NCBI RefSeq assembly: GCF_014695375.1
Contig: NZ_JACJOG010000053.1
Coordinates: forward strand, 186,001 to 250,000
Direction: 5' to 3'
Length of the DNA: 64,000 nt
Origin: Coleofasciculus sp. FACHB-T130
Lineage (GTDB): Bacteria > Cyanobacteriota > Cyanobacteriia > Cyanobacteriales > FACHB-T130
This document shows positions 1-64,000 of this stretch, piece by piece. Below the pieces are notes generated by a model. The model was not told where the DNA came from. It did not search any database and saw only the letters and a program-made list of their open reading frames with translations. Positions within the stretch are counted from its first letter, which is position 1. Every line of letters starts with the position of its first letter. Both the position numbers and the translations under genes were made by a program.

Positions 1-220
1 ATAATAGAATCCGACCCGTTGCCAAAGCTCCTTGGGGATGCAGTGTGACTGGCTTGCCATTAATGTAGTAAGAACTGCGCTGCCCCGAAGACAGTACAAA
101 ATCTCCCTCTTTATAAGCCACATGGCAAAATAAATCTAGCAGTTGCTGGCGTAGCGTTGTGAGATCGGCAGTAGCATAAGAGCCAGTTAAATCAGTCTGG
201 GATTGGATTTCGTGGGTCAT
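1..220 (-). CDS. pyrE: Orotate phosphoribosyltransferase, 5' part only
   Basis: Orotate phosphoribosyltransferase makes OMP from orotate and PRPP in pyrimidine synthesis. Only the first 73 codons are inside the window; the gene continues past base 1. The reverse strand reads MTHEIQSQTDLTGSYATADL at the start, and further on has LSSGQRSSYYINGKPVTLHP, the conserved N-terminal substrate-binding stretch of PyrE. The ATG is at 218-220 with a purine-rich stretch (revcomp of ctaggagagaaaaag) upstream. The identification rests on that one conserved segment, which is distinctive; the PRPP loop lies outside the window. Confidence 0.85.
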   Translation of the reverse strand, partial: MTHEIQSQTDLTGSYATADLTTLRQQLLDLFCHVAYKEGDFVLSSGQRSSYYINGKPVTLHPQGALATGRILL

Positions 221-317
221 CACTAGGAGAGAAAAAGAGTAGACATATTACAATTTGACCAACAATCATCCTAAACTTAAACTGAAGAATAGTATTCAGC
301 CAAAGTTGAGGGACGAG

Positions 318-764
318 ATGGGAATGCGCTTGACTAATTTCATAAGTGTATTGGTTCTCAGTGCCGCTACGACTGTCATTGCCTCTAGCGCGATCGCTCA
401 GCCAACACTCTCTAACTCCCAGTCAGGAACTTTTAACTCGATTCCAGACTTGTTTAATCGAGCTATCAGTGAAACCTCTGGAGACTTTTTCGGCAACCAA
501 TCTTACCGACGGGAGCTGAATTTCATTATTGGCCCTAGCTTTCCAGAAAACGAAATCGAGCGAGACGCTAAGACAGTAGATAATCTTTACCGGGAACTAC
601 TCTGGCAGCAAACTTCCAGTGACTTTATTATTCGCACTCCCGATCTCCCGAATCCTTTCAACAGTTCAATTCTGCAAAGTCCAGCTATCAATGTAAACGT
701 TACTGGTACTGGTAGACCCGTAACAGGCAGCGAGTTCGTGTTTGAGAATCCCCCACAGCCTTAA
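318..764 (+). CDS. Small exported protein of unknown function
   Basis: A 148-residue protein I do not recognise. The ATG at 318 is chosen because GAGGGACG lies just upstream and because it begins a clean signal peptide: MGMR, a hydrophobic core to about residue 23, and an AIA/Q cleavage site near residue 27. An upstream TTG in frame at 255 would bury the signal peptide and is less likely. The mature part (about 120 residues) is polar, with no cysteines or repeats visible. It is probably periplasmic or secreted. It is divergent from pyrE and followed by a good terminator, so it is likely a single-gene unit. Confidence 0.6.
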   Translation: MGMRLTNFISVLVLSAATTVIASSAIAQPTLSNSQSGTFNSIPDLFNRAISETSGDFFGNQSYRRELNFIIGPSFPENEIERDAKTVDNLYRELLWQQTSSDFIIRTPDLPNPFNSSILQSPAINVNVTGTGRPVTGSEFVFENPPQP

Positions 765-773
765 ATCAGAAAA

Positions 774-811
774 GAAGAAAAGACAAACAATCTTTGCTTG
801 TCTTTCTTCCT
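774..811 (+). terminator. Intrinsic terminator after the exported protein gene
   Basis: GAAGAAAAGACAA (774-786) faces TTGTCTTTCTTC (798-809), pairing over 12 bp with one bulged A. The right arm is T-rich. It lies 10 bp past the stop codon. Confidence 0.6.
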
Positions 812-1118
812 TCTACTGTTTTTAAAGTTCAAGATTTAAACAAAGTAATAGGGGCTTGTTTTTTATAGACTCTATTTTTTGAACTGAAATAGAGGTTACA
901 ACTTACTTTGTTCAGTTGCGTTCCAGCATTTGATAACCTTTGGTTTCTCAGAGGTTTTGCTGAAATTTCTGAGCAAATTAAATTACCGAGATACTTAAAT
1001 TAATTAGGTTCTTGATGAGCGCGAGCCGCTAGTAAACTGCATTTATCCTGAGCGGATTGCACTTCCCCATAGAGCAATTCTAGGAAATTTACTCAAAGAA
1101 TACCGAATTTATAGGAAT
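812..1118. other. Non-coding gap, nothing firm
   Basis: AT-rich spacer between the exported protein gene and tRNA-Met. It holds one small hairpin (CTCTATTT facing GAAATAGAG near 868-892). No reading frame, RNA gene or repeat could be supported. Confidence 0.4.
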
Positions 1119-1190
1119 GCGCCCTACCGGAATCGAACCAGTCTGAAGGCGAATTATGAGTTCGCTGCCTCCCCAATCGGCCAAGGGCGC
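1119..1190 (-). tRNA. tRNA-Met (CAT)
   Basis: Cloverleaf on the reverse strand: acceptor GCGCCCT/AGGGCGC, anticodon stem GCGAA/TTCGC around the loop CTCATAA, T-arm ACTGG-TTCGATT-CCGGT. The anticodon is CAT. Acceptor pair 1-72 is G-C, so it is not the initiator type. CAT could also be an Ile2 tRNA with lysidine, which sequence alone does not exclude. No CCA is encoded. Confidence 0.85.
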
Positions 1191-1439
1191 GTGATTGATT
1201 TCGTTGCCAAGATTGCTGGCTGGATTGTTATTTTATACAATTATGCACGCTAAGTCCACTCGAAAGCGGATGCGTAGTATGATTCCTGATAATAAATTAT
1301 AAGCGCTGTTTTCTAAAATAGAGATGAATTAGCAGCGTGACATTAACCAATTCGCTATCATAGGTTCCACTGCTGTCAGTCGTAAGCTATGTATAGCAGT
1401 TGATCGGTGTCGCGGCAATTTTTGTAGCTTGAGCAACCA

Positions 1440-2132
1440 ATGAAACTAAATTCAACTGTCGCACTTACGTTAATTTTGCTTGCTATGATGTTAGGCGCTG
1501 GCTTTGTAAGTGCGATGTGGGGGTTTACTGTAGGTCATGAAGCCCTTAAAGGAGTAACGCAGCCGGATGTGCGCCCTACCAATAAATTAGCTGGGACTAA
1601 GCGGGCAACTCCTGGTAAAGAAGGAGTAGCAATTTTGCGCGAGGTTGATATCCTGGCAAGTGTCAAAGCACAAATGAGCGGCAAGGCTAAACCTGTTATT
1701 AAGCCTGAACAGAAGGAAGCGGAAACCACAAGCGACAGCAAGCCTAACACTCCTGAGGAAACCTCTGAGCAGGACAGTAAACAGCAAAATTTCCCGATTA
1801 CCAGTCAGGACAAGGGCGTGAAGCTGGAGATAGGCTCAGCGCGTCAGCAAGGAGGTTCTTTGTTGCTGAATGTGAGCCTGAAGAATGAAGGAGGGAATGC
1901 TGTACGGTTTCTGTATAGCTTCTTAAATGTAACGGACGACCAAGGTCGAGCTTTAAGTGCTGTGACTGAAGGGCTGCCAGGAGAATTGCCACCGAATGGG
2001 CAAAGCTTTTCGGGGACGGTGAGTATTCCCACGGCTTTACTGGAAGACGCTAAGCAGCTTTCATTGACTCTGACAGATTATCCAGATCAAAAACTCCAGC
2101 TGAAAATGTCTGGAATTCCAGTGGTGAAGTAG
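1440..2132 (+). CDS. Membrane-anchored protein of unknown function
   Basis: A 230-residue protein with one N-terminal hydrophobic segment (about residues 9-29, signal anchor), then a polar, Lys/Glu/Ser-rich linker (about 60-125), then a compact C-terminal domain (about 130-228). That domain has alternating hydrophobic strands and the phrase LKNEGGNAVRFLYSFLNVTD, which looks like an immunoglobulin-like beta-sandwich of the DUF4352 kind. This is a resemblance, not a firm assignment. The product is probably tethered to a membrane with its C-terminal domain outside the cytoplasm. It is monocistronic by spacing. Confidence 0.6.
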   Translation: MKLNSTVALTLILLAMMLGAGFVSAMWGFTVGHEALKGVTQPDVRPTNKLAGTKRATPGKEGVAILREVDILASVKAQMSGKAKPVIKPEQKEAETTSDSKPNTPEETSEQDSKQQNFPITSQDKGVKLEIGSARQQGGSLLLNVSLKNEGGNAVRFLYSFLNVTDDQGRALSAVTEGLPGELPPNGQSFSGTVSIPTALLEDAKQLSLTLTDYPDQKLQLKMSGIPVVK

Positions 2133-2279
2133 GCGTTAGGTGTTAAGTGGTCGGTAATAGGAGCTGTCTCTGTATGATGACCGTACAGGGGGTAGAGGAT
2201 TCTACCCACTACTTATTACCGACGACCGATTACCGACAATTCGTTGCCCATTACCCAATACCCAATACCCTGGTTACGG
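2133..2279 (+). repeat. Word-repeat spacer (GGTAAT/ATTACC type)
   Basis: The spacer has words such as TCGGTAATAGG on the left and TTATTACCGACGACCGATTACCG, then ACCCAATACCCAATACCC, on the right (given here in pieces). Left and right words are reverse complements, so the RNA could fold. It is one of many such spacers in the window. Confidence 0.55.
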
Positions 2280-3812
2280 ATGGATACCCCCGTGTTGGCG
2301 ATCTTGACGGTGAATGCTTTTCCTAGGCTCACCGCGCAAGACGTTTTGCTGCGATTATTATCGGTGCTACTACTGATTGCGATTAATGGTTTTTTTGTCA
2401 TCGCTGAGTTTTCGATAGTTTCGGTGCGGAGATCGCGTATCAATCAACTAGTCGAAGCGGGCGATATTCAAGCAAAAACGGTTCAGAACTTGCAAGGCAG
2501 CATAGAGCGCCTGCTTTCTACTACTCAACTGGGGATTACTCTGTCTAGTTTGGCTCTCGGCTGGATTGGTGAGAGTACAATGGCAATCCTCGTGTCTGCT
2601 TCAATCGCGCACTTACCTTTATCTTGGGAGGTCAAAGCAGCGATCGCTCATTCCCTTTCGGTGCCAGTTGCTTTCTTCCTGATTGCCTATCTACAAATTG
2701 TTTTGGGTGAACTATCCCCGAAATCAGTGGCACTGCTTTACTCAGAACAGATGGCAAGGTTTTTGGGACTGCCAATCAGAGCGATCGCCCGCTTTTTCAA
2801 CCCATTCATCTGGATTCTCAACCAATCGACACGCTTACTCTTGCGGCTGGTAGGCATTCAGTACACTGGACAAGGCTGGTATACGCGCGTTACCCCCGAA
2901 GAATTGCAAATGATTATCACCACAGAGCGCGAATCTACGGGACTGGAAGCTGAAGAACGAGAGTTGCTCAACAACGTGTTTGAGTTTGGTGAGGTGTTGG
3001 CGGAAGAAGTCATGGTTCCCCGCACCAGCATTGCCTCTATTCCCTGTGAAGCCACTTTTCAAATCTTTCTAGATGAAATTACTACCACGGGTCACTCCCG
3101 CTATCCCGTCACAGGAGAATCCCTTGACGATATTCGCGGCATTATCTACTTCAAAGAGTTAGCTGAACCTCTAGCCAAAGGCGAACTAACTTTAGATACA
3201 CCAATTCAGCCTTGGATTCGACCCGCTCGATTTGTGCCGGAAGGACAGCCTTTAAGCGAACTTTTGCCGATGATGCAGCGAAGTCACCTGGCAATGGCGA
3301 TCGTTGTGGATGAATTTGGCGGCACCGCGGGGTTAGTAACAATTGAGGATTTGATTGCTGAAATTATCGGCTACGAGCCAAAAGCTGAGGATAAAGAAGA
3401 GTTAGCTGTGCAAATTTTGGATGAGCAAACTTTTCTGGTACAAGCACAGATGAATTTGGAAGAAGTCAACGAATTTCTCGATCTCAACTTGCCCTTGATT
3501 GATAAATACCAAACCTTGGGCGGCTTCGTGCTTTACCACTATCAGAGAATTCCTACCCAAGGTGAAACCTTGCGCTTTGACAACCTTGAGCTGACTATCG
3601 TTTCCGCCGAGGGTCCTCGCCTGCACCAAATTCGCATTCACCGACGAGAGGCGACAGTTGCTAGCAATGAAACTAACGGGTCTGATGTCTCAAATATGTC
3701 AGATTCAGATGGCTCAGATTCAAATGTCTCAGATGCCAAGGTTGCAGCGGATGACACCAAGAAATCAGAAATAACGAATCAGGAATCAGGATCCAGCAGA
3801 AATTTTGAATGA
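2280..3812 (+). CDS. CNNM/CorC-type transporter (DUF21, CBS pair, CorC_HlyC domain)
   Basis: A 510-residue membrane protein of the CNNM/CorC/hemolysin-C-like family, whose members act in Mg2+ or Co2+ efflux; the ion is not deducible here. Order: hydrophobic DUF21 region (residues 10-190, with a conserved E-LSPKS turn), a CBS pair (about 205-330, with VMVPRTSI and VVDEFGGTAGLVTIEDL), then the C-terminal CorC_HlyC domain (about 370-450). The last 50 residues are a Ser/Asp/Asn-rich tail built from a repeated TCAGAT-like word and look like a late addition. ATG 2280 is preferred over the TTG at 2244, which lies in repeat DNA. A shorter homologue lies at 9737-10843. Confidence 0.85.
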   Translation: MDTPVLAILTVNAFPRLTAQDVLLRLLSVLLLIAINGFFVIAEFSIVSVRRSRINQLVEAGDIQAKTVQNLQGSIERLLSTTQLGITLSSLALGWIGESTMAILVSASIAHLPLSWEVKAAIAHSLSVPVAFFLIAYLQIVLGELSPKSVALLYSEQMARFLGLPIRAIARFFNPFIWILNQSTRLLLRLVGIQYTGQGWYTRVTPEELQMIITTERESTGLEAEERELLNNVFEFGEVLAEEVMVPRTSIASIPCEATFQIFLDEITTTGHSRYPVTGESLDDIRGIIYFKELAEPLAKGELTLDTPIQPWIRPARFVPEGQPLSELLPMMQRSHLAMAIVVDEFGGTAGLVTIEDLIAEIIGYEPKAEDKEELAVQILDEQTFLVQAQMNLEEVNEFLDLNLPLIDKYQTLGGFVLYHYQRIPTQGETLRFDNLELTIVSAEGPRLHQIRIHRREATVASNETNGSDVSNMSDSDGSDSNVSDAKVAADDTKKSEITNQESGSSRNFE

Positions 3813-3864
3813 TCGCGTTTAGATTTTCACTTGCCTCTCGTTTACGGCAGGAATATCCCCAACT

Positions 3865-4551
3865 TTAGTGACTCTTCGCTGCATAAGGAAGGGGATCTTG
3901 TAATCCTAGCTCAGCAAAAGCAGCTAGACGCAACTGGCAGGAATCACAGACGCCACAAGCCACTTCGCTCCCGGTATAGCAAGACCAAGTTTGCTCCCAA
4001 GGAACGCCTAGCCGATTCCCCATCTGAATGATTTCCGTTTTTTTCAGGTCTATCAGGGGCGTCATGATGCTAATTGGCTGTCCCTCTCGTCCCTGTTTTG
4101 TTCCCAGTCGAAAGACTTCCTGCATTGCCTGGATATAATCGGGACGACAATCGGGATAGCCGGAATAATCTAAAGCATTAACGCCAATATAAACCCGCTG
4201 GGCATTGATGGTTTCTGCATAAGCGAGGGCAAAGCTCAAAAAGATGGTATTTCGGGCGGGGACATAGGTCACGGGGATACTTTGATCCATTTCATCAAGC
4301 GATCGCCCTTCTGGTACGTTAATGGCACTGTCCGTGAGCGCAGAACCGCCCCAGCGACGCAAATCAAACGCCACTACCTGATGTTCTCGTATACCAGCGA
4401 GGCGAGCGATCGTTGTCGCAGACTCTAACTCTCGCTGGTGTCGCTGCTGGTAATCGAATGAGATGGCATAACACTCACAGCCATCAACCTTTGCTTGATA
4501 CAGTACCGTCGAAGAATCTAGCCCCCCAGACAACAAAACAACCGCTTTCAC
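3865..4551 (-). CDS. queC: 7-cyano-7-deazaguanine synthase
   Basis: QueC converts 7-carboxy-7-deazaguanine to preQ0 with ATP and ammonia, a step towards queuosine in tRNA. The 228-residue protein has the PP-loop LSGGLDSSTVLYQAK at residues 7-21, the GVNALDYSGYPDCRP substrate motif, and a C-terminal zinc-binding cluster with CGVCDSC plus an upstream Cys. The length is typical. The start is GTG at 4549-4551. The gene converges on the CNNM gene with 52 bp between stops. No other queuosine gene is in the window. Confidence 0.95.
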   Translation of the reverse strand: MKAVVLLSGGLDSSTVLYQAKVDGCECYAISFDYQQRHQRELESATTIARLAGIREHQVVAFDLRRWGGSALTDSAINVPEGRSLDEMDQSIPVTYVPARNTIFLSFALAYAETINAQRVYIGVNALDYSGYPDCRPDYIQAMQEVFRLGTKQGREGQPISIMTPLIDLKKTEIIQMGNRLGVPWEQTWSCYTGSEVACGVCDSCQLRLAAFAELGLQDPLPYAAKSH

Positions 4552-4650
4552 GTCCCAGCCCCCTCATCCCCAGATTTTTACTTCTGCCAACTTTCAGATG
4601 TTTCCCACCATCACGTCTTGATAATTGACCGCTTACTGGCTACTAAATTC

Positions 4651-4710
4651 CTCAGCCCTCAGTCCTCAACTCTCAGTCCTCAGCCCTCAGTCCTCAGCCC
4701 TCAGTCCTCA
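4651..4710 (+). repeat. Tandem repeat of CTCAGTCCTCAGCC
   Basis: About four copies of a 14-base unit made of two similar 7-mers (CTCAGCC and CTCAGTC). It lies upstream of both queC (leftward) and the oxidoreductase (rightward). It is a heptamer tandem array of the kind seen in cyanobacterial spacers. Confidence 0.75.
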
Positions 4711-4935
4711 CCAAATGGACGGGAGAGAAAGTGACACATTTACCAGTTACTAATTTACAAACCTCAACAAAATGGAAGATAAGATAAATCTCACGAATTT
4801 GAGAAAGTTAGACACAGCTTTGAAATTCTTCACAAAAGAAGGCACTATGATACCATCTGGATCGTCTCAGGCGACTAAACGTTGCCAATTGATTTAATCC
4901 TAGTGGTGGAGGAGCATACAGGAGTGCAAGATAGC

Positions 4936-6009
4936 ATGCCAGCAAGACAGCCAGACGCTCATCAGCAGCGTAACCAGCCGCAACCGATCCGCGTTGGCGT
5001 GATTGGGGTCGGTAATATGGGACAGCATCACACCCGCGTTCTGAGTCTGCTTAAAGATGTGGAACTGGTTGGTGTATCAGATATTAATGTTGAGCGGGGT
5101 TTGGATACTGCGAGTAAGTATCGCGCTCGCTTTTTTGAAAACTATCATGACTTAATCCCCTATGTAGACGCTGTCTGCATTGCCGTTCCGACAAGGCTGC
5201 ATCATGAGGTTGGCATGACTTGCCTGCAAGCAGGGATTCATGTCTTGATTGAAAAGCCAATTGCCGCCAGTATTGCCGAGGCTGAATCCCTCGTCAATGC
5301 CGCAGCCGAATCGCACTCGATTCTCCAAGTAGGACATATTGAGCGGTTTAACCCGGCTTTTCAAGAACTCAGCAAAGTTCTGAAAACAGAAGAATTGCTT
5401 GCCCTAGAGGCTCATCGCATGAGTCCTTACTCGCAACGGGCTAACGATGTCTCTGTCGTCTTGGATCTGATGATCCATGATATTGACCTGTTGCTAGAAC
5501 TATCCGCTGCGCCGGTAGTCAAATTGACCGCTAGTGGTAGTCGTGCCTCTGATTCCGGCTATTTAGATTACGTGACTGCTACCCTAGGCTTTGCCAACGG
5601 AATTGTCGCCACGCTAACAGCCAGTAAGGTGACACACCGCAAAATTCGTCGCATTGCTGCCCATTGTAAAAATTCTCTAACTGAGGCAGATTTTCTCAAC
5701 AATGAAATTCTGATTCACCGGCAAACGACTGCAAATTATATGACAGATTATGGTCAGGTGCTTTACCGACAGGATGGGTTAATTGAGAAAGTCTACACCA
5801 GTAATATTGAGCCGCTTCACGCGGAGTTAGAGCATTTTGTTAACTGCGTGCGCGGTGGGAATCAACCTTCTGTAGGCGGCGAACAGGCGCTTAAAGCTTT
5901 GCGTCTGGCGAGTTTGATCGATCAGATGGCTCTCGATGGTCAGGTTTGGCAGCAACCAGACTGGGATTGTCGGTGTCTGAGTTCTCCGGCTGTAGCTGTT
6001 TCCTTCTAA
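4936..6009 (+). CDS. Gfo/Idh/MocA-family oxidoreductase
   Basis: A 357-residue NAD(P)-dependent oxidoreductase. The N-terminal Rossmann fold has GVIGVGNMGQHH near residue 22, then CIAVPTRLHHE and the family motif EKPIA (substrate-side Lys). The C-terminal half is the usual GFO/IDH/MocA alpha/beta domain. Family members act on sugars, inositol or biliverdin-like substrates; nothing here fixes the substrate, and the neighbours do not help. ATG 4936 is preferred to the in-frame TTG at 4882, giving a short polar leader before the Rossmann fold. It converges on the SGNH hydrolase gene. Confidence 0.8.
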   Translation: MPARQPDAHQQRNQPQPIRVGVIGVGNMGQHHTRVLSLLKDVELVGVSDINVERGLDTASKYRARFFENYHDLIPYVDAVCIAVPTRLHHEVGMTCLQAGIHVLIEKPIAASIAEAESLVNAAAESHSILQVGHIERFNPAFQELSKVLKTEELLALEAHRMSPYSQRANDVSVVLDLMIHDIDLLLELSAAPVVKLTASGSRASDSGYLDYVTATLGFANGIVATLTASKVTHRKIRRIAAHCKNSLTEADFLNNEILIHRQTTANYMTDYGQVLYRQDGLIEKVYTSNIEPLHAELEHFVNCVRGGNQPSVGGEQALKALRLASLIDQMALDGQVWQQPDWDCRCLSSPAVAVSF

Positions 6010-6068
6010 AGAATTAAAAATTAAAAATTAAAAATTAAAAATGGAAGGTGTGTTGTAGAAGTAGCGAT
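6010..6068 (+). repeat. AAAAATT tandem heptamer array
   Basis: About four copies of AAAAATT directly after the oxidoreductase stop. The reverse complement (TTTTTAA repeats) is at 6154-6170, overlapping the end of the SGNH gene, so the two arms enclose the hairpin at 6069-6113. Confidence 0.7.
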
Positions 6069-6113
6069 AATTAGTAGTAGAACCTTTGCTTCACAAAGGT
6101 TCTACTACTAATT
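6069..6113. terminator. 20-bp perfect hairpin between convergent genes
   Basis: AATTAGTAGTAGAACCTTTG (6069-6088) faces its exact reverse complement (6094-6113) across a 5-base loop. It lies between two convergent genes and probably works as a two-way transcription barrier. There is no long T-run, so the terminator role is inferred from position. Confidence 0.6.
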
Positions 6114-6163
6114 AACACTATGTTTTACCACTACCAAAGTAAAAATTCCGCAATTTTTAATTT

Positions 6164-7117
6164 TTAATTTCGCATGTTTAATTGACTGAGCGATCGCCCA
6201 ATTTCTTTATTAACCAGCTGATTCCCTTGAGGGCTGAGATGAATATGATCTCGGTAGAGGTTCTCTGGCTGCTCTTTTGAGTTGAAAATGGGTAGAAAAT
6301 CTATGTAGGCAATGTGCTGGTTTTGGGTTAAGTCGATGAGGCGCACTCGCGCTTTTAGTTCATAATCCCGGGAACCCGGTTCGCCCAATTCCCTCTTTAG
6401 GGGCGTCATTGCGAGCAAGAAGCGGGCACCTTTTTGCTCTGCGATTGTCTGGATTTCTTGAATGGCGTTTAGATTAAACCCAACGCGATCGCCTGATTCC
6501 GCGTTCACTGCTTTCATCTCTGGTACTGGCGGTGCCTTTAACAAATAGCGGCTGAATGCCTCTACAAGCGCTAGGGGCGGTTTTTGGTCGGGGTAATTGC
6601 GATCGCGCCCTACGGGGATTGAAGTCGGCGCAGTCCCGAACAGATCGTCAGTATTAATCAGCAACACGACTACCTGAGCATCGAACGTACCAAACTGCTT
6701 TAAGTACGCTAATTCATTGCGCGGACACCAAGAGTTCGCTGAAGCGTTGAGAACTTCTATTTGCTTAAAAGTTTTACCCTCAATAGAGGATTGCAACTGT
6801 TGAGTCATCATGGCTGAAAGCGTCTCAGCCTGATCTGTCCACCAGCCACCATTCGCAATGGAATCTCCCAACAGCAGCACCCGCAGCGTAGATTCAGGGC
6901 GAGTTTCCGTGATTTTTGGGCTTCGCATTGAATACTGATTAATTTCTATCAGATTGCCAAACCTGCGAGTCCGCTGATTTGGCGCTAATAAATATCCAAT
7001 CTGTTCATCGGCAATATAAATCAAGGGATTTCCAAAGCCAAATAGCAGCCGCAATCCCACCTCTACCGCCAGTACCAACCCTACAACAACTGCCAAAACA
7101 ATCAGCACAATTTTCAC
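6164..7117 (-). CDS. SGNH/GDSL-type hydrolase, membrane-anchored
   Basis: A 317-residue protein with an N-terminal hydrophobic anchor (residues 3-27), then an SGNH hydrolase domain. Visible catalytic blocks are LLLGDSIANGG (nucleophile Ser86) and DHIHLSPQG (Asp290, His293). Such enzymes are esterases or lipases, or remove acetyl groups from polysaccharides; the substrate is not visible. The start is GTG at 7115-7117. The 3' end (codons MRN and stop) runs into AT-rich repeat DNA. The active site is predicted on the outer face of the membrane. Confidence 0.8.
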   Translation of the reverse strand: MKIVLIVLAVVVGLVLAVEVGLRLLFGFGNPLIYIADEQIGYLLAPNQRTRRFGNLIEINQYSMRSPKITETRPESTLRVLLLGDSIANGGWWTDQAETLSAMMTQQLQSSIEGKTFKQIEVLNASANSWCPRNELAYLKQFGTFDAQVVVLLINTDDLFGTAPTSIPVGRDRNYPDQKPPLALVEAFSRYLLKAPPVPEMKAVNAESGDRVGFNLNAIQEIQTIAEQKGARFLLAMTPLKRELGEPGSRDYELKARVRLIDLTQNQHIAYIDFLPIFNSKEQPENLYRDHIHLSPQGNQLVNKEIGRSLSQLNMRN

Positions 7118-7204
7118 GGATAATCCCCTATGTACATAGATCGTGACCCGATCTAGCTTAAATCTTGCAGCACTTCAGTTTTGCAGTCTTAAAAGTCGCT
7201 CCCA

Positions 7205-7283
7205 TCTTAACCCAACCCATTTATGACCCATTCGGGTGATAGACGAGTCCTCCCTCAGCCGCTAACCTAGTCATGGGTTAAGA
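7205..7283. promoter_or_regulatory. 10-bp inverted repeat upstream of the small membrane protein gene
   Basis: TCTTAACCCA (7205-7214) and TGGGTTAAGA (7274-7283) are exact reverse complements 59 bp apart. They lie 50-130 bp before the ATG at 7334, in a divergent promoter region. They could be operator half-sites or pair in RNA. No protein is assigned. Confidence 0.35.
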
Positions 7284-7333
7284 TATGTTTACAAATTGTT
7301 GTCTAGCTCCGAATCAAGGAGGATCGCAGCCTT

Positions 7334-7471
7334 ATGTCAGACTTGAACCGTGGAATTATGAAGTTCGAGGGAGCTGATAGCCCAAAAGCGATCGCTATCT
7401 CATCTGTGTTGGTTTTGGGTGGTATTGCTTTTCTTGTTTGGTGGGCACTTCACTCAGCCTACGCTATGTAA
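7334..7471 (+). CDS. 45-residue single-span membrane protein
   Basis: A short gene with an excellent ribosome-binding site (AAGGAGG at 7316-7322). The product starts MSDLNRGIMKFEGADSPKAI and then has one membrane span (about residues 20-39, rich in Val/Leu/Ile/Trp), ending HSAYAM. The charged start and single span resemble small subunits of photosynthetic or NDH-1 complexes, but I cannot match it to a named one. The strong RBS, HIP1 site within the gene and codon use like its neighbours support a real gene. It stands alone between divergent and downstream units. Confidence 0.7.
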   Translation: MSDLNRGIMKFEGADSPKAIAISSVLVLGGIAFLVWWALHSAYAM

Positions 7472-7807
7472 CTCGCTACTAAACCGAGGCCACTACCGAT
7501 GCTGATGAAGCCATAAGTTCAATCGATAGGTTATCTCAAAGCTCCTGTAAAACTTCCTTGTTCGGGAGTCACTTTGTTATTCAACCCAAAATGTCTTTCG
7601 CGTATCTTTTGCCTCAGGCTGCATAGGACTACACCAACCTTTTGCTTGACTAAAGACAAGTGAAATGTTTTCAAACCCACGGAGATGGGTTTGGTACGTG
7701 TAGCCGCGATATGGAGTTGCTGAATGCAAGATACAAGTTTTTCTAGAGTCGCTTTTTGAGCCTGACTCTGGAATTTTTTATTGGCTATTTTTCATCAAGA
7801 AAGAATT
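7472..7807. other. Non-coding gap with one small hairpin
   Basis: No reading frame is supported. CAAACCCA (7672-7679) faces TGGGTTTG (7686-7693), an 8-bp hairpin that may end the small-protein transcript or sit in the leader of the ABC gene. The rest is featureless to the eye. Confidence 0.4.
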
Positions 7808-9658
7808 ATGGCAAGCATTCGGGATATCCTCGGTTATTACCGAAAATATCGAATCGTCGCGCTTTTAAGTATTGCGGCATCTAGTCTCTTTGAAATCATC
7901 GATCTGGTAGTTCCTTACACAATTGGGCAGATTCTCAACGTACTGTCCGGTCAACCGCTGGATCGGGGATTGCAAAATGCGATCGCTCTCATCGCTGAAG
8001 TTAGCAACTTACCGGCAAATCGATTCCTTTCCCTCTCAGTGCTAATGGGATTAATCTTGTTAGTCACCGTCGTTAGAGCGCCCATTCAGCCTTGGCTCGG
8101 CATCTGGTTTCACTGGGATACAGCCTTGCGATCGCGTCGAGACCACAGCATAAAAGTCCTCGAAAAAATCGTCACTCTACCGCTAGAATTTTACGAAGAA
8201 AACAACCCCGGACGAATCGCCGGACGAGTTGCTAGAGGACTCGCTAATCACACCTGGACTTATCCTGAAGTCGCCGGACAGTTGATTCCCAAACTCGTTC
8301 GGGTGCTGGGTATCTTTGCGATGATCTGGCTAATTGAGTGGCGAATTGCCGTAATTTTCCTAATTTCCTTCATCTTCATCCTCAGCTTCACCCTCAAAGA
8401 CCTCAAGCAACTGAGCGATCGCGAACAGAAACTGGATCGATATCAGGAAAATACCGAAAGTCGTACTTCGGAAATTATTACCAACATTAAAACCGTCAAA
8501 GCCTTTGCCACCGAACAGAGAGAACTGGAGCGTCAACGACAGCGCCTAGAGCGGGAGTTCAAAGTTGTTGACTACCGCATTCATAGAGGTTACGTCATCC
8601 TAGCTACTTCCCAAAGGACGATCATCCAGTTTTGTGTCTTTCTAGTACTTGGTTTGACCCTCAACGCCACCTTACAGGGAAAGATTTCACTAGGACACTT
8701 CGTTACTACGTTGACCATCTCCAGCATGGCCTACTCGGAGCTAGAACCTATTAGCAACCTCGCTGAGATATTTGCTCGTCGCTATGCCTCCATGCTCCGG
8801 TTCCACGAGTTCATGCACCTACCTGTAGGCGTAGATGCGGTCATTCTGTCTCAAACCAGAACGCAGACGGCAGAAGGAGGAACTCAGGATTCTCGGGGTT
8901 CTGAATTGTCCTATCAATTTACCGGCAAAGTCGAATTTTCCCATCTGAGCTTTGGCTATGACAGCGATCGCCCAGTTTTAGAAAACATTAACCTACTCAT
9001 CGAACCTTATCAAACTGTAGCGCTGGTGGGGCGTTCGGGGTCGGGTAAGTCTACCTTAGTCAAGCTTCTGTTCCGGTATTTTGAACCCCATCAAGGTCAG
9101 ATTTTAATGGATGGTCAAGACATTCGCACTTTGGATGTCACTGGCTATCGGCGGCGTCTGGCAATTGTTCACCAGGAAGTAGATATTTTCAACGGGACGT
9201 TGCTTGAAAACCTTACCTATGGCAACCCCAAAGCTACGGTTGAACAGGTTCAGGAAGCTTGCCGCATTGCCAGAGTAGACGAAGTCATTGAGCATCTGCC
9301 GCAAGGGTACTACACCGTTGTTGGAGAGCGGGGAATGCGCCTGTCTGGGGGACAACGACAGCGCTTGGGAATTGCTAGGGCACTCTTGGTCGATCCAGAT
9401 ATCCTCATCTTTGATGAAGCAACTTCTAGCCTCGACTACGAATCTGAGCGCTCAATTCAGTTAGCAATGCGTAGCATCCTTGGCACCCGCACCACCATTA
9501 TCATTGCTCACAGACTTAGTACCATCCGGGAAGCAGACAAAATTGTAGTTCTCGATCAAGGTCAAATTGTAGAAGTCGGCAGCCATGCTGAACTACTGCA
9601 CCGCAAAGGAATTTACCGACGTTTGCACTCCCTACAAGAAACAGGTGAGCTACTCTAA
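7808..9658 (+). CDS. ABC exporter, fused permease and ATPase
   Basis: A 616-residue half-transporter that probably works as a dimer in the inner membrane to export a lipid, peptide or drug. The N-terminal part (about 1-320) is a type-1 exporter membrane domain. The C-terminal ATPase has GRSGSGKST (Walker A), LSGGQRQRLGIARALL (signature), DILIFDEATSSLD (Walker B) and AHRLST (H-loop). The substrate is not deducible. ATG 7808 follows AAGAAAG and is preferred to the TTG at 7781. A 20-residue stretch before the ATPase (SQTRTQTAEG region) is a variable linker. Confidence 0.9.
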   Translation: MASIRDILGYYRKYRIVALLSIAASSLFEIIDLVVPYTIGQILNVLSGQPLDRGLQNAIALIAEVSNLPANRFLSLSVLMGLILLVTVVRAPIQPWLGIWFHWDTALRSRRDHSIKVLEKIVTLPLEFYEENNPGRIAGRVARGLANHTWTYPEVAGQLIPKLVRVLGIFAMIWLIEWRIAVIFLISFIFILSFTLKDLKQLSDREQKLDRYQENTESRTSEIITNIKTVKAFATEQRELERQRQRLEREFKVVDYRIHRGYVILATSQRTIIQFCVFLVLGLTLNATLQGKISLGHFVTTLTISSMAYSELEPISNLAEIFARRYASMLRFHEFMHLPVGVDAVILSQTRTQTAEGGTQDSRGSELSYQFTGKVEFSHLSFGYDSDRPVLENINLLIEPYQTVALVGRSGSGKSTLVKLLFRYFEPHQGQILMDGQDIRTLDVTGYRRRLAIVHQEVDIFNGTLLENLTYGNPKATVEQVQEACRIARVDEVIEHLPQGYYTVVGERGMRLSGGQRQRLGIARALLVDPDILIFDEATSSLDYESERSIQLAMRSILGTRTTIIIAHRLSTIREADKIVVLDQGQIVEVGSHAELLHRKGIYRRLHSLQETGELL

Positions 9659-10843
<1,185 letters not shown>

Positions 10844-10958
10844 TTCAGAAGACAGGGATCAATGTAGGAGTAAGCGATGTAGATTCCCGCTCTCATCCTG
10901 CTACTTGCACTGTCCGTCACTTTTTCCACAGCTATAAAATCAATTTTCAAAAAAACTT

Positions 10959-10986
10959 TTGCATTTCCCAAACCTTGTGCTACGAT
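10959..10986 (+). promoter_or_regulatory. Probable sigma70-type promoter for tRNA-Tyr
   Basis: TTGCAT (10959-10964) and TACGAT (10981-10986) are separated by 16 bp and end 20 bp before the tRNA. The match to consensus is reasonable, not perfect. Confidence 0.45.
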
Positions 10987-11005
10987 TATTAATCGTGGAA
11001 CAAAT

Positions 11006-11090
11006 GGGTCGATGCCCGAGTGGTTAATGGGGGCGGACTGTAAATCCGCTGGCTATGCCTACGCTGGTTCAAATCCAGCTCGGCCCACCA
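11006..11090 (+). tRNA. tRNA-Tyr (GTA)
   Basis: An 85-base tRNA with a long variable arm (class II). Acceptor GGGTCGA pairs with TCGGCCC; the anticodon stem GCGGA/TCCGC holds the loop CTGTAAA; the T-arm is GCTGG-TTCAAAT-CCAGC. The 3' CCA is encoded. Confidence 0.93.
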
Positions 11091-11178
11091 CGCAACAAAA
11101 GTTCTAAGCCATAAGTTTTGAGTTATTCTTTAATTAAGGTAACCGACTCAAAATTTAACGTTTATAACTTATAAAACT

Positions 11179-11250
11179 GCCCGTGTGGCTCAGTGGTAGA
11201 GCACACCCTTGGTAAGGGTGAGGTCACGAGTTCAATCCTCGTCACGGGCT
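11179..11250 (+). tRNA. tRNA-Thr (GGT)
   Basis: Acceptor GCCCGTG/CACGGGC; anticodon stem CACCC/GGGTG with loop TTGGTAA; T-arm ACGAG-TTCAATC-CTCGT. It is 88 bp downstream of tRNA-Tyr and probably co-transcribed. A T-run (TTTTT) follows directly. No CCA is encoded. Confidence 0.93.
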
Positions 11251-12045
11251 TTTTCAGCAAATAACTTAATCAAAGTTTTATTCGGATGAGCTTACTTCAG
11301 AAGTCATGTTTCTGGAGATTCTACCCAATCTTTTAGATATCCAGGAAGTATCTTCTTCATGAGAGTACACGCATAGCTCTCTAACTAGAGATATGCAACT
11401 GATAACTTATTTTCTGACCGCTTTTAAAGAGTCTAGAGGTGCTATAGATGAAAAACTTTAGCAGCTAAAGATAGGATGATTAAATCGCCTATAAGCAATG
11501 AGCGGCTTGATTTGTCAGTAGCTAAATACACGTCATACATTGCAGAATCCTGTGGCAGTATTGATGAATTCAGATTCCTACAAGCAAGAATGACAATTTA
11601 TCACCTATTTACATAATTCTTAGGTTCCAAAAATATAAGGGGCTCCTAAAGCAATAGATGACTCGCAATTTCTCTAATCGAGCTTTGACAAAAATACTAA
11701 AAAAACTCGTGTAGAGTGTCGCTAACCCTAAAAGAGCTGGCTGATTCTAATCGATCGTGCTTTATAGCCAAAAATTAACTTGGTTGTGGCGGTATTAAGA
11801 ACAGGTCACGAGCTATAAACCTTATGATGATAACTACGCTGGTGTTGTTGCCTTGCGCCCCAAGACAAACGCATCTTATCTGTGAAATACCTACTCGACA
11901 AGGGGTTCAAGCATTTAGGTTTAAGGCTGAGCAACTGATAAAATTCCTACGGGGAGAGACATCCAGCATTTTAGATGCGTTTTCCCTGCCTTATGCACCT
12001 TTATTACCCAATTTTTGAAAATAAGGATTTTTATTGAGTTAAAAC
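11251..12045. other. Long non-coding gap
   Basis: About 800 bp between the tRNA-Tyr/Thr pair and tRNA-Arg. The first 500 bp are AT-rich with stops in all frames. A 64-codon frame at 11824-12018 has no ribosome-binding site and no recognisable motif, so it is not called. No repeat or RNA gene was recognised. Confidence 0.4.
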
Positions 12046-12118
12046 GGGTGCGGAGGGACTCGAACCCCCGACAAACTGCTTAGAAGGCAGCTACTCTATC
12101 CACCTGAGTTACGCACCC
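12046..12118 (-). tRNA. tRNA-Arg (TCT)
   Basis: Reverse-strand cloverleaf: acceptor GGGTGCG/CGCACCC, D-arm ACTC/GAGT, anticodon stem GCTGC/GCAGT with loop CTTCTAA, T-arm GGGGG-TTCGAGT-CCCTC. No CCA is encoded. Confidence 0.92.
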
Positions 12119-12439
12119 ACATGAAAATGGATCGCCAAACTTGGCTCTGTCGTAGATTGTATCTGTGCCGAGTGCTGCAAAGCAACCCAGAAAGCCAAAG
12201 CTTTCCAAATATATCGCTCAAGCAGCTTTAAGCTCAATGTAAACTAGAAACCAACATACCCAGACGTTTGGATACGATAGTGTATTAGTCAAGGCGATAG
12301 GCGCTACGCGGACGCTCTCGCGGCGTTGTCCGATTTTATCCCAGCACCAGGGCTGGATCGCGCCCTTATATAGTTTCGTGGCGATCGCTTTTTAGCCGCA
12401 CCACGCCCCCGGCCAAGTCAGGAGTCATTTGCCAGTGTC
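12119..12439. other. Non-coding gap with a GC-rich repeat-like stretch
   Basis: Around 12296-12332 the text GGCGCTACGCGGACGCTCTC and the following CGCGGCGTTGTCCG are GC-rich and partly self-complementary (CGGAC/GTCCG), unlike the surroundings. It resembles dispersed GC-rich repeats common in cyanobacteria. No gene is visible. Confidence 0.4.
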
Positions 12440-13099
12440 ATGTTTATTCTGAAACGGCAGGATGTTGAAATTTCTAGCATTCAGCACCCCAAGCGGGAGC
12501 AACAGATCCCGATTCTCACTTATCAGGGGCAAACCTTTCGCTTGATCAGTGTATTTGCAGCTAATCAAGCAGAAGAAGCCAGAGCCTTTTGGCGAGACCT
12601 TACCGATAACCGTGGCAAAGCCTGCGTTTTGCTGGAAGAGCCAGATCGGTATAGCGTCTGGGGCAAAATTCGTCTAGATCAGCTGGCTGCGGAGGCTAGT
12701 AGTGACGTCAAAATTGTCCCTCTCGCCCAAGCTTGCCTTTTGTTGCTCCAGGCGGTTTACATAGACGTTGAAGACCTATTAGGAAACAGACAAGCCGGAT
12801 TATTTCAAAAAGACCTTAGCGATGTCTTCCGTCAGTGGCACTTTCCCAGTGCGGATGGGCCGGAAGCTGTGAAAAACTTGCTAACAATGGACCCTTTGAG
12901 TAGCCTCCAAATTCCCCCTTGGGAGGAACATCATCTGATCACCTTGTTACAAGAACTGCATCGCTTGGGTAAGGAATATTTCGGCAATACCCACTTTGCC
13001 CAAGGAGTAAAGGATACATTACAAGATATGCAACCAGGAGAGCGGTCTCAGTTCCTGGAGTGGCTAAATCAATCTCCCCTAGGTAAGCTGTGGCGCTAA
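12440..13099 (+). CDS. Conserved cyanobacterial protein of unknown function (Npun_F0813-like)
   Basis: A 219-residue soluble protein without signal peptide or membrane span. The start MFILKRQDVEIS and the phrases YQGQTFRLISVFAANQ and WGKIRLDQ recall the cyanobacterial family named after Npun_F0813, as far as I remember; this is not verified. It has no enzymatic motif. The C-terminal third is helical (HHLITLLQELHRLGKEYFG, then LNQSPLGKLWR). The ATG at 12440 is preceded by CAGGAG at a rather long spacing. Confidence 0.65.
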   Translation: MFILKRQDVEISSIQHPKREQQIPILTYQGQTFRLISVFAANQAEEARAFWRDLTDNRGKACVLLEEPDRYSVWGKIRLDQLAAEASSDVKIVPLAQACLLLLQAVYIDVEDLLGNRQAGLFQKDLSDVFRQWHFPSADGPEAVKNLLTMDPLSSLQIPPWEEHHLITLLQELHRLGKEYFGNTHFAQGVKDTLQDMQPGERSQFLEWLNQSPLGKLWR

Positions 13100-13238
13100 T
13101 CTAAAAAATGTTTGGGAAATATGCCAAAGCTTGCATTAAGATGAGACACTTGCGCTTCTTAAAGGAGATTTGTTAGCAGATTATTAATTGAATTGCATTT
13201 GCGATTAAACCTTGCGTGCATCCTTGTTTTGAAAAACT

Positions 13239-14303
13239 ATGAGCAGTTCTTTAGAAAAGTCATCGGAAAAAGTATCCGGTTTACAATCCCTTCTGAGCGT
13301 ACAGACAGTAATCGTTGCGGGAATAATCTGGGGTGTGCTAGCGCTACTGTATTTTCTGCTGTTTAGCATTTCTGCGCCCGGAGAGGAGCGTCCGCTTTGG
13401 TACTCGATTGGAACTTACATTTTTGAAGAGGTAGCTTACCTAGGCGCAGCAGTGCTGTGTTTTAGAAACTGGCGCAGTCCCCAGATTGTTAGCGGACGTA
13501 ACGTCTGGCTGGGATTTGGACTGGGGATGTTGTGCTATTTTCTCGGGAACCTGTTGTTTTGCTACTGGGAACTGGTTTTACACCAAGAACCCATTGTGTC
13601 ACCTGGGGATTTGTTTTTTGTCCCTGCCTATTTATTTCTTGCCTGGGGAATGATTTTAGCTGTCATCTCACGGCGACTGAATCTAGAAGTTTGGCAGTGG
13701 GCAACCGTTGCAGCGATCGCAGTTGCCGGAATTGCCTTGGCAGTCTGGTTACAGGTTGCCTCCCCGAATAATGCATCCGCTGCAACCCCACCTTTACCCG
13801 TAGGAACAACACAGGGAACAACACAGATAGCGAAGGCGACTTCACCCAAGAAAGCGATCGCTGCCACCAAAGCACAAGCAGTCAATAAAACCGCTACTGT
13901 GGTGAAAACAGCACAAGCAAAACCCTCTGCTCCTACTGGAGAGAATCAGGCTCCAGCCTGGGTTCTATCAGTAGAAAAGTTTCTAGAGCCATTAGGAACC
14001 TTTTTGAACATTTTTTACGTTGTTAGCGATATCTTTCTGTTGATCGTTGCCTCGACCGTATTGCTAGCCTTTTGGGGGGGTCGTTTTTCTCAGTCTTGGC
14101 GGATGATTGCTGGGGCAGCTTTTTCATACTACGTTGCTGATATGTGGCTGAAATACGCCGATAAATTCATTGGTGATGATTATCAAAGCGGAGGACTATT
14201 GGAAGTATTTTGGGTCTTCAGCGGCGTCCTGTTTGCCATTGGCGCTGTCCTGGAATTTGATACATCCAGTCGTTCCCGTCGTAGCGGACGCAAACGTGCT
14301 TAG
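13239..14303 (+). CDS. Multi-span membrane protein of unknown function
   Basis: A 354-residue protein with about seven or eight hydrophobic spans: roughly residues 25-50, 60-78, 88-108, 128-145, 150-172, then after a gap 260-285, 292-308 and 325-342. A loop of about 60 residues (175-235) is Ala/Thr/Lys-rich and low in complexity. The C-terminus is basic (SRSRRSGRKRA) and probably cytoplasmic. No transporter or kinase motif is visible. It is followed after 8 bp by the acidic HTH protein gene, so the two are probably co-transcribed. Confidence 0.65.
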   Translation: MSSSLEKSSEKVSGLQSLLSVQTVIVAGIIWGVLALLYFLLFSISAPGEERPLWYSIGTYIFEEVAYLGAAVLCFRNWRSPQIVSGRNVWLGFGLGMLCYFLGNLLFCYWELVLHQEPIVSPGDLFFVPAYLFLAWGMILAVISRRLNLEVWQWATVAAIAVAGIALAVWLQVASPNNASAATPPLPVGTTQGTTQIAKATSPKKAIAATKAQAVNKTATVVKTAQAKPSAPTGENQAPAWVLSVEKFLEPLGTFLNIFYVVSDIFLLIVASTVLLAFWGGRFSQSWRMIAGAAFSYYVADMWLKYADKFIGDDYQSGGLLEVFWVFSGVLFAIGAVLEFDTSSRSRRSGRKRA

Positions 14304-14311
14304 GAAGTAGC

Positions 14312-15325
14312 ATGAGTGTGAGAAAACTCTCCGAATTAGATAAGCGCGACATCCTCAACCTGTATCGACAGCCAGGAGAGACAACCTCAACCCTGGCTAG
14401 TCGTTATGATGTCAGTAATTCAACGATTAGCCGTCTTTTAAAAAGTCGTCTATCAGAGCCAGAATATGAAGCCCTAATCCAGCAAAAGCGAACCAATCGC
14501 TCCCATTCAATTTCCGAACCTGCCACTGAAGCTGACGACGAGCCAGTAGAAACATCGCTGACCGCATCGGTAAAGAGCGAAGAATCCTTTCCCCACACTC
14601 AAGAATCTTTTGCAGATAGTGATAGTGAGGAATCATTAGAGGCAAGCCCTACCGCCCCACGGAGGCGTCGCAGGCGCTCCTCAGTCTCTACAGAGGAAGA
14701 GAGGGCACAAGAGCAAGAAAACATTCCTTCCGAAATTTTCCCTGGGATCAATTCTTCTCTGCCACTTTTTCAGCTGGCTGTGGATGCCGCACCAAGTAAC
14801 AACCCCGATCTACTTGATAACAATTACAGTGCAGAAGCCAGTGTCATAGAAGAGATGCTGGGGGAAGACCTGACGGATTTAGAAGACGACGAGGACGAGG
14901 ACGACGAGGATGACGACGACGATTTAGAAGACCTCCAAGACGAAGACGACTGGGATGATACGCCAACTCTAGAAAGTCCGATTCCAGCAGGAACCTTTAA
15001 GCGACAAAACCGTGCTAGCGTTCAAGTCTTACCGCTATCTAACGCGGTGCTTCCTAAAACCTGCTACTTAGTTGTAGACCGAGCAGCAGAATTAATCGCC
15101 AGACCCCTGCGAGAGTTCAGCGATCTTGGACAAATTCCTGCCCAAGAAGTTCAACAGAGAACACTACCAGTTTTCGATAACCATCGGGTAGCTCGTAGGT
15201 TCTCGAACCGCACCCAACGAGTGATTAAAGTTCCAGATGGCAGGATGCTTCAGAAAACTTGTTCGCAACTGCAAGCTAAAGGAATTACTCGCTTGCTGAT
15301 TGATGGTCAAGTTTATTCGTTATAA
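14312..15325 (+). CDS. Helix-turn-helix protein with long acidic linker
   Basis: A 337-residue protein in three parts. Residues 5-47 are a helix-turn-helix of the transposase/Psq type (ILNLYRQPGETTSTLASRYD, then SNSTISRLLKSRL). Residues 60-235 are a disordered linker with a basic patch at 117-122 and an acidic run at 187-216, nearly all Asp/Glu. Residues 245-337 are a compact C-terminal domain (KTCYLVVDRAAELIARPL; ITRLLIDGQVYSL). No transposase catalytic domain is present, so it is more likely a DNA-binding regulator. It lies 8 bp after the membrane protein gene and 6 bp before the sulfite-oxidase-like gene. Confidence 0.65.
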   Translation: MSVRKLSELDKRDILNLYRQPGETTSTLASRYDVSNSTISRLLKSRLSEPEYEALIQQKRTNRSHSISEPATEADDEPVETSLTASVKSEESFPHTQESFADSDSEESLEASPTAPRRRRRRSSVSTEEERAQEQENIPSEIFPGINSSLPLFQLAVDAAPSNNPDLLDNNYSAEASVIEEMLGEDLTDLEDDEDEDDEDDDDDLEDLQDEDDWDDTPTLESPIPAGTFKRQNRASVQVLPLSNAVLPKTCYLVVDRAAELIARPLREFSDLGQIPAQEVQQRTLPVFDNHRVARRFSNRTQRVIKVPDGRMLQKTCSQLQAKGITRLLIDGQVYSL

Positions 15326-15331
15326 GAGGCA

Positions 15332-16390
15332 GTGGTGAAACGCCGTCAAGTTCTCAAACAGCTGCTACAAACATCCGGCGGGCTGATTGCGGCTAGCTTG
15401 CTCCCAGGCTGCCAGTTAACAGGGTCCGTAGAGCCGCTGTTTTTGCTTGACCTGCTCAAGCCAGACTCAAAACTGCCAAAACACCTGCTCACGCCATTGA
15501 GCGAATTTTATGTGCAATCTTACGCCTTGCCGCCTAGGATTAACCTGGACAACTGGCGGTTAAAGGTGACGGGTGCTGTTGCCCAGCCGCTGACGCTGAC
15601 TTTTCAAGACATCATGGCAGCGCCGCAGGAAAATTTCTATTTGACAATGGAATGCATCGGCAATCCCACTGGCGGCAACCTGATTGGAAACGCTCAGTGG
15701 ACGGGTACCCCTTTGCTACCTTTTCTAGAGCAAGCTGGTGTTAAATCAGAGGCGATAGAATTTAGGCTGCACGGAGCTGATTCCTACGAAACAACATTGC
15801 CAGTTGCAGAAGTCATGAGACAAGAAGTGCGACTGGTTCACCAGATGAATGGCGAAGCTCTCAATCAGTCGCATGGCTATCCTTTACGCATCATTATTCC
15901 CGGTCACTTTGGTCAGAAGCAACCCAAATGGCTAGTCGAGATTGAAGCTGTCAGCAGCCAGAAGCGAGGTTTTTGGGAACGTCAGGGCTGGTCTAATACC
16001 GCAGAAATTCCTACTCATGCGCTGATGCGCCAAGTACAAAACACTCGCGTTTGGAACAGGCAGCATCGGGTGCATTTGGGGCGCACGGGTGAAATAGGTT
16101 GGGAAAGCGGCATTTTGATTGCTGGTGTTGCCTTGGACAAATCTAGTCCGATTACAGCCATTGAGGTAAGTACCAACGATGGTAAGATTTGGCAGAATGC
16201 CGAGCAGAATCAACCGCCATCTGCCCATGAGTGGACGCTCTGGCGTTATTTGTGGATGCCCCAGCAGCCGGGAAATTATACTTTACTTGTTCGCGCAACG
16301 TCTTTACGCCAACAGCAGCAACTGAAAGATGATAATCGGATGGATGGTAGTAGTGGCGTTCTGCGAATTCAAGTAAATTTGCAAGCCTAA
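15332..16390 (+). CDS. Sulfite-oxidase-family molybdopterin enzyme, exported lipoprotein
   Basis: A 352-residue molybdenum-cofactor oxidoreductase. The N-terminus has a twin-arginine-like KRRQVLKQ stretch, a hydrophobic core and a lipobox LLPGC with Cys27, so it is probably folded first and then anchored outside the inner membrane. The core has YLTMECIGNPTGG, where Cys108 should bind molybdenum. The C-terminal part (about 235-350) is the Mo-co dimerisation, Ig-like domain (VSTNDGKIWQNAE). Members oxidise sulfite or reduce oxidised methionine; which applies here is not shown. It starts with GTG (two in tandem, 15332 or 15335). Confidence 0.85.
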   Translation: MVKRRQVLKQLLQTSGGLIAASLLPGCQLTGSVEPLFLLDLLKPDSKLPKHLLTPLSEFYVQSYALPPRINLDNWRLKVTGAVAQPLTLTFQDIMAAPQENFYLTMECIGNPTGGNLIGNAQWTGTPLLPFLEQAGVKSEAIEFRLHGADSYETTLPVAEVMRQEVRLVHQMNGEALNQSHGYPLRIIIPGHFGQKQPKWLVEIEAVSSQKRGFWERQGWSNTAEIPTHALMRQVQNTRVWNRQHRVHLGRTGEIGWESGILIAGVALDKSSPITAIEVSTNDGKIWQNAEQNQPPSAHEWTLWRYLWMPQQPGNYTLLVRATSLRQQQQLKDDNRMDGSSGVLRIQVNLQA

Positions 16391-16925
16391 ACGCTAGCTC
16401 TTCAGCGATTTAAGACAATTGAGAAATCAGCAAGAAACGCGAAGTTTTGTGTCTTTGTTTAAAATAGGTTTTGAGAAACGGATGCTTGTGTAGGATGTAT
16501 GGCAGTCTTCCCACACACCCAAGCAGAGTAATCTCTGTCATGGATGAATCTTCGCTAGAAAACTATGTTGATTGTTGAATAACACTTCACCTGTCTATAA
16601 AAATTAGAGGAATTTATAGATAAACTGACCACCGTATTTTTACGGAAAATAGGTTTTGTAGAGGATTGTTATTAGAAAAATTACTTAATTATTGAGTTTT
16701 AAGAAAATATAAAAAAATATTTGTTACATCATCTACTTGAACCTTATAAGGAGGGTAATCTAGAGAAGTAAAATATTGATTAAGGCGTCGGCAAATAACA
16801 GATAAAAACTGGAATGAAGAAAGATTCTGTTATAAAAAAAGCCGCAGAAAATGCGGCTATTTAGCCAGGTAAGATTCGTTTCAAGTCTCTTCAACAGTTT
16901 ATATAAACTAGGGAGCGATCGCGCT
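16391..16925. other. Long AT-rich gap with hairpins
   Basis: About 535 bp without a supported gene. TGCTTG (about 16485) and CAAGCA (about 16522) enclose a partly paired 43-base segment. CCGTA faces TACGG at about 16633-16646. A GGAGGG sequence near 16752 has no start codon at working distance. A reverse-strand terminator lies at 16834-16858. Confidence 0.4.
16834..16858 (-). terminator. Reverse-strand intrinsic terminator, orphan
   Basis: Read on the reverse strand: AGCCGCA, loop TTTTC, TGCGGCT, then seven Ts. This is a textbook terminator, but the only gene to its right runs the other way. Read on the + strand it has no T-run. Confidence 0.65.
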
Positions 16926-17831
16926 ATGGAAGTAAGCCATTTACTTAAGCTTTATGAAGACGGACAAAGAGACTTTGCCGGGATCGATCTTAACGGAAGT
17001 GACTTGAGGGGAGTGACGCTCATTGGGGTCAATCTCACGGGCGCTAACCTGAGAGGAGCTAATCTGAGTCGAGCTTTCCTAACAAAGTCAGACTTAACGG
17101 GTGCTTGTCTAAACTGGGCCGATCTAAGTTTTATCAAACTGAGTGAAGGCAAACTGGTAGAAGCAGACTTGACGAAAGCGAACCTCAGTGGAGCGTTTCT
17201 AGTGAAGTCAAAATTGCCTGGAGCCAAACTGAGCGGTGCAAATCTCAGCAGTGCTAATCTTCGAGTAGCTAACCTTTGGGGTGCTAATCTCTGTGGAGCA
17301 AATATGCAAAGGATTAATCTGCGGGAAGCAAATCTCAGTGGCGTTAACCTTAGTTGGGCTAATTTGTGCGAAGCGAGACTCACAGGCGCGAAATTGTATG
17401 GCGCTTCCTTAAATGGTGTTAACTTCAGAAGAGCTTTTTTAAAAGGATTAGACCTGGGCGGAGTCGATTTAGAGGGAGCCAACCTTAATGATGCCAGACT
17501 GAGTGGCGCTAACCTGGAAGGCGCTAACCTAAGCGCAGTAGATCTCAGCCAAGCGACACTGCGTAGGGCCAATCTGAAAGGAGCAGATCTGCGGGGAGCA
17601 AACCTGGCAAAGGCGTCTTTGGAAGGGGCAGACTTAAGCTGGACGATTCTGAGTAGAGCAAACTTGAGTGAAGCCGATTTGAGTGAGGCAAAGCTGGTAG
17701 GAACTAACTTGGAAGATGCTCAAATGAATGGCGCTGTGCTGCCATCAGAACACCAAAACTCATACTCAGAAGCAACTGTTAGTGGTAGTGTGACACCTTT
17801 TGAACAACCAGTTAGAGCAATGGTTGGGTAG
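16926..17831 (+). CDS. Pentapeptide-repeat protein
   Basis: A 301-residue protein that from about residue 18 to 275 is almost entirely A(D/N)LxG-type pentapeptides (for example LSGANLSSANLRVANL), about 50 in all. Such proteins fold as a right-handed four-sided beta helix. There is no signal peptide or membrane span, so it should be cytosolic. Function is not predictable: family members range from gyrase protectors to structural proteins, and cyanobacteria carry many. The ATG at 16926 begins MEVSHLLKLYEDGQRDFAGI, the usual N-terminal cap of this type. Confidence 0.85.
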   Translation: MEVSHLLKLYEDGQRDFAGIDLNGSDLRGVTLIGVNLTGANLRGANLSRAFLTKSDLTGACLNWADLSFIKLSEGKLVEADLTKANLSGAFLVKSKLPGAKLSGANLSSANLRVANLWGANLCGANMQRINLREANLSGVNLSWANLCEARLTGAKLYGASLNGVNFRRAFLKGLDLGGVDLEGANLNDARLSGANLEGANLSAVDLSQATLRRANLKGADLRGANLAKASLEGADLSWTILSRANLSEADLSEAKLVGTNLEDAQMNGAVLPSEHQNSYSEATVSGSVTPFEQPVRAMVG

Positions 17832-17896
17832 TTGGGAGAAAGCTAACTGATAATTTCTGATAGATTTGGGATTTTTTGTGGACTAAATTACAGGTT

Positions 17897-18238
17897 ATGG
17901 ATCGCGATTCTGGTACAACTCGTTACGCTGTAGTGTTCGTAACGGCGTCTTCGCGACAAGAGGCAGAAGCGATCGCGCAAAATTTAGTTGCATCCCAGCT
18001 AGCGGCTTGCGTTAACTTAATGCCAGTGCATTCTGTCTATACTTGGCAAGGTAAGGTTAACTCAGAAGAGGAATGGCAGCTAATCATTAAAACAGATTTA
18101 GCGCACTTCCCCGCCCTCGAAGCCAAGATTCGAGAGTTGCACTCTTATGAAGTACCAGAAATTATTGCTTTGCCAATCTTAGCTGGCTCTCCACCCTACC
18201 TTCAGTGGATTTCAGATAATGTGAGAAATTACCTGTAG
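17897..18238 (+). CDS. cutA: CutA1 divalent-cation tolerance protein
   Basis: A 113-residue protein of the trimeric CutA1 family. Visible family blocks are YAVVFVTASSRQEAEAIA, LAACVNLMPVHSVYTWQGKV and HSYEVPEIIALPI. In bacteria it is linked to copper tolerance; the biochemical role is unclear. The ATG at 17897 gives a usual N-terminus; an in-frame TTG at 17876 is possible. The 3' end overlaps by 10 bp the tail of a decayed gene on the other strand. Confidence 0.9.
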   Translation: MDRDSGTTRYAVVFVTASSRQEAEAIAQNLVASQLAACVNLMPVHSVYTWQGKVNSEEEWQLIIKTDLAHFPALEAKIRELHSYEVPEIIALPILAGSPPYLQWISDNVRNYL

Positions 18239-18716
18239 ATAGCTGCTTCCAGACGTGTTGCTAAATCAAGGATGTCTTCAATCCTAGCAATTTGCTCGAT
18301 CCATTCTTCTAAAATATTTTCAATACTGTAATAAATTCCCGCTAAGCCACCAGTAACGGCAGCAGTGGTATCCGTATCGTCACTTAAATTCACCGCTTTT
18401 AGTACCGCTTCGGTATGAGAAGAGCTGCCAATGTCAAAAACTTCGCTGTGGGGAGTCCAGAAATCTCAGTTCAACCAACGATAGAAATAGTTAGCTGTTA
18501 CATTCGGAGAAAATCCATCATGATTTTGCGAAGCAGAAGATAAGGGAGCTATCATCTGACCAAGTGCCAGCAGGTTGATTATAAGTTCCAGAACCTATCA
18601 TCTCTGTTACAGGTGACTTCACCGATCGATTTGGTAATAAATTTGACTGGAAAACCCAACGCATCACCGGCATAGACACCGATTAGCCCTGCTAAAACTT
18701 TAGAGCTTCTTTTCAT
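18229..18716 (-). pseudogene. Decayed ADP-ribosylglycohydrolase (DraG-type)
   Basis: Reverse-strand pieces in different frames match one family in order: GLIGVYAGDALGFPVKF (N-terminal motif), then after a frameshift GTYNQPAGTWSDDSSL (the metal-binding W-DD-S/T block), then after another frameshift TANYFYRWLN, an in-frame TGA, DFWTPHSEVFDIG, and finally LSDDTDTTAAVTGGLAG (C-terminal metal block). The middle of the family (over 100 residues) is missing. With two or more frameshifts, one stop and a large deletion, it cannot encode a working enzyme. The intact family removes ADP-ribose from proteins or small molecules. Confidence 0.8.
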
Positions 18717-18833
18717 TTCAAGTGTTTTATCCGGACTGCTGATGATTCCAGGGTAGTTGGCGATCGCGACTGTGCGTGCATTCAGTCCGTAGTGATTTAA
18801 GAGCTAGCAGGGATGGCATTATCTCAAGGAGAA

Positions 18834-19538
18834 TTAGATGCTTGAAGGCGTCATTGTTCCTCTACGCTGCCAAAATTCCCCAACTCTGCGCTCCCACTGC
18901 TGCCAGTAAATCATCATATTATCTGGTTCAAACCAGAACACCTCAGCAGGCATTTCCGGAACCGCTACAACCAGCAAGGCATGACGCAGATGGATACCAT
19001 ACTCTTGGTAAAATTTATTAACCGCGCCCATATAAGCCGCTAACTGAAGCGGGCTATCACGGAGGCGTTCAACTGACCCTTTCGGCTTATCAGCGGTTTT
19101 CCAGTCACAGACGCAGGGAATGCCCTTATAACTCGCAACGCAATCCACTCGACCCGCATAACTCAAATCGTAGTGGAAGACAGAACCTTCCACGAGCCTT
19201 ACCTCGTGAATGTCTTGCAACACCGGCTCTATGCTATCCCAGTAAGGTTTAGCCGCGTCTGGACAGGCGACATTTTCCCCCAGTAGATAGCGCTGAATGT
19301 GCTTGTGAGTGGACGTACCGCGACGGCTAGCAGCACCAGAAATTCGGTTGGCTTCCTCTGCTCCAACTCGGTTGCGCCAGTTGAAGAGTGCTTCTCGATC
19401 TTCTTGCGGTTTGGTGGCGTTGAGGATAGTGGAGACGCTAGGAAAGCGATCGCCCTTAGCATCCACATAATATTGTTTCCCAGATTCCCGCAGCGTTTTA
19501 GCACGGTGATGAGGCAGCAGATTGATATTTAACGTCAT
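18834..19538 (-). CDS. PD-(D/E)XK (RecB-like/MGME1-like) exonuclease family protein
   Basis: A 234-residue protein with nuclease-fold signs: GTSTHKHIQRYL (His78), YAGRVDCVA (Asp132), VCDWKTAD (Asp145, Lys147) and LQLAAYMGAV (motif QLAAY). This order matches the RecB/MGME1 branch of the PD-(D/E)XK superfamily, single-strand DNA exonucleases. The N-terminal part (YYVDAKGDRFPSVSTIL) is also typical. It probably acts in DNA repair or degradation, which fits recA, xseA/B and NurA within 7 kb, although it is not in an operon with them. The ATG is at 19536-19538. Confidence 0.75.
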   Translation of the reverse strand: MTLNINLLPHHRAKTLRESGKQYYVDAKGDRFPSVSTILNATKPQEDREALFNWRNRVGAEEANRISGAASRRGTSTHKHIQRYLLGENVACPDAAKPYWDSIEPVLQDIHEVRLVEGSVFHYDLSYAGRVDCVASYKGIPCVCDWKTADKPKGSVERLRDSPLQLAAYMGAVNKFYQEYGIHLRHALLVVAVPEMPAEVFWFEPDNMMIYWQQWERRVGEFWQRRGTMTPSSI

Positions 19539-19738
19539 TATTGTCTAGTTATTAAATCAACCAGTTAGGATGATAGCTGCCGATATGGAACGTTCAACCA
19601 GAGGCTGAGACGTCCTCTTTAAACACCTTGCTCAGGCTGATTCCGTTCCTGCTCTCTTGCAACCAAACGCAAATCCATTCGCATGTGGGGCGACCTTTAC
19701 AAGTCCTTGCCTTTTGTTGCTGTCATTATTTGATTCAA

Positions 19739-19809
19739 GCCGATGGGCGGATTTGAACCGCCGACCGTTCGATTACGAATCGAATGCTCTACCACTGAGC
19801 TACACCGGC
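19739..19809 (-). tRNA. tRNA-Thr (CGT)
   Basis: Reverse strand: acceptor GCCGGTG/CATCGGC, D-arm GCTC/GAGC, anticodon stem TTCGA/TCGAA with loop TTCGTAA, T-arm GGCGG-TTCAAAT-CCGCC. It is the second Thr tRNA in the window (the other is GGT). Confidence 0.9.
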
Positions 19810-19964
19810 ACTGCCGATTTACTATCGTAGCAGGTTTAGATAGAAACTGTTGCACCCAATTTCTGGAAGAAATGCGATCGCGTTCAAATTTATAGCACCA
19901 GCCGCCGCTGCTGCCGACCACCATCATGCCAAGATGGATCTAAAGTCGGTGGGGATCGAGACGG

Positions 19965-20261
19965 ATGGTAGACCCAAAATTAAAAAATCGCACCCGCAAC
20001 ATCAAAGGCACTCGGAAAGTCAGTGCTGAACAGTATGCACAACTAAAAGCTGAACTTGCTACTCCCTACAAAGGTCTTAGGCAATTTGTTTATGTGGCGT
20101 GCGGCGCTTCTGGCTTTATCGGAGGGATGGTCTTTCTTGCCAAGTTAGCCTCCGGTCGGGAAATTGCCTCAGCCGTGCCTAACTTAGCACTACAAATTGG
20201 CGTAGTTGCTTTGATGGTTTGGCTGTTTCGCCTAGAACAAAAATCCCAACGTAAGCCATAA
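19965..20261 (+). CDS. DUF3493 membrane protein (LPA1-like)
   Basis: A 98-residue protein. The polar start is followed by the family stretch EQYAQLKAELATPYKGLRQF, then two membrane spans (about residues 41-60 and 70-90) and a basic end. This is the DUF3493 layout of cyanobacterial and plastid proteins, some of which (LPA-like) are linked to photosystem II accumulation. That role here is inference by family. The ATG at 19965 follows GGGATCGAGACGG. Confidence 0.75.
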   Translation: MVDPKLKNRTRNIKGTRKVSAEQYAQLKAELATPYKGLRQFVYVACGASGFIGGMVFLAKLASGREIASAVPNLALQIGVVALMVWLFRLEQKSQRKP

Positions 20262-20432
20262 AGCTGATCGTTTCCAGTAATCTTGCGGATTCCTCGAAGG
20301 GGTAAGACAATCTAAGCTTGAAAGAAGGGATCTGGTGAGTATTTCGCACCCTGAGAACTTGCGAGTAAAATAGGCTAGATTCAGTTATTTGGCTTAACGA
20401 CATTCTTGCAGTCTTTGGCTTCCCTTGTTGAA

Positions 20433-20464
20433 AGCCGATAAGGTTCTGCGTTACTTCATCGGCT
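20433..20464. promoter_or_regulatory. Hairpin upstream of the FHA gene
   Basis: AGCCGAT (20433-20439) faces ATCGGCT (20458-20464) across 18 bases. It may lie in the leader of the FHA gene, which starts 35 bp further on. The role is unknown. Confidence 0.3.
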
Positions 20465-20498
20465 GAGCCTCACCTAAGATTAAGTGTCATCCCAACAC

Positions 20499-21257
20499 AT
20501 GGAACTAGAACAACGCTTGGGTCTATATCAGGTATTCCTTAAGCTCTATGAGCATCATCGTGGTTTACTAGATGAGATTCTGAAGCTAGAAGATAGCGGC
20601 AATAAATTTCTTAGTGGCATTGCACCTCGATATATCCAAGGCGTAGCGCAGGAGCAGCAAGTCTATCTAGTCACAAATTTAATAGATGCTAAAACGCAAA
20701 TGTTGTTTCAGCCGCAGCGAATTTGGACACTGGGGCGGGCGCGTCAAGCTGCCCTACCGATTCCGGATAGACGTTTGTCTCGCAATCATGCAGCGATTCG
20801 ATATATCGACGATCAGGGGTTTTATCTGGTTGACCTGAATAGTACAAATGGGACTTTCGTTAATGGCGAACCCGTATACAAACGTGTTCTTCTCAAGGAC
20901 GGCGATCGCATTCGTCTAGGTGGTCTGGCTTTCTCCTTTTTCCTGGGCAATACTATCTGCATGGTGGATAATGTCTCTTCAACCCTAATGGCAGAAATTA
21001 ATGCCCTGACAAATGCAGAGCAATCGCTTCCGGTTACAGAAGTAGAAACACCTACCTCTCCTACAACAGTTCAGCCTCCCAACACCGAGTGCCAAAAAGA
21101 GACTCTACATTTCCTCTCTGGCCCCTCTGCCATTAGAGATCCATTAGTCCCAGTTTTGGAATCTCCTGTAGACCCTCAGCTAACTCCGACTCAGCAATCA
21201 GAAATTTTAGACCGTTTTTTCAGTAGACGAATTTCCGATCCAGGCACACAAAACTAA
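20499..21257 (+). CDS. FHA-domain protein
   Basis: A 252-residue protein with a helical N-terminus (MELEQRLGLYQVFLKLYEHH), a forkhead-associated domain at about residues 75-155, and a Pro/Thr/Ser-rich tail. The FHA signature residues are visible: LGRARQ, RLSRNHAAIRY and DLNSTNGTFVNG, so phosphothreonine binding is expected. Partners are unknown; there is no kinase nearby. GTG 20484 is an alternative start five codons earlier; neither has a clear ribosome-binding site. A strong terminator follows. Confidence 0.85.
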   Translation: MELEQRLGLYQVFLKLYEHHRGLLDEILKLEDSGNKFLSGIAPRYIQGVAQEQQVYLVTNLIDAKTQMLFQPQRIWTLGRARQAALPIPDRRLSRNHAAIRYIDDQGFYLVDLNSTNGTFVNGEPVYKRVLLKDGDRIRLGGLAFSFFLGNTICMVDNVSSTLMAEINALTNAEQSLPVTEVETPTSPTTVQPPNTECQKETLHFLSGPSAIRDPLVPVLESPVDPQLTPTQQSEILDRFFSRRISDPGTQN

Positions 21258-21276
21258 ACTTTATAAGAATTTATAC

Positions 21277-21312
21277 GAAAAACCCGTTTCCAATAAGAAA
21301 ACGGGTTTTTTT
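21277..21312 (+). terminator. Intrinsic terminator after the FHA gene
   Basis: AAAACCCGTTT pairs with AAACGGGTTTT, followed by further Ts (21298-21312). It lies 20 bp past the stop and before convergent recA; because both arms carry A/T runs it may work in both directions. Confidence 0.85.
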
Positions 21313-21382
21313 ATGTGTAAAAGTAGCCCTAAGCTTCCCAAAAAACGATTTATAGGGTAGACTCGCCTACCCTACAGCGCTT

Positions 21383-22462
21383 TTAGTCGTCTAAAAGTTC
21401 TTCCTCTAACTCTTCGTCTTCGGCGTCAACTCGCGTGACAGAGTTGGCAGGAACAACTGCCCCCATCTCTAGCTTTTGACGTACCTTTTGCTCAATTTCT
21501 TGAATTAATTCAGAGTTTTCTTCCAGGTACTTAATGCTGTTATCCCGGCCTTGGGCAATGTTATCACCGTTGTAGCTATACCAAGCTCCTTTACGGGTAA
21601 TGACCCCAGTTTGTTCTGCCAGGTCAACCATACACCCTAATGTCGAGATTCCCTTGCCAAAGATAATGTCAAACTCTGCGACGCGGAAGGGCGGGGCGAC
21701 TTTATTTTTGGCAACTTTAACTTTAGCTCGGTTACCAAACTCTTCGTTGCCTTTTTTCAGCGTTTGAATCCGACGAATATCCAAGCGTACTGAAGCGTAA
21801 AACTTTAAGGCATTACCACCAGTGGTTGTTTCTGGGTTGCCGTAGGTGACGCCAATCTTTTGTCGCAGCTGGTTGAGGAAAACGACCGTACAACCAGATT
21901 TACCGATGTTCCCGGTAATTTTGCGAAGAGCTTGACTCATCAAACGGGCTTGCAAACCCATGTGGGAATCGCCCATTTCGCCTTCAATTTCAGCGCGAGG
22001 CACCAAAGCAGCTACCGAGTCAATGACCACGATATCCACTGCCGCAGAGCGAACTAGCTGGTCGACAATTTCTAAGGCAGCTTCTCCGGTGTCGGGTTGA
22101 GAAACCAAAAGATTGTCTATATCAACGCCCAGTACGGCTGCGTAAGCAGGATCTAGAGCGTGTTCAGCATCAACAAAAGCAGCGACTCCTCCTAATTTTT
22201 GCACTTCAGCGATCGCGTGCAAAGCGAGGGTTGTCTTACCAGAACTTTCCGGGCCATATATTTCAATCACCCGTCCCTTCGGCAAGCCACCGCCCAAAGC
22301 TAAATCCAGGGTCAGCGCTCCAGTGGAAATTGTTTCCACCTTCATGCGGGTGGCATCTCCTAGGCGCATAATTGCTCCCTTGCCAAAGCTGCGCTCAATT
22401 TGGTTTAGCACTAGGCTCAGGGCTTTGTCCTTGTCGGGATTGTTCGTGATTTGGATAGCCAT
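21383..22462 (-). CDS. recA: Recombinase RecA
   Basis: A 359-residue RecA, full length. Walker A GPESSGKT is at residues 70-77; [31 protein letters not shown] (Walker B region) and [22 protein letters not shown] (L2 and allosteric Gln region) are intact. The C-terminal tail is acidic, as usual. It forms filaments on single-stranded DNA for strand exchange. No intein is present. I found no clear cyanobacterial LexA box upstream; a small palindrome (ATGTCT-AACA-AGACAT, 22591-22606) lies 130 bp before the start. Confidence 0.98.
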
Positions 22463-23134
22463 TAATGCCTCAAGAACAGAATCAGGTGTGGTGATATTTT
22501 TTTCACACTTAGCAAAAGTTGCTTTTGTGTGGGCTTCTCCGCCTCGCGGACTGGAGTTTCCTGCTTCGATGGCTGGTTCTGATAGTAGAAATGTCTAACA
22601 AGACATCCTTACAGCCTCCACAGGCAGAAACGATGGAATCCACCGCCTTTTGATACAAAATGAATGCTGGTTTTAGCCATTTGCCCACTCAGGTTTACCA
22701 AGTTTTTGGCTTTGTAAGTGAGTAGGAAATTTCCACTAACTAGGGTTACTTCAACGATTGGCACCGAAACTTAAAATTGTCCCAAATAGCGACAAATTTT
22801 AGTTTCAGATATTTTATTATATCACTTTTAGCAACAAATGAGAGCCGCAAGTGCCCTTACATCAAGCTTTACACGGATGGGGGAACCCCCTGGCAAGGCT
22901 CGCGATAGGAATCTCTATTGTAGTTCAAATGTTCTAGTTTTACCCAACACTGAGAGAGAAAATCGGTCAATAAACGTCTAGCCTGTTTTAAGCAACAAGT
23001 GGGATTTGCGATCGCCACTTTGGTCACGTCAGTTTTGTCAAAAGTCAACGAATGCAGCCGAGTCTCGCTAATCTAGAGACAGAAACTGTAAATGGCTTGA
23101 TCTAGGCTTATTTGAGCATCCTCCGCGTTTCCTG
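22463..23134. other. Divergent promoter region of recA and xseA
   Basis: About 670 bp without a gene. It has a 6-bp palindrome with a 4-base loop at 22591-22606 and a GGGGG-AA-CCCCC hairpin near 22880. AT-rich stretches (ATATTTTATTATATCACT near 22810) could hold promoters for either side, but no clear -35/-10 pair was fixed. Confidence 0.4.
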
Positions 23135-24412
23135 ATGCCTCAATTCCTATATTTTCCTTATCTTTCGGCGATGAACTATTATCTTTCCAATCAGCTGGTT
23201 CCAGATACAGCTGTATCGGTGGCTGGGTTAACGTCTTATTTGCAACTGCTGTTAGAGCAGGATGAACAACTACAGCAAGTCTGGGTGACCGGTGAAGTCT
23301 CCAGCGCCTCTCAGTATCGCAGTGGACTATTCTTCACCCTGCAAGATCCGGATGCTAAGGCGGCAATGAGTTGTGTGATATGGAACAGTCAGCTAAATAA
23401 GCTGATGCAGCTGCCGGTGCAAGGAGAGCAGTTGATTGTTTTGGGCAGTATCCGAGTTTATCCCCAGCGAGGACAGTACCAGTTGATTGTCTGGCAGGCG
23501 CTACCAGCGGGAGAGGGGTTACAGGCATTGCGCTATCGCCAGCTGCGAAATCGGTTGGAGGCAGAAGGATTGTTCGATCCAGAACGCAAGCGATCGCTCC
23601 CCACTCATCCCCAAACCATCGCTGTTGTCACGTCGCCGCAAGCTGCTGCCTGGGGAGATATTCAACGCACGCTCAAGCAACGTTATCCGGGTTTGCAAGT
23701 TCTGTTTTCACCGGCATTAGTCCAAGGAGAACAAGCCCCGGCATTGATTGTTTCGGCGATTGAGCGAGTGGAACGGGATGGTCGCGCTGAAGTCCTAATT
23801 TTGTCGCGCGGGGGTGGTGCGGTTGAGGAGCTAGCTTGCTTCAATGATGAACGGGTAGTGCGAGCGATCGCAAATTGTTCGATTCCCGTGATTACTGGCA
23901 TTGGTCATCAGCGAGATGAATCTTTGGCTGACTTAGTTGCCGATGCTTATGCTCACACTCCCACCGCCGCCGCCGAACAAGTGGTTCCAGAACTGGCAAG
24001 TCTTTACGCAGAACACCAGGAACGTGTCCTCGCCTTGACTGAAGCCGTAAATCAACACATGGAAAATGCTCAAGAACAATTGCAACGAGTGCGAAGCCGC
24101 TTGCGCCGGATTCCGTTAGACCGACAAATTCACCAAGAAAAGCAAGCGATCGCTTGGAAACGTCAACAACTGTTACAAGGAACGGCGCGGCATTTCGCGC
24201 AGGCAAACCAACACTGTCAGATGCTCCGACAAAAGCTAGCCACGCTTGACCCGGAAAGCGTTCTGAAACGAGGTTATGCAGTAGTCCGACAACAAGATGG
24301 TGCGATCGCGCGTTCCACAGAAGGACTGGCACTCGGACAGGAACTACAAGTTCAGCTGGGCACAGGACAAATTAAAGTCAAAATTAGTGAAATTATAAAT
24401 AGCAAGGAGTAG
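23135..24412 (+). CDS. xseA: Exodeoxyribonuclease VII large subunit
   Basis: A 425-residue XseA. The N-terminal OB-fold (VWVTGEVSSASQYRSGLFFT) is at about residues 48-125; the catalytic domain has VVTSPQAAAWGDI, LILSRGGGAVEEL, and ITGIGHQRDESLADLVAD; a coiled-coil region follows (about 290-385); the C-terminal motif is LDPESVLKRGYAVV. With XseB it degrades single-stranded DNA. ATG 23135 is used; a second in-frame ATG at 23171 is also plausible and would remove 12 residues. It is 27 bp from xseB. Confidence 0.95.
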   Translation: MPQFLYFPYLSAMNYYLSNQLVPDTAVSVAGLTSYLQLLLEQDEQLQQVWVTGEVSSASQYRSGLFFTLQDPDAKAAMSCVIWNSQLNKLMQLPVQGEQLIVLGSIRVYPQRGQYQLIVWQALPAGEGLQALRYRQLRNRLEAEGLFDPERKRSLPTHPQTIAVVTSPQAAAWGDIQRTLKQRYPGLQVLFSPALVQGEQAPALIVSAIERVERDGRAEVLILSRGGGAVEELACFNDERVVRAIANCSIPVITGIGHQRDESLADLVADAYAHTPTAAAEQVVPELASLYAEHQERVLALTEAVNQHMENAQEQLQRVRSRLRRIPLDRQIHQEKQAIAWKRQQLLQGTARHFAQANQHCQMLRQKLATLDPESVLKRGYAVVRQQDGAIARSTEGLALGQELQVQLGTGQIKVKISEIINSKE

Positions 24413-24439
24413 CTATTTCACGCGATACGGGGATTTTTT

Positions 24440-24709
24440 ATGAGCAAACCCACCAGCACCACCGACGGCTCAAGCGATCGCCGCATCAATACCCAATTTC
24501 CGAAAGATTGGAACTACGAAGCGACGGTTGCCAAAGTTGAAGGCATCATTCGGCAAATTGAAGCCGGGAAACTAGAACTTGCCGACGTTTTTGAAGAATT
24601 TACCGCTGCGGTAGAATACTTGCGCCAATGTGAAATCTTTCTGCAAGAGCGGCAACAGCAGATGAATTTATTAATTGAGACCCTGGCAGACGAGCCAACA
24701 TCCTTCTGA
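24440..24709 (+). CDS. xseB: Exodeoxyribonuclease VII small subunit
   Basis: An 89-residue protein. After a disordered start, the XseB helical hairpin is clear: [20 protein letters not shown], then [20 protein letters not shown]. It is the partner of XseA, immediately upstream in the same operon. Its stop is 10 bp from the stop of the convergent NurA gene. Confidence 0.93.
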
Positions 24710-24718
24710 GAGATGCTA

Positions 24719-25975
24719 TCAGGCGATACTACCGCGCTTCCTGGCTTCTTTATAGGAAGTCCCGACATTTCTCAAACCAGCCTTAATCATTTGTTGTTCG
24801 AGTAAGGCAAAGAAACGAGCGCGATCGCCCCCTCGCACGACTGCCTGATTGTGTGCCTCTGCAAGCGCCACCGGATAGCCATAACCCTTCTGCACCTGAG
24901 CCAACATCAAGCTGAGCGAAACATCCAGCTTCTCTGGATTCTCTGCCACCCACGCGGGAACTTCTACACGAGCAATTTCAGTCCCGACATGGACGTAGCA
25001 GAAGTAGATTTGATGGGCACCGTACAACTCCAGAATCCGTGCAGAACTGCGCCATAGAGGACTGCGTTGACCGGGCTGCAATTGAGACGCCCAGAGGGCA
25101 GTATCCCGCAAGGGATCGAAAACCTGGCAGGGTGCCCGGTCAAACTGACCAGGACAATGAGTCATGCAGTCGGGAACTGGATGCGGGCAGGCTGGCAGAC
25201 GCAGGAAGTTCAGTGCTTCGCTGCTGCGAGAAGCACTCAGGTAGCCCATAATTGGAATCCCCGTATCGCGTAGAACATCCCAGGCTTCCAGAATTGGAGG
25301 CAAAATATGGTCGCGGGCTTCCCCCGGTAACTGCTCTAGAAACCAATAAATTAGCGATCCATCTACCATTGCTAGGGCAGGGATTGGGGATTTGGGATCG
25401 GGAATTGAAGATGAAATTTCCGATTTTCTGTTTCCGTTTCCCTGTCTTGACGTGACTTGTGAAGGTCGGTTAATCCAGCTAGCAGCCAATTCTGCCAACA
25501 CAGACGCCTCCGAAGCCGTGCGTCGATAGCCCATCCATTCCTCAGGGCGAATTCCCCACTGGCGGGAAATATATAGGTCTTCCGAGCGATAAAAGACTTC
25601 TGGTAGGCTATCTAAGAGCGGGTACAAGCTTTGTCCATAATGCAGCACCACCCGACCCACGTTAATCAGATAGCAGTAGGCAATTTCATGGTGACTCGGA
25701 GCAATCTGAGACCCGTCTGTAGCAATAATCGTATGGACAGCCGGAGGGGTAGGAAGGTCAATGGCAGTGCTTAGGGACTCAATGGGTGCGGCTGCTGCAA
25801 ACCCCAAGCGATCGCGCCACTTTTCTTGCAGATGTACCAAATCTGCCTGAGACTTTTGAGCCAGTGTCAGTAAGTGCTGGGCGCGTTCCAAGCGTTGGCG
25901 ACTGGCAGCAGCCTCTACCGTCAGGTGTTGACTAATCCCCTGCATTTGCCGCGCGAGTTTGGTTAGGTCAAGCAT
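24719..25975 (-). CDS. NurA-domain DNA repair nuclease
   Basis: A 418-residue protein with the NurA domain. The first metal-binding motif is IIATDGSQIAPSHHE (Asp87) and the second is LAMVDGSLIYWFLEQ (Asp205). NurA is a 5'-3' nuclease that in archaea works with HerA in end resection; no HerA-like gene is in the window. Between the two motifs, about residues 173-199 (DNA 25378-25459) form a low-complexity insert made from short repeated GGGATTTGGGAT-like words and their complements. The frame is kept. The N-terminal 60 residues are a coiled coil. It converges with xseB. Confidence 0.85.
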   Translation of the reverse strand: MLDLTKLARQMQGISQHLTVEAAASRQRLERAQHLLTLAQKSQADLVHLQEKWRDRLGFAAAAPIESLSTAIDLPTPPAVHTIIATDGSQIAPSHHEIAYCYLINVGRVVLHYGQSLYPLLDSLPEVFYRSEDLYISRQWGIRPEEWMGYRRTASEASVLAELAASWINRPSQVTSRQGNGNRKSEISSSIPDPKSPIPALAMVDGSLIYWFLEQLPGEARDHILPPILEAWDVLRDTGIPIMGYLSASRSSEALNFLRLPACPHPVPDCMTHCPGQFDRAPCQVFDPLRDTALWASQLQPGQRSPLWRSSARILELYGAHQIYFCYVHVGTEIARVEVPAWVAENPEKLDVSLSLMLAQVQKGYGYPVALAEAHNQAVVRGGDRARFFALLEQQMIKAGLRNVGTSYKEARKRGSIA

Positions 25976-26103
25976 AGTCAGCTATCCGCTTTTCGCCTAT
26001 CAGTTCTCAGCTTAAAGCATGAAACATCAAGGCGATCGGGATGAATTTATAATTTACACTTGATACTTCTCCATCCCTCTAACCTTGGGTTCCCTTTTCT
26101 CAT

Positions 26104-26901
26104 CTAAGTCCAAGCCGAAAAATCTTGAGCAAACTGAGACAGAGATAAAAGCTGAATTCGTTCCTGATACGCGACCGACTCTCGTTGAGCAGCAGTATTG
26201 TAACCCCAATCGGCAAGAAACAGCTTGATATCATTGAGGTCTGGTTGCTGTTGCACAGTTTGCAGAGTTTTCAAGCGATCTTCCACAAACCAAAGGTGAA
26301 CCGACGAATCGCTACTGAGTTCGCGCAAAATTTCGTACTTAGGACGCCGATTTTCTTTCCCAATAATGCATCGATCGGGTAGTTGGATACCCTGTTGCTG
26401 CAACAACTGGCGGACAAAGCGTCCCTCTTTGGTAGTGACGATGTACGTTTGGATGGGTGTATCTGGAAGCGATGCCTTCTCCGATTCCATCCGATGCATT
26501 TTTTCAACAACACCTGGATAGAAACGATGTAAGGCTAGCCAACCCTCTAAATCCCTATCAATCCACTCATCCCGGATACGATCGAGCTTCGTGCCGATAT
26601 CAGCCGCATTCAAATTATCTTCTTGCAAGATTTGCTGAGCCACCCCTGACCAATCTTGCAACATCTTTTCGTCAGGAATGCCCAATATTAGCGCCCGGAT
26701 TGCCACCGGCATTTCCCAACCGATTTCTATAATCGGTCGTCGCTGGTAGAAACTTTCAGCCAAACCATGTGGAGGTGTGAGATTAGGCGGTGCCCAAATT
26801 TGACAGTAGGTGCGCCAAGCTGTCTGAAAATACTCGATTAGCCCGTCACAGATAACACCGTCAAAGTCAAGGGCGAGAATATTTGGGTAACTTGCACGCA
26901 T
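26104..26901 (-). CDS. HAD-superfamily hydrolase
   Basis: A 265-residue protein starting MRASYPNILALDFDGVICDG, with HAD motif I Asp12 and Asp14. Motif II is near YIVTTKEGRF, and the Lys/Asp motifs III/IV near KYEILREL and LWFVEDRLKTL. The cap is a helical insert after motif I. Probably a small-molecule phosphatase; the substrate is unknown. The ATG at 26899-26901 is chosen; a longer frame to 26958 lacks homology-like sequence. A 26964-26992 hairpin repeat lies just upstream. Confidence 0.8.
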   Translation of the reverse strand: MRASYPNILALDFDGVICDGLIEYFQTAWRTYCQIWAPPNLTPPHGLAESFYQRRPIIEIGWEMPVAIRALILGIPDEKMLQDWSGVAQQILQEDNLNAADIGTKLDRIRDEWIDRDLEGWLALHRFYPGVVEKMHRMESEKASLPDTPIQTYIVTTKEGRFVRQLLQQQGIQLPDRCIIGKENRRPKYEILRELSSDSSVHLWFVEDRLKTLQTVQQQPDLNDIKLFLADWGYNTAAQRESVAYQERIQLLSLSQFAQDFSAWT

Positions 26902-26963
26902 GGTTCTAAAGCCGCAATCTTTCGGTTTATCTTGGCACAATTTGCCCAACAAGCCCAATAACC

Positions 26964-26992
26964 AGTAGAGACGCGAGCTATCGCGTCTCTAC
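26964..26992. repeat. Dispersed palindromic repeat (GTAGAGACGCGA type)
   Basis: AGTAGAGACGCGA faces TCGCGTCTCTACT with the loop GCTA, a 13-bp perfect stem. The GTAGAGACGCGA core is, to my knowledge, a common dispersed repeat in filamentous cyanobacteria. A related shorter form (ACGCGATTAATCGCGT) is at 53580-53595. Confidence 0.7.
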
Positions 26993-27026
26993 TAGGTTTC
27001 TCAAAACTTAGGTTTCAAAATTTAAC

Positions 27027-27097
27027 TGGGGTGCAAGGATTCGAACCTCGGAATGGCTGGACCAAAACCAGCTGCCTTACCACTTGGCGACACCCCA
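27027..27097 (-). tRNA. tRNA-Gln (TTG)
   Basis: Reverse strand: acceptor TGGGGTG/CACCCCA (U1-A72, as in tRNA-Gln), anticodon stem GCTGG/CCAGC with loop TTTTGGT, T-arm with GGTTCGAATCC. The anticodon is TTG. Confidence 0.9.
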
Positions 27098-27357
27098 TCG
27101 CATCAACCTTCGTTATAGTAGCAGTTCCTACTAGGGAATTGTCAACCATTTTTAGGAAATTTCTCTTAAATCCTTCTTTATCAGTGGATAAATGGTGAAG
27201 ACTCAGTATGGATTTTTGGAAATTGACGCATAGAAAAGGCTTCTTGAACGCTTACCAGTTAAACAGTGTGGCTCTCCTAGCCAGCTTCTCCCCCTCTTAT
27301 GGAAAGCGTGCCGGGAAAGTGTTTTAGCTTTTTCGACATCTTTACCTCCTCGAAACC

Positions 27358-27461
27358 CATATAGGGTGTTGCACAATCATGCGATGATTTTCTTTTAAAC
27401 TCCGCGCTACCTCGTCTTTGCGCCAGATAATCATCTTTCTACTGTGCAACGCCCCATATAG
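27358..27461. mobile_element. MITE-like element, about 100 bp
   Basis: ATATAGGGTGTTGCACA (27359-27375) and TGTGCAACGCCCCATAT (27443-27459) are inverted with 15 of 17 positions matching, enclosing about 67 bp without coding capacity. The inner sequence adds a second partial match (GATGATTTTCT/AGATAATCATC). No transposase is present, so it would be non-autonomous. The rest of the gap 27098-27478 holds a 12-bp direct repeat, AGCTTTTTCGAC, at 27326-27337 and 27468-27479 on either side, and nothing else. Confidence 0.6.
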
Positions 27462-27478
27462 ATCCACAGCTTTTTCGA

Positions 27479-29290
27479 CTAGGCGGGATAAATTCGCAGC
27501 CGTCGATTCGGTTCTTCCCCAAAACTGTCAGAGTTGAGGCGATAGTGTTCGACGAGTTCGTGTTGCATTTTACGAACTTTAGAAGAACGCGGCAGGAGTT
27601 CCACCGGCTGTCCTTTGGGAATCACGATTTGCTCCACGGCAAGGCGGGCTTCTTCGAGAGCCTCAATCTCGTCTTCACTACCGCTACTAGTAAATAAGCT
27701 GAGTTCGGGGACATCTAGAACCTGAGAGTCATCCATATCCAGCAGACGCCTTAGGGCGCGGGTAATCTGGGGAATGGTACTTGCCTTAATTGCATGGATG
27801 GGAACCTGACGGGCTTTGGCAATATGTCGTAGCTTGGAATGGTTTTTTACGTGCGACCGAATCGCCAAAACTGCATCCGCGCTATCCATATCCTTCGTCA
27901 GCAAGATGGGCAAATTCAGCACCCGAATGACTTGCTCTAATTGTTGGCTGCTCACCCCATAAGGATAAACGTGCAATGGCAACTCTTCGCCATTTGGCCC
28001 CACAAAGGTTTCATTTCCGATCGCCTGAGGTTGATGCCAAGATTGATCCAGCATCTGCTCAAAAGAAGGTGCAAGGTTAGAAGAGACAGGCAATGAAGTA
28101 GAGGCAGATTCTTCTCCTCTAGCTAATAGGTTTTGCGGTTCTGCCCTCATGCCTCGCGTTGATTCTGACTGCATTGGTAATGGAGTCATTTGCCCAGAAG
28201 CCCGCCAGCCCATTGGTCGCGCTGGGGCGTCGTGGGTGGAGGATATACGGCTACCTCCGCTCATCGCTGGTCGCATGAGTGACGGTGCTTGGGGGGTCTC
28301 ATGGGTAATCGTAACTTCCCCAGTCTCGCTGGTTGTCCTAACTTGATAACCCGGCTGACGCCCCCGCAGCAGGGTGTCAACGGTATCGGCAACACTTTCA
28401 TGTACCACCCAGCGCTGCCGTTCTAGCATTTCAACAGCAATTTCAAAGGTTGGCGGGGCTTTGCGTTCCAATACCGTCTTTTGGCTACCCCGGCGTCTGG
28501 CTTCGTCATCTCCCAGAGTTACGGCCTGAATGCCACCCACTAAGTCAGATAACGTTGGATTTTTAATCAGATTTTCAATCCGATTTCCGTGAGCTGTACC
28601 CACCAGTTGAACACCTCGTTCAGCAATCGTTCGAGCTGCCAAGGCTTCTAGTTCTGTGCCAATTTCATCAATGACGATGACTTCTGGCATATGGTTTTCC
28701 ACTGCCTCAATCATGACTTGATGCTGGAGTTCGGGACGGGCGACTTGCATCCGTCTAGCTCTACCAATTGCTGGATGAGGAACGTCACCATCCCCAGCGA
28801 TTTCGTTGGAGGTGTCGATAATGACAACTCGTTTCTGTAAATCGTCGGCTAAAACTCTGGCGATTTCCCGCAGTGCTGTTGTTTTGCCAACACCGGGACG
28901 CCCCAGCATCAGAATCGATTGACCTGTTTCTACTAGGTCGCGAATCATGCCGATGGTGCCAAACACGGCTCGACCTACCCTCAAGGTAAGACCAATGATC
29001 TCGCCGCTTCGGTTGCGGATAGCGCTAATCCGGTGCAGAGTTCGCTCTAGTCCTGCTCGGTTATCCCCACCAAAATTTCCTACCCGGTCTACACAATAAT
29101 TCAGTTGTTCTTTCGACACTGGCGTTTCGGAGAGATACTCTGCCTGTTTAGCAAACCGAGCCTCTGGAAGACGCCCCAAGTCTAGGACAACCTCAACTAA
29201 CTTATCCCGTCCCGGATGCTGCTCTAAAGGTTGCCGAATTTCATTCGGTAACACGTCCAGTAATTTCTGGAGATCGTCTGTAATCTGCAT
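27479..29290 (-). CDS. Ycf45/SpoIIIAA-type AAA ATPase with R3H domain
   Basis: A 603-residue protein. The N-terminal ATPase has [18 protein letters not shown] (Walker A), [15 protein letters not shown], and [20 protein letters not shown] (Walker B), the layout of plastid Ycf45 and SpoIIIAA. A low-complexity linker (about residues 335-430) follows, then a domain with repeated [20 protein letters not shown], and a C-terminal R3H-type end (LRIYPA). R3H binds single-stranded nucleic acid. The cellular role is unknown. ATG 29290 is chosen; an in-frame GTG nine codons upstream is possible. It is downstream of ldpA, 177 bp apart. Confidence 0.85.
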
Positions 29291-29467
29291 TCTTTGTACA
29301 GTGACGTTTTTATCCACAATTGGTGATTTAAATAACTGATGTTTGTTCTTTACCTGGGAAGCGTTGCAGGTTGGCGATCGCGTTGAAAAGTCGATTTTTG
29401 CAAATGGTCAATCTTTTAACCTCCAACCTTTTAATCGATGGCATATCTAAAAGCGCGCTTCTACTGG

Positions 29468-30700
29468 CTATTGGGAAAAGGTTTTGAGTTGAGAAACTAG
29501 CGAGTGAGCAAGATCAACAGCTTGCCAGAGTAAATCCGGCTTTTCTTCCAAGCGTCCAGGTAAAGGTGTTTGACTTGACGCGGAGGTATTCCCACCTACT
29601 TCGTTTATATTCATTTTTTCTAATTCATCCAAGATGGGTGATAACAAAACACGAGCGTAGCTGCCATAAGCAATCCCGGCGATATTAGGGGATTGAGCGG
29701 GAAAAGTTTGAGTTGGTTGGAGCGGGTTTTTCGTTGATCCCTGGTTCCCTACAGGGATGCTTGATAGAGATGCCCTTCCGACTTTTGACTCTTGGACTTC
29801 TGGCTTTTGGTGGTTGTTGAGCAGTCCCATTGTCCTAAGTTTGCCAACAGTGTGGCGATTAGTGCCTCCTGCTAACTGCACATATCCGGGCAATCCCGCC
29901 GTTAGAACTTTTTGACCTAACTTTACAGCAGCTATCGTTGTGCCATCGCCAATATCGCCACTCATAGGACGCCCATCTGTTTGCCAGATGAGAGGACAAG
30001 GTAGGGGTGCCATCAATTCGTATAGCGCTCGGAGGTAATCAAGCATCGCTTCACCATCTGGACAACTAATGGCTAAAAGCTTGAGCTGATTTACCCAAGG
30101 CGCGATCGCACTCCAGAGTCGTTTAAAGTCTTCTACTCTGCCAACTTGCGTGTGAATTTCTAAGGCATCTACGCCGCTTTGAAATACCAAAGGTGCGATC
30201 GCTTCCGGTGCGGATACATAAGAACGAGTATAAATTAAATTATTTGGGCATACGGGAATACACCGTCCGCAGCCATAACAACGTTGATCGATCACCCCTG
30301 AAAAACCGTTCTGGCCAAAGTCAAAAGCGATCGCATCAGCCGGACAAATACTTTCACAAGGTCGCCAGCAATCTGCTGGACACTCAGTTGAGTTAAATTC
30401 AGCTTTTCGGAAATGAGGATCTTCCCCATCATTTAGGCTGACCATCAGCCACGGCAAACCTTCTACGCAATAGCCGCGATCGCGGGCGGCATCGGCAAGG
30501 GTAGTCGCAGCCTTTATACCTTCTTTCGCCGCAGCAATGACTGCTGGGTCAGCGGCAACATCGATACAGTCAGCCCCAGCGAGGGTATATGCCAACGCAA
30601 GATTTCGGACGGCAGGGAGGTGTTGGAAACTAGCTCCGCAAATGAGCTTAAACCAGTGACCCTCTCTTAAGGAACGCAAAGGATAGTAGGTATCAGTCAC
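29468..30700 (-). CDS. ldpA: LdpA, iron-sulfur protein of the circadian clock input
   Basis: LdpA links the redox state to the circadian clock in cyanobacteria. The 410-residue protein has two ferredoxin-like cysteine sets: Cys107, 111, 115, 119 (ECPADCWRPCESICP) and Cys141, 144, 147, 151 (CYGCGRCIPVCP), so two iron-sulfur clusters are expected. The N-terminal MTDTYYPLRSLREGHWFKLI is typical. About residues 295-338 (DNA 29687-29818) are a low-complexity insert built from repeated ACTTTTG/ACTCTTG/ACTTCTG words, and make this protein longer than the roughly 350 residues I expect for the family. Confidence 0.9.
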   Translation of the reverse strand: MTDTYYPLRSLREGHWFKLICGASFQHLPAVRNLALAYTLAGADCIDVAADPAVIAAAKEGIKAATTLADAARDRGYCVEGLPWLMVSLNDGEDPHFRKAEFNSTECPADCWRPCESICPADAIAFDFGQNGFSGVIDQRCYGCGRCIPVCPNNLIYTRSYVSAPEAIAPLVFQSGVDALEIHTQVGRVEDFKRLWSAIAPWVNQLKLLAISCPDGEAMLDYLRALYELMAPLPCPLIWQTDGRPMSGDIGDGTTIAAVKLGQKVLTAGLPGYVQLAGGTNRHTVGKLRTMGLLNNHQKPEVQESKVGRASLSSIPVGNQGSTKNPLQPTQTFPAQSPNIAGIAYGSYARVLLSPILDELEKMNINEVGGNTSASSQTPLPGRLEEKPDLLWQAVDLAHSLVSQLKTFSQ

Positions 30701-30755
30701 CCTTATATGCTAGTGCGTTCCCGGATAAATGGGGAGATCCAAGTAGCAAAAATTA

Positions 30756-30776
30756 GGGGAGTTTTCACCACTCCCC
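30756..30776 (-). terminator. Hairpin between the VWA cassette and ldpA
   Basis: GGGGAGT and ACTCCCC pair across a 7-base loop; on the reverse strand it is followed by TAATTTTTGC. It lies 35 bp after the stop of the first VWA gene and 55 bp before ldpA, so it likely ends or reduces transcription from the cassette. Confidence 0.65.
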
Positions 30777-30811
30777 CTTTCATAGAAACCGTAAGCATCA
30801 GAAGTTTGCTT

Positions 30812-31420
30812 TTAGTCAGCGATCGCATTGAGCAGCACTTCCGCCAAGGTCATATCTGCCATGTCATCCAGCGTTATCGTGTCGCAGATATCAAACTTTG
30901 CCCCTGCACCTTGTAAGTCATCATCCAACGCCTTTAAAAACCGAGCTGCTGTAGCGTCTGACCCTACTTGAATCATCGAAATCGCCAGTTCTTCATCGCG
31001 TTCCATCTGTCGGGACGCCTCAATAATCGCCCGCATCACGCCTTTTCGGTCATCGGGTTCACCATCTGTGACCACCAAAATGGTTTCACCACCCACCTTA
31101 GTCTGACCGGCTGCTTTCCGCTGAAAGTAGGCAGCGATCGCATCTTGTAATACACCTGCCAAATTAGTTGTGCCAGCCGGGTCGTTTTCTTGAAAAATTT
31201 GTGCGACTTTACTGGAATTCACATTCTCATAGCGTTTAAATCGGCTGGAAAATAAGTAAACTGTGATCCCATCCGGGTCAAACTGTTCGCATTTTCGCGC
31301 CAACGCCAAGGTAGACTCTTGTGCCGCATCCCAGCGGCTTCTGCCTCCCGGCTGGTCTGGCGTAGACATACTGCCGCTTTTGTCAATAATTAACGTATAA
31401 TCCCGATCTTCTGCGCTCAT
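30812..31420 (-). CDS. VWA-domain protein, TerY-like (copy 1)
   Basis: A 202-residue protein that is a single von Willebrand factor A domain. The metal-ion-dependent adhesion site is complete: DKSGSMS (Asp13, Ser15, Ser17), the Thr of GTTNLAGVL, and the Asp of VVTDGEPDD. There is no signal peptide, so it is cytosolic, as in TerY-like proteins. Family members act in stress-response protein assemblies. It is the last of three close paralogues on this strand (others at 31556 and 32898), about 75-80% identical by eye. RBS GGGGAGA precedes the ATG. Confidence 0.85.
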   Translation of the reverse strand: MSAEDRDYTLIIDKSGSMSTPDQPGGRSRWDAAQESTLALARKCEQFDPDGITVYLFSSRFKRYENVNSSKVAQIFQENDPAGTTNLAGVLQDAIAAYFQRKAAGQTKVGGETILVVTDGEPDDRKGVMRAIIEASRQMERDEELAISMIQVGSDATAARFLKALDDDLQGAGAKFDICDTITLDDMADMTLAEVLLNAIAD

Positions 31421-31555
31421 TAGCTAATCTCCCCATTATTTTTTTAGATTGAATGACTTGCTGCTGATTCCGCAACAAAATTGCGATTAAATACTGGCAA
31501 GCAAAATTTTGGATTTCAGATATGGAATCCAAAATCCAAAATAAACAGACAGCAC

Positions 31556-32161
31556 CTAGTCGTTAATGGCGTTGAGCAACACTTCCTGTAAAGTCATGCC
31601 CTCCATGTCATCCAGCGTTACAGTGTCGCAAATATCAAACTTTGCCCCGGCACCTTGCAAATCATCATCCAAGGCTTTCAGAAACCGACTCGCCGTTTGA
31701 TCCGAACCCACTTGAATAAAGGAGATGGCTAATTCTTCATCTCTATCCATTCGGCGAGAGGCTTCAATAATCACCCGCATCACGGCTTTGCGGTCATCGG
31801 GTTCACCATCTGTAATCACTAGAATTGTCTCGCCATTTGGCTTAGTCTGACCAGCCGCCTTCCGCTCAAAGTAGTTGTCGGTGGCGTTTTTCAAGACATC
31901 GGCAAGATTCGTAGTGCCAGAGGGATCGTTTTCTTGGAATATCTGCGCTACCTTGCTAGAAGTCACATTATCAAATCGCTTAAACCGACCGGAAAATAGG
32001 TAAAGCGTAATCCCATCGGGATCGAACTTTTCACATTTTCTCGCCAACGCCAGAGTAGATTCCTCTGCGGTTTCCCAACGGCTTCTACCGCTCGGTGGCT
32101 CTGGGGTAGACATACTCCCGCTTTTATCGATGATTAATGTATAGTCACGGTCTTCTGCCAC
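31556..32161 (-). CDS. VWA-domain protein, TerY-like (copy 2)
   Basis: A 201-residue paralogue of the proteins at 30812 and 32898. It has the same DKSGSMS, SGTTNLADVL and VITDGEPDD metal-site residues, and the same C-terminal phrase GAGAKFDICDTVTLDDMEGM. The start is GTG at 32159-32161, with GGAGGA just upstream; a longer frame beginning at 32227 would add 22 residues not found in the other copies. The spacer to copy 1 (31421-31555) contains GGATTT/AATCCAAA word repeats. Confidence 0.85.
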   Translation of the reverse strand: MAEDRDYTLIIDKSGSMSTPEPPSGRSRWETAEESTLALARKCEKFDPDGITLYLFSGRFKRFDNVTSSKVAQIFQENDPSGTTNLADVLKNATDNYFERKAAGQTKPNGETILVITDGEPDDRKAVMRVIIEASRRMDRDEELAISFIQVGSDQTASRFLKALDDDLQGAGAKFDICDTVTLDDMEGMTLQEVLLNAIND

Positions 32162-32323
32162 AGATCCTCCTTCCACCAAAGATAACCTCCAGTGTTTGTC
32201 AAGATTTCCCAATCTAGCGTAGCCCACCTGCTGTGACTATCTAGTTGGATTAGATAAAAGAAATATAAAAATTTCTACAGCAGAGAGGGGCGTAAATATT
32301 TGTCTGGTGATCGCTGCTGGCTT

Positions 32324-32821
32324 CTACGGCTTAGTCTCCCGCAAGGCTTGCAAATAATCAATCGCCGCCTCAAGTTTAGAGGGATATGCATCGGCAAACT
32401 CTTCAAACCAAAGACCTTCTTCTGAAAGTGGCTTTAAATTTTTCAGCCATTCTCGCGCTTGGTTTTTGAATACTTCCCGTTGTTTCTGCCTTAGTTGCTC
32501 CTGTTTGAGTTGTTCTTCTCTGAGTTGTTGCTGTTTTTTTAGCTGTTCTGTACGTTCTTGTTCTTCAAACTCAGCCCTAATTTGAGCCAGAACAATGTCT
32601 TCAGATGAGCTAATCGGCTCGTTTTGCCATTTTTGCCGGGGCAATTCCGGAATTGCGTTTGCAGCAAGCGGGAGGTTCGCAGAATGATTTTGTAAGAAGT
32701 TCGCTGGTTGCGGTTTGACTGGTTCTTCTTTCAGTTGTGGTGGTTTTTGCAGTTCTTTTGGTTTATCTTTTGTCTCATACTCAGCCTTGACTGCCGCGAG
32801 TATGTCATCGATTGATTCCAT
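32324..32821 (-). CDS. Slr1339-like (salt-stress family) protein
   Basis: A 165-residue protein between VWA copies 2 and 3. It starts MESIDDILAAVKAEYE, has a Pro/Lys/Gln-rich centre, a strongly charged coiled coil (about residues 85-125, rich in EQLKKQQ), and a conserved end (WLKNLKPLSEEGLWFEEFAD, then YPSKLEAAIDYLQAL). I recall this end from the cyanobacterial family named after Slr1339, induced by salt stress; that link is from memory. Note that the N-terminal phrase recurs in part at residues 72-88 (SEDIVLAQIRAEFEE), so the protein may contain an internal duplication. Confidence 0.65.
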   Translation of the reverse strand: MESIDDILAAVKAEYETKDKPKELQKPPQLKEEPVKPQPANFLQNHSANLPLAANAIPELPRQKWQNEPISSSEDIVLAQIRAEFEEQERTEQLKKQQQLREEQLKQEQLRQKQREVFKNQAREWLKNLKPLSEEGLWFEEFADAYPSKLEAAIDYLQALRETKP

Positions 32822-32897
32822 AAATTCGGACGCCTCTAGAGAGATTTTAGATTTCTCTTCACGATCAAAATCCCAAATCCCAAATTAGACTTTGAAC

Positions 32898-33503
32898 TTA
32901 GTCAATAATGGCATTGATCAACACTTCCGTCAGGGTCATGTCCTCCATGTCATCCATCGTCACCGTGTCGCAGATATCAAACTTCGCTCCAGCACTTTGC
33001 AGTTCATCATCCAGCACTTTCAGAAATTTTGTTGCCTGCGCGTCTGTGCCAACTTGGATAAAGGAAATCGCGAGTTCTTCATCCCGATCCATACGGCGCG
33101 ACGCTTCAATAATTACCTTCATTACCGCTTTCCGGTCATCCGGTTCCCCATCTGTGACGACCAAAATGGTATCTCCATTGGGCTTGGTTTGTCCTGCTGC
33201 TTTACGCTGGAAGTAGTTATTCGTCGCATCTAGAAGGACTGCCGCTAAGTCAGTGCGTCCAGACGGTTCGTTTTCGCGGAAAATTTGTGCGACTTTACTG
33301 GCGTTTACATTGTCATAGCGTTTGAATCGACCGGAAAATAGATAGATAGTGATGCCATCCGGATCAAATTCTTCACATTTACTGGCTAAAGCGAGAGTAG
33401 ACTCCTGCATCATGACCCAGCGGCTTTTCCCGCCTGGCTGGTCTGTCATCGACATACTGCCGCTTTTGTCAATAATTAATGTATAGTCGCGGTTTTCTAC
33501 CAT
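32898..33503 (-). CDS. VWA-domain protein, TerY-like (copy 3)
   Basis: A 201-residue paralogue of the two downstream VWA proteins, with an intact DKSGSMS site, SGRTDLAAVL and VVTDGEPDD. It is the most divergent of the three near the N-terminus (MVENRDYT; SMTDQPGGKSRWVMMQ). It is the first VWA gene in transcription order, 178 bp downstream of ndhN. The start is ATG at 33501-33503, with a weak purine-rich RBS. Confidence 0.85.
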   Translation of the reverse strand: MVENRDYTLIIDKSGSMSMTDQPGGKSRWVMMQESTLALASKCEEFDPDGITIYLFSGRFKRYDNVNASKVAQIFRENEPSGRTDLAAVLLDATNNYFQRKAAGQTKPNGDTILVVTDGEPDDRKAVMKVIIEASRRMDRDEELAISFIQVGTDAQATKFLKVLDDELQSAGAKFDICDTVTMDDMEDMTLTEVLINAIID

Positions 33504-33681
33504 AAGAGTTTGCCTTATTTGCTTACTTCTTTAAAGGTATCAAAATCCTCTAGCTGAGCTAAAACGTCTGTAGGTCATAAAGCTTGACTATTCAGACGTT
33601 CCAGCTCGTTTTAGCTCGACATGACTTAGAGCTACACCCAAGCATTGGTGCGACCCTAAGATTGGATTGACTGACGCGGGT

Positions 33682-34137
33682 TTAAGCAGCAGCGATCGCG
33701 TTTTTAAGTGGTGTCCAGCGGAAAGCGCGATCGCCTCCCATTTCTACAGCAATCTTTAGGCGTGGCTCTATACTTGGCAAGGTGGTTAAATATTCCACTT
33801 CCTCACGAGACAATACGTGTCCTTCAATTATCCACAGCACCAGTCCCTTCGATTTGGGAGGTAGTTGTTCCAACTGATAGGTCACGATAGGTGGCACGTA
33901 GTAAACACGAATGTCTTTCTTGCCCAAATGCGCGGGACGAACGCCGTGTACACCAGTTAAATACGTTGCTACGTCGCCGAGTCCCCGTGCTGATAGGCTT
34001 AAAGTGGTATAGCCAGCTGCACGCAACCGCCGCTGGTAACGCCCTTCAAACCCTCCTTCTAAGGGTACATACGTTCCTAAAGCACCTGACTTTTCCAAGT
34101 CTTTGACGAATTGATTGCCGATGGTGATCAGTGCCAT
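33682..34137 (-). CDS. ndhN: NAD(P)H-quinone oxidoreductase subunit N
   Basis: NdhN is a hydrophilic subunit of the cyanobacterial/plastid NDH-1 complex on the thylakoid membrane, used in respiration and cyclic electron flow. The 151-residue protein has the family text YVPLEGGFEGRYQRRLRAAG, ARGLGDVATYLTGVHGVRP, LPPKSKGLVLWIIEGHVLS and EMGGDRAFRWTPL. The loop after HLGKK is short. It is the first gene of the leftward block that continues with the VWA cassette, but the long spacer leaves co-transcription open. Confidence 0.95.
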   Translation of the reverse strand: MALITIGNQFVKDLEKSGALGTYVPLEGGFEGRYQRRLRAAGYTTLSLSARGLGDVATYLTGVHGVRPAHLGKKDIRVYYVPPIVTYQLEQLPPKSKGLVLWIIEGHVLSREEVEYLTTLPSIEPRLKIAVEMGGDRAFRWTPLKNAIAAA

Positions 34138-35353
34138 ATTTTTATGTTCTACCCAGCTTTAAGTTTTGTTAATTGCTGCTGGCAATTTATTATAGTTGGG
34201 CGTTGAGGAACCTATCAACTTTAAGCAAAAAGCAATGTGCAACAAAAGCTTTGAAAATTTAAGTAAGGTTGTACTTTTTCCAGACAGTGTTGAGTTTTGA
34301 GCCTCGTTTGAACATAGGCTTACAGACAATCGAGGTTAAACTGTTTGGGCGATCGCGCTTTTTGTGGAGATGCGATCGCTACGTAGAGCTGTAAAGATTT
34401 GACTTATTTTGACTCAACATCTACTGAAAATAAGTGAATAGGCTTCTCGTGAAGATGGAATCGCAATCGACCTAATCCCAAAAATCATGTACTGGTAATC
34501 CCTTATTGCGCTTTAATACCGCAGGTCGGAAAAAAAAGCTCAAACAGGTAACGTTAAACGGCTGAATCTATGCTTGAAAGCCAGCTTGCTTCTATCTGCA
34601 ATCTCTTGTAGTCCATTTAACTGTAGGGAAGATGTTGCTGGAGTTGTAATACTGTGTTTACAAAGACTGTGCAAACACATTGTGAAATGCTATAACCGAC
34701 CTAAGTGCGGGTCGTTGGTATGCGATCGCCTTCTTCCTTATCTATCCGTAAGCCGTTAACTGGACAGTTGTCTTCTGGATCTGGAGTTGCACGACAAGCG
34801 AGGCAGGCGATCCAGCAGACCGCTAAATTTTTTTGGCACAATTGCTAGACAACTTGTAACAAATCGTTTATAGTTAACGATTGTGATCAAAATTCGAGCA
34901 GCTATTGCCGCTGAAGTTGAAATCGAGTCCAGGGACAGCACGCCTTCCGAGTGAAAAACTATTGAGTCTTTCTCACAAGAGGTTAGTGCCCCCAGCGAGC
35001 GTAAAGCAACAGAGACATCGATTTCAGGATTAGCGACGATCTAGAAGGTTTCTTGAGAAGAACCCTTTTCAGCCGGAAAAAGCCCTTTCGCTTTCTCGGA
35101 TACTGGATGGCTTGCCACCTAAGTCCCCGCGAATATAGGCAACGCGCTTCTAGCGCTTACCCGACCGTCGAATAGCTTCATCCCAGCTAAAGAAAAAGCC
35201 TAAATTAGGCTGACTTGAAAGCTTGCCTCTCTCAATCCGAGGATGCGCCCCAGCTGGCTGGTTTGATAACAACGTTTGTTGGAGCAAGCGGATTTACGAA
35301 GTACTCGTAATCCCGCCTCTTTGTACTGTGTAAAAAGGAGAGACCAGAAAGCC
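34138..35353. other. Long leader/spacer before the ribosomal cluster
   Basis: About 1.2 kb between divergent ndhN and rplC without a supported gene. It holds two HIP1 sites (about 34348 and 34371), a TATAGT box near 34869, and the hairpin AGCCTA-AAT-TAGGCT at 35197-35211, whose reverse-strand reading is followed by a T-rich run. The promoter and leader of the ribosomal operon must lie here, but no L3/L4-type control structure could be fixed by eye. A 23-codon frame from GTG near 34882 is not called. Confidence 0.4.
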
Positions 35354-35992
35354 GTGTCTGTTGGTATCCTCGGCACCAAACTCGGCATGACCCAAATATT
35401 TGACGAAACAGGAAAAGCAATTCCTGTGACGGTCATTCAAGCAGGGCCATGCACCGTTACGCAAATTAAAACCAAAGCAACAGATGGCTATACTGCCGTC
35501 CAGCTTGGTTATAAAGAAGTCAAACCCAAGAGTTTGAACAAGCCTGAATTGGGTCACTTGGCAAAATCAAGCGCTCCTCCCTTGAAAAAACTGCGAGAGT
35601 ATCGCTTTGAGAATGTGGGAGAGTTTGAACTAGGGCAAGAACTCAAACCAGATATTTTTACTGCGGGTCAAATTGTGGATGTAATCGGCACAAGCATCGG
35701 AAAAGGCTTCGCCGGTTATCAAAAACGCCATAATTTTAAGCGAGGGCCTATGTCCCACGGTTCCAAAAACCACCGTCTACCTGGTTCGATCGGCCCTGGA
35801 ACCACACCGGGGCGTGTTTATCCCGGTAAGCGGATGGCAGGTCGTCTAGGTGGTACGCGCGTTACCATTCGCAAATTGACAGTAGTGCGGGTAGACGCAG
35901 AACGCAATTTACTACTGATCAAGGGAGCGGTTCCTGGTAAGCCAGGGGCGCTGGTTAATATTGTTCCTGCCAAGAAAGTAGGTCGAAAGTAG
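35354..35992 (+). CDS. rplC: 50S ribosomal protein L3
   Basis: A 212-residue L3 beginning [20 protein letters not shown], with [20 protein letters not shown] in the middle and GRLGGTRVT later. It is an early-assembly 23S-binding protein near the peptidyl-transferase centre. The start is GTG at 35354, with AAGGAG about 12 bases upstream; a longer frame to 35276 is rejected. It is the first gene of the cluster; rpsJ, which precedes rplC in many bacteria, is absent, as is usual in cyanobacteria. Confidence 0.97.
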
Positions 35993-36005
35993 TCATTTTC
36001 TAAGG

Positions 36006-36085
36006 TCAGGCTGGCTAATCGCTAAGAGCTTTTGATACTTAGCAATCTTCAATTAGCAATTAGCAATTAGCAACGAACAAAGGAC
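36006..36085 (+). repeat. TTAGCAA word spacer
   Basis: The left side has GGCTAATCGCTAAG; the right has CAATTAGCAATTAGCAATTAGC. The AATTAGC 7-mer is tandem three times. It lies between rplC and rplD. Confidence 0.65.
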
Positions 36086-36092
36086 AACGGAT

Positions 36093-36731
36093 ATGGTTAA
36101 CTGTGTAGTACGAAACTGGAACGGGGAAGAGGTCGGACAGGCAACTCTAGAATTAAAAGTTGCTAAAGAAGAGAATGCGGCTCATATTGTCCACCGAGCC
36201 TTAGTAAGGCAACAGGCGAATGCTCGTCAAGGCACAGCCAGCACCAAAACCCGCGCGGAAGTTAGGGGGGGAGGTCGTAAGCCTTGGCGTCAAAAAGGGA
36301 CGGGTCGCGCTCGTGCTGGGTCGATTCGTTCACCACTGTGGCGAGGCGGCGGTGTCATCTTTGGTCCCAAGCCAAGAGACTATGATACAAAGATGAACCG
36401 GAAGGAACGGCGTTTAGCACTGAGAACCGCCTTCTTTAGCCGAGCTGAAGACATGATTGTGGTGGAGGAATTTGCTGACAAGTTGCCTCGGCCTAAGACT
36501 AAAGAATTGGTAGAAGCGATCGCACGTTGGGGCGTCCAACCAGATTCTAAAGTCCTGCTGATCCTAGCTGAACGGGAAGAAAACGTTTATTTGTCAGCCC
36601 GGAACGTTGCCAAAATGAAGATCATCCCTGCCACCCAATTGAATATCTTTGACCTGTTGGCAGCTGACAAAATCGTGACAACGCCATCCGCCCTTGCCAA
36701 AATTCAGGAGGTTTACAGTGAGTCAGTATAA
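36093..36731 (+). CDS. rplD: 50S ribosomal protein L4
   Basis: A 212-residue L4. The extended loop that lines the exit tunnel is visible ([20 protein letters not shown], then [18 protein letters not shown]). In other bacteria L4 also represses its operon; nothing in this leader shows that here. Its last 14 bp overlap the start of rplW. Confidence 0.97.
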
Positions 36732-37020
36732 CCCCCGCGAACTTGCGGATCTGGTGTATCGACCGATCGTAACTGAAAAGGCAACTCTGCTGATGGAGCA
36801 GAACAAGTATGTCTTTGAAGTTGTTCCCAAAGCGACTAAGCCAGAAATTAAAGCAGCAATTGAAGACCTGTTTAAAGTAAAGGTTGTGAGTGTGAATACC
36901 CTTCGCCTACCGCGCAAAAAGCGCCGCGTCGGCAAATTTGCAGGGTTTAAGCCTCAGTACAAGCGAGCAATTGTAACTCTGGCAAGCGGAGAAACCATCA
37001 CCCTCTTCCCAGAAGTTTAA
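36718..37020 (+). CDS. rplW: 50S ribosomal protein L23
   Basis: A 100-residue L23, at the exit of the peptide tunnel, where chaperones and SRP dock. The start is GTG at 36718 with AGGAGG seven bases upstream, inside the end of rplD; this overlap implies translational coupling. Text: [20 protein letters not shown], and [17 protein letters not shown] in the extended loop. Confidence 0.96.
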
Positions 37021-37136
37021 TAAGTTGGAAAGTTGAAAAGTTGAAATTTTAAATTTTAACTAATTTCAACCACCTCAACGGAAAGCCGCCCTACAAGCGT
37101 CTTCAAACTTCAACCTTCAAACCTCTTTTTTAAGTT
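37021..37136 (+). repeat. AGTTGAAA/TTTCAAC word spacer
   Basis: Left: GGAAAGTTGAAAAGTTGAAA; right: TTTCAACC and CTTCAAACTTCAACCTTCAA. The arms are reverse complements. Between rplW and rplB. Confidence 0.7.
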
Positions 37137-38000
37137 ATGGGCATCCGTTCTTATCGGCCTTATACTCCCAGTACTCGTCAAGTGACCATTTCGGACTTTG
37201 CCGAAGTTACGCGGAGTGAGCCGGAAAAGTCACTAACCTACACAAAGCACCGCCCCAAAGGTCGAAACAATCGTGGGGTGATTACTAGCCGCCGTCGAGG
37301 TGGTGGTCATAAACAACTCTATCGGGAAATCGATTTTCGCCGCGATAAGCGTAATATCCCGGCAAAAGTGGCAACCATTGAGTACGATCCAAATCGCAAT
37401 GCCCGGATTGCCCTGGTTTATTACCAGGATGGCGAAAAGCGGTATATTCTTCACCCAGTCGGCTTAACCGTCGGTACAGTTATCACTGCTGGCCCAGACG
37501 CCCCAATTGAAATTGGCAACGCATTACCATTAAGCAAAATTCCGTTAGGAACTGCCGTTCACAACGTAGAACTGACTGCTGGACGGGGCGGGCAAATTGT
37601 TCGCGCTGCTGGTGCCACTGCACAAGTAGTCGCTAAAGAAGGTGACTATGTCACCATCAAGCTACCCTCCGGTGAAGTCCGCATGATCCGCCGCGAGTGC
37701 TACGCTACCATCGGACAAGTCGGCAATGTTGAGCATCGCAACTTGAGTGCTGGTAAAGCTGGTCGTAATCGCTGGAAGGGACGCCGTCCAAAGGTAAGAG
37801 GCAGTGTCATGAACCCAGTCGATCACCCACATGGTGGTGGTGAGGGACGGGCACCAATTGGTAGAAGTGGACCAGTCACACCTTGGGGTAAGCCAACTTT
37901 AGGTGCTAAGACCCGTAAGCGGAACAAGCCAAGCAATAAATTAATTGTCCGGCGTCGTCGCAAATCTTCCAAGCGAGGTCGGGGCGGTCGGGAGTCCTAG
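37137..38000 (+). CDS. rplB: 50S ribosomal protein L2
   Basis: A 287-residue L2, full length, from [15 protein letters not shown] to the basic end KRGRGGRES. The SH3-like core and the essential C-terminal loop near the peptidyl-transferase centre are intact ([19 protein letters not shown], with the conserved His). Confidence 0.98.
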
Positions 38001-38091
38001 GATTTTAGATTTTGGATTTTAGATTAGCAATACGTCCAAAATCCAAAATCCAAGATCCAAAAATCCAAAAGTAATTGGGGTTATTTGAACT
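38001..38091 (+). repeat. GATTTTG/CAAAATC word spacer
   Basis: Left: TTTTAGATTTTGGATTTTAG; right: CAAAATCCAAAATCCAAGAT. Clear inverted word array, between rplB and rpsS. Confidence 0.75.
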
Positions 38092-38367
38092 ATGGGTCGT
38101 TCTCTTAAAAAAGGTCCTTTTGTTGCGGACCATTTGTTGAAAAAGATTGAAAATTTGAATGCTAGGGGCGATAAGCAGGTTATTAAAACTTGGTCTCGTG
38201 CTTCAACTGTATTACCGCAAATGGTAGGTCACACCATTGCGGTTCATAACGGGCGGACTCACGTGCCAGTTTACGTCACCGAGCAAATGGTAGGGCATAA
38301 GTTGGGAGAATTCGCTCCAACTCGCACCTTCCGGGGACACTCGAAAGATTCCAAGGCAAAGAGGTAA
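38092..38367 (+). CDS. rpsS: 30S ribosomal protein S19
   Basis: A 91-residue S19 in the 30S head (binds with S13). Text: [20 protein letters not shown], and [19 protein letters not shown] at the end. Typical length. Confidence 0.97.
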
Positions 38368-38433
38368 TTTTGAAGTTTGGGTTTTGAGATTATTCAGAAT
38401 TCCAAATTCAAAATTATTAAAAGGGAGAAATCT

Positions 38434-38796
38434 ATGGCAGTTGATACTACAGAAGAAGTGAAAGCGATCGCGCGATACATCCGGATGTCTCCCCACAAGG
38501 TGCGCCGGGTTCTCGACCAAATTCGGGGACGCTCCTATCGGGAAGCACTGATCGTTCTGGAATTTATGCCCTATCGGGCTTGCGATCCCGTCCGCAAGGT
38601 ACTGCGCTCAGCAGCCGCCAATGCCGAACATAACGCCGGTTTAGATCCCGCGAGATTAGTGGTTTCTAAGGCTTATGCTGACCAAGGCTCAACCTTGAAG
38701 CGCTTCCGACCCCGCGCTCAAGGTCGTGCATATCAAATTCGTAAACCAACGTGTCATATCACTGTAGCTGTTGCACAAGCAGCGGCAGATGAATAA
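38434..38796 (+). CDS. rplV: 50S ribosomal protein L22
   Basis: A 120-residue L22 lining the exit tunnel. The ATG at 38434 follows GGGAG; a longer frame from 38377 is repeat-derived. Text: [20 protein letters not shown], and the hairpin-loop region [19 protein letters not shown], where macrolide-resistance changes occur in other bacteria. Confidence 0.96.
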
Positions 38797-38882
38797 CACT
38801 ACTTTGGCTAAGCGCTAGTTGTCAGAAACAAGCTTTTGAACAATTAGCAATTAGCAATTAGCTGATTTAAGAGGACGCATTC

Positions 38883-39611
38883 GTGGGACAGAAAATTCAT
38901 CCAATTGGTTTTCGGCTGGGGATTACCCAAGAACATCGCTCCCGTTGGTTTGCGGATGCTAAGCGCTACCCAGAACTCCTGCAAGAAGACCACACTATTC
39001 GGCAGGTCGTAGAGAAAAAACTCAGTAACGCTGGTATCTCCCAAGTACGGATTGAGCGCAAAGCCGATCAAATTGACTTAGAAATCCACACAGCTCGACC
39101 GGGTGTTGTGGTAGGTCGCGGTGGTACTGGAATTGAAGTATTACGCGGCGATCTTCAAGAAGCTTTAGGCGGTGGCAATCGTCAAATTCGGATCAACGTG
39201 ATCGAAGTAGCACGGGTAGATGCCGACGCCGGACTGATTGCTGAGTATATTGCTCAACAGTTAGAGCGACGAGTTTCCTTCCGGCGCGTCGTGCGTCAAG
39301 CGATTCAACGTGCCCAACGAGCTGAAGTCCAGGGAATTAAAGTACAAGTCAGCGGACGGTTAAACGGGGCGGAAATTGCCCGAACCGAGTGGACAAGGGA
39401 AGGCAGAGTTCCTCTGCATACTCTTCGAGCCAACATTGACTACGCTTACCGCACTGCCAAAACTATTTACGGCATTCTTGGCGTTAAAGTTTGGATCTTC
39501 AAAGGTGAAGTGATTCCTGGTCAGGAAGAAATTCCGGCTCCTAACAACGCTCAGCCTAGACGTCGTCAACAGCGTCGTCGCCAGCAATTTGAAGACCGCT
39601 CTAATGAATAG
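38883..39611 (+). CDS. rpsC: 30S ribosomal protein S3
   Basis: A 242-residue S3 at the mRNA entry site. The start is GTG at 38883, after AAGAGGACG. The KH domain has [20 protein letters not shown]; the C-terminal tail is Arg/Gln-rich ([17 protein letters not shown]). Preceded by a short AATTAGC word spacer (38845-38870). Confidence 0.97.
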
Positions 39612-39715
39612 GTTGATAGGTAATCGGTAATCGGTAATGGGTAATCAAAAAGAAAACGCCCAATTACCAGTTACCAATTACTAATTACCAATTATCAATT
39701 ACCCCTTACCAAGTC
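39612..39715 (+). repeat. GGTAATC/GATTACC-type word spacer
   Basis: Left: AGGTAATCGGTAATCGGTAA; right: AATTACCAGTTACCAATTAC, then further ATTACC copies. One of the clearest inverted word arrays. Between rpsC and rplP. Confidence 0.8.
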
Positions 39716-40138
39716 ATGTTAAGTCCCAGAAGAACAAAATTTCGCAAACAGCAGCGCGGGCGGATGAACGGTTTGGCAACTCGCGGCAGTAGCCTAAACT
39801 TCGGTGACTTTGGCCTCCAATCCACAGAACCTTCTTGGATTACCTCCCGTCAAATTGAAGCCAGCCGCCGAGCCATGACCCGCTACATCCGTCGGGGTGG
39901 AAAAATCTGGATTCGGATCTTCCCCGATAAACCAGTTACAATGCGCCCTGCTGAAACCCGTATGGGTTCTGGTAAAGGTTCGCCAGAATTTTGGGTAGCT
40001 GTCGTGAAGCCAGGCCGGATCTTGTTTGAGATTGCTGGGGTTCCTGAAGAAACCGCCAGGGAGGCGATGCGTCTAGCTTCCCACAAGTTGCCAATTAAGA
40101 CGAAGTTCATCACTCGTGAAGAAGAAGGGACTGTGTGA
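39716..40138 (+). CDS. rplP: 50S ribosomal protein L16
   Basis: A 140-residue L16 near the A-site of the 50S subunit. Text: [19 protein letters not shown], and [19 protein letters not shown]. The following gene starts 3 bp later. Confidence 0.97.
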
Positions 40139-40141
40139 GTT

Positions 40142-40384
40142 ATGGCTCTGCCCAAGATAGAAGAAGCCAGAAATTTAGGCGATCGAGAACTGGCTGAAGA
40201 AATTTTAGCTGTCAAGCGTCAGCTGTTTGATTTACGGCTGCAACAGGCAACCCGACGCTTGGAAAAGTTACACCAGTTCAAGCATACGAAGCATCGTTTA
40301 GGTCAGCTCCTAACTGTAGAAGGGGAGCGGCAACGGGCTGCAAAGGCTCAAAAGCCACAACCAGATGCAACATCCGAGGAGTAG
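40142..40384 (+). CDS. rpmC: 50S ribosomal protein L29
   Basis: An 80-residue L29 of two long helices near the tunnel exit: [20 protein letters not shown] and [20 protein letters not shown]. Tightly packed between rplP (3 bp) and rpsQ (6 bp). Confidence 0.94.
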
Positions 40385-40390
40385 ACCCCA

Positions 40391-40639
40391 ATGGCAGTTA
40401 AAGAACGAGTTGGCTTGGTCGTCAGCGACAAGATGCAAAAGACCGTAGTGGTTGCTGTCGAGAACCGCTCACCGCACCCTAAGTACGGAAAAATTGTAGT
40501 GCGTACAAAGCGTTACAAAGCTCACGACGAAGAAAATCAGTGCAAGGTAGGCGATCGCGTCCGGATTTCCGAAACACGGCCTCTAAGCCGCACCAAACGA
40601 TGGGCAGTCGCTGAAATTCTCAACCGTGAGGTTCAATAA
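40391..40639 (+). CDS. rpsQ: 30S ribosomal protein S17
   Basis: An 82-residue OB-fold 16S-binding protein. Text: [20 protein letters not shown], and [19 protein letters not shown]. Confidence 0.96.
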
Positions 40640-40863
40640 GTAAAGTTATGAGTTTTGAGTTTGTAAAGGCGGGTTCATCGAAAATTTCGATTTGACACCG
40701 ATATTTAATGAGGTAAACCCGTCAGTAACAAGTTTTAAGCGGAAATCTAACGAAAGAATGTCGGGAATAAAAATCAAACTTCTTACGTTCTTTCTTTTGC
40801 TAAAACTTAAAACTTACAGCTCAAAACTATTATTCAAAACTTACGCATCCGAAGCTAAGAACT
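40640..40863 (+). repeat. Spacer with AGTTTTGAG/AACTTAAAACTT words
   Basis: A 224-bp spacer between rpsQ and rplN, long for this cluster. Left: TTATGAGTTTTGAGTTTGTA; right: CTAAAACTTAAAACTTACAG and CTCAAAACTATTATTCAAAA. A GGCGGGTT...AACCCGTC pair lies in the middle. No gene is called. Confidence 0.6.
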
Positions 40864-41232
40864 ATGATTCAGCCCCAATCTTACCTTAATGTCGCCGACA
40901 ACAGCGGCGCTCGTAAATTGATGTGCATCCGCGTCTTAGGTGCCAGTGGCCGACGCTATGCCGGTGTTGGCGACGTAATCATTGCGGTCGTCAAAGATGC
41001 CATTCCCAATATGGCGGTTAAAAAGTCGGATGTTGTGCGAGCCGTGATTGTCCGTACCCGAAAAAATATGCGCCGGGACAGCGGTATGAGTATTCGCTTC
41101 GATGATAACGCCGCCGTCATCATCAACGCAGATGGCAACCCTAGAGGGACGCGCGTTTTTGGGCCAGTTGCACGCGAGCTGCGCGACAAAAACTTCACCA
41201 AAATTGTTTCTCTAGCTCCGGAGGTGCTCTAA
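40864..41232 (+). CDS. rplN: 50S ribosomal protein L14
   Basis: A 122-residue L14 at the subunit interface. Text: [20 protein letters not shown], and GSMSIRF-like [19 protein letters not shown]. The TAA stop shares its last base with the ATG of rplX, so the two are coupled. Confidence 0.97.
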
Positions 41233-41600
41233 TGGCCGCAAAAAAACAGTCTAAAAGAAACGGGACGAAGCTTCCCCAGCGCTATAAAATGCATGTCAAA
41301 AAAGGCGACACAGTACAAGTGATTGCCGGTCGTGATAAAGGCAAGGTTGGTGAAATTTTGCGGACGCTTCCCCAAGAAAGTCGAGTAATTGTCAAAGGCA
41401 TCAACATTAAAACCAAGCACGTTAAACCTCAGCAAGAAGGTGAATCCGGTCAAATCGTGACAGTAGAGGCACCAATCCATAGCTCTAACGTGATGCTTTA
41501 CTCGGCTCAACAAAAGATTGCCAGCCGCATTTGCTACACCTTGAATGAAGAAGGACGCAAAGTGCGGATGCTCAAAAAAACGGGTGAAATTATTGACTAA
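41232..41600 (+). CDS. rplX: 50S ribosomal protein L24
   Basis: A 122-residue L24 with a KOW motif ([20 protein letters not shown]). It helps start 50S assembly. The end ([20 protein letters not shown]) is typical of cyanobacteria. Confidence 0.96.
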
Positions 41601-41680
41601 ATAGTTGTTAGTTACAGCATATTGCTAATTACTAACTGCTATTTTCCCTGACCAAGCCCAGGGATATTAAGGAAAAAACA

Positions 41681-42226
41681 ATGACACAAAAACTGAAAAC
41701 GCTGTACCAAGATACGATCGTTCCTAAACTGATGACTCAGTTTAATTACACGAATACCCATCAGGTACCCAAAGTCATAAAGGTTACGGTTAATCGAGGT
41801 CTAGGTGAGGCTTCTACCAACGCTAAAGCGTTGGAATCTTCCCTTGCTGAAATTGCCAAAATTACGGGTCAAAAACCAGTAGTGACGCGGGCGAAAAAGG
41901 CGATCGCTGGATTTAAACTTCGCCAAGGGATGCCAGTCGGCGTGATGGTGACTCTGCGGGCGGATCGGATGTATGCCTTTCTCGACCGATTAATTAACCT
42001 GTCCTTGCCACGGATTCGGGACTTTCGCGGCATTAGTCCCAAGAGCTTTGATGGTCGGGGAAATTACAGCCTAGGCATTAGAGAACAGCTGATATTTCCA
42101 GAAATCGAATACGACAGCATCGACCAAATTCGGGGCATGGACATTTCCATTATTACTACAGCAAATACCGACGAAGAAGGCCGCGCCTTGCTAAAAGAAA
42201 TGGGAATGCCTTTCCGGGATCAATGA
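41681..42226 (+). CDS. rplE: 50S ribosomal protein L5
   Basis: A 181-residue L5 that binds 5S rRNA and contacts the P-site tRNA. Text: [20 protein letters not shown], and [19 protein letters not shown]. No rpsN (S14) lies between it and rpsH, as in other cyanobacteria. Confidence 0.97.
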
Positions 42227-42250
42227 GGCAGTCAAAATAAGGAGGGAATA

Positions 42251-42652
42251 ATGGCGGCAAACGACACAATTTCAGATATGCTGACTCGCATTCGGAATGC
42301 GAATCTGGCGCGGCACCAAACAACAGAAATACCAGCGACAAAGATGACTCGCAGTATTGCCAAAGTCCTCAGGGAGGAAGGCTTTATTGCTGAATTTGAA
42401 GAAGTTGGCGAAGGGATTAAGCAACACTTGCTAATTTCTCTAAAGTACAAAGGCAAAAACCGTCAACCGATTATTAATACCTTAAAGCGGGTCAGCAAAC
42501 CTGGTCTGCGGGTCTACTCTAACCGCAAAGAACTACCCCGCGTGCTGGGCGGTATCGGAATTGCGATCATTTCTACCTCCAGCGGCATTATGACTGACCG
42601 GGAAGCACGGCGTCAGGGTGTAGGTGGAGAAGTGCTTTGCTACATCTGGTAG
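42251..42652 (+). CDS. rpsH: 30S ribosomal protein S8
   Basis: A 133-residue S8, a key 16S-binding protein. GGAGGG precedes the ATG. Text: [20 protein letters not shown], and [20 protein letters not shown]. Confidence 0.97.
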
Positions 42653-42806
42653 ATAAGCTAATAGCTATTAGTTATTAGCTATTAGCTCGATTGGCTGGTA
42701 GGTTTCAAAAACCTAGAAAAGCACAGACTTTCGGACTCACCGATAGACCAAAAGCTAACAGCTAACAGCTAACGGCTAACGGCTAATTGATTAGGAGGAT
42801 TAAGTC
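42653..42806 (+). repeat. TAGCTATTA/AGCTAAC word spacer
   Basis: Left: AATAGCTATTAGTTATTAGC; right: AGCTAACAGCTAACAGCTAA then CGGCTAACGGCTAA. The arms flank about 60 bp. Between rpsH and rplF. Confidence 0.8.
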
Positions 42807-43346
42807 ATGTCTCGTATTGGCAAACGCCCTATTAATATTCCTGCTAAGGTACAAGTCTCGATCGAAGGGCAACATGTTGCAGTGAAAGGGCCTAAAGGAG
42901 AACTATCCAGGGTTCTACCATCTGAGGTGAGTATAGAGCAGGAGGGAGAAACGATCTTAGTCAAGCGGCGGGATGAATCTCGCGCAGCTCGTCAACGCCA
43001 CGGTCTTTCTCGTACTCTGATTGCCAACATGGTCGATGGAGTTTCCCAAGGATTTCAGCGTCGTCTAGAAATCCAGGGAGTCGGTTATCGTGCGGCAGTT
43101 CAAGGTCGCAATCTGATTCTGAGCGTGGGTTACAGTCATCCAGTTCAGATTGAACCTCCCGACGGTGTTCAAATGGCCGTAGAAAACAACACAAATGTAG
43201 TTGTAAGCGGCATTGATAAAGAAATCGTAGGAAATATCGCTGCTCGAATCCGTGCTGTCCGTCCACCGGAAGTTTACAAGGGTAAAGGCATTCGCTATGC
43301 GGGTGAAGTCGTAAGACGTAAAGCTGGAAAGGCAGGTAAGAAGTAA
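42807..43346 (+). CDS. rplF: 50S ribosomal protein L6
   Basis: A 179-residue L6 near the factor-binding site. RBS GGAGG is at 42793-42797. The C-terminal repeat has the L6 signature [18 protein letters not shown]. It is 2 bp before rplR. Confidence 0.97.
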
Positions 43347-43348
43347 AG

Positions 43349-43711
43349 ATGAAGCTAACTCGTAAAGAACTAATTCAACGTCGGCATCACCGGGTGCGGC
43401 GTAAGGTAAATGGCAGTAGTGAGCGTCCTCGGTTAGCTGTCTTTCGATCCAATCAGCACATTTATGTCCAGGTAATTGACGACACTCAACAACGTACTCT
43501 TGCCTGTGCCTCAACTTTGGAACCGGATCTAAAATCACAGTTAACAACAGGAGCTTCCTGTGCCGCCTCTGTTGAGGTAGGCAAGTTAATTGCTCAGCGA
43601 GCGATCGCTCAAGGCATTTCAAGGGTTGTCTTTGACCGAGGCGGCAACCTTTATCACGGTCGAATCAAAGCCCTAGCAGACGCTGCTCGCGAAGCTGGGT
43701 TGGATTTCTAA
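43349..43711 (+). CDS. rplR: 50S ribosomal protein L18
   Basis: A 120-residue 5S-binding protein. Text: [20 protein letters not shown], and [20 protein letters not shown]. Close spacing to rplF implies coupling. Confidence 0.97.
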
Positions 43712-43843
43712 AGACAAGCATGCAAAAGGCAAAAGTAAAAAGAAAGAAGTTTTTATCTCTATATTTCTACCTTTGATTTCTCTTTCTTTTGCCTTTTTAC
43801 ATTTTTAGTTTTTACTTTCACTCTCAAGGTTCAGGATAAAACT
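43712..43843 (+). repeat. AAAAGGCAAAAG/CTTTTGCC word spacer
   Basis: Left: GCAAAAGGCAAAAGTAAAAA; right: CTCTTTCTTTTGCCTTTTTA. The same word as in the spacer at 9659-9736. Between rplR and rpsE. Confidence 0.75.
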
Positions 43844-44368
43844 ATGGCAAAAGAGCGTCGGAAAAGTTCTGCGCGTCGGGAAAAAGAAATCACCTTTCAA
43901 GAACGGGTGATCCAGATCCGTCGTGTTAGTAAGGTCGTCAAAGGCGGTAAAAAACTCAGCTTCCGCGCGATCGTTGTCATTGGCAATGAGCGTGGTCAAG
44001 TTGGCGTCGGCGTTGGCAAAGCAAGTGATGTAATTGGAGCTGTTCGTAAAGGCGTTGCCGATGGCAAAAAACACTTAATTGACATCCCCTTGACCAAGGC
44101 AAATTCTATCCCCCATCCTATTAACGGAGCCGGAGGTGGTGCCCAAGTGATGATGCGACCCGCAGCCCCAGGAACGGGTGTTATTGCCGGTGGTGCTGTA
44201 CGTACTGTGCTCGAGTTAGCAGGTGTGCGGAACATCTTGGCAAAGCAGCTGGGTTCTAATAACCCTTTGAACAATGCTAGAGCCGCCGTGAATGCTCTTT
44301 CCACCTTGCGTACATTTTCTGAAGTGGCTGAAGAACGCGGGATTCCTATCGAAAATCTCTACGCCTAA
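43844..44368 (+). CDS. rpsE: 30S ribosomal protein S5
   Basis: A 174-residue S5, important for decoding accuracy. Text: [20 protein letters not shown], and [20 protein letters not shown]. No rpmD (L30) follows, as usual in cyanobacteria. Confidence 0.97.
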
Positions 44369-44501
44369 ATTTAGCCATCAGCGATTAGCTATTAGTGACT
44401 CTCAGTTTAAAGGCAACTTTAATATCTTGGACAAACAACAAAACACTAACAGCTAATAGCTTCCCTAAAAAAATAAGTCGTCAATTCTCTAGGTCAAGCG
44501 A

Positions 44502-44966
44502 ATGAGATTAGAAGATGCAGTTCCTAAAAAAGGCTCAAAGAAGCGCCGCCGACGCATTGGACGAGGCATAGCAGCTGGTCAAGGTGCCAGTGGTGGCTTT
44601 GGGATGCGCGGTCAAAAATCGAGATCGGGGCGGGGCACACGACCCGGATTTGAAGGCGGACAAATGCCACTGTACCGTCGTCTGCCTAAGTTAAAGCACT
44701 TTACGGTCATTAATCGTAAGCAATACACTACGATCAACGTAAGTAAGCTGGCATCACTCCCTGCTAACACGGAAGTGACTCTAGACTCATTGATGGAGTC
44801 TGGCATTCTCACAGCAAATCATGGTTCTCTGAAAATCCTCGGTGACGGTGAACTGAATGTGGCTCTGAACGTAAAAGCAGCAGCTTTCACTGGCTCGGCT
44901 CGCAGCAAGATTGAAGCCGCTGGTGGCAGTTGTGAAGTTGTTGCTGCCCGTGCCCATAAGGGTTAA
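44502..44966 (+). CDS. rplO: 50S ribosomal protein L15
   Basis: A 154-residue L15. The glycine/arginine-rich N-terminal extension is clear ([20 protein letters not shown]), followed by [18 protein letters not shown]. It follows a spacer (44369-44501) with TAGCTATTAG/CTAATAGC words. Confidence 0.96.
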
Positions 44967-45014
44967 GCATATTGCATGCCAGCGTCTCTTGCTCATAGTT
45001 GAGGTATTCCTTAC

Positions 45015-46355
45015 ATGGTCGTTAGTCGAGACAAAAGCCCAACTGCTCAGGAAACCTTTGCACAGATGGCTCAAGCAGCCGGTCTTAGAGGTCGGCTGCT
45101 TCTCACCATCGGCTTGCTGATTTTAGTTCGCATTGGCATCTTTTTGCCAGTACCGGGAATTGACCGGGCTAGGTTTGCTCAAGATATTCAAAATAACCAA
45201 TTAATTGGATTTCTGGACATCTTCTCTGGGGGCGGAATTACCGCCTTGGGAATTTTTGCTCTAGGGATTTTGCCCTATATCAATGCCTCCATCATTATCC
45301 AATTACTAACAGCTGCCATTCCTTCTTTGGAAAAATTGCAGAAGGATGAAGGAGAAGCTGGAAGGCGAAAAATCTCTCAGATTACTCGCTATGTAGCGCT
45401 GGGAGGGGCTTTGATTCAAACTAGCTTCATTGCGGTATGGCTTGAACGCTATGCAACAAACGTTCGGGGACCCCTGTTTATCGCGGAGACTGCACTTGCT
45501 CTAACCGCTGGTTCAATGTTTGTTATGTGGGTGTCAGAGCTGATTACGGAGCGAGGGGTTGGTAACGGTGCTTCTTTGTTGATTTTCATCAATATTGTTG
45601 CAGTTCTACCTAAATCGCTTGGGCAAACTATTAATTATGCCCAGGTTGACAATCGCAATGTGGGACCCGTGATCATTCTGCTGCTAGTTTTCCTAGTCAT
45701 GATCTTGGGAATTGTGTTTGTCCAGGAGGGAACCAGGCGGATTCCGATTATTTCGGCACGCCGACAGGTAGGTAAACGACTCTACCGGGAAAGGACGAGC
45801 TACCTGCCTTTGCGGCTGAACCAGGGTGGAGTTATGCCGATCATTTTTGCCTCTTCCGTTCTAATTTTCCCAGGTTTCCTAGCTCAGATGACTCAAAATA
45901 CGGGCAATAATCCGGTCTTGAGTCAAATACATCAAGTTCTCAATCAAGTTGCGAATGCTCTAAATCCCAATAGTCAGACGCCCGGAGTTTATGAGGTTGT
46001 TTATCTGATCTTGATTCTGTTTTTCAGCTACTTTTACGCATCTTTGATTGTAAATCCTGTGGATTTATCACAGAACTTGAAAAAGATGGGAGCCAGCATA
46101 CCTGGCATCCGTCCAGGTCGGGCTACTAGCGATTACGTGGAAGGAGTTTTGAATCGGCTAACTTTCTTAGGCGCTATCTTTTTGGGATTAGTGGCAATTG
46201 TGCCCACAATTGTAGAAAGAGCCACCGGCATTACAACTTTTCAAGGGCTGGGAGCTACTTCTTTGCTGATTTTGGTGGGCGTGGCAATTGATACAGCAAA
46301 GCAAATCCAAACCTATGTCATTTCCCAGCGCTATGAAGGAATGGTGAAGCAGTAG
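45015..46355 (+). CDS. secY: Protein translocase subunit SecY
   Basis: A 446-residue SecY with ten membrane spans, the channel for export and membrane insertion into plasma and thylakoid membranes. Text: [36 protein letters not shown], and in the C5 cytosolic loop GMGA-like [20 protein letters not shown]. Its partner secG is at 59373. It overlaps the GTG of adk by one base (TAGTG). Confidence 0.98.
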
Positions 46356-46921
46356 TGACGCGATTGATTTTTTTGGGGCCGCCAGGAGCGGGGAAGGGAA
46401 CTCAGGCACATATCCTCGCTCAAGAGCTGGAAATTCCTCATGTTTCCACGGGTGATATCTTGAGAAATGCCAAGGCGGCTGGAACTGAACTCGGTTTGAA
46501 GGCGAAGTCCTATATGGATCGAGGTGAGTTGGTTCCCGATGCTTTGATATTGGATTTGGTGCGCGATCGCTTGACCCAAACAGATGCCCAATCCGGTTGG
46601 ATTTTAGATGGTTTCCCCCGTAACGTCTCTCAGGCGACTTTTCTGGATGAATTGTTGCAAAAATTAGACCAAGTCTCCGATTACGTTCTCAATCTGGAAG
46701 TTGCGGACGAAGTTTTGGTAGATCGGATGCTGGAACGAGGTCGCAAGCAAGGACGAACGGATGATACAGAAGAAGTCATTCGTCATCGTTTGGAAGTTTA
46801 TCGCAACCAAACGGCTCCGCTAATTGATTTCTACAAGCAGCGCCAACAGTTGGTTTCAATTGATGGCGATCGCTCTCTAGAGGAAGTTACTTCCGCACTC
46901 AAACAAGTTGTTCATTCTTGA
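46355..46921 (+). CDS. adk: Adenylate kinase
   Basis: A 188-residue short-type adenylate kinase. P-loop [12 protein letters not shown] is at residues 5-16; [10 protein letters not shown] and [18 protein letters not shown] are intact; the long zinc-type LID is absent. It interconverts ATP, ADP and AMP. The start is GTG, coupled to the secY stop. Confidence 0.97.
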
Positions 46922-46949
46922 CAGGAGCGGGTGCGATCTCCCAATGTCA

Positions 46950-47001
46950 GGGGTCAGTTCGTTGCCAATCTACTTTCCGACTGGCGGCTGGGACTGACCC
47001 C
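46950..47001 (+). promoter_or_regulatory. Structured spacer between adk and infA
   Basis: GGGGTCAGT (46950-46958) pairs with ACTGACCCC (46993-47001), and inside it GTTGCCA can pair with TGGCGGC. This two-part stem-loop lies 29 bp after adk and 115 bp before infA. It may end some transcripts or protect the infA mRNA; there is no T-run. A second pair, CTGTCA/TGACAG, follows at about 47050-47082. Confidence 0.5.
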
Positions 47002-47115
47002 CAACCTGATGAAGTAAATTTTTGATAAAATATGTTAATAAGACCTTGACTGTCAGTCAGGGGAATGAGCTGTGAATGACAGTAGGCAAGCTGAAGAATT
47101 GAGGAAAAGGATAAC

Positions 47116-47343
47116 TTGGCTAAACAAGATTTAATTGAAATGGAAGGCACGGTAACAGAATCCCTGCCTAATGCAATGTTTCGCGTCGATTTAGACAATG
47201 GGTTTAATGTATTAGCCCATATTTCTGGGAAAATCCGCCGGAATTACATCAAAATTCTACCGGGCGATCGCGTCAAAGTGGAACTCACCCCATACGACCT
47301 AACCAAAGGCAGAATAACTTACCGGCTACGCAACAAAAAGTAG
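47116..47343 (+). CDS. infA: Translation initiation factor IF-1
   Basis: A 75-residue OB-fold IF-1 that binds the 30S A-site. Text: [20 protein letters not shown], and [20 protein letters not shown]. The start is TTG at 47116, preceded by GAGGAAAAGGATAAC; no ATG or GTG fits the conserved N-terminus, so this rare start is well supported. Confidence 0.95.
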
Positions 47344-47428
47344 TTGCCAAAAAAAGCGACTCGCTCGTTTTTAAAAGCTTGTGTTATGAAAAACTTCATC
47401 AATTAGATGAACTTTTAAATACACTTAA

Positions 47429-47441
47429 AAAGTGATATAAT
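47429..47441 (+). promoter_or_regulatory. Extended -10 promoter inside the cluster
   Basis: TGATATAAT (TG-n-TATAAT form) ends at 47441, 29 bp before rpmJ. There is no good -35 hexamer at 17 bp, but an extended -10 can work without one. It suggests an internal promoter for rpmJ-rpsM-rpsK. Confidence 0.5.
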
Positions 47442-47470
47442 GTAGAGCTTGCAATGTAGCCAAAATAGGC

Positions 47471-47584
47471 ATGAAAGTTCGAGCATCAGTCCGAAAAATT
47501 TGTGAAAAATGCCGCGTCATTCGGCGGCGCGGTCGAGTCATGGTGATTTGTTCTAACCCAAAACACAAGCAACGCCAAGGTTAA
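47471..47584 (+). CDS. rpmJ: 50S ribosomal protein L36
   Basis: A 37-residue L36: [20 protein letters not shown], then [17 protein letters not shown]. The zinc site Cys11, Cys14, Cys27, His32 is complete, so this is the zinc-binding form. Confidence 0.96.
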
Positions 47585-47645
47585 CTCAACCCGATCCTCA
47601 GGACAAGTTTATAGCACTAAAAGCAAGACTAGGGAGACAACAAGC

Positions 47646-48029
47646 GTGGCACGGATTGCTGGGGTAGACCTTCCTCGCGATAAACGCGTAGAAATTGGTC
47701 TGACTTACATTTATGGAATTGGACTCTCGCGCTCCAAAGAAATTTTGGCAGCATCCAAAGTTAATCCAGACACAAGAGTAAAAGACTTAAGTGATTCCGA
47801 CGTTGCTGCTCTGCGCGAAGCAGTGGAAAGCAACTATCAAATTGAAGGGGATCTCAGACGCTGGGAGGCGATGAACATCAAGCGCCTGATTGACATTGGC
47901 ACCTACCGGGGTCGGCGTCATCGAATGGGCTTGCCAGTTCGGGGTCAACGAACCCGTACAAATGCGCGAACCCGTCGCGGTAGACGTCTCACAGTCGCAG
48001 GCAAGAGAAAGGCACCAGGGCCGAAATAA
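47646..48029 (+). CDS. rpsM: 30S ribosomal protein S13
   Basis: A 127-residue S13 in the 30S head, contacting the P-site tRNA. Start GTG at 47646. Text: [20 protein letters not shown], and the basic tail [20 protein letters not shown]. Confidence 0.97.
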
Positions 48030-48146
48030 CCTTCTTCTGCTAGCTGAAAAGCTAAAAGCAGAGGCTTGGATTTCGTTCGTTTGCTAAAAGCAAAATTGAC
48101 CAACCAATTCAGCCAACCCATTATAACTACTGTCAACTAGATCCAC

Positions 48147-48542
48147 ATGGCGCGACAACCAACAAAAAAAACAGGTCCGAAAAAACAAAAACGCAACGTA
48201 CCTAATGGCGTAGCCTTCATCCAGTCTACTTTTAACAACACGATTGTCACGATTTCTGACACGAATGGGGACGTCCTCTCCTGGGCTTCAGCTGGCTCAA
48301 GTGGCTTTAAAGGAGCAAAAAAAGGAACTCCTTTTGCAGCGCAAACCGCAGCTGAAAGCGCGGCTCGCCGGGCGACCGATCAGGGGATGCGTCAGATTGA
48401 AGTCATGGTTAGCGGTCCAGGAGCTGGTCGAGAAACCGCGATTCGAGCGCTGCAAGGGGCGGGGCTAGAAATTACCTTAATTCGAGATGTGACGCCAATC
48501 CCCCACAATGGCTGCCGTCCGCCCAAGCGACGTCGAGTCTAG
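48147..48542 (+). CDS. rpsK: 30S ribosomal protein S11
   Basis: A 131-residue S11 on the 30S platform. Text: [20 protein letters not shown], and [18 protein letters not shown] at the end. A perfect 36-bp palindrome begins at the last base of its stop codon. Confidence 0.97.
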
Positions 48543-48577
48543 AATTGCTTTGACAGCGATCGCTGTCAAAGCAATTC
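48542..48577. repeat. Perfect 36-bp palindrome centred on a HIP1 site
   Basis: GAATTGCTTTGACAGC, GATC, then GCTGTCAAAGCAATTC: every base pairs with its mirror. The centre is the HIP1 octamer GCGATCGC. It lies between rpsK and rpoA. It could form a long hairpin in RNA or DNA. No T-run follows. Confidence 0.9.
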
Positions 48578-48698
48578 GTAATTAGCAGCAAGTGGCAAAC
48601 AGCTAACTGCTAAATTGGCATTGAGACAGTAGGGGCAATGCTAGGGAAGAGCTTCTAGCGTTCTTTCCAGGGGTTTTATGAAGAAGGGAGGTCACTCC

Positions 48699-49646
48699 GT
48701 GGCGCAGTTTCAAATTGAGTGTGTAGAGTCCAAAACTGAGAATAATCGGAGCCAATATAGCAAATTTGTCCTGGAGCCTCTAGAACGGGGTCAAGGTACC
48801 ACCGTCGGCAATGCACTGAGGCGGGTTCTACTGTCTAATTTAGAAGGGACAGCCGTGACAGCTGTTCGGATTGCTGGGGTTAATCATGAGTTTGCCACAG
48901 TTGAGGGAGTTCGGGAGGATGTCCTAGAAATTCTGCTGAACATGAAGGACATTGTACTCAAAAGTCACTCCTCCCATCCCCAAATTGCTCGATTAACTGT
49001 CACAGGCCCAGCAACGGTGACAGCCGGACGATTTGATTTACCCTCTGAAGTTGAGGTGGTCGATCCTAATCAATACGTTGCTACCCTAGCAGACGACGCT
49101 AGGTTGGAAATGGAATTCCGCATCGAACGAGGAAAGGGATATCGCGCCGTAGACCGGGGACGAGATGACACTGCTGCTTTAGACTTCCTCCAGATTGACG
49201 CTGTGTTTATGCCCGTGCATAAAGTTAACTACAGCATTGAAGATGCCCGGATTGACGGTTCTCTGGAAAGAGACCGACTAATCCTTGAAATCTGGACGAA
49301 TGGCAGCCTCAGTCCCCAAGAGGCACTTTCTCAAGCGGCAAGTATTCTGGTGGATTTGTTCAATCCCCTGAAAGATATCACCCTCGATCCGATGACGGTA
49401 GACTATGCCGATGATGAAGATCCTACCAGCCAGATCCCAATCGAAGAATTGCAGCTTTCGGTGAGGGCATACAACTGTCTCAAGCGAGCGCAAATTAACT
49501 CTGTAGCTGACTTGCTGGATTACAGCCAAGAGGATCTACTAGAGATTAAAAACTTTGGTCAAAAGTCGGCAGAAGAAGTCATCGAAGCCTTACAGCGGCG
49601 ACTAGGAATTACCCTGCCTCACGAAAAGGCTGCGAAAACAACTTGA
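48699..49646 (+). CDS. rpoA: RNA polymerase alpha subunit
   Basis: A 315-residue alpha subunit. The N-terminal domain (AQFQIECVESKTENN; EPLERGQGTTVGNALRRVLL) makes the dimer; the C-terminal domain (SVRAYNCLKRAQINSVADLL; LLEIKNFGQKSAEEVIEALQ) contacts UP elements and activators. GTG 48699 is used, with GGGAGG upstream; a frame from ATG 48678 would add seven residues unlike the family. No rpsD lies upstream, as usual in cyanobacteria. Confidence 0.97.
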   Translation: MAQFQIECVESKTENNRSQYSKFVLEPLERGQGTTVGNALRRVLLSNLEGTAVTAVRIAGVNHEFATVEGVREDVLEILLNMKDIVLKSHSSHPQIARLTVTGPATVTAGRFDLPSEVEVVDPNQYVATLADDARLEMEFRIERGKGYRAVDRGRDDTAALDFLQIDAVFMPVHKVNYSIEDARIDGSLERDRLILEIWTNGSLSPQEALSQAASILVDLFNPLKDITLDPMTVDYADDEDPTSQIPIEELQLSVRAYNCLKRAQINSVADLLDYSQEDLLEIKNFGQKSAEEVIEALQRRLGITLPHEKAAKTT

Positions 49647-49649
49647 AGT

Positions 49650-49753
49650 AAAGAGTAATGGTAATAGGTAGAATTAATTACCGATTACCCATTACTTCTT
49701 CACCGAGTACCCATTAGCAGTTACCAATTCCCAATTAGCAATTCAAAATCGTT
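49650..49753 (+). repeat. GTAAT/ATTACC word spacer
   Basis: Left: GAGTAATGGTAATAGG; right: AATTACCGATTACCCATTAC, then TTACCAATTCCCAATTAGC. Between rpoA and rplQ. Confidence 0.7.
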
Positions 49754-50104
49754 ATGCGTCACTGTCGTCGTATTCCAAAACTAGGTAAGCCTGCCGACCA
49801 GCGTCGAGCGCTGTTAAGGGCGCTGACAACCGAATTGATCCGTCAGGGCCGAATCACAACCACAAAGACGCGTGCTAAGGCGCTGCGCCCGGAAGTGGAA
49901 AAAATGATTACTCTGGCAAAGGACGGCTCTCTGGCAGCCCGCAGGCAAGCCATGGGCTACATTTATGACAAACAGTTGGTTCATGCCCTGTTTGAGCAAG
50001 CCGCTAGCCGTTACGGCGAACGCAACGGGGGATACACCCGTATCCTGCGAACTGTGCCACGTCGGGGTGATAATGCTGAAATGGCAATCATCGAGCTGGT
50101 TTAA
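49754..50104 (+). CDS. rplQ: 50S ribosomal protein L17
   Basis: A 116-residue L17. Text: [20 protein letters not shown], and [20 protein letters not shown]. Confidence 0.97.
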
Positions 50105-50162
50105 CGTGAGGACTGAGGACTGAGAGAATTCAAAACTCACTACTCACTACTCAAAGCTCATC

Positions 50163-51011
50163 ATGTTACAAGCCATGCCATTATCAACCCAGCGAGTTGC
50201 CCTGGTAATCCAATACCTGGGCACTCATTTTCATGGCTGGCAGCGACAACCTAATGGGCGCACCGTGCAGGAAGAGATTGAAACAGTTCTGTCTAAGGTG
50301 CAGGAACGACCTGTTACTCTACACGGTGCGGGGCGCACTGATAGCGGTGTGCATGCAGCAGCACAAGTGGCACACTTTGAGGCTACGGGTCCCATTCCGG
50401 CTGAGAAATGGGCTGCGATTCTTAATTCTCATCTGCCCGATGATATTCTGATTCGAGCCTCAGCGGCTGTAGGTTCAAATTGGCACGCTCGGTTTTCTGC
50501 GAGCTGGCGTCGGTATCGATACACGCTCTATACAGATCCCAAGCCAAACTTGTTTGTGCAGCCCTTCAGTTGGCATTATTATTATGCACCGCTAGATGAA
50601 TCTCTCATCCAGGCAGCTTTAACCCCTTTGATAGGTAGCCATCATTTGGCTGCTTTTCACAGGGCAAATTCGGCGCGATCGCATTCCTGGGTGGATGTGC
50701 AGGCGGCAGAGTGCTACCGAGACGGCTCATTTATTCATATTGAGATTCAAGCCAACGGATTTTTGTATGGCATGGTGCGGCTGCTGGTGGGATTACTGGT
50801 GCAGGTAGGAAAGGGAGAGCGATCGCCAGAAAGCTTCACCGAGTTGTGGGTAAACCAGCGTCGTCACGAAGTAAAGTACTCTGCGCCCGCTAAAGGCTTG
50901 TGCCTGTTGCGAGTTGGCTACCCAGAGTTTCCCTTTCCCCCGGAAGTCTGGTTTGACACCCAGCCTAAGTTGGTCTTGCCGACTGTCACCGCCGAATATT
51001 GCCTAAGTTGA
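50163..51011 (+). CDS. truA: tRNA pseudouridine synthase A
   Basis: A 282-residue TruA that makes pseudouridine at tRNA positions 38-40. The catalytic-Asp motif GAGRTDSGVHA is at about residues 55-65; HWHARFSASWRRYRYTLY and FLYGMVRLLVGLLVQVGKG are conserved. A second in-frame ATG at 50178 is possible. The preceding spacer (50105-50162) has GGACTGAGGACTGAG and ACTCACTACTCACTACTC words. Confidence 0.95.
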   Translation: MLQAMPLSTQRVALVIQYLGTHFHGWQRQPNGRTVQEEIETVLSKVQERPVTLHGAGRTDSGVHAAAQVAHFEATGPIPAEKWAAILNSHLPDDILIRASAAVGSNWHARFSASWRRYRYTLYTDPKPNLFVQPFSWHYYYAPLDESLIQAALTPLIGSHHLAAFHRANSARSHSWVDVQAAECYRDGSFIHIEIQANGFLYGMVRLLVGLLVQVGKGERSPESFTELWVNQRRHEVKYSAPAKGLCLLRVGYPEFPFPPEVWFDTQPKLVLPTVTAEYCLS

Positions 51012-51112
51012 AAGCTTGAAGATGAGAAGGTTGAAGGTTACAAGGTTCTTCAACATTCAAAGCTCCAACTTACCAACTTTTGACTCACCCCTTGAAGCGT
51101 ATAAAAAGAACC
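51012..51112 (+). repeat. AAGGTTGAAGG/CTTCAAC word spacer
   Basis: Left: AGAAGGTTGAAGGTTACAAG; right: TTCTTCAACATTCAAAGC. Between truA and rplM. Confidence 0.6.
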
Positions 51113-51568
51113 ATGAACAAAACCCCCATCCCATCTCAAGATTCCATCGAACGCAATTGGTACGTCGTTGATGCCGCAGAGCAGCGGCTGGGTCGTCTGG
51201 CGAGTGAAATTGCCATGATTCTCAGAGGCAAAAACAAGCCTACCTTTACTCCCCATCTGGATACCGGCGATTTCGTGATCGTCGTCAATGCCGAAAAAGT
51301 GGTAGTCACCGGAAAAAAACGCACTCAAAAGCTCTACCGGAAACATTCTGGACGTCCGGGCGGAATGAAGACGGAAACCTTTGCTAAGCTACAGGGCCGT
51401 ATCCCAGAGCGGATTATCGAACACGCCGTGCGCGGGATGTTGCCCAAGAGTTCTCTAGGGAAACAACTGTTCACCAAGCTGAAAGTTTATCCGGGACCAT
51501 CCCATCCCCATGAATCTCAACAGCCCCAGGAACTCAAAATTCAAACAATTCCAGGAGGAGAAAATTAA
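51113..51568 (+). CDS. rplM: 50S ribosomal protein L13
   Basis: A 151-residue L13, an early assembly protein. ATG 51113 gives the family N-terminus; the longer frame from 51080 is spacer. Text: [20 protein letters not shown], and [20 protein letters not shown]. Its stop overlaps the ATG of rpsI (TAATG). Confidence 0.96.
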
Positions 51569-51981
51569 TGCAAGCAGTAGAACAAAGTGGTCGAGTCGTT
51601 TATTGGGGAACAGGTCGCCGGAAGTCGTCCGTAGCAAGAGTTCGCCTGGTTCCCGGAAGCGGTCAAATGATTGTCAATGACCGACCGGGCGACAATTATT
51701 TCAATTACCAACCGGCTTATATGTCAGCGGCAAAAGCCCCCCTGGAAACTCTGGGTCTGGAAAATGAGTATGACATTCTGGTGAAAGCCCACGGTGGTGG
51801 ATTAACGGGGCAAGCTGATTCGATTCGTTTGGGAGTAGCGAGAGCCTTGTGCCAACTCGACCCGGACAATCGCCAACCGCTGAAAAGCGAAGGCTACTTA
51901 ACCCGCGATCCCAGAGCGAAAGAGCGGAAGAAATACGGCTTGCACAAAGCCCGGAAGGCTCCGCAGTACTCGAAGCGATAA
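51568..51981 (+). CDS. rpsI: 30S ribosomal protein S9
   Basis: A 137-residue S9, whose C-terminal tail reaches the P-site. Text: [20 protein letters not shown], and [20 protein letters not shown], ending in YSKR. Confidence 0.97.
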
Positions 51982-52094
51982 AAAAGCGATCGCATTTGAG
52001 TTGGTTATCGATGGTAGGTGCGAGGTCTGCCTCGCACTCGCTGATGCTGGAAAGCTAGAATTATATAGGGACATTACCCAGTCGAGGAGTAATC

Positions 52095-52349
52095 ATGGCA
52101 AGACAAGGAATTCATCCAGAGTGGTATCCAGAAGCAAAAGTTTACTGCAACGGAGAAGTGGTAATGACCGTTGGCTCAACACAGCCAGAACTTCACGTTG
52201 ATGTTTGGTCGGGGAACCACCCCTTTTACACTGGAACCCAGAAAATTATTGACACCGAAGGTCGGGTAGAGCGCTTCATGCGGAAATATGGAATGTTGGA
52301 AACTACCCAACCCCAAGGTGATGATTCGGGTTCCCAAGGCAAAAAGTAG
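52095..52349 (+). CDS. rpmE: 50S ribosomal protein L31
   Basis: An 84-residue L31. Text: GIHPEWYPEAKVYCNGEVVM, and LHVDVWSGNHPFYTGTQKII. Only one cysteine is present, so it is the zinc-free type and not the four-cysteine form. Confidence 0.95.
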   Translation: MARQGIHPEWYPEAKVYCNGEVVMTVGSTQPELHVDVWSGNHPFYTGTQKIIDTEGRVERFMRKYGMLETTQPQGDDSGSQGKK

Positions 52350-52442
52350 CGGGTCGGCTTGCTCGTAGCGAGACCCGCCTGTTGGGTCGAAGTTATTGAT
52401 GATAAGCTTTCCTGCTGTTTTTGTGGAGCGATCGCATTTCCT

Positions 52443-53555
52443 ATGGCTGAAACATACCTGCTGGAAAAATTAAATTCCGTTGAGCAAACCTTTAATGAGT
52501 TAACTCGCCGACTGGCAGATCCAGATACCGCCTCCAATCCAGATGAGTATCAACGGGTGGCAAAAGCTCGTTCCTCATTGGAGGACGTTGTTAATACCTA
52601 TGAAAGCTGGAAAACCACTCAGCAAAACTTGGTAGGAGCAAAACTGGTACAGAAGGAATCTGCCAGCGATCCTGAGTTGCAGGAAATGGCAGCCTTGGAA
52701 GTGGAAGAACTGGAAAGCAAGCTTGAGCATTTGGAAACACGCCTCAAGATTTTACTTTTGCCCCGCGATCCTAATGATGACAAAAACATCATGTTGGAAA
52801 TTCGCGCGGGTACAGGTGGAGATGAGGCGAGTATCTGGGCTGGAGATTTGGTGCGGATGTACTCGTACTATGCCCAAACTCAAAACTGGAAGATTAAGTT
52901 ACTCAGCGAGTCGCGGGCAGAGTCGGGTGGTTTTAAAGAAGCCATCTTGGAAATCCAAGGCGACAACGTTTACAGCCAACTGAAATTTGAAGCAGGCGTT
53001 CATCGGGTACAACGAGTGCCAGTGACGGAAGCTGGAGGGAGGGTTCACACCTCAACGGCAACAGTGGCGGTGATGCCAGAGGTGGATGATGTAGAGATAC
53101 ACATTGACCCGAAGGATATTGAAATGAGTACAGCTCGCTCTGGCGGTGCTGGCGGTCAAAATGTGAACAAGGTAGAAACTGCTGCCGACTTGTTCCACAA
53201 GCCGACGGGGATTCGGATTTTCTGTACGGAAGAGCGATCGCAGTTGCAAAACAAAGAACGCGCGATGCAAATCCTCCGTGCCAAGCTTTACGAAATGAAG
53301 CTGCGCGAACAGCAGGAAGCTGTGACCTCCATGCGGCGTTCTCAGGTAGGTACTGGCTCCCGTTCGGAAAAAATTCGTACTTACAATTACAAAGATAACC
53401 GCGTCACCGACCATCGCCTGGGTCAGAATTACAGCCTTAACCCAGTTCTGCAAGGCGACCTAGAACATATTATTCAGGCTTGTATTTCTCAAGATCAGCA
53501 AGAACGCTTGGCAGAATTAGCCGCTTCCACTACCAACGCTGAGTCGCTTAATTAA
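52443..53555 (+). CDS. prfA: Peptide chain release factor 1
   Basis: A 370-residue RF1 that ends translation at UAA and UAG. The GGQ loop is at residues 237-239 ([13 protein letters not shown]), and [19 protein letters not shown] is the RF1-type region. The ATG at 52443 starts [15 protein letters not shown]; the upstream frame to 52359 is spacer with no family sequence. Last gene of the cluster; two hairpins follow. Confidence 0.97.
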
Positions 53556-53576
53556 GATGAGCGCTAAATGTATCGA

Positions 53577-53645
53577 CAGACGCGATTAATCGCGTTTTTG
53601 CCATCCTGAACCCAGCCGACGTATAAACGGCTGGGTTTTTATTTT
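53577..53645 (+). terminator. Double terminator after prfA
   Basis: First hairpin: ACGCGATTAATCGCGT followed by TTTT (53580-53599). Second: AACCCAGCCG (53609-53618) facing CGGCTGGGTT (53628-53637), then a T-rich run (TTTTTATTTTT). The second is a strong classic terminator for the whole cluster. Confidence 0.85.
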
Positions 53646-54128
53646 TATCCAGATCATCTCTAGTAAATTGCCCAAAATCAGGGAAACTCAGCCTGCCAGC
53701 GAATACTGGAAAATTAACAAACCTGCTCTTAGACGCGATCGCTTCAACATCAGCGGTTTTGCCTCCTATATCACTATCCGCAGGCTGAAATTCTGGCAAA
53801 ATTAGCTAAGGAACGGTTAGACCCTGCTGTGTTGCTCGAAAATTGGAATAGCGATCGCCCTTACCTAAAAAAGAGCTAACTTTTCCTCTATCTCTGTGGA
53901 TTGGAAGTGAGACTAGGATAAATCAAACTGTCCAAATGCCTTTTTTTCTTGTATTTTATTCTTATTAGAGAGATATCAATAATTCCTCATGTATTATTAA
54001 TAACACTATTAAGTCAAGGTTCTCTAACTCTATGTTTAAGTAAATCAATGTAAAAATAGACTCTTGTAAATTCCTTAAAAAAACCGTTCTAAAGGCTTGT
54101 ATAAATAGCGTTGACCAGAGGTGCCGAG
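53646..54128. other. AT-rich gap, with decayed coding fragments
   Basis: A spacer of about 480 bp. Apart from the fragment at 53769-53879, I see no gene, repeat or RNA here. The stretch 53930-54110 is very AT-rich compared with its neighbours. Confidence 0.4.
53769..53879 (+). pseudogene. Possible C-terminal fragment of a lost gene
   Basis: A 36-codon frame without a start reads YHYPQAEILAKLAKERLDPA then VLLENWNSDRPYLKKS, then a stop. The codon pattern and composition look like real protein. The neighbouring frame just upstream (FNISGFASYITIRRL) also looks coding, suggesting a frameshift. I cannot name the family. Confidence 0.35.
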
Positions 54129-54626
54129 ATGCCAAACAATAATCAAGCTTCGGATTGGAATTACGATCCAAACGATCCCTATTCTCCAATCTACTATAAG
54201 GGAGCAGTCGTTGGATTTATAAAACCAGAATATGCACTCCGAATCGTTGACTTTCTCAATGAAGATGAACGGCTACGCAAAGCTCTCAAAATGGCTTGTT
54301 TTGACTTGATAACTGAGGCAGGGGGCGATACGAGTAGAGTCGATCTTTTAATGAAAAGATATATTGTAAGTACCGAGCGTCCTAAATATGGATCGGCGGC
54401 GGTCGCTTTGCTGTTAAGGGATAGACAAGATGAACTTGATATTAGTGATAAAGAATTTGCCCGATTCTGCGACTCTTATCGATTGTCTTGGAAAGAGCTG
54501 AAAGAAATTTTTCTAGGAAAAGAAATTAACGATAATCAGCTAGGGCCAATTGCACGAATCGTAGGGAAATCTATTGAAGAGCTGATTGAAGTGCGGGATG
54601 GGCCACCTCCCAGAGGCGATCGCTAA
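54129..54626 (+). CDS. Protein of unknown function with HTH-like C-terminus
   Basis: A 165-residue soluble protein. The N-terminal half (SDWNYDPNDPYSPIYYKGAV and DFLNEDERLRKALKMACFDL) is unfamiliar. The C-terminal part (SDKEFARFCDSYRLSWKELK, then GKSIEELIEV) has the spacing of an XRE-type helix-turn-helix, so it may bind DNA. ATG 54129 is chosen over the TTG at 54111. It lies in an AT-rich patch and is 11 bp before another unknown small gene, which could make them a functional pair. Confidence 0.55.
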   Translation: MPNNNQASDWNYDPNDPYSPIYYKGAVVGFIKPEYALRIVDFLNEDERLRKALKMACFDLITEAGGDTSRVDLLMKRYIVSTERPKYGSAAVALLLRDRQDELDISDKEFARFCDSYRLSWKELKEIFLGKEINDNQLGPIARIVGKSIEELIEVRDGPPPRGDR

Positions 54627-54637
54627 TGTGAGTAAGC

Positions 54638-54919
54638 GTGCGGGAAAAATTAAATACAACTGATTATTTGGGAAATTTGAGGCTGGAGAAGATTTACCAA
54701 TCTTTAATTACTTTCCTGAATCAAGGAATACCAGTAGTTGTTATTTGCTGTGAACGGCTGATAACAAAAGCGCCTGAAGTCATAGACGAGAAGAAGGACT
54801 TATGTAATCTAAAATCAGCTTTCCACTCAGTACACCTAGAGAAAGGCGATCGCGTTGTTGGATTTTCAACTTGCCTCCCAACAGTTGCAAACTCCGATTT
54901 TAGAATTAAATTTTGTTAA
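54638..54919 (+). CDS. Small protein of unknown function
   Basis: A 93-residue protein starting at GTG 54638, 11 bp after the previous gene. Text such as EKIYQSLITFLNQGIPVVVI is helical and hydrophobic. It contains five cysteines. No motif is recognised. No good RBS is visible, so the start and even the gene are uncertain. HIP1-like sites are present. Confidence 0.4.
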   Translation: MREKLNTTDYLGNLRLEKIYQSLITFLNQGIPVVVICCERLITKAPEVIDEKKDLCNLKSAFHSVHLEKGDRVVGFSTCLPTVANSDFRIKFC

Positions 54920-55021
54920 GATAAACTGGACTCTCGCGATCGCCTGACGGACTTACTGGCAATACCAACGGACATCCGTCAACTAATTCGCTCATTCCCC
55001 CAGCATCCTTGGAGACTCTTG

Positions 55022-56716
55022 ATGTTACGACTTGAACATATCAGTAAAATTTATCCCACCGGCGAAGTTCTCAAGGATGTCAACTGGGAAGTCAAACCGG
55101 GCGATCGCATTGGCTTAGTCGGCGTTAACGGTGCAGGAAAATCGACTCAGCTCAAAATTATTGCGGGGGAGATGGAACCCACTGCTGGGGAAGTGATTCG
55201 TCCTGCAAATTTGCACATTGCCTATCTGACTCAAGAATTTGAGGTAGATCCGACGCGCACTGTGCGAGAAGAACTTTGGACAGTTTTCAAAGAAGCCAAC
55301 GAAGTACAGCACGCTCTGGCGCAGGTGCCGAGAGAAATGGAAACTGCGAATCCAGAGGAATTAGACCGCCTGATCCACAAATTGGATCGGCTACAGCGGC
55401 AGTTTGAAGCGTTGGATGGCTACGGGTTAGACGCGCGGATTGAGAAGATGTTGCCAGAAATGGGGTTTGCGCCAGAAGATGGCGATCGCCTCGTTAGTGC
55501 TTTCAGCGGTGGCTGGCAAATGCGGATGAGTTTGGGCAAAATCTTACTCCAAAAACCAGATTTATTACTACTGGATGAACCAACGAACCACCTGGATCTA
55601 GAAACCATTGAGTGGTTGGAAACCTATCTCAAAGGGCTGAAGACTCCAATCGTGATAGTATCGCACGACCGAGAATTTCTCGACCGTCTTTGCACCCAAA
55701 TTGTAGAAACAGAACGCGGCGTTTCTACCACCTACTTAGGCAACTACTCGGCTTATTTACAACAAAAAGCAGAAAACCAAGAAGCCCAACTCAGCGCCTA
55801 CGAACGCCAGCAAAAAGAACTAGAAAAGCAGCAAGTCTTTGTTGATCGTTTCCGTGCTAGTGCTACCCGCAGCACCCAAGCGAAAAGCCGTGAGAAACAA
55901 CTAGAAAAAATCGAACGGATTGAAGCGCCGACTGGGGGATTAAGAACCCTGCGCTTCCGCTTTCCTGACGCTCCCCGCAGTGGTCGCGAGGTGGTAGAAA
56001 TTCAGAATTTGGTACATACTTACGACGAAAAAATTCTATTTTTAGATGCGAATCTACTAATGGAACGAGGCGATCGCATTGCCTTTCTCGGTCCGAACGG
56101 GGCTGGAAAATCAACCTTGTTGCGTCTAATTATGGGCATGGAACAACCTACTGAAGGTTCAGTTCAATTAGGCGCTCACAACGTGATTCCTGGCTACTTT
56201 GAGCAAAATCAGGCGGAAGCATTGGATCTGTCTAGAACTGTCATGGAAACTATCCATGATGAAGTTCCTGAGTGGAAAAATGAGGAGGTTCGCACACTTC
56301 TAGGACGCTTCTTGTTCAGCGGTGACACCGTATTTAAAAAAGTTGAGGCTCTGAGCGGAGGTGAAAAAGCTCGTCTGGCGTTAGCAAAAATGCTTTTGCG
56401 CCCAGTTAATTTAATGATTTTGGACGAGCCTACTAACCACTTGGATATTCCGGCTAAAGAAATGTTGGAAGAGGCAATCCAAAACTACGAAGGTACGGTA
56501 ATTTTAGTCTCCCACGACCGATATTTTATTTCCAAAGTTGCCAATAAAATTGTCGAGATCCGTGACGGCGAATTCCGCCTATATCGAGGAGATTACCATT
56601 ACTATCTAGACAAAATTGCTGAAGAAAAAGAGCAGGCAAGATTAGAGGCGATCGCTGCTGATAAAGCTGCTAAGAAAGCTGCAAAAGCTGCTAAGGAATC
56701 TAGCAAACGTAAATAA
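55022..56716 (+). CDS. ABC-F family ATPase
   Basis: A 564-residue protein with two ABC ATPase domains and no membrane domain. Domain 1: GLVGVNGAGKST, FSGGWQMRMSLGKILL, LLLLDEPTNHLDL. Domain 2: AFLGPNGAGKST, LSGGEKARLALAKMLL, LMILDEPTNHLDI. A charged linker lies between them (about 240-310). ABC-F proteins act on the ribosome E-site; which subfamily (EttA, Uup or other) is not fixed. The C-terminal tail is Ala/Lys-rich. The ATG at 55022 follows GGAGA. Confidence 0.93.
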   Translation: MLRLEHISKIYPTGEVLKDVNWEVKPGDRIGLVGVNGAGKSTQLKIIAGEMEPTAGEVIRPANLHIAYLTQEFEVDPTRTVREELWTVFKEANEVQHALAQVPREMETANPEELDRLIHKLDRLQRQFEALDGYGLDARIEKMLPEMGFAPEDGDRLVSAFSGGWQMRMSLGKILLQKPDLLLLDEPTNHLDLETIEWLETYLKGLKTPIVIVSHDREFLDRLCTQIVETERGVSTTYLGNYSAYLQQKAENQEAQLSAYERQQKELEKQQVFVDRFRASATRSTQAKSREKQLEKIERIEAPTGGLRTLRFRFPDAPRSGREVVEIQNLVHTYDEKILFLDANLLMERGDRIAFLGPNGAGKSTLLRLIMGMEQPTEGSVQLGAHNVIPGYFEQNQAEALDLSRTVMETIHDEVPEWKNEEVRTLLGRFLFSGDTVFKKVEALSGGEKARLALAKMLLRPVNLMILDEPTNHLDIPAKEMLEEAIQNYEGTVILVSHDRYFISKVANKIVEIRDGEFRLYRGDYHYYLDKIAEEKEQARLEAIAADKAAKKAAKAAKESSKRK

Positions 56717-56762
56717 AGTCTAGAAGTCGTTTTTTAAATGCAGAGAACGTAAAGAATCGTCG

Positions 56763-56807
56763 CAAAGGAACGTCAGCAGTAGTCTCACCACTGCTGACGT
56801 TCCTTTG
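56763..56807. terminator. 18-bp hairpin after the ABC-F gene
   Basis: CAAAGGAACGTCAGCAGT (56763-56780) pairs perfectly with 56790-56807 across a 9-base loop. It lies 47 bp after the stop codon. There is no T-run after it, so the terminator role is inferred. Confidence 0.6.
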
Positions 56808-57662
56808 GCAATAAAGATAGGTTTCAACCCTTGCTTATTGCGTTCTTGAGAGCTAAAAAGGTACGGCGCTTAGGGTGGGCTTTCCAAGTTTCCAAAAGTC
56901 TTACTTTAGGTAGATGCAAGTTATAATAAAAAGACTAAGTTTCCATCGCGGGAGGAAATCGTGCCCACTTTCCTCGAGCTGGCGAACAACTAGCAACAAG
57001 CCTTAGAAATCTCGGAGCCTTGGAAGCCGCTTTATGCAGACTTTCCTTGTCATCTCAATTACGAACCGCCTGTGCATCTGCTGCTGGCTGTAACTATGGC
57101 GGCTCAAGGCACCGACGAGCTAGGCATCCAAGTTACCGCAGAACTGTATCGCTGGTTTCTCAATGCGATCGCTCTTGGCAGATCCCGCTGAGTTAGAAAC
57201 CACTCTGCGCTCCAGCAAGAATCGGGAATTGTTTCGTTTTCTTGACATATCACGGTCGATCTGTTCTTAAAGCCAAAAAGCCTGCTTGCAAAGCCTGTAC
57301 CTTATTAGACTTGTTTGCTAGTGCGGGTTAGATGGTTTAACAGACACAACAACCGGGGAAGACCAACGCATCGTGGCAGACTAGGCGATGTGTAAGCTTG
57401 ACGCCTACTGATCTTGCAGGTGCGTCAAGCGGTTGTCATCAAGGGAGTAGCGCTCCCTTACATACTTTTAGCGATCGCTTCCTACCAGGACTGTCTTCAG
57501 AACCCTGTAATAAAATAGTCATCCGATCTAGAGAGAATTGCTGTGCTGTCTCTGGCAAAAAAAACTAAAAAAGCTAACACAAGCTGCTAAAAATAACACT
57601 GCGAGTACAAAGGGCGATGATATCATGACGGAGAAATTACTGAAAACAAAGGGCAATTGAGT
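56808..57662. other. Long gap holding the nth pseudogene
   Basis: The 855-bp region between the hairpin and gpmI. Apart from the pseudogene (56985-57331) it holds two small hairpins: TGACGC/GCGTCA at about 57397-57428 and AAGGGAG/CTCCCTT at about 57439-57460. Confidence 0.45.
56985..57331 (+). pseudogene. nth: Decayed endonuclease III
   Basis: Frame pieces match Nth in order. First: LYADFPCHLNYEPPVHLLLA, then VTMAAQGTDELGIQVTAELY (counterpart of the family text with AxxLSAQ-TD), then after a one-base frameshift LADPAELETTLRS, and, after the loss of about 90 residues including the helix-hairpin-helix and catalytic Lys/Asp, HGRSVLKAKKPACKACTLLD at the C-terminus. Of the four iron-sulfur cysteines two are lost. 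Endonuclease III removes oxidised pyrimidines from DNA. With a frameshift, stops and a large deletion it is non-functional. Confidence 0.8.
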
Positions 57663-59261
57663 ATGGCGCAAGCACCTGTCTCTCCCGTGGTGCTAGTCAT
57701 TCTAGACGGCTGGGGCTACCGCGAAGAAACCGATGGAAACGCCATAGCCGCCGCTAACACACCTGTGATGGATAGCCTCTGGGCAGTCTATCCCCACACA
57801 CTCATTTACACCTCCGGCAAGGCTGTAGGGTTGCCAGAAGGTCAGATGGGTAACTCAGAAGTAGGCCATCTCAACATTGGTGCTGGTCGGGTTGTACCGC
57901 AAGAATTAGTTCGGATCTCAGACGCCGTGGAAGACGGTAGTTTACTGAGCAATCCTGCACTGGTGCAAGTCTGTCAGGAAGTCAAGAGCCGGGGTGGTAA
58001 GCTTCACCTAGTTGGGCTTTGTTCCGAAGGTGGGGTGCATTCTCATCTGGCGCATCTTCTAGGATTACTGGATTTAGCGAAAGCGCAAGAGATTCCCTCA
58101 GTTTGTATCCACGCGATCGCAGATGGACGCGATACCTATCCCCACGAGGGGATAGAGGCAATTCAGAAGATTCAAGACCACATTGACCAGATTGGGGTCG
58201 GGCGCATTGTCACCCTCAGCGGTCGCTACTACGCAATGGATCGAGACCAGCGGTGGGATCGGGTGAAACGCGCCTACGATGTGATGACTCAGGATGGCTT
58301 GGGAGATGGTCGCTCGGCGCAAGAAGTTTTGCAGGCTTCCTATGCTGAAAATGTCACAGATGAATTTATTATCCCAACCCGAATTGCTCCTGGAGCTATA
58401 GAAGCGGGGGATGGTGTGATTTTCTTTAACTTCCGACCCGATAGATCCAGACAACTTACCCAAGCCTTCGTGTCTCCCGGCTTTAAGAGGTTTGAACGAC
58501 AGCATATCGAGCCGCTGAGCTTTGTTACTTTTACTCAGTACGAACCGAATTTACCAGTTTTGGTGGCTTTTGAACCCCAGAACTTGAGTAACATCCTGGG
58601 AGAAGTGATTGCCAATCGGGGACTGCGCCAGTTTCGGACTGCTGAAACCGAGAAATACGCCCACGTTACTTATTTCTTCAACGGCGGTCGGGAACAGCCT
58701 TTTGAAGGGGAGGATCGGGAACTGGTACCGAGTCCAATGGTTCCAACCTATGACCAAGCACCGGAGATGTCAGCAGCAGCGGCGACGGATGTAGCGATCG
58801 CTGCCGTTGAAAAACGCATTTACTCCTTCATGGTCATCAACTACGCCAACCCAGACATGGTGGGGCATACAGGTCAGATGGAACCAACAATTCAAGCCCT
58901 GGAAACGGTAGACCGATGTTTGGGACGCCTTCTAGAAAGCATCAATAAGGCGGGTGGCACGGCGATCATCATTGCCGACCACGGGAACGCTGAATATATG
59001 CAGGATAAAGAAGGCAACCCTTGGACGGCTCACACAACGAACCCTGTGCCCTTTATCCTGGTGGAAGGGGAAGGGTTAAAAATTCCCGGCTATGGGACTG
59101 AAGTGACTTTGCGAAGTGATGGACGTTTGTCGGACATTGCACCGACGATTCTGGAAATCTTAAAGCTGCCACAGCCAGTAGAGATGACAGGTCGTTCGAT
59201 GCTGGTTCCTCTGGAATTTGATGTCCGCGCCAATCGCACACCCGTGCGAGTTTCTCTGTAA
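57663..59261 (+). CDS. gpmI: Phosphoglycerate mutase, cofactor-independent
   Basis: A 532-residue iPGM that interconverts 3- and 2-phosphoglycerate with two Mn2+. Text: VVLVILDGWGYREETDGNAI, GQMGNSEVGHLNIGAGR (nucleophile Ser), DGRDT, and the second metal site IADHGNAEYM. The ATG at 57663 is two codons inside a TTG at 57657. It is 111 bp before secG. Confidence 0.97.
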   Translation: MAQAPVSPVVLVILDGWGYREETDGNAIAAANTPVMDSLWAVYPHTLIYTSGKAVGLPEGQMGNSEVGHLNIGAGRVVPQELVRISDAVEDGSLLSNPALVQVCQEVKSRGGKLHLVGLCSEGGVHSHLAHLLGLLDLAKAQEIPSVCIHAIADGRDTYPHEGIEAIQKIQDHIDQIGVGRIVTLSGRYYAMDRDQRWDRVKRAYDVMTQDGLGDGRSAQEVLQASYAENVTDEFIIPTRIAPGAIEAGDGVIFFNFRPDRSRQLTQAFVSPGFKRFERQHIEPLSFVTFTQYEPNLPVLVAFEPQNLSNILGEVIANRGLRQFRTAETEKYAHVTYFFNGGREQPFEGEDRELVPSPMVPTYDQAPEMSAAAATDVAIAAVEKRIYSFMVINYANPDMVGHTGQMEPTIQALETVDRCLGRLLESINKAGGTAIIIADHGNAEYMQDKEGNPWTAHTTNPVPFILVEGEGLKIPGYGTEVTLRSDGRLSDIAPTILEILKLPQPVEMTGRSMLVPLEFDVRANRTPVRVSL

Positions 59262-59372
59262 AGTTCTAGGAGCTAATAGCTAATGAATCATTGCATCTTG
59301 CTGATGCTTAGCGGTTAGCTCTTAACGATCCGCAATTCACGATTCTTAAAAACTGACACCGAACAACCAACT
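59262..59372 (+). repeat. AGCTAATAGCTAA word spacer
   Basis: Left: TAGGAGCTAATAGCTAATGA; right: GCTTAGCGGTTAGCTC and TTAACG. Partial inverted word array, between gpmI and secG. Confidence 0.5.
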
Positions 59373-59606
59373 ATGAATCTATATAGCATCCTGCAAATTA
59401 TATGGGCGGTTTCTTCCGCAATTCTGATTGTTTTAGTGCTGCTACATAGTCCTAAAGGAGACGGAATTGGGGGGATTGGCGGACAGGCTCAATTGTTTAC
59501 CAGCACTAGAAGTGCAGAAACAGCGCTGAACCGAGTAACCTGGATATTCACTGTCATCTTTCTGGGTTTGTCGGTAATTTTGAGTATGGATCGGTTATGG
59601 CAATAG
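59373..59606 (+). CDS. secG: Protein translocase subunit SecG
   Basis: A 77-residue SecG with two membrane spans (about residues 5-24 and 54-73) and the conserved loop HSPKGDGIGGIGGQAQLF. It joins SecY and SecE in the translocon; secY is 14 kb upstream. Confidence 0.93.
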   Translation: MNLYSILQIIWAVSSAILIVLVLLHSPKGDGIGGIGGQAQLFTSTRSAETALNRVTWIFTVIFLGLSVILSMDRLWQ

Positions 59607-59629
59607 CATCAAATCGTGATGTACGATAA

Positions 59630-60595
59630 ATGATGATTTTTGAGTGGAAAAAGGAGAAAACTGGGAAAGTTGAAAAGGCGAAACCTTCAAACTTTCAAAC
59701 TCTTAAGCGAAGCCTACAGAACCGCCTGTGGTATCCAAACTCTTTTCAAAACTCAAAACGATTCATTCGGGTGGGGATCGCGATCGCTACTTGCTTATTG
59801 GCGGTTTTAGCCCATTTTCGGGTGGTGGATGCGGGTGATGGTTGGGCATCTGAAGTGTCACGCCAGCTATCAGCAACCTCCTTACCGACACTCCAAGCGC
59901 ACGTCTTACCACCGACACTGTTGCAATGGCAAGATACCAGCAACAGTGGTGATTACTTCTCTCAAGTGAAGCCTACCCCCGTTGGCTATCTGGTTTGGTC
60001 GCAGTTTCCGGTTAAGGTGTTCGTAGAGATGCCAGAAACTTCCACCGCCAGCCAACAGTGGGCAAGTGCTGTGTTAAAAGCTGTGCAGGAATGGCGCGTT
60101 TATTTGCCCATCCAAGTGGTCGAGCAGTCAGAGATAGCTGATATCAAGATCGTGCGATCGCTTCCTCCCCTCAAGCCATCCTTTAACCGCCGCACCGGGG
60201 AATTTCACCTGCCTCGCGCTCGTTCTGCTGAAACCCGCTATGAATTCTACCTCAACCCAGCGACGGGCACGCCATCTGTACTATCCCATCGATTTACGAT
60301 CCAACTGAGTCCAACTCAAACCAGCGACTATATTCAATCCGCTGCCCGTCACGAACTAGGGCACGCACTAGGTATCTGGGGGCACAGTCCTTTAGAAACA
60401 GATGCCCTGTATTTTTCTCAGGTGCGTAATCCTCCCCAAATTTCTTCGAGAGACATCAACACCCTCAAGCGGATCTACCAGCAGCCAACGCGACTGGGAT
60501 GGCCTTTGCCCAATGCCACCCAAAGCCAGCTTAAGCGTAGAGTATTGGCGAATAAAACAATACGCGATTACTCCTTGAGGAGGATGACTAGCTGA
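59630..60595 (+). CDS. Matrixin-like zinc metalloprotease, exported
   Basis: A 321-residue protein. Residues 45-64 form a signal anchor or signal peptide. The zinc motif AARHELGHALGIWGHS has His241, Glu242, His245 and His252, followed by the usual Met-turn region with no clear Met. The third His is one position later than in the standard metzincin motif. The first 44 residues are Lys-rich and come from word-repeat DNA (GGGAAAGTTGAAAAGGCG; CTTCAAACTTTCAAAC). A GTG at 59771 would start just before the signal segment. The 3' end overlaps the glycosyltransferase gene by 8 bp. Confidence 0.75.
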   Translation: MMIFEWKKEKTGKVEKAKPSNFQTLKRSLQNRLWYPNSFQNSKRFIRVGIAIATCLLAVLAHFRVVDAGDGWASEVSRQLSATSLPTLQAHVLPPTLLQWQDTSNSGDYFSQVKPTPVGYLVWSQFPVKVFVEMPETSTASQQWASAVLKAVQEWRVYLPIQVVEQSEIADIKIVRSLPPLKPSFNRRTGEFHLPRARSAETRYEFYLNPATGTPSVLSHRFTIQLSPTQTSDYIQSAARHELGHALGIWGHSPLETDALYFSQVRNPPQISSRDINTLKRIYQQPTRLGWPLPNATQSQLKRRVLANKTIRDYSLRRMTS

Positions 60596-61778
60596 TTTTC
60601 GTTCTCCCTGGATAACGCCAATCACTCAACTGGACTCGGCGTTCCTGTAGCAACTCAGTATAAAGTTTTACTAGTTGCTCGATGTTGCGGCTGAGGGTAT
60701 ATCGCTCTAAAACCCTTGCGATCGCTTTTTGTCCCAGTCGCTGCGTAAACTCCGGGTTGCCTCGTAACACAGGCAGTAGAGTTCGCAACTGCCCCGCAAC
60801 CCCTTGAGTTCTGAGAATTATCCCAGCGTCTCCCTCTAAGGGATTCCCCTCCAAAACTTCACCATCAGCACCAGCATCAGTTGCTACACAGGCGACGCCA
60901 CAAGCCATTGCTTCTAGTAGGGAAAGTGAAAGTCCTTCCACCAGAGAAGGCAGAATAAACACATCAGCTCCCCGCAAAATTTCGATTCGCCGTTGCTCAT
61001 CCGGTTCGGTTCCCCACCAGATGATTCCGTATTCTGAGTCGTAAAAAGGCTCTAAAGAGGGCTTCATCGGCCCGTCGCCGACAATTAATAATTTACACTC
61101 TGGCCCCATTTCTGACTCTTTCCAGGCTCGGAGCATTGCTTCCACATTTTTTTCGGTAGCAATTCGACCCTGGTAGACAAAGAGGCGCTTAGCGTTTAAT
61201 TCAGATTTGATGTTAGAAGGCCCTGGACAATACTTCTGGACATCAACGCCATTCGGAATCACAGCTACCTTTGATGCTGCCACTCCCAATCGTGCGAGTA
61301 AATCCCGCTGAACTTGAGAAAAGATAACCGTTCGGTCGTAATACGCCAGGAAAGGTGCATACAGCTGATAAGTCAAAAGCTGAGTCCCTGATTTGAGATT
61401 TCGTCGCTTCCCGTCAAAAGGGGTATGGAAGGTGGAAACCAGGGGTAAATTCAGTTCTTCGCAGATTTCCGGCAGTAGGAAATCTAGGGGTGATAAAGTG
61501 AGCGAGGCATGCACCAGGTCTGGCTTTAGCTCTTCAAGCGATTGCGTCAAAACCTTTCTCGATCTCAGGGTGGGAATCGTATAAACCTGGGACTTGTACA
61601 GGAAAGGTAGAGACACTTCTTCACATCCAGGCCAAGCCTGGAGGTCAGATTCTTCGTCTTGGGCAAAGTGGAGAAAGCTAACTCGATGGCCCTGGTCTAA
61701 CAACGCATTCGTAACTTCTCGACTGTAGGTGACATTGCCGCAAAAGGGTGATTTTTTTCCGAGCCAGGCTATGTGCAT
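60588..61778 (-). CDS. Glycosyltransferase family 4
   Basis: A 396-residue GT-B fold enzyme. N-terminal: MHIAWLGKKSPFCGNVTYSR. The donor-binding C-terminal half has VYQGRIATEKNVEAMLRAW, and the E-x7-E block PSLVEGLSLSLLEAMACGVA. It transfers a sugar from a nucleotide-sugar, probably in lipid or polysaccharide synthesis. The acceptor is unknown. The preceding spacer (61779-61855) has AGTTTTGAGTTTTGAGTT words facing TTCAAAACTCGTCATTCAAA. Confidence 0.85.
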   Translation of the reverse strand: MHIAWLGKKSPFCGNVTYSREVTNALLDQGHRVSFLHFAQDEESDLQAWPGCEEVSLPFLYKSQVYTIPTLRSRKVLTQSLEELKPDLVHASLTLSPLDFLLPEICEELNLPLVSTFHTPFDGKRRNLKSGTQLLTYQLYAPFLAYYDRTVIFSQVQRDLLARLGVAASKVAVIPNGVDVQKYCPGPSNIKSELNAKRLFVYQGRIATEKNVEAMLRAWKESEMGPECKLLIVGDGPMKPSLEPFYDSEYGIIWWGTEPDEQRRIEILRGADVFILPSLVEGLSLSLLEAMACGVACVATDAGADGEVLEGNPLEGDAGIILRTQGVAGQLRTLLPVLRGNPEFTQRLGQKAIARVLERYTLSRNIEQLVKLYTELLQERRVQLSDWRYPGRTKIS

Positions 61779-61855
61779 TTTCTAAGAGTTTTGAGTTTTT
61801 AGTTTTGAGTTTTGAGTTATGAGTTAATCATTCAAAACTCGTCATTCAAAACTCA
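61779..61855 (-). repeat. TTTTGAG/CTCAAAA word spacer
   Basis: Left: GAGTTTTTAGTTTTGAGTTT; right: AATCATTCAAAACTCGTCAT, then TCAAAACTCATCAC. The arms are clear reverse complements. Confidence 0.75.
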
Positions 61856-63544
61856 TCACTTTTCTTTTCCTGTACCGGAAATATACCAGGTTAAGAGTCC
61901 TCCTGCGATCGCGATCGCTGCTAAACCGAGAAATACTGCCTGTAACCCTAAAATCGTCTCTGCAACGCCTGCTAAGGCTAAAGGCAAGCTGAGAGCAATA
62001 TTAATGACGTTGTTTTGTAGCCCAAAGACTTTCCCTCGCATTTGGTCGGGAGTTTCGGCTTGGATGGTTGTCTGCATCGGGATAGCCACCAGCGACCCAA
62101 AAAAGCCCAAAAGCGTTGTCAACAGGAATGCCAGCAATAGCTGCTTCGTAAACAATCCCAGACCAACCAAAGAGGCTGCCGTTCCGATAGAACCATAGAG
62201 GCTGAGCCGAGTATGGGAGAACCGCTGCCCAAAGTGTCCTAGCACCGTTGCCCCCCCAACCATGCCAACCCCACCAGCTGCGAGTAAAAAACCGAACTGA
62301 GAGGATTTCAAACCAGGAATAACTTCTGCCATCCGCACAGCTAGAACCGACAGCGCCGCAAAAACTGAAAATAAAATTACCAGTTGGATCAGGGCATTGC
62401 GAACGCGGCTTTGTTCGTTTAGGTAACGCAGTCCGTCGCGCAGGTCTTCCCAAACATGGGGTGATTCGTGTTCGGGAGCGTTCGTTTTTTCCCCTGTGCG
62501 GAGGATCATCAACAGCAATCCCGCGATCGCATAACTGCCACCCACCACCAATTCTTTGCCAATGTCCGCTCCCCCACCCAAGCGTCCCACCAAGGTGTCG
62601 GCAATTCCGAGTAACGGCTCTCCCACGGCAAATCCCACGATCACTGAAGCCATCATTGTCATCGTGTACAGCGAGTTCGCTGAAAGCAGATGATGGCGTC
62701 CCACAACTAGCGGAATCACTGACTGCTCGGCAGGAGCAAAAAACTGCGTCAGTGTAGAAATCAGAAACGTTAATCCCAGCAGGATGCAGAATCCCACCGG
62801 CAACCCTCCAAGAGTTAACCAGCCATGCGAGATCCACAGCAGCGGTGGCACTGCTAAAACCAGTACACCCCGCAGCAGGTTCGTTGCCACTAGCACTGCC
62901 TTCTTAGGCCACCGATCGACATACACACCCGCCACGGAACCAAACAGTATGGCGGGAATCGTAAAAGCCATCATGATCGCCGATACCCACACGCTGATTG
63001 TCTGATCGGGTGCTTGAAAGTGAGTGGCAATCAATGCAATCACCAGCACCAGATACACTTTGTCCGCTATCTGTGAGAAAACTTGTCCCCCCCATAGCGC
63101 CAGGAAATTCCGGTTTTTTAGAACCGGCAAAAATCCTTGTGCGTCCTCCTCTACTTCCTCATTCTTTACTTCCTCATTGACAACCAGATTGGACGGTGAG
63201 GCGCTGTGGTTCAACCCTCCATTTGAGGGAGCGTCCGTTTCTGTATCTATCTCTGGGGTTACAGCATCGTCCACCGGGGAGTGGGGAAAAGAAATCGCAG
63301 GGCGAACCTCTTCCCATTCAGAAGTTTCAGGGGGTGTTAAGCGCTCGTCAGACAAGGGGCGTGATGTGGTAGGTGTTGACGATCCAGTAAAAGCAGGGTG
63401 GGGGCGCTCGGAAGCGGGAACGCTGAGTCCGGAAGAGCGAGGAAATTTTCCTTCCTCAGTCCACCGTTCGCCGTCCTCAATCCTCTGTCTAGACTGACTT
63501 AGGGACATTCGAGCTTGTAGATCGGAATCATACCGTTGCATCAT
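61856..63544 (-). CDS. MFS transporter with long N-terminal extension
   Basis: A 562-residue membrane protein. The first 130 residues are a polar, low-complexity cytosolic extension (Ser/Thr/Pro/Glu-rich, with NEEVKNEEVEED). From about residue 140 come twelve membrane spans of the MFS_3 (EntS-like) type, with the MFS loop GVYVDRWPKKAVL. It is likely an exporter or a siderophore/drug pump; the substrate is unknown. It starts at ATG 63542-63544, 3 bp after the upstream gene stop, so the two are coupled. The extension is unusual for the family. Confidence 0.85.
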   Translation of the reverse strand: MMQRYDSDLQARMSLSQSRQRIEDGERWTEEGKFPRSSGLSVPASERPHPAFTGSSTPTTSRPLSDERLTPPETSEWEEVRPAISFPHSPVDDAVTPEIDTETDAPSNGGLNHSASPSNLVVNEEVKNEEVEEDAQGFLPVLKNRNFLALWGGQVFSQIADKVYLVLVIALIATHFQAPDQTISVWVSAIMMAFTIPAILFGSVAGVYVDRWPKKAVLVATNLLRGVLVLAVPPLLWISHGWLTLGGLPVGFCILLGLTFLISTLTQFFAPAEQSVIPLVVGRHHLLSANSLYTMTMMASVIVGFAVGEPLLGIADTLVGRLGGGADIGKELVVGGSYAIAGLLLMILRTGEKTNAPEHESPHVWEDLRDGLRYLNEQSRVRNALIQLVILFSVFAALSVLAVRMAEVIPGLKSSQFGFLLAAGGVGMVGGATVLGHFGQRFSHTRLSLYGSIGTAASLVGLGLFTKQLLLAFLLTTLLGFFGSLVAIPMQTTIQAETPDQMRGKVFGLQNNVINIALSLPLALAGVAETILGLQAVFLGLAAIAIAGGLLTWYISGTGKEK

Positions 63545-63547
63545 GGT

Positions 63548-64000
63548 TCAGGATAAATTCAGCTGGGACGAGAAACAAGCATCCATCAAAGCAGCAGAGC
63601 GAATTGACCGACCAAAGTGATACTGGACGTACTGACGTAACAGTTGCTCTACTGAAACCCAAGCGGAGTCTTCGGAAGGATGAGGGGTTAGGGATGTCGG
63701 ATGAGTTAATTTTTCATTGCTTTTTCCGTTCTGGGGTAGCTCTGGCTGAGCCAGCTGCTGTAGCAGCGCCAGCTCGATGGCGTTCAGTTTGGTGTTCAGC
63801 ATCAAGGGCGTTTGTGGATGAACAACTGTTTGGTAGTTCCCACTGGCTTCCTCTGGCATTGTGCTTTGACCTTGAGATGAAAAGCCGATGGCTGTAGGCG
63901 AGAATTTCTCCTTTACTGCCATGCCTTTTGCTGTACTACCAGACGTGCGCGATCGTGCTTCGGCTTGCAACCGTTCTAATGCTGGTAAGCTCACCGTTCC
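63548..64000 (-). CDS. Unknown protein, possibly truncated by the window edge
   Basis: The frame is open to the last base, so the gene may begin outside. A GTG at 63992-63994 could start a 148-residue protein beginning SLPALERLQAEARSRTSG. The C-terminal half (LNAIELALLQQLAQPE; VSVEQLLRQYVQYHFGRSIR) is helical. I do not recognise it. It is transcribed together with the MFS gene. Confidence 0.55.
   Translation of the reverse strand, partial: GTVSLPALERLQAEARSRTSGSTAKGMAVKEKFSPTAIGFSSQGQSTMPEEASGNYQTVVHPQTPLMLNTKLNAIELALLQQLAQPELPQNGKSNEKLTHPTSLTPHPSEDSAWVSVEQLLRQYVQYHFGRSIRSAALMDACFSSQLNLS

Follow-up and report, generated by a model that had tools for sequence, protein, structure and literature searches.

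The most likely reading is that the short-word stretches in the nurA and ldpA genes of Coleofasciculus sp. FACHB-T130 are worn members, clearly for NurA and doubtfully for LdpA, of a cyanobacterial class of bipartite short repeats. The unit is a G-rich 7/8-nt array, a short A/T-rich core and a C-rich 7/8-nt array. We put at about 0.6 the probability that these are dispersed repeats that undergo turnover at their sites and that genes retain when the host linker is flexible enough to tolerate them. Units would be copied to new sites and would then be remodelled there, either through slippage or with similar arrays as the source of new sequence; within genes, only stop-free copies lying in frame in a flexible linker would survive. 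Neither 7 nor 8 being divisible by 3, a long in-gene array can persist only when its word lacks a stop in every frame. The focal features lie in a window of 64,000 nucleotides from this genome (G000) (Table 1).

Table 1. Positions, within the window, of the host genes, their repeat features and the spacer pairs
Feature	Position	Strand	Details
nurA gene, host of first in-frame array	24719..25975	-	418 aa, Pfam NurA
NurA C-rich arm, in frame (SSIPDPKSPIP)	25380..25407	-	sense-strand degenerate heptads TTCCCGA TCCCAAA TCCCCAA TCCC
Putative NurA A/T-rich core between arms	25408..25419	-	direct sequence reading
NurA purine-rich (G-skewed) degenerate arm, period 14	25420..25451	-	13/18, p 0.0024 (codon shuffle)
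ldpA gene, host of second stretch	29468..30700	-	410 aa, Pfam LdpA_C + Fe-S domain
LdpA-loop 7-bp inverted repeat ATCCCTG..CAGGGAT	29737..29758	-	also in G001, one change
LdpA short-word stretch AAGCCAGAAGTCCAAGAGTCAAAAGTCGGAAG, 15-nt duplication	29775..29806	-	13/18 at period 15, p 0.0036
LdpA 15-bp segment, present in G000, missing in congener G001	29791..29805	-	alignment of G000 C53 with G001 C3
Spacer pair (GGATTTT)n-core-(CCAAAAT)n, reference form in G000	38000..38063		TRF; DNA fold z -6.2
Spacer pair (GGTAATC)n-core-(CCAATTA)n	39612..39710		TRF; fold of 39612-39703 z -3.8
Spacer pair with inverted words, (AGCTATT)n...(AGCTAAC)n, arms 58 nt apart	42656..42791		TRF
Spacer pair (GAGTTTT)n-core-(CAAAACTC)	61783..61860		TRF; fold z -4.7

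An earlier note had described both stretches as in-frame runs of short, spacer-type words in loops between conserved parts. Alignment with relatives (29 for NurA; 29 and later 110 rows for LdpA) bore out the location, as both are length-variable loops flanked by conserved blocks. AlphaFold gave pLDDT <50 for NurA residues 171–193 and LdpA residues 298–335, in models of modest confidence that score low elsewhere too. The description as short words held for NurA, in which the C-rich arm is a degenerate 7-nt array (14 of 18 period-7 matches on the sense strand, p 0.0002 by codon shuffle; eight period/window settings were used per focal loop). Since the purine-rich arm precedes this heptad array on the sense strand, the span 25378–25459 reads as two arms plus a core; it is absent from the TRF list at score ≥40. 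For LdpA there is a weak 15-nt duplication, with a marginal signal at period 7 (p 0.025, codon shuffle), in a stretch present in the TRF list with a score of 41. The NurA array is old. The proposal that it was inserted recently is not supported, because G000 and its congener G001 share it and because G002 and G005, from the nearest other genus, carry a homologous array that is purer and keeps the frame. In LdpA the 15-bp difference between G000 and G001 is a change at genus level, but no further copies of its words occur in the genome. The inverted repeat in the LdpA loop was rejected as a dispersed element (18 weak matches on the contig versus 13 after shuffling). In Nostocales, the gene upstream of ldpA is a response-regulator/sensor-kinase gene.

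The earlier note held that absence of the words from other genes and spacers would count against it, and such absence was found for LdpA only. The NurA word recurs at five other places in G000 at ≤2 mismatches (backward control, 0): three occupy protein linkers in frame (SelD-like fusion, TPS-domain protein and sensor kinase); one lies in a spacer; and one, in an NFACT gene, looks like chance. Neither word is among the listed spacer arrays of this contig. Within the focal genome, three observations run against a copied unit: the LdpA word has no near-copy at ≤3 mismatches, CCCCART x3 gave 0 matches, and the focal loops lack a significant DNA fold, a hairpin having been rejected for both NurA (fold z −0.74) and LdpA (z +1.00).

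The orthologous loops of NurA and LdpA carry different 7/8-nt arrays in other genera, often perfect ones. At a threshold of at least 16 of 18 period-7/8 matches, clear arrays occur in 24 of 107 distinct LdpA loops, in many different words, compared with 0 among codon shuffles and 2 matches in 114 kb of the remaining open frames; 7/8-nt arrays occur in 4 of 32 distinct NurA loops. Counts are on distinct sequences, three genomes appearing twice among the 110 LdpA rows and one among the 33 NurA rows. Homologues do not have the same sequence at these positions, a point on which the proposed insertions depended. Some points count against the match of words to genomes: the words were picked after the loops had been seen, one rank test, for CCCCART, was not significant (p 0.052), and in the word-rich genomes G008 and G036 the word is absent from the examined loops. 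We discarded a parsimony estimate of 28 steps for the gain of words because one label was too loose (two matches of a 7-mer in the loop, which flagged some 39-aa loops).

Dispersed copies were found in one relative, G046: its LdpA loop element, (GGGGAGAT)n-core-(ACTCAAC)n, turns up again at a minimum of 57 further sites. A search with the G046 LdpA protein returned 65 match rows in G046, 64 of them outside ldpA and representing at least 57 distinct places (66 of 416 candidates scored), whereas none of the other 29 genomes gave more than 3 rows (range 0–3); the unit is thus present at no fewer than 58 places, the ldpA frame being one. The composite of both arms and core was the same at five sampled places. 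With overlapping matches counted, ACTCAAC x3 gave 137 matches in G046 and 3 in the next genome, and GGGGAGAT x3 gave 567 and 68. Of the 20 G046 stretches, six were picked for their ACTCAAC arrays. The copies in G046 have similar, AGAATTTTTAACTC-like cores, and an octad is joined to a heptad in 20 of 22 pairs.

A second case separates congeners. The SelD-like linker array of G002 contains a 42-bp dispersed hairpin (fold z −3.6; six near-copies in G002, seven in G005) inserted in frame and absent in G005, of the same genus. Comparison by eye of the occupied and empty linker sites revealed no clear target duplication, and what the pair documents is the entry of a hairpin into an array rather than of a complete two-arm unit. 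No gain or loss of arrays was seen between G002 and G005 in some 70 kb compared at 95–97% identity. That array formation is not limited to spacers, as the earlier note proposed, is borne out by the in-frame NurA words of G000, the loop arrays of other genera, the recurrence in G046 and this insertion. The preferred reading is also favoured by a Microcoleus spacer whose words are replaced between near-identical genomes and by the 7- and 14-bp peaks in spacer indel length between G000 and G001. No element boundaries, target duplications or mobilising enzyme were found, which counts against the copied-unit reading.

It is rather unlikely that the loop arrays instead go back to one old entry into the ldpA and nurA loops, followed by gene conversion from the genome's other arrays. 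Lineage-wise rewriting of this kind would mean that new words need not be new insertions. Such an origin would fit the skew of the loops, the first half being more G-skewed than the second in 97 of 105 LdpA and 32 of 33 NurA rows compared with about half in control windows, although this skew could partly originate in amino-acid preference. It is also consistent with one Microcoleus spacer in which words were replaced and flanks kept between near-identical genomes (98.3% ldpA identity), and with the arrays of g1 and g2 in NurA and in the SelD-like gene, which occupy the same position with words that partly differ. However, some LdpA loops are very short (27–33 aa, anchors present; L052, L054, L055, L056 and L059) and carry no trace of an array, and in G046 an ABC transporter and kinases contain arrays where the loops of most homologues shown are short.

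Spacers revealed a rule that does not depend on the words. In 1.47 Mb the arrays were mostly of period 7 (218, compared with 1 in shuffled DNA and 1–4 for each of the control periods 4, 5, 6, 10, 11 and 13), with some of period 8 (30). Arrays explained by shorter periods and, in one count, 46 that overlapped gene edges were left out. Neighbouring arrays ≤100 bp apart, in dozens of words, were in G–C order (G-rich arm first) in 76 cases and C–G order in none, duplicated genomes and pairs without clear skew (14 of 108) being left out. These pairs are not all independent because related Microcoleus loci share sites; without 18 Microcoleus-like loci the count was 60 to 0. The G-rich strands converge in spacer pairs, a pattern shown only weakly for the focal NurA loop. 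There were 75 word pairs, in 39 of 83 genomes, and 88 distinct arm words, with the same word in both arms in only 4 of 90 pairs. Near-inverted words (≥6/7) made up 12/65, 5/7, 5/7 and 1/5 of four pair sets, against null values of 2.5, 0.3, 0.3 and 0.3.

This polarity bears on local slippage, by which low-constraint loops and spacers would grow 7/8-nt microsatellites from resident sequence, shared words reflecting polymerase bias; the idea goes back to published work (Mrazek 2007, cited by both PMC4692102 and PMC4679880). Slippage would account for the spacer indels between G000 and G001, which are most frequent at lengths of 7 bp (11) and 14 bp (5), for tandem coding indels of 12/15 bp between the same genomes and for the 15-bp duplication in LdpA. 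As the sole process it is unlikely: both arms and the core recur jointly at many G046 sites, ACTCAAC is nearly private to that genome, and a polarity of 76 to 0 with mostly different arm words is not expected of independent slippage.

We think it very doubtful that the arrays are break scars, in which both 3′ ends at a double-strand break would be extended by G/T-rich repeats and then joined. The polymerase, templated or slipping, would leave a head-to-head product resembling fused telomeres (G-array, junction, C-array), again a long shot. Strict polarity across so many arm words would be explained, as would arms that differ, including all 22 pairs in G046. On the other side, the similar cores and octad–heptad pairing of G046 look more like a copied unit, no enzyme was found, and the purity of the arms does not rise towards the core. 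We rejected the idea that arms grow from the core, inner and outer halves being equally pure (0.850 versus 0.855, p 0.41; the count was redone after an overlap of L061 with the G005 stretch was found). There is a small chance that a cyanobacterial process lays telomere-like G/T-rich 7/8-nt repeats from 3′ ends on both sides of broken or stalled sites and then joins them. If so, G-array, core and C-array would be its footprint, and the process, acting in genes as well, would steadily supply new in-frame linkers to housekeeping proteins. Finally, chance composition, with P-, S-, Q- and G-rich linkers merely looking repetitive, is hardly credible and is contradicted for the relatives by the other G046 places and by codon shuffles (20 for each of 110 LdpA and 33 NurA loop rows) that never reproduced the arrays, although the focal LdpA stretch, weak by itself (p 0.0036 and worse) without recurrence, may still be chance.

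The preferred reading, of dispersed bipartite repeats, can be set against known systems. Heptads are a long-established feature of cyanobacterial genomes, among them the heptanucleotide STRR repeats of Calothrix and Nostoc; a 7-nt tandem unit with many dispersed arrays was found here too, the focal NurA loop conforming (p 0.0002) and the LdpA loop marginally so. The SDRs of Nostoc punctiforme are very small, dispersed, hairpin-forming, fixed sequences of 21–27 nt with a common fold, often embedded in heptad arrays. By description, the 42-bp insert of G002 looks SDR-like, whereas in the bipartite elements the arms are themselves arrays, around a core of about 10 nt. Rickettsia palindromic elements are small repeats that spread in frame inside proteins but, unlike those here, are longer fixed sequences without 7/8-nt arrays. 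REPs and REPINs are 20–40-bp palindromes with a family tag such as GTAG and are tied to a RAYT transposase; MITEs have fixed terminal inverted repeats and a target-site duplication. In our data, the Microcoleus spacer has TTTTAGTCA..TGACTAAAA ends in several species, and the G002/G005 sites revealed no clear duplication by eye.

Published accounts already describe heptads, copies inside genes and the convergent pairs of Xanthomonas (PMC4692102, PMC4679880), and they offer slippage or horizontal transfer only as suggestions. The GGGGA(T/C)T repeats of Nostoc PCC 7120 are likewise tandem, degenerate 7-nt words in many, mostly intergenic copies; because 68% are intergenic, intragenic heptads were already known (PMC4692102). 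That description covers one word type with few inverted pairs, whereas neighbouring arrays here are mostly bipartite, with fixed polarity and arms that usually differ, and orthologous loops carry different arrays. The GGGAATC pairs of Xanthomonas consist of two convergent arrays (70 and 75 cases), as here, but in that account (PMC4692102) they have one word in both arms, which is rare in our pairs, and belong to another phylum. TAACTGA heptads of Beggiatoaceae and cyanobacteria resemble ours in that some lie in ORFs, stop codons limit their orientation and mobility is suspected; as presented in PMC4679880, they have one word, mostly hypothetical ORFs and no two-arm rule. PARCEL coding repeats also spread in frame in proteins, but as a 25-residue motif without 7/8-nt arrays in the published description (PMC2996958). 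Constant-size, variable-sequence tandem repeats keep unit length while sequence is species-specific, as here, but with units of 20–21 and 52 nt and no two-arm structure in the account given (PMC8161180). We found no report, in the literature searched, of a word-independent polarity or of recurrent use of the same protein loops.

The observation of the earlier note is thus partly confirmed and its interpretation partly supported. The word-independent polarity rule is a concrete constraint for any mechanism. The G046 copies, the in-frame insertion that separates congeners and the word replacement in Microcoleus make the process testable by strain comparison. The process offers a route for intergenic repeats to become linkers of conserved proteins.

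Both low-complexity, in-frame stretches singled out in an earlier note lie inside coding sequences, and Pfam upholds the gene identities proposed for them, nurA and ldpA. The window (G000:C53:186001-250000) belongs to a 339-kb contig of the 6.2-Mb Coleofasciculus genome (G000). On the sense strand, the NurA loop first has degenerate, purine-rich sequence (period 14, p 0.0024), then a short A/T-rich part and finally degenerate heptads (TTCCCGA TCCCAAA TCCCCAA TCCC; 14 of 18 matches at period 7, codon-shuffle p 0.0002). The LdpA words amount to a 15-nt duplication (p 0.0036), of which the congener G001 lacks 15 bp; each of these p values is a single test out of eight period and window settings per loop. 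Alignments of 30 sequences per protein show length variation in both loops, and AlphaFold pLDDT falls below 50 at NurA 171-193 and LdpA 298-335, in models with mean pLDDT of only 64 and 68, respectively, and low values in other segments too. The relatives compared included G001 as well as G002 and G005 of g2, the closest outside the focal genus as judged by NurA (~85% identity); locus L061 (Trichocoleus sp. FACHB-40) is apparently G005, as the two have identical sequence tails. The evidence favours the NurA array being a worn member of a class of two-arm repeat elements (G-rich array, A/T-rich core, C-rich array), and the LdpA stretch may be another.

We found that orthologous loops of relatives carry such arrays repeatedly. 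The 110 LdpA rows contain 107 distinct loops, of which 24 had period-7 or period-8 arrays (at least 16 of 18 matches), with none in codon-shuffled loops (20 shuffles each), none in LdpA loops at control periods 5, 10, 11 and 13, and one at period 4; open frames outside the loop gave 2 matches in 114 kb. For NurA, 4 of 32 distinct loops (33 rows) had arrays, two of them from genus g2, against 1 match in 36 kb of open frame outside the loop. The loop words differ widely (ACTCAGC, CAAAATC, CCCAAAT, GGGAGCA, GGGACAAA, GGAGACAA, CACTCCT, GGGGAAT, CACCCCAC, ACTCAAC and others). Over 81 sequences, 24 period-7 arrays fell within conserved genes, 46 at gene edges and 148 outside. By our reading, LdpA hosted 14 of the 24, NurA 1 and doubtful short frames 2; the other 7, from five loci, sit upstream of ldpA in what we take, from motifs, to be a response-regulator/sensor-kinase gene, assigned at two of the five loci by reading the protein sequence. 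The LdpA loops of L077, L097, L104 and L135 hold nested other sequence resembling dispersed repeats (for example GGGAAACCCGCCCACG in L077 and L097), the L097 loop reaching 123 aa including anchors. Long (CCCAATT)n arrays at L087 3801-3951 and L136 16970-17048 lie in open ORFs (NSQFPIPNSQFPIP) of doubtful coding status. A nurA homologue at G042:C1:4034940-4036915 matches in several pieces with one internal TGA and is possibly broken or insertion-bearing.

We next consider the order of the arms. Among 493 arrays from 80 named loci, G000 and its relative G046, 76 neighbouring pairs within 100 bp had the G-rich arm before the C-rich arm, and 0 had the opposite order (8 GG, 10 CC, 14 with an unskewed arm); the count was 60 to 0 without 18 Microcoleus-like loci and 81 to 0 in a larger set of overlapping genomes. 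At 301-5000 bp in the larger set the reverse order dominated (74 versus 15), as expected if arrays occur as pairs. A looser detector found one reversed pair, at 101-150 bp. The 90 pairs within 150 bp came from 39 of 83 genomes and comprised 75 word pairs and 88 arm words, with 4 same-word pairs. G-skew was greater in the first half than in the second in 97 of 105 LdpA loop rows and 32 of 33 NurA loop rows, compared with 47% and 51% of the respective control windows. Three spacer pairs in the window are predicted to form long hairpins (z -6.2, -3.8 and -4.7); the focal NurA and LdpA loops showed no hairpin folding. At window 4649-4710, a C-type CCTCAGC/CCTCAGT array has no G-type partner detected within 150 bp.

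The composite (GGGGAGAT)n - core like AGAATTTTTA - (ACTCAAC)n recurred at five sampled places in G046, including ldpA; none of 22 close pairs had same-word arms, and 20 joined an octad to a heptad. The polarity rule is also compatible with G/T-rich repeats having been added from 3' ends at breaks that were then joined. The similar cores among the G046 copies and the lack of an arm gradient speak against such an origin, which we consider very improbable.

Overlapping matches were counted in 60 whole genomes. GGGGAGATx3 reached 567 in G046 (next-highest genome 68) and ACTCAACx3 137 (next-highest 3); CCCCARTx3 was commonest in G008 (487), G039 (361), G002 (264) and G005 (256), and CCAAAATx3 in G036 (95), G030 (57), G004 (48) and G046 (43). 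With presence set at a minimum of 15 matching nt out of 16, GGGGAGAT occurred in both G046 loops, ACTCAAC in the G046 LdpA loop, CCAAAAT in both G004 loops, and CCCCART in the NurA loops of G002, G005 and G039, and also of G000 and G001 despite a genome count of 0. Rank tests linking word and loop gave p 0.0009 (GGGGAGAT), 0.0056 (ACTCAAC), 0.052 (CCCCART) and 0.012 (CCAAAAT), for words picked post hoc from the loops. In word-rich G008 (LdpA loop only) and G036, the genome's word was absent from the loops examined. The backward control TAAAACC x3, a telomere-like heptad, had 81 matches in G045, 2 in G029, 1 in G054 and none in the other 57 genomes.

The strongest single result is the recurrence of the G046 LdpA loop. 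With the LdpA protein as tblastn query, G046 returned at least 65 rows, with 66 of 416 candidates scored; at least 64 lay outside ldpA, all aligning to the loop and its margins (residues 261-336) and at 57 or more distinct places. The other 29 genomes gave 0-3 rows each; G009 and G022 each had a single row that matched the loop as well. Across 362 kb of G046, six genes carried arrays flanked by homology on both sides, their names other than NurA and LdpA being motif readings; applied to the G000 contig, this test yielded one, near an N-terminus.

Focal genes, array-bearing genes of G046 and a dispersed hairpin of genus g2
Feature	Position	Strand	Remark
nurA	24719-25975	minus	Pfam-confirmed
ldpA	29468-30700	minus	Pfam-confirmed
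G046 array host: sensor kinase			two places, first with poor homologues
G046 array host: NurA			
G046 array host: ABC transporter			
G046 array host: LdpA			
G046 array host: second kinase			loop before DTGAG
G046 array host: WD40-like gene			weak
42-bp dispersed hairpin, genus g2	G002:C125:3908-3943; further copies L252-L263		GATGTTTTGGGAAGAATCAATTTCCCCAAAAATCGC core; in frame in the SelD-like linker, in G002 only

Because G000, G001, G002 and G005 share the NurA array at identical place and frame, purest in G002 and G005, it predates the genus, and the recent insertion suggested earlier is not supported for NurA. The same note expected its words in other genes and spacers, which proved correct for NurA but not for LdpA. 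The NurA word has five further near-copies in G000 (≤2 mismatches; backward control 0), one in a spacer and four in long open frames. Three of these four occupy linkers: between the domains of a 762-aa oxidoreductase-AIRS fusion, presumably SelD-like (SSIPNSQSPIPNPP), in a large protein directly past its TPS domain (FNPQSPIPNPQS), and from HisKA to HATPase_c in a sensor kinase (LPSQIPNPKFEE); the other is inside a conserved NFACT_N domain and looks like chance. The LdpA word has no further copy in G000 at ≤3 mismatches, and CCCCART x3 has no match there.

The SelD-like linker carries heptad-like arrays of CCCCAAT-type and CCAAAAT-type words in G000, G001, G002 and G005, and differs in the seven other relatives shown. 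In G002, a 42-bp segment with a predicted hairpin fold (z -3.6) splits this array in frame and is absent from G005 of the same genus; near-copies (≤3 mismatches) number 6 in G002 and 7 in G005 (backward control 0), with none in G000 or G001. This combination of presence, absence, dispersed copies and fold shows that a small dispersed hairpin has entered a repeat array within a gene; no target duplication was evident by eye between G002 and G005.

Turnover was seen between related genomes. Spacer indels between G000 and G001 (125 kb) peaked at 7 bp (11) and 14 bp (5), with 5 at 6 bp, 3 at 8 bp, 2 at 13 bp and 0 at 15 bp; 46 of 80 coding indels were multiples of 3. Coding sequences of G000:C53 and G001:C3 show in-frame 12- and 15-bp tandem indels, for example at window 13816 and 63152 (GAACAACACAGA, TACTTCCTCATTCTT), which are the frame-keeping counterpart of the 7- and 14-bp spacer indels. 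The spacer directly 3' of ldpA shares its flanks but not its words between the Microcoleus loci L108 and L132, which are 98.3% identical across the last 1.1 kb (TTGGGAA/TGACTAA versus AGTCAGT/AACTGGC). About 200 bp downstream of ldpA, the Microcoleus species L108, L132, L100, L082 and L109 retain the ends TTTTAGTCA..TGACTAAAA around replaced words, and the same spacer in L115, L106, L093 and L076 has other dispersed-looking sequence between the arms. Counting against turnover, G002 and G005 (95-97%) showed no array gain or loss within the ~70 kb that the aligned pieces cover.

Earlier work places 68% of Nostoc GGGGA(T/C)T heptads between genes, with few inverted pairs among them, and describes Xanthomonas GGGAATC as convergent pairs (PMC4692102); TAACTGA heptads and ORF insertion have been discussed as well (PMC4679880). 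A limited literature search, which also brought up PMC8161180, PMC4666352, PMC4907049 and PMC2996958, found no report of word-independent polarity or repeated use of orthologous loops. We favour a picture in which dispersed two-arm repeat elements and small hairpins turn over at their sites and, within genes, would survive where a flexible linker takes them in frame.
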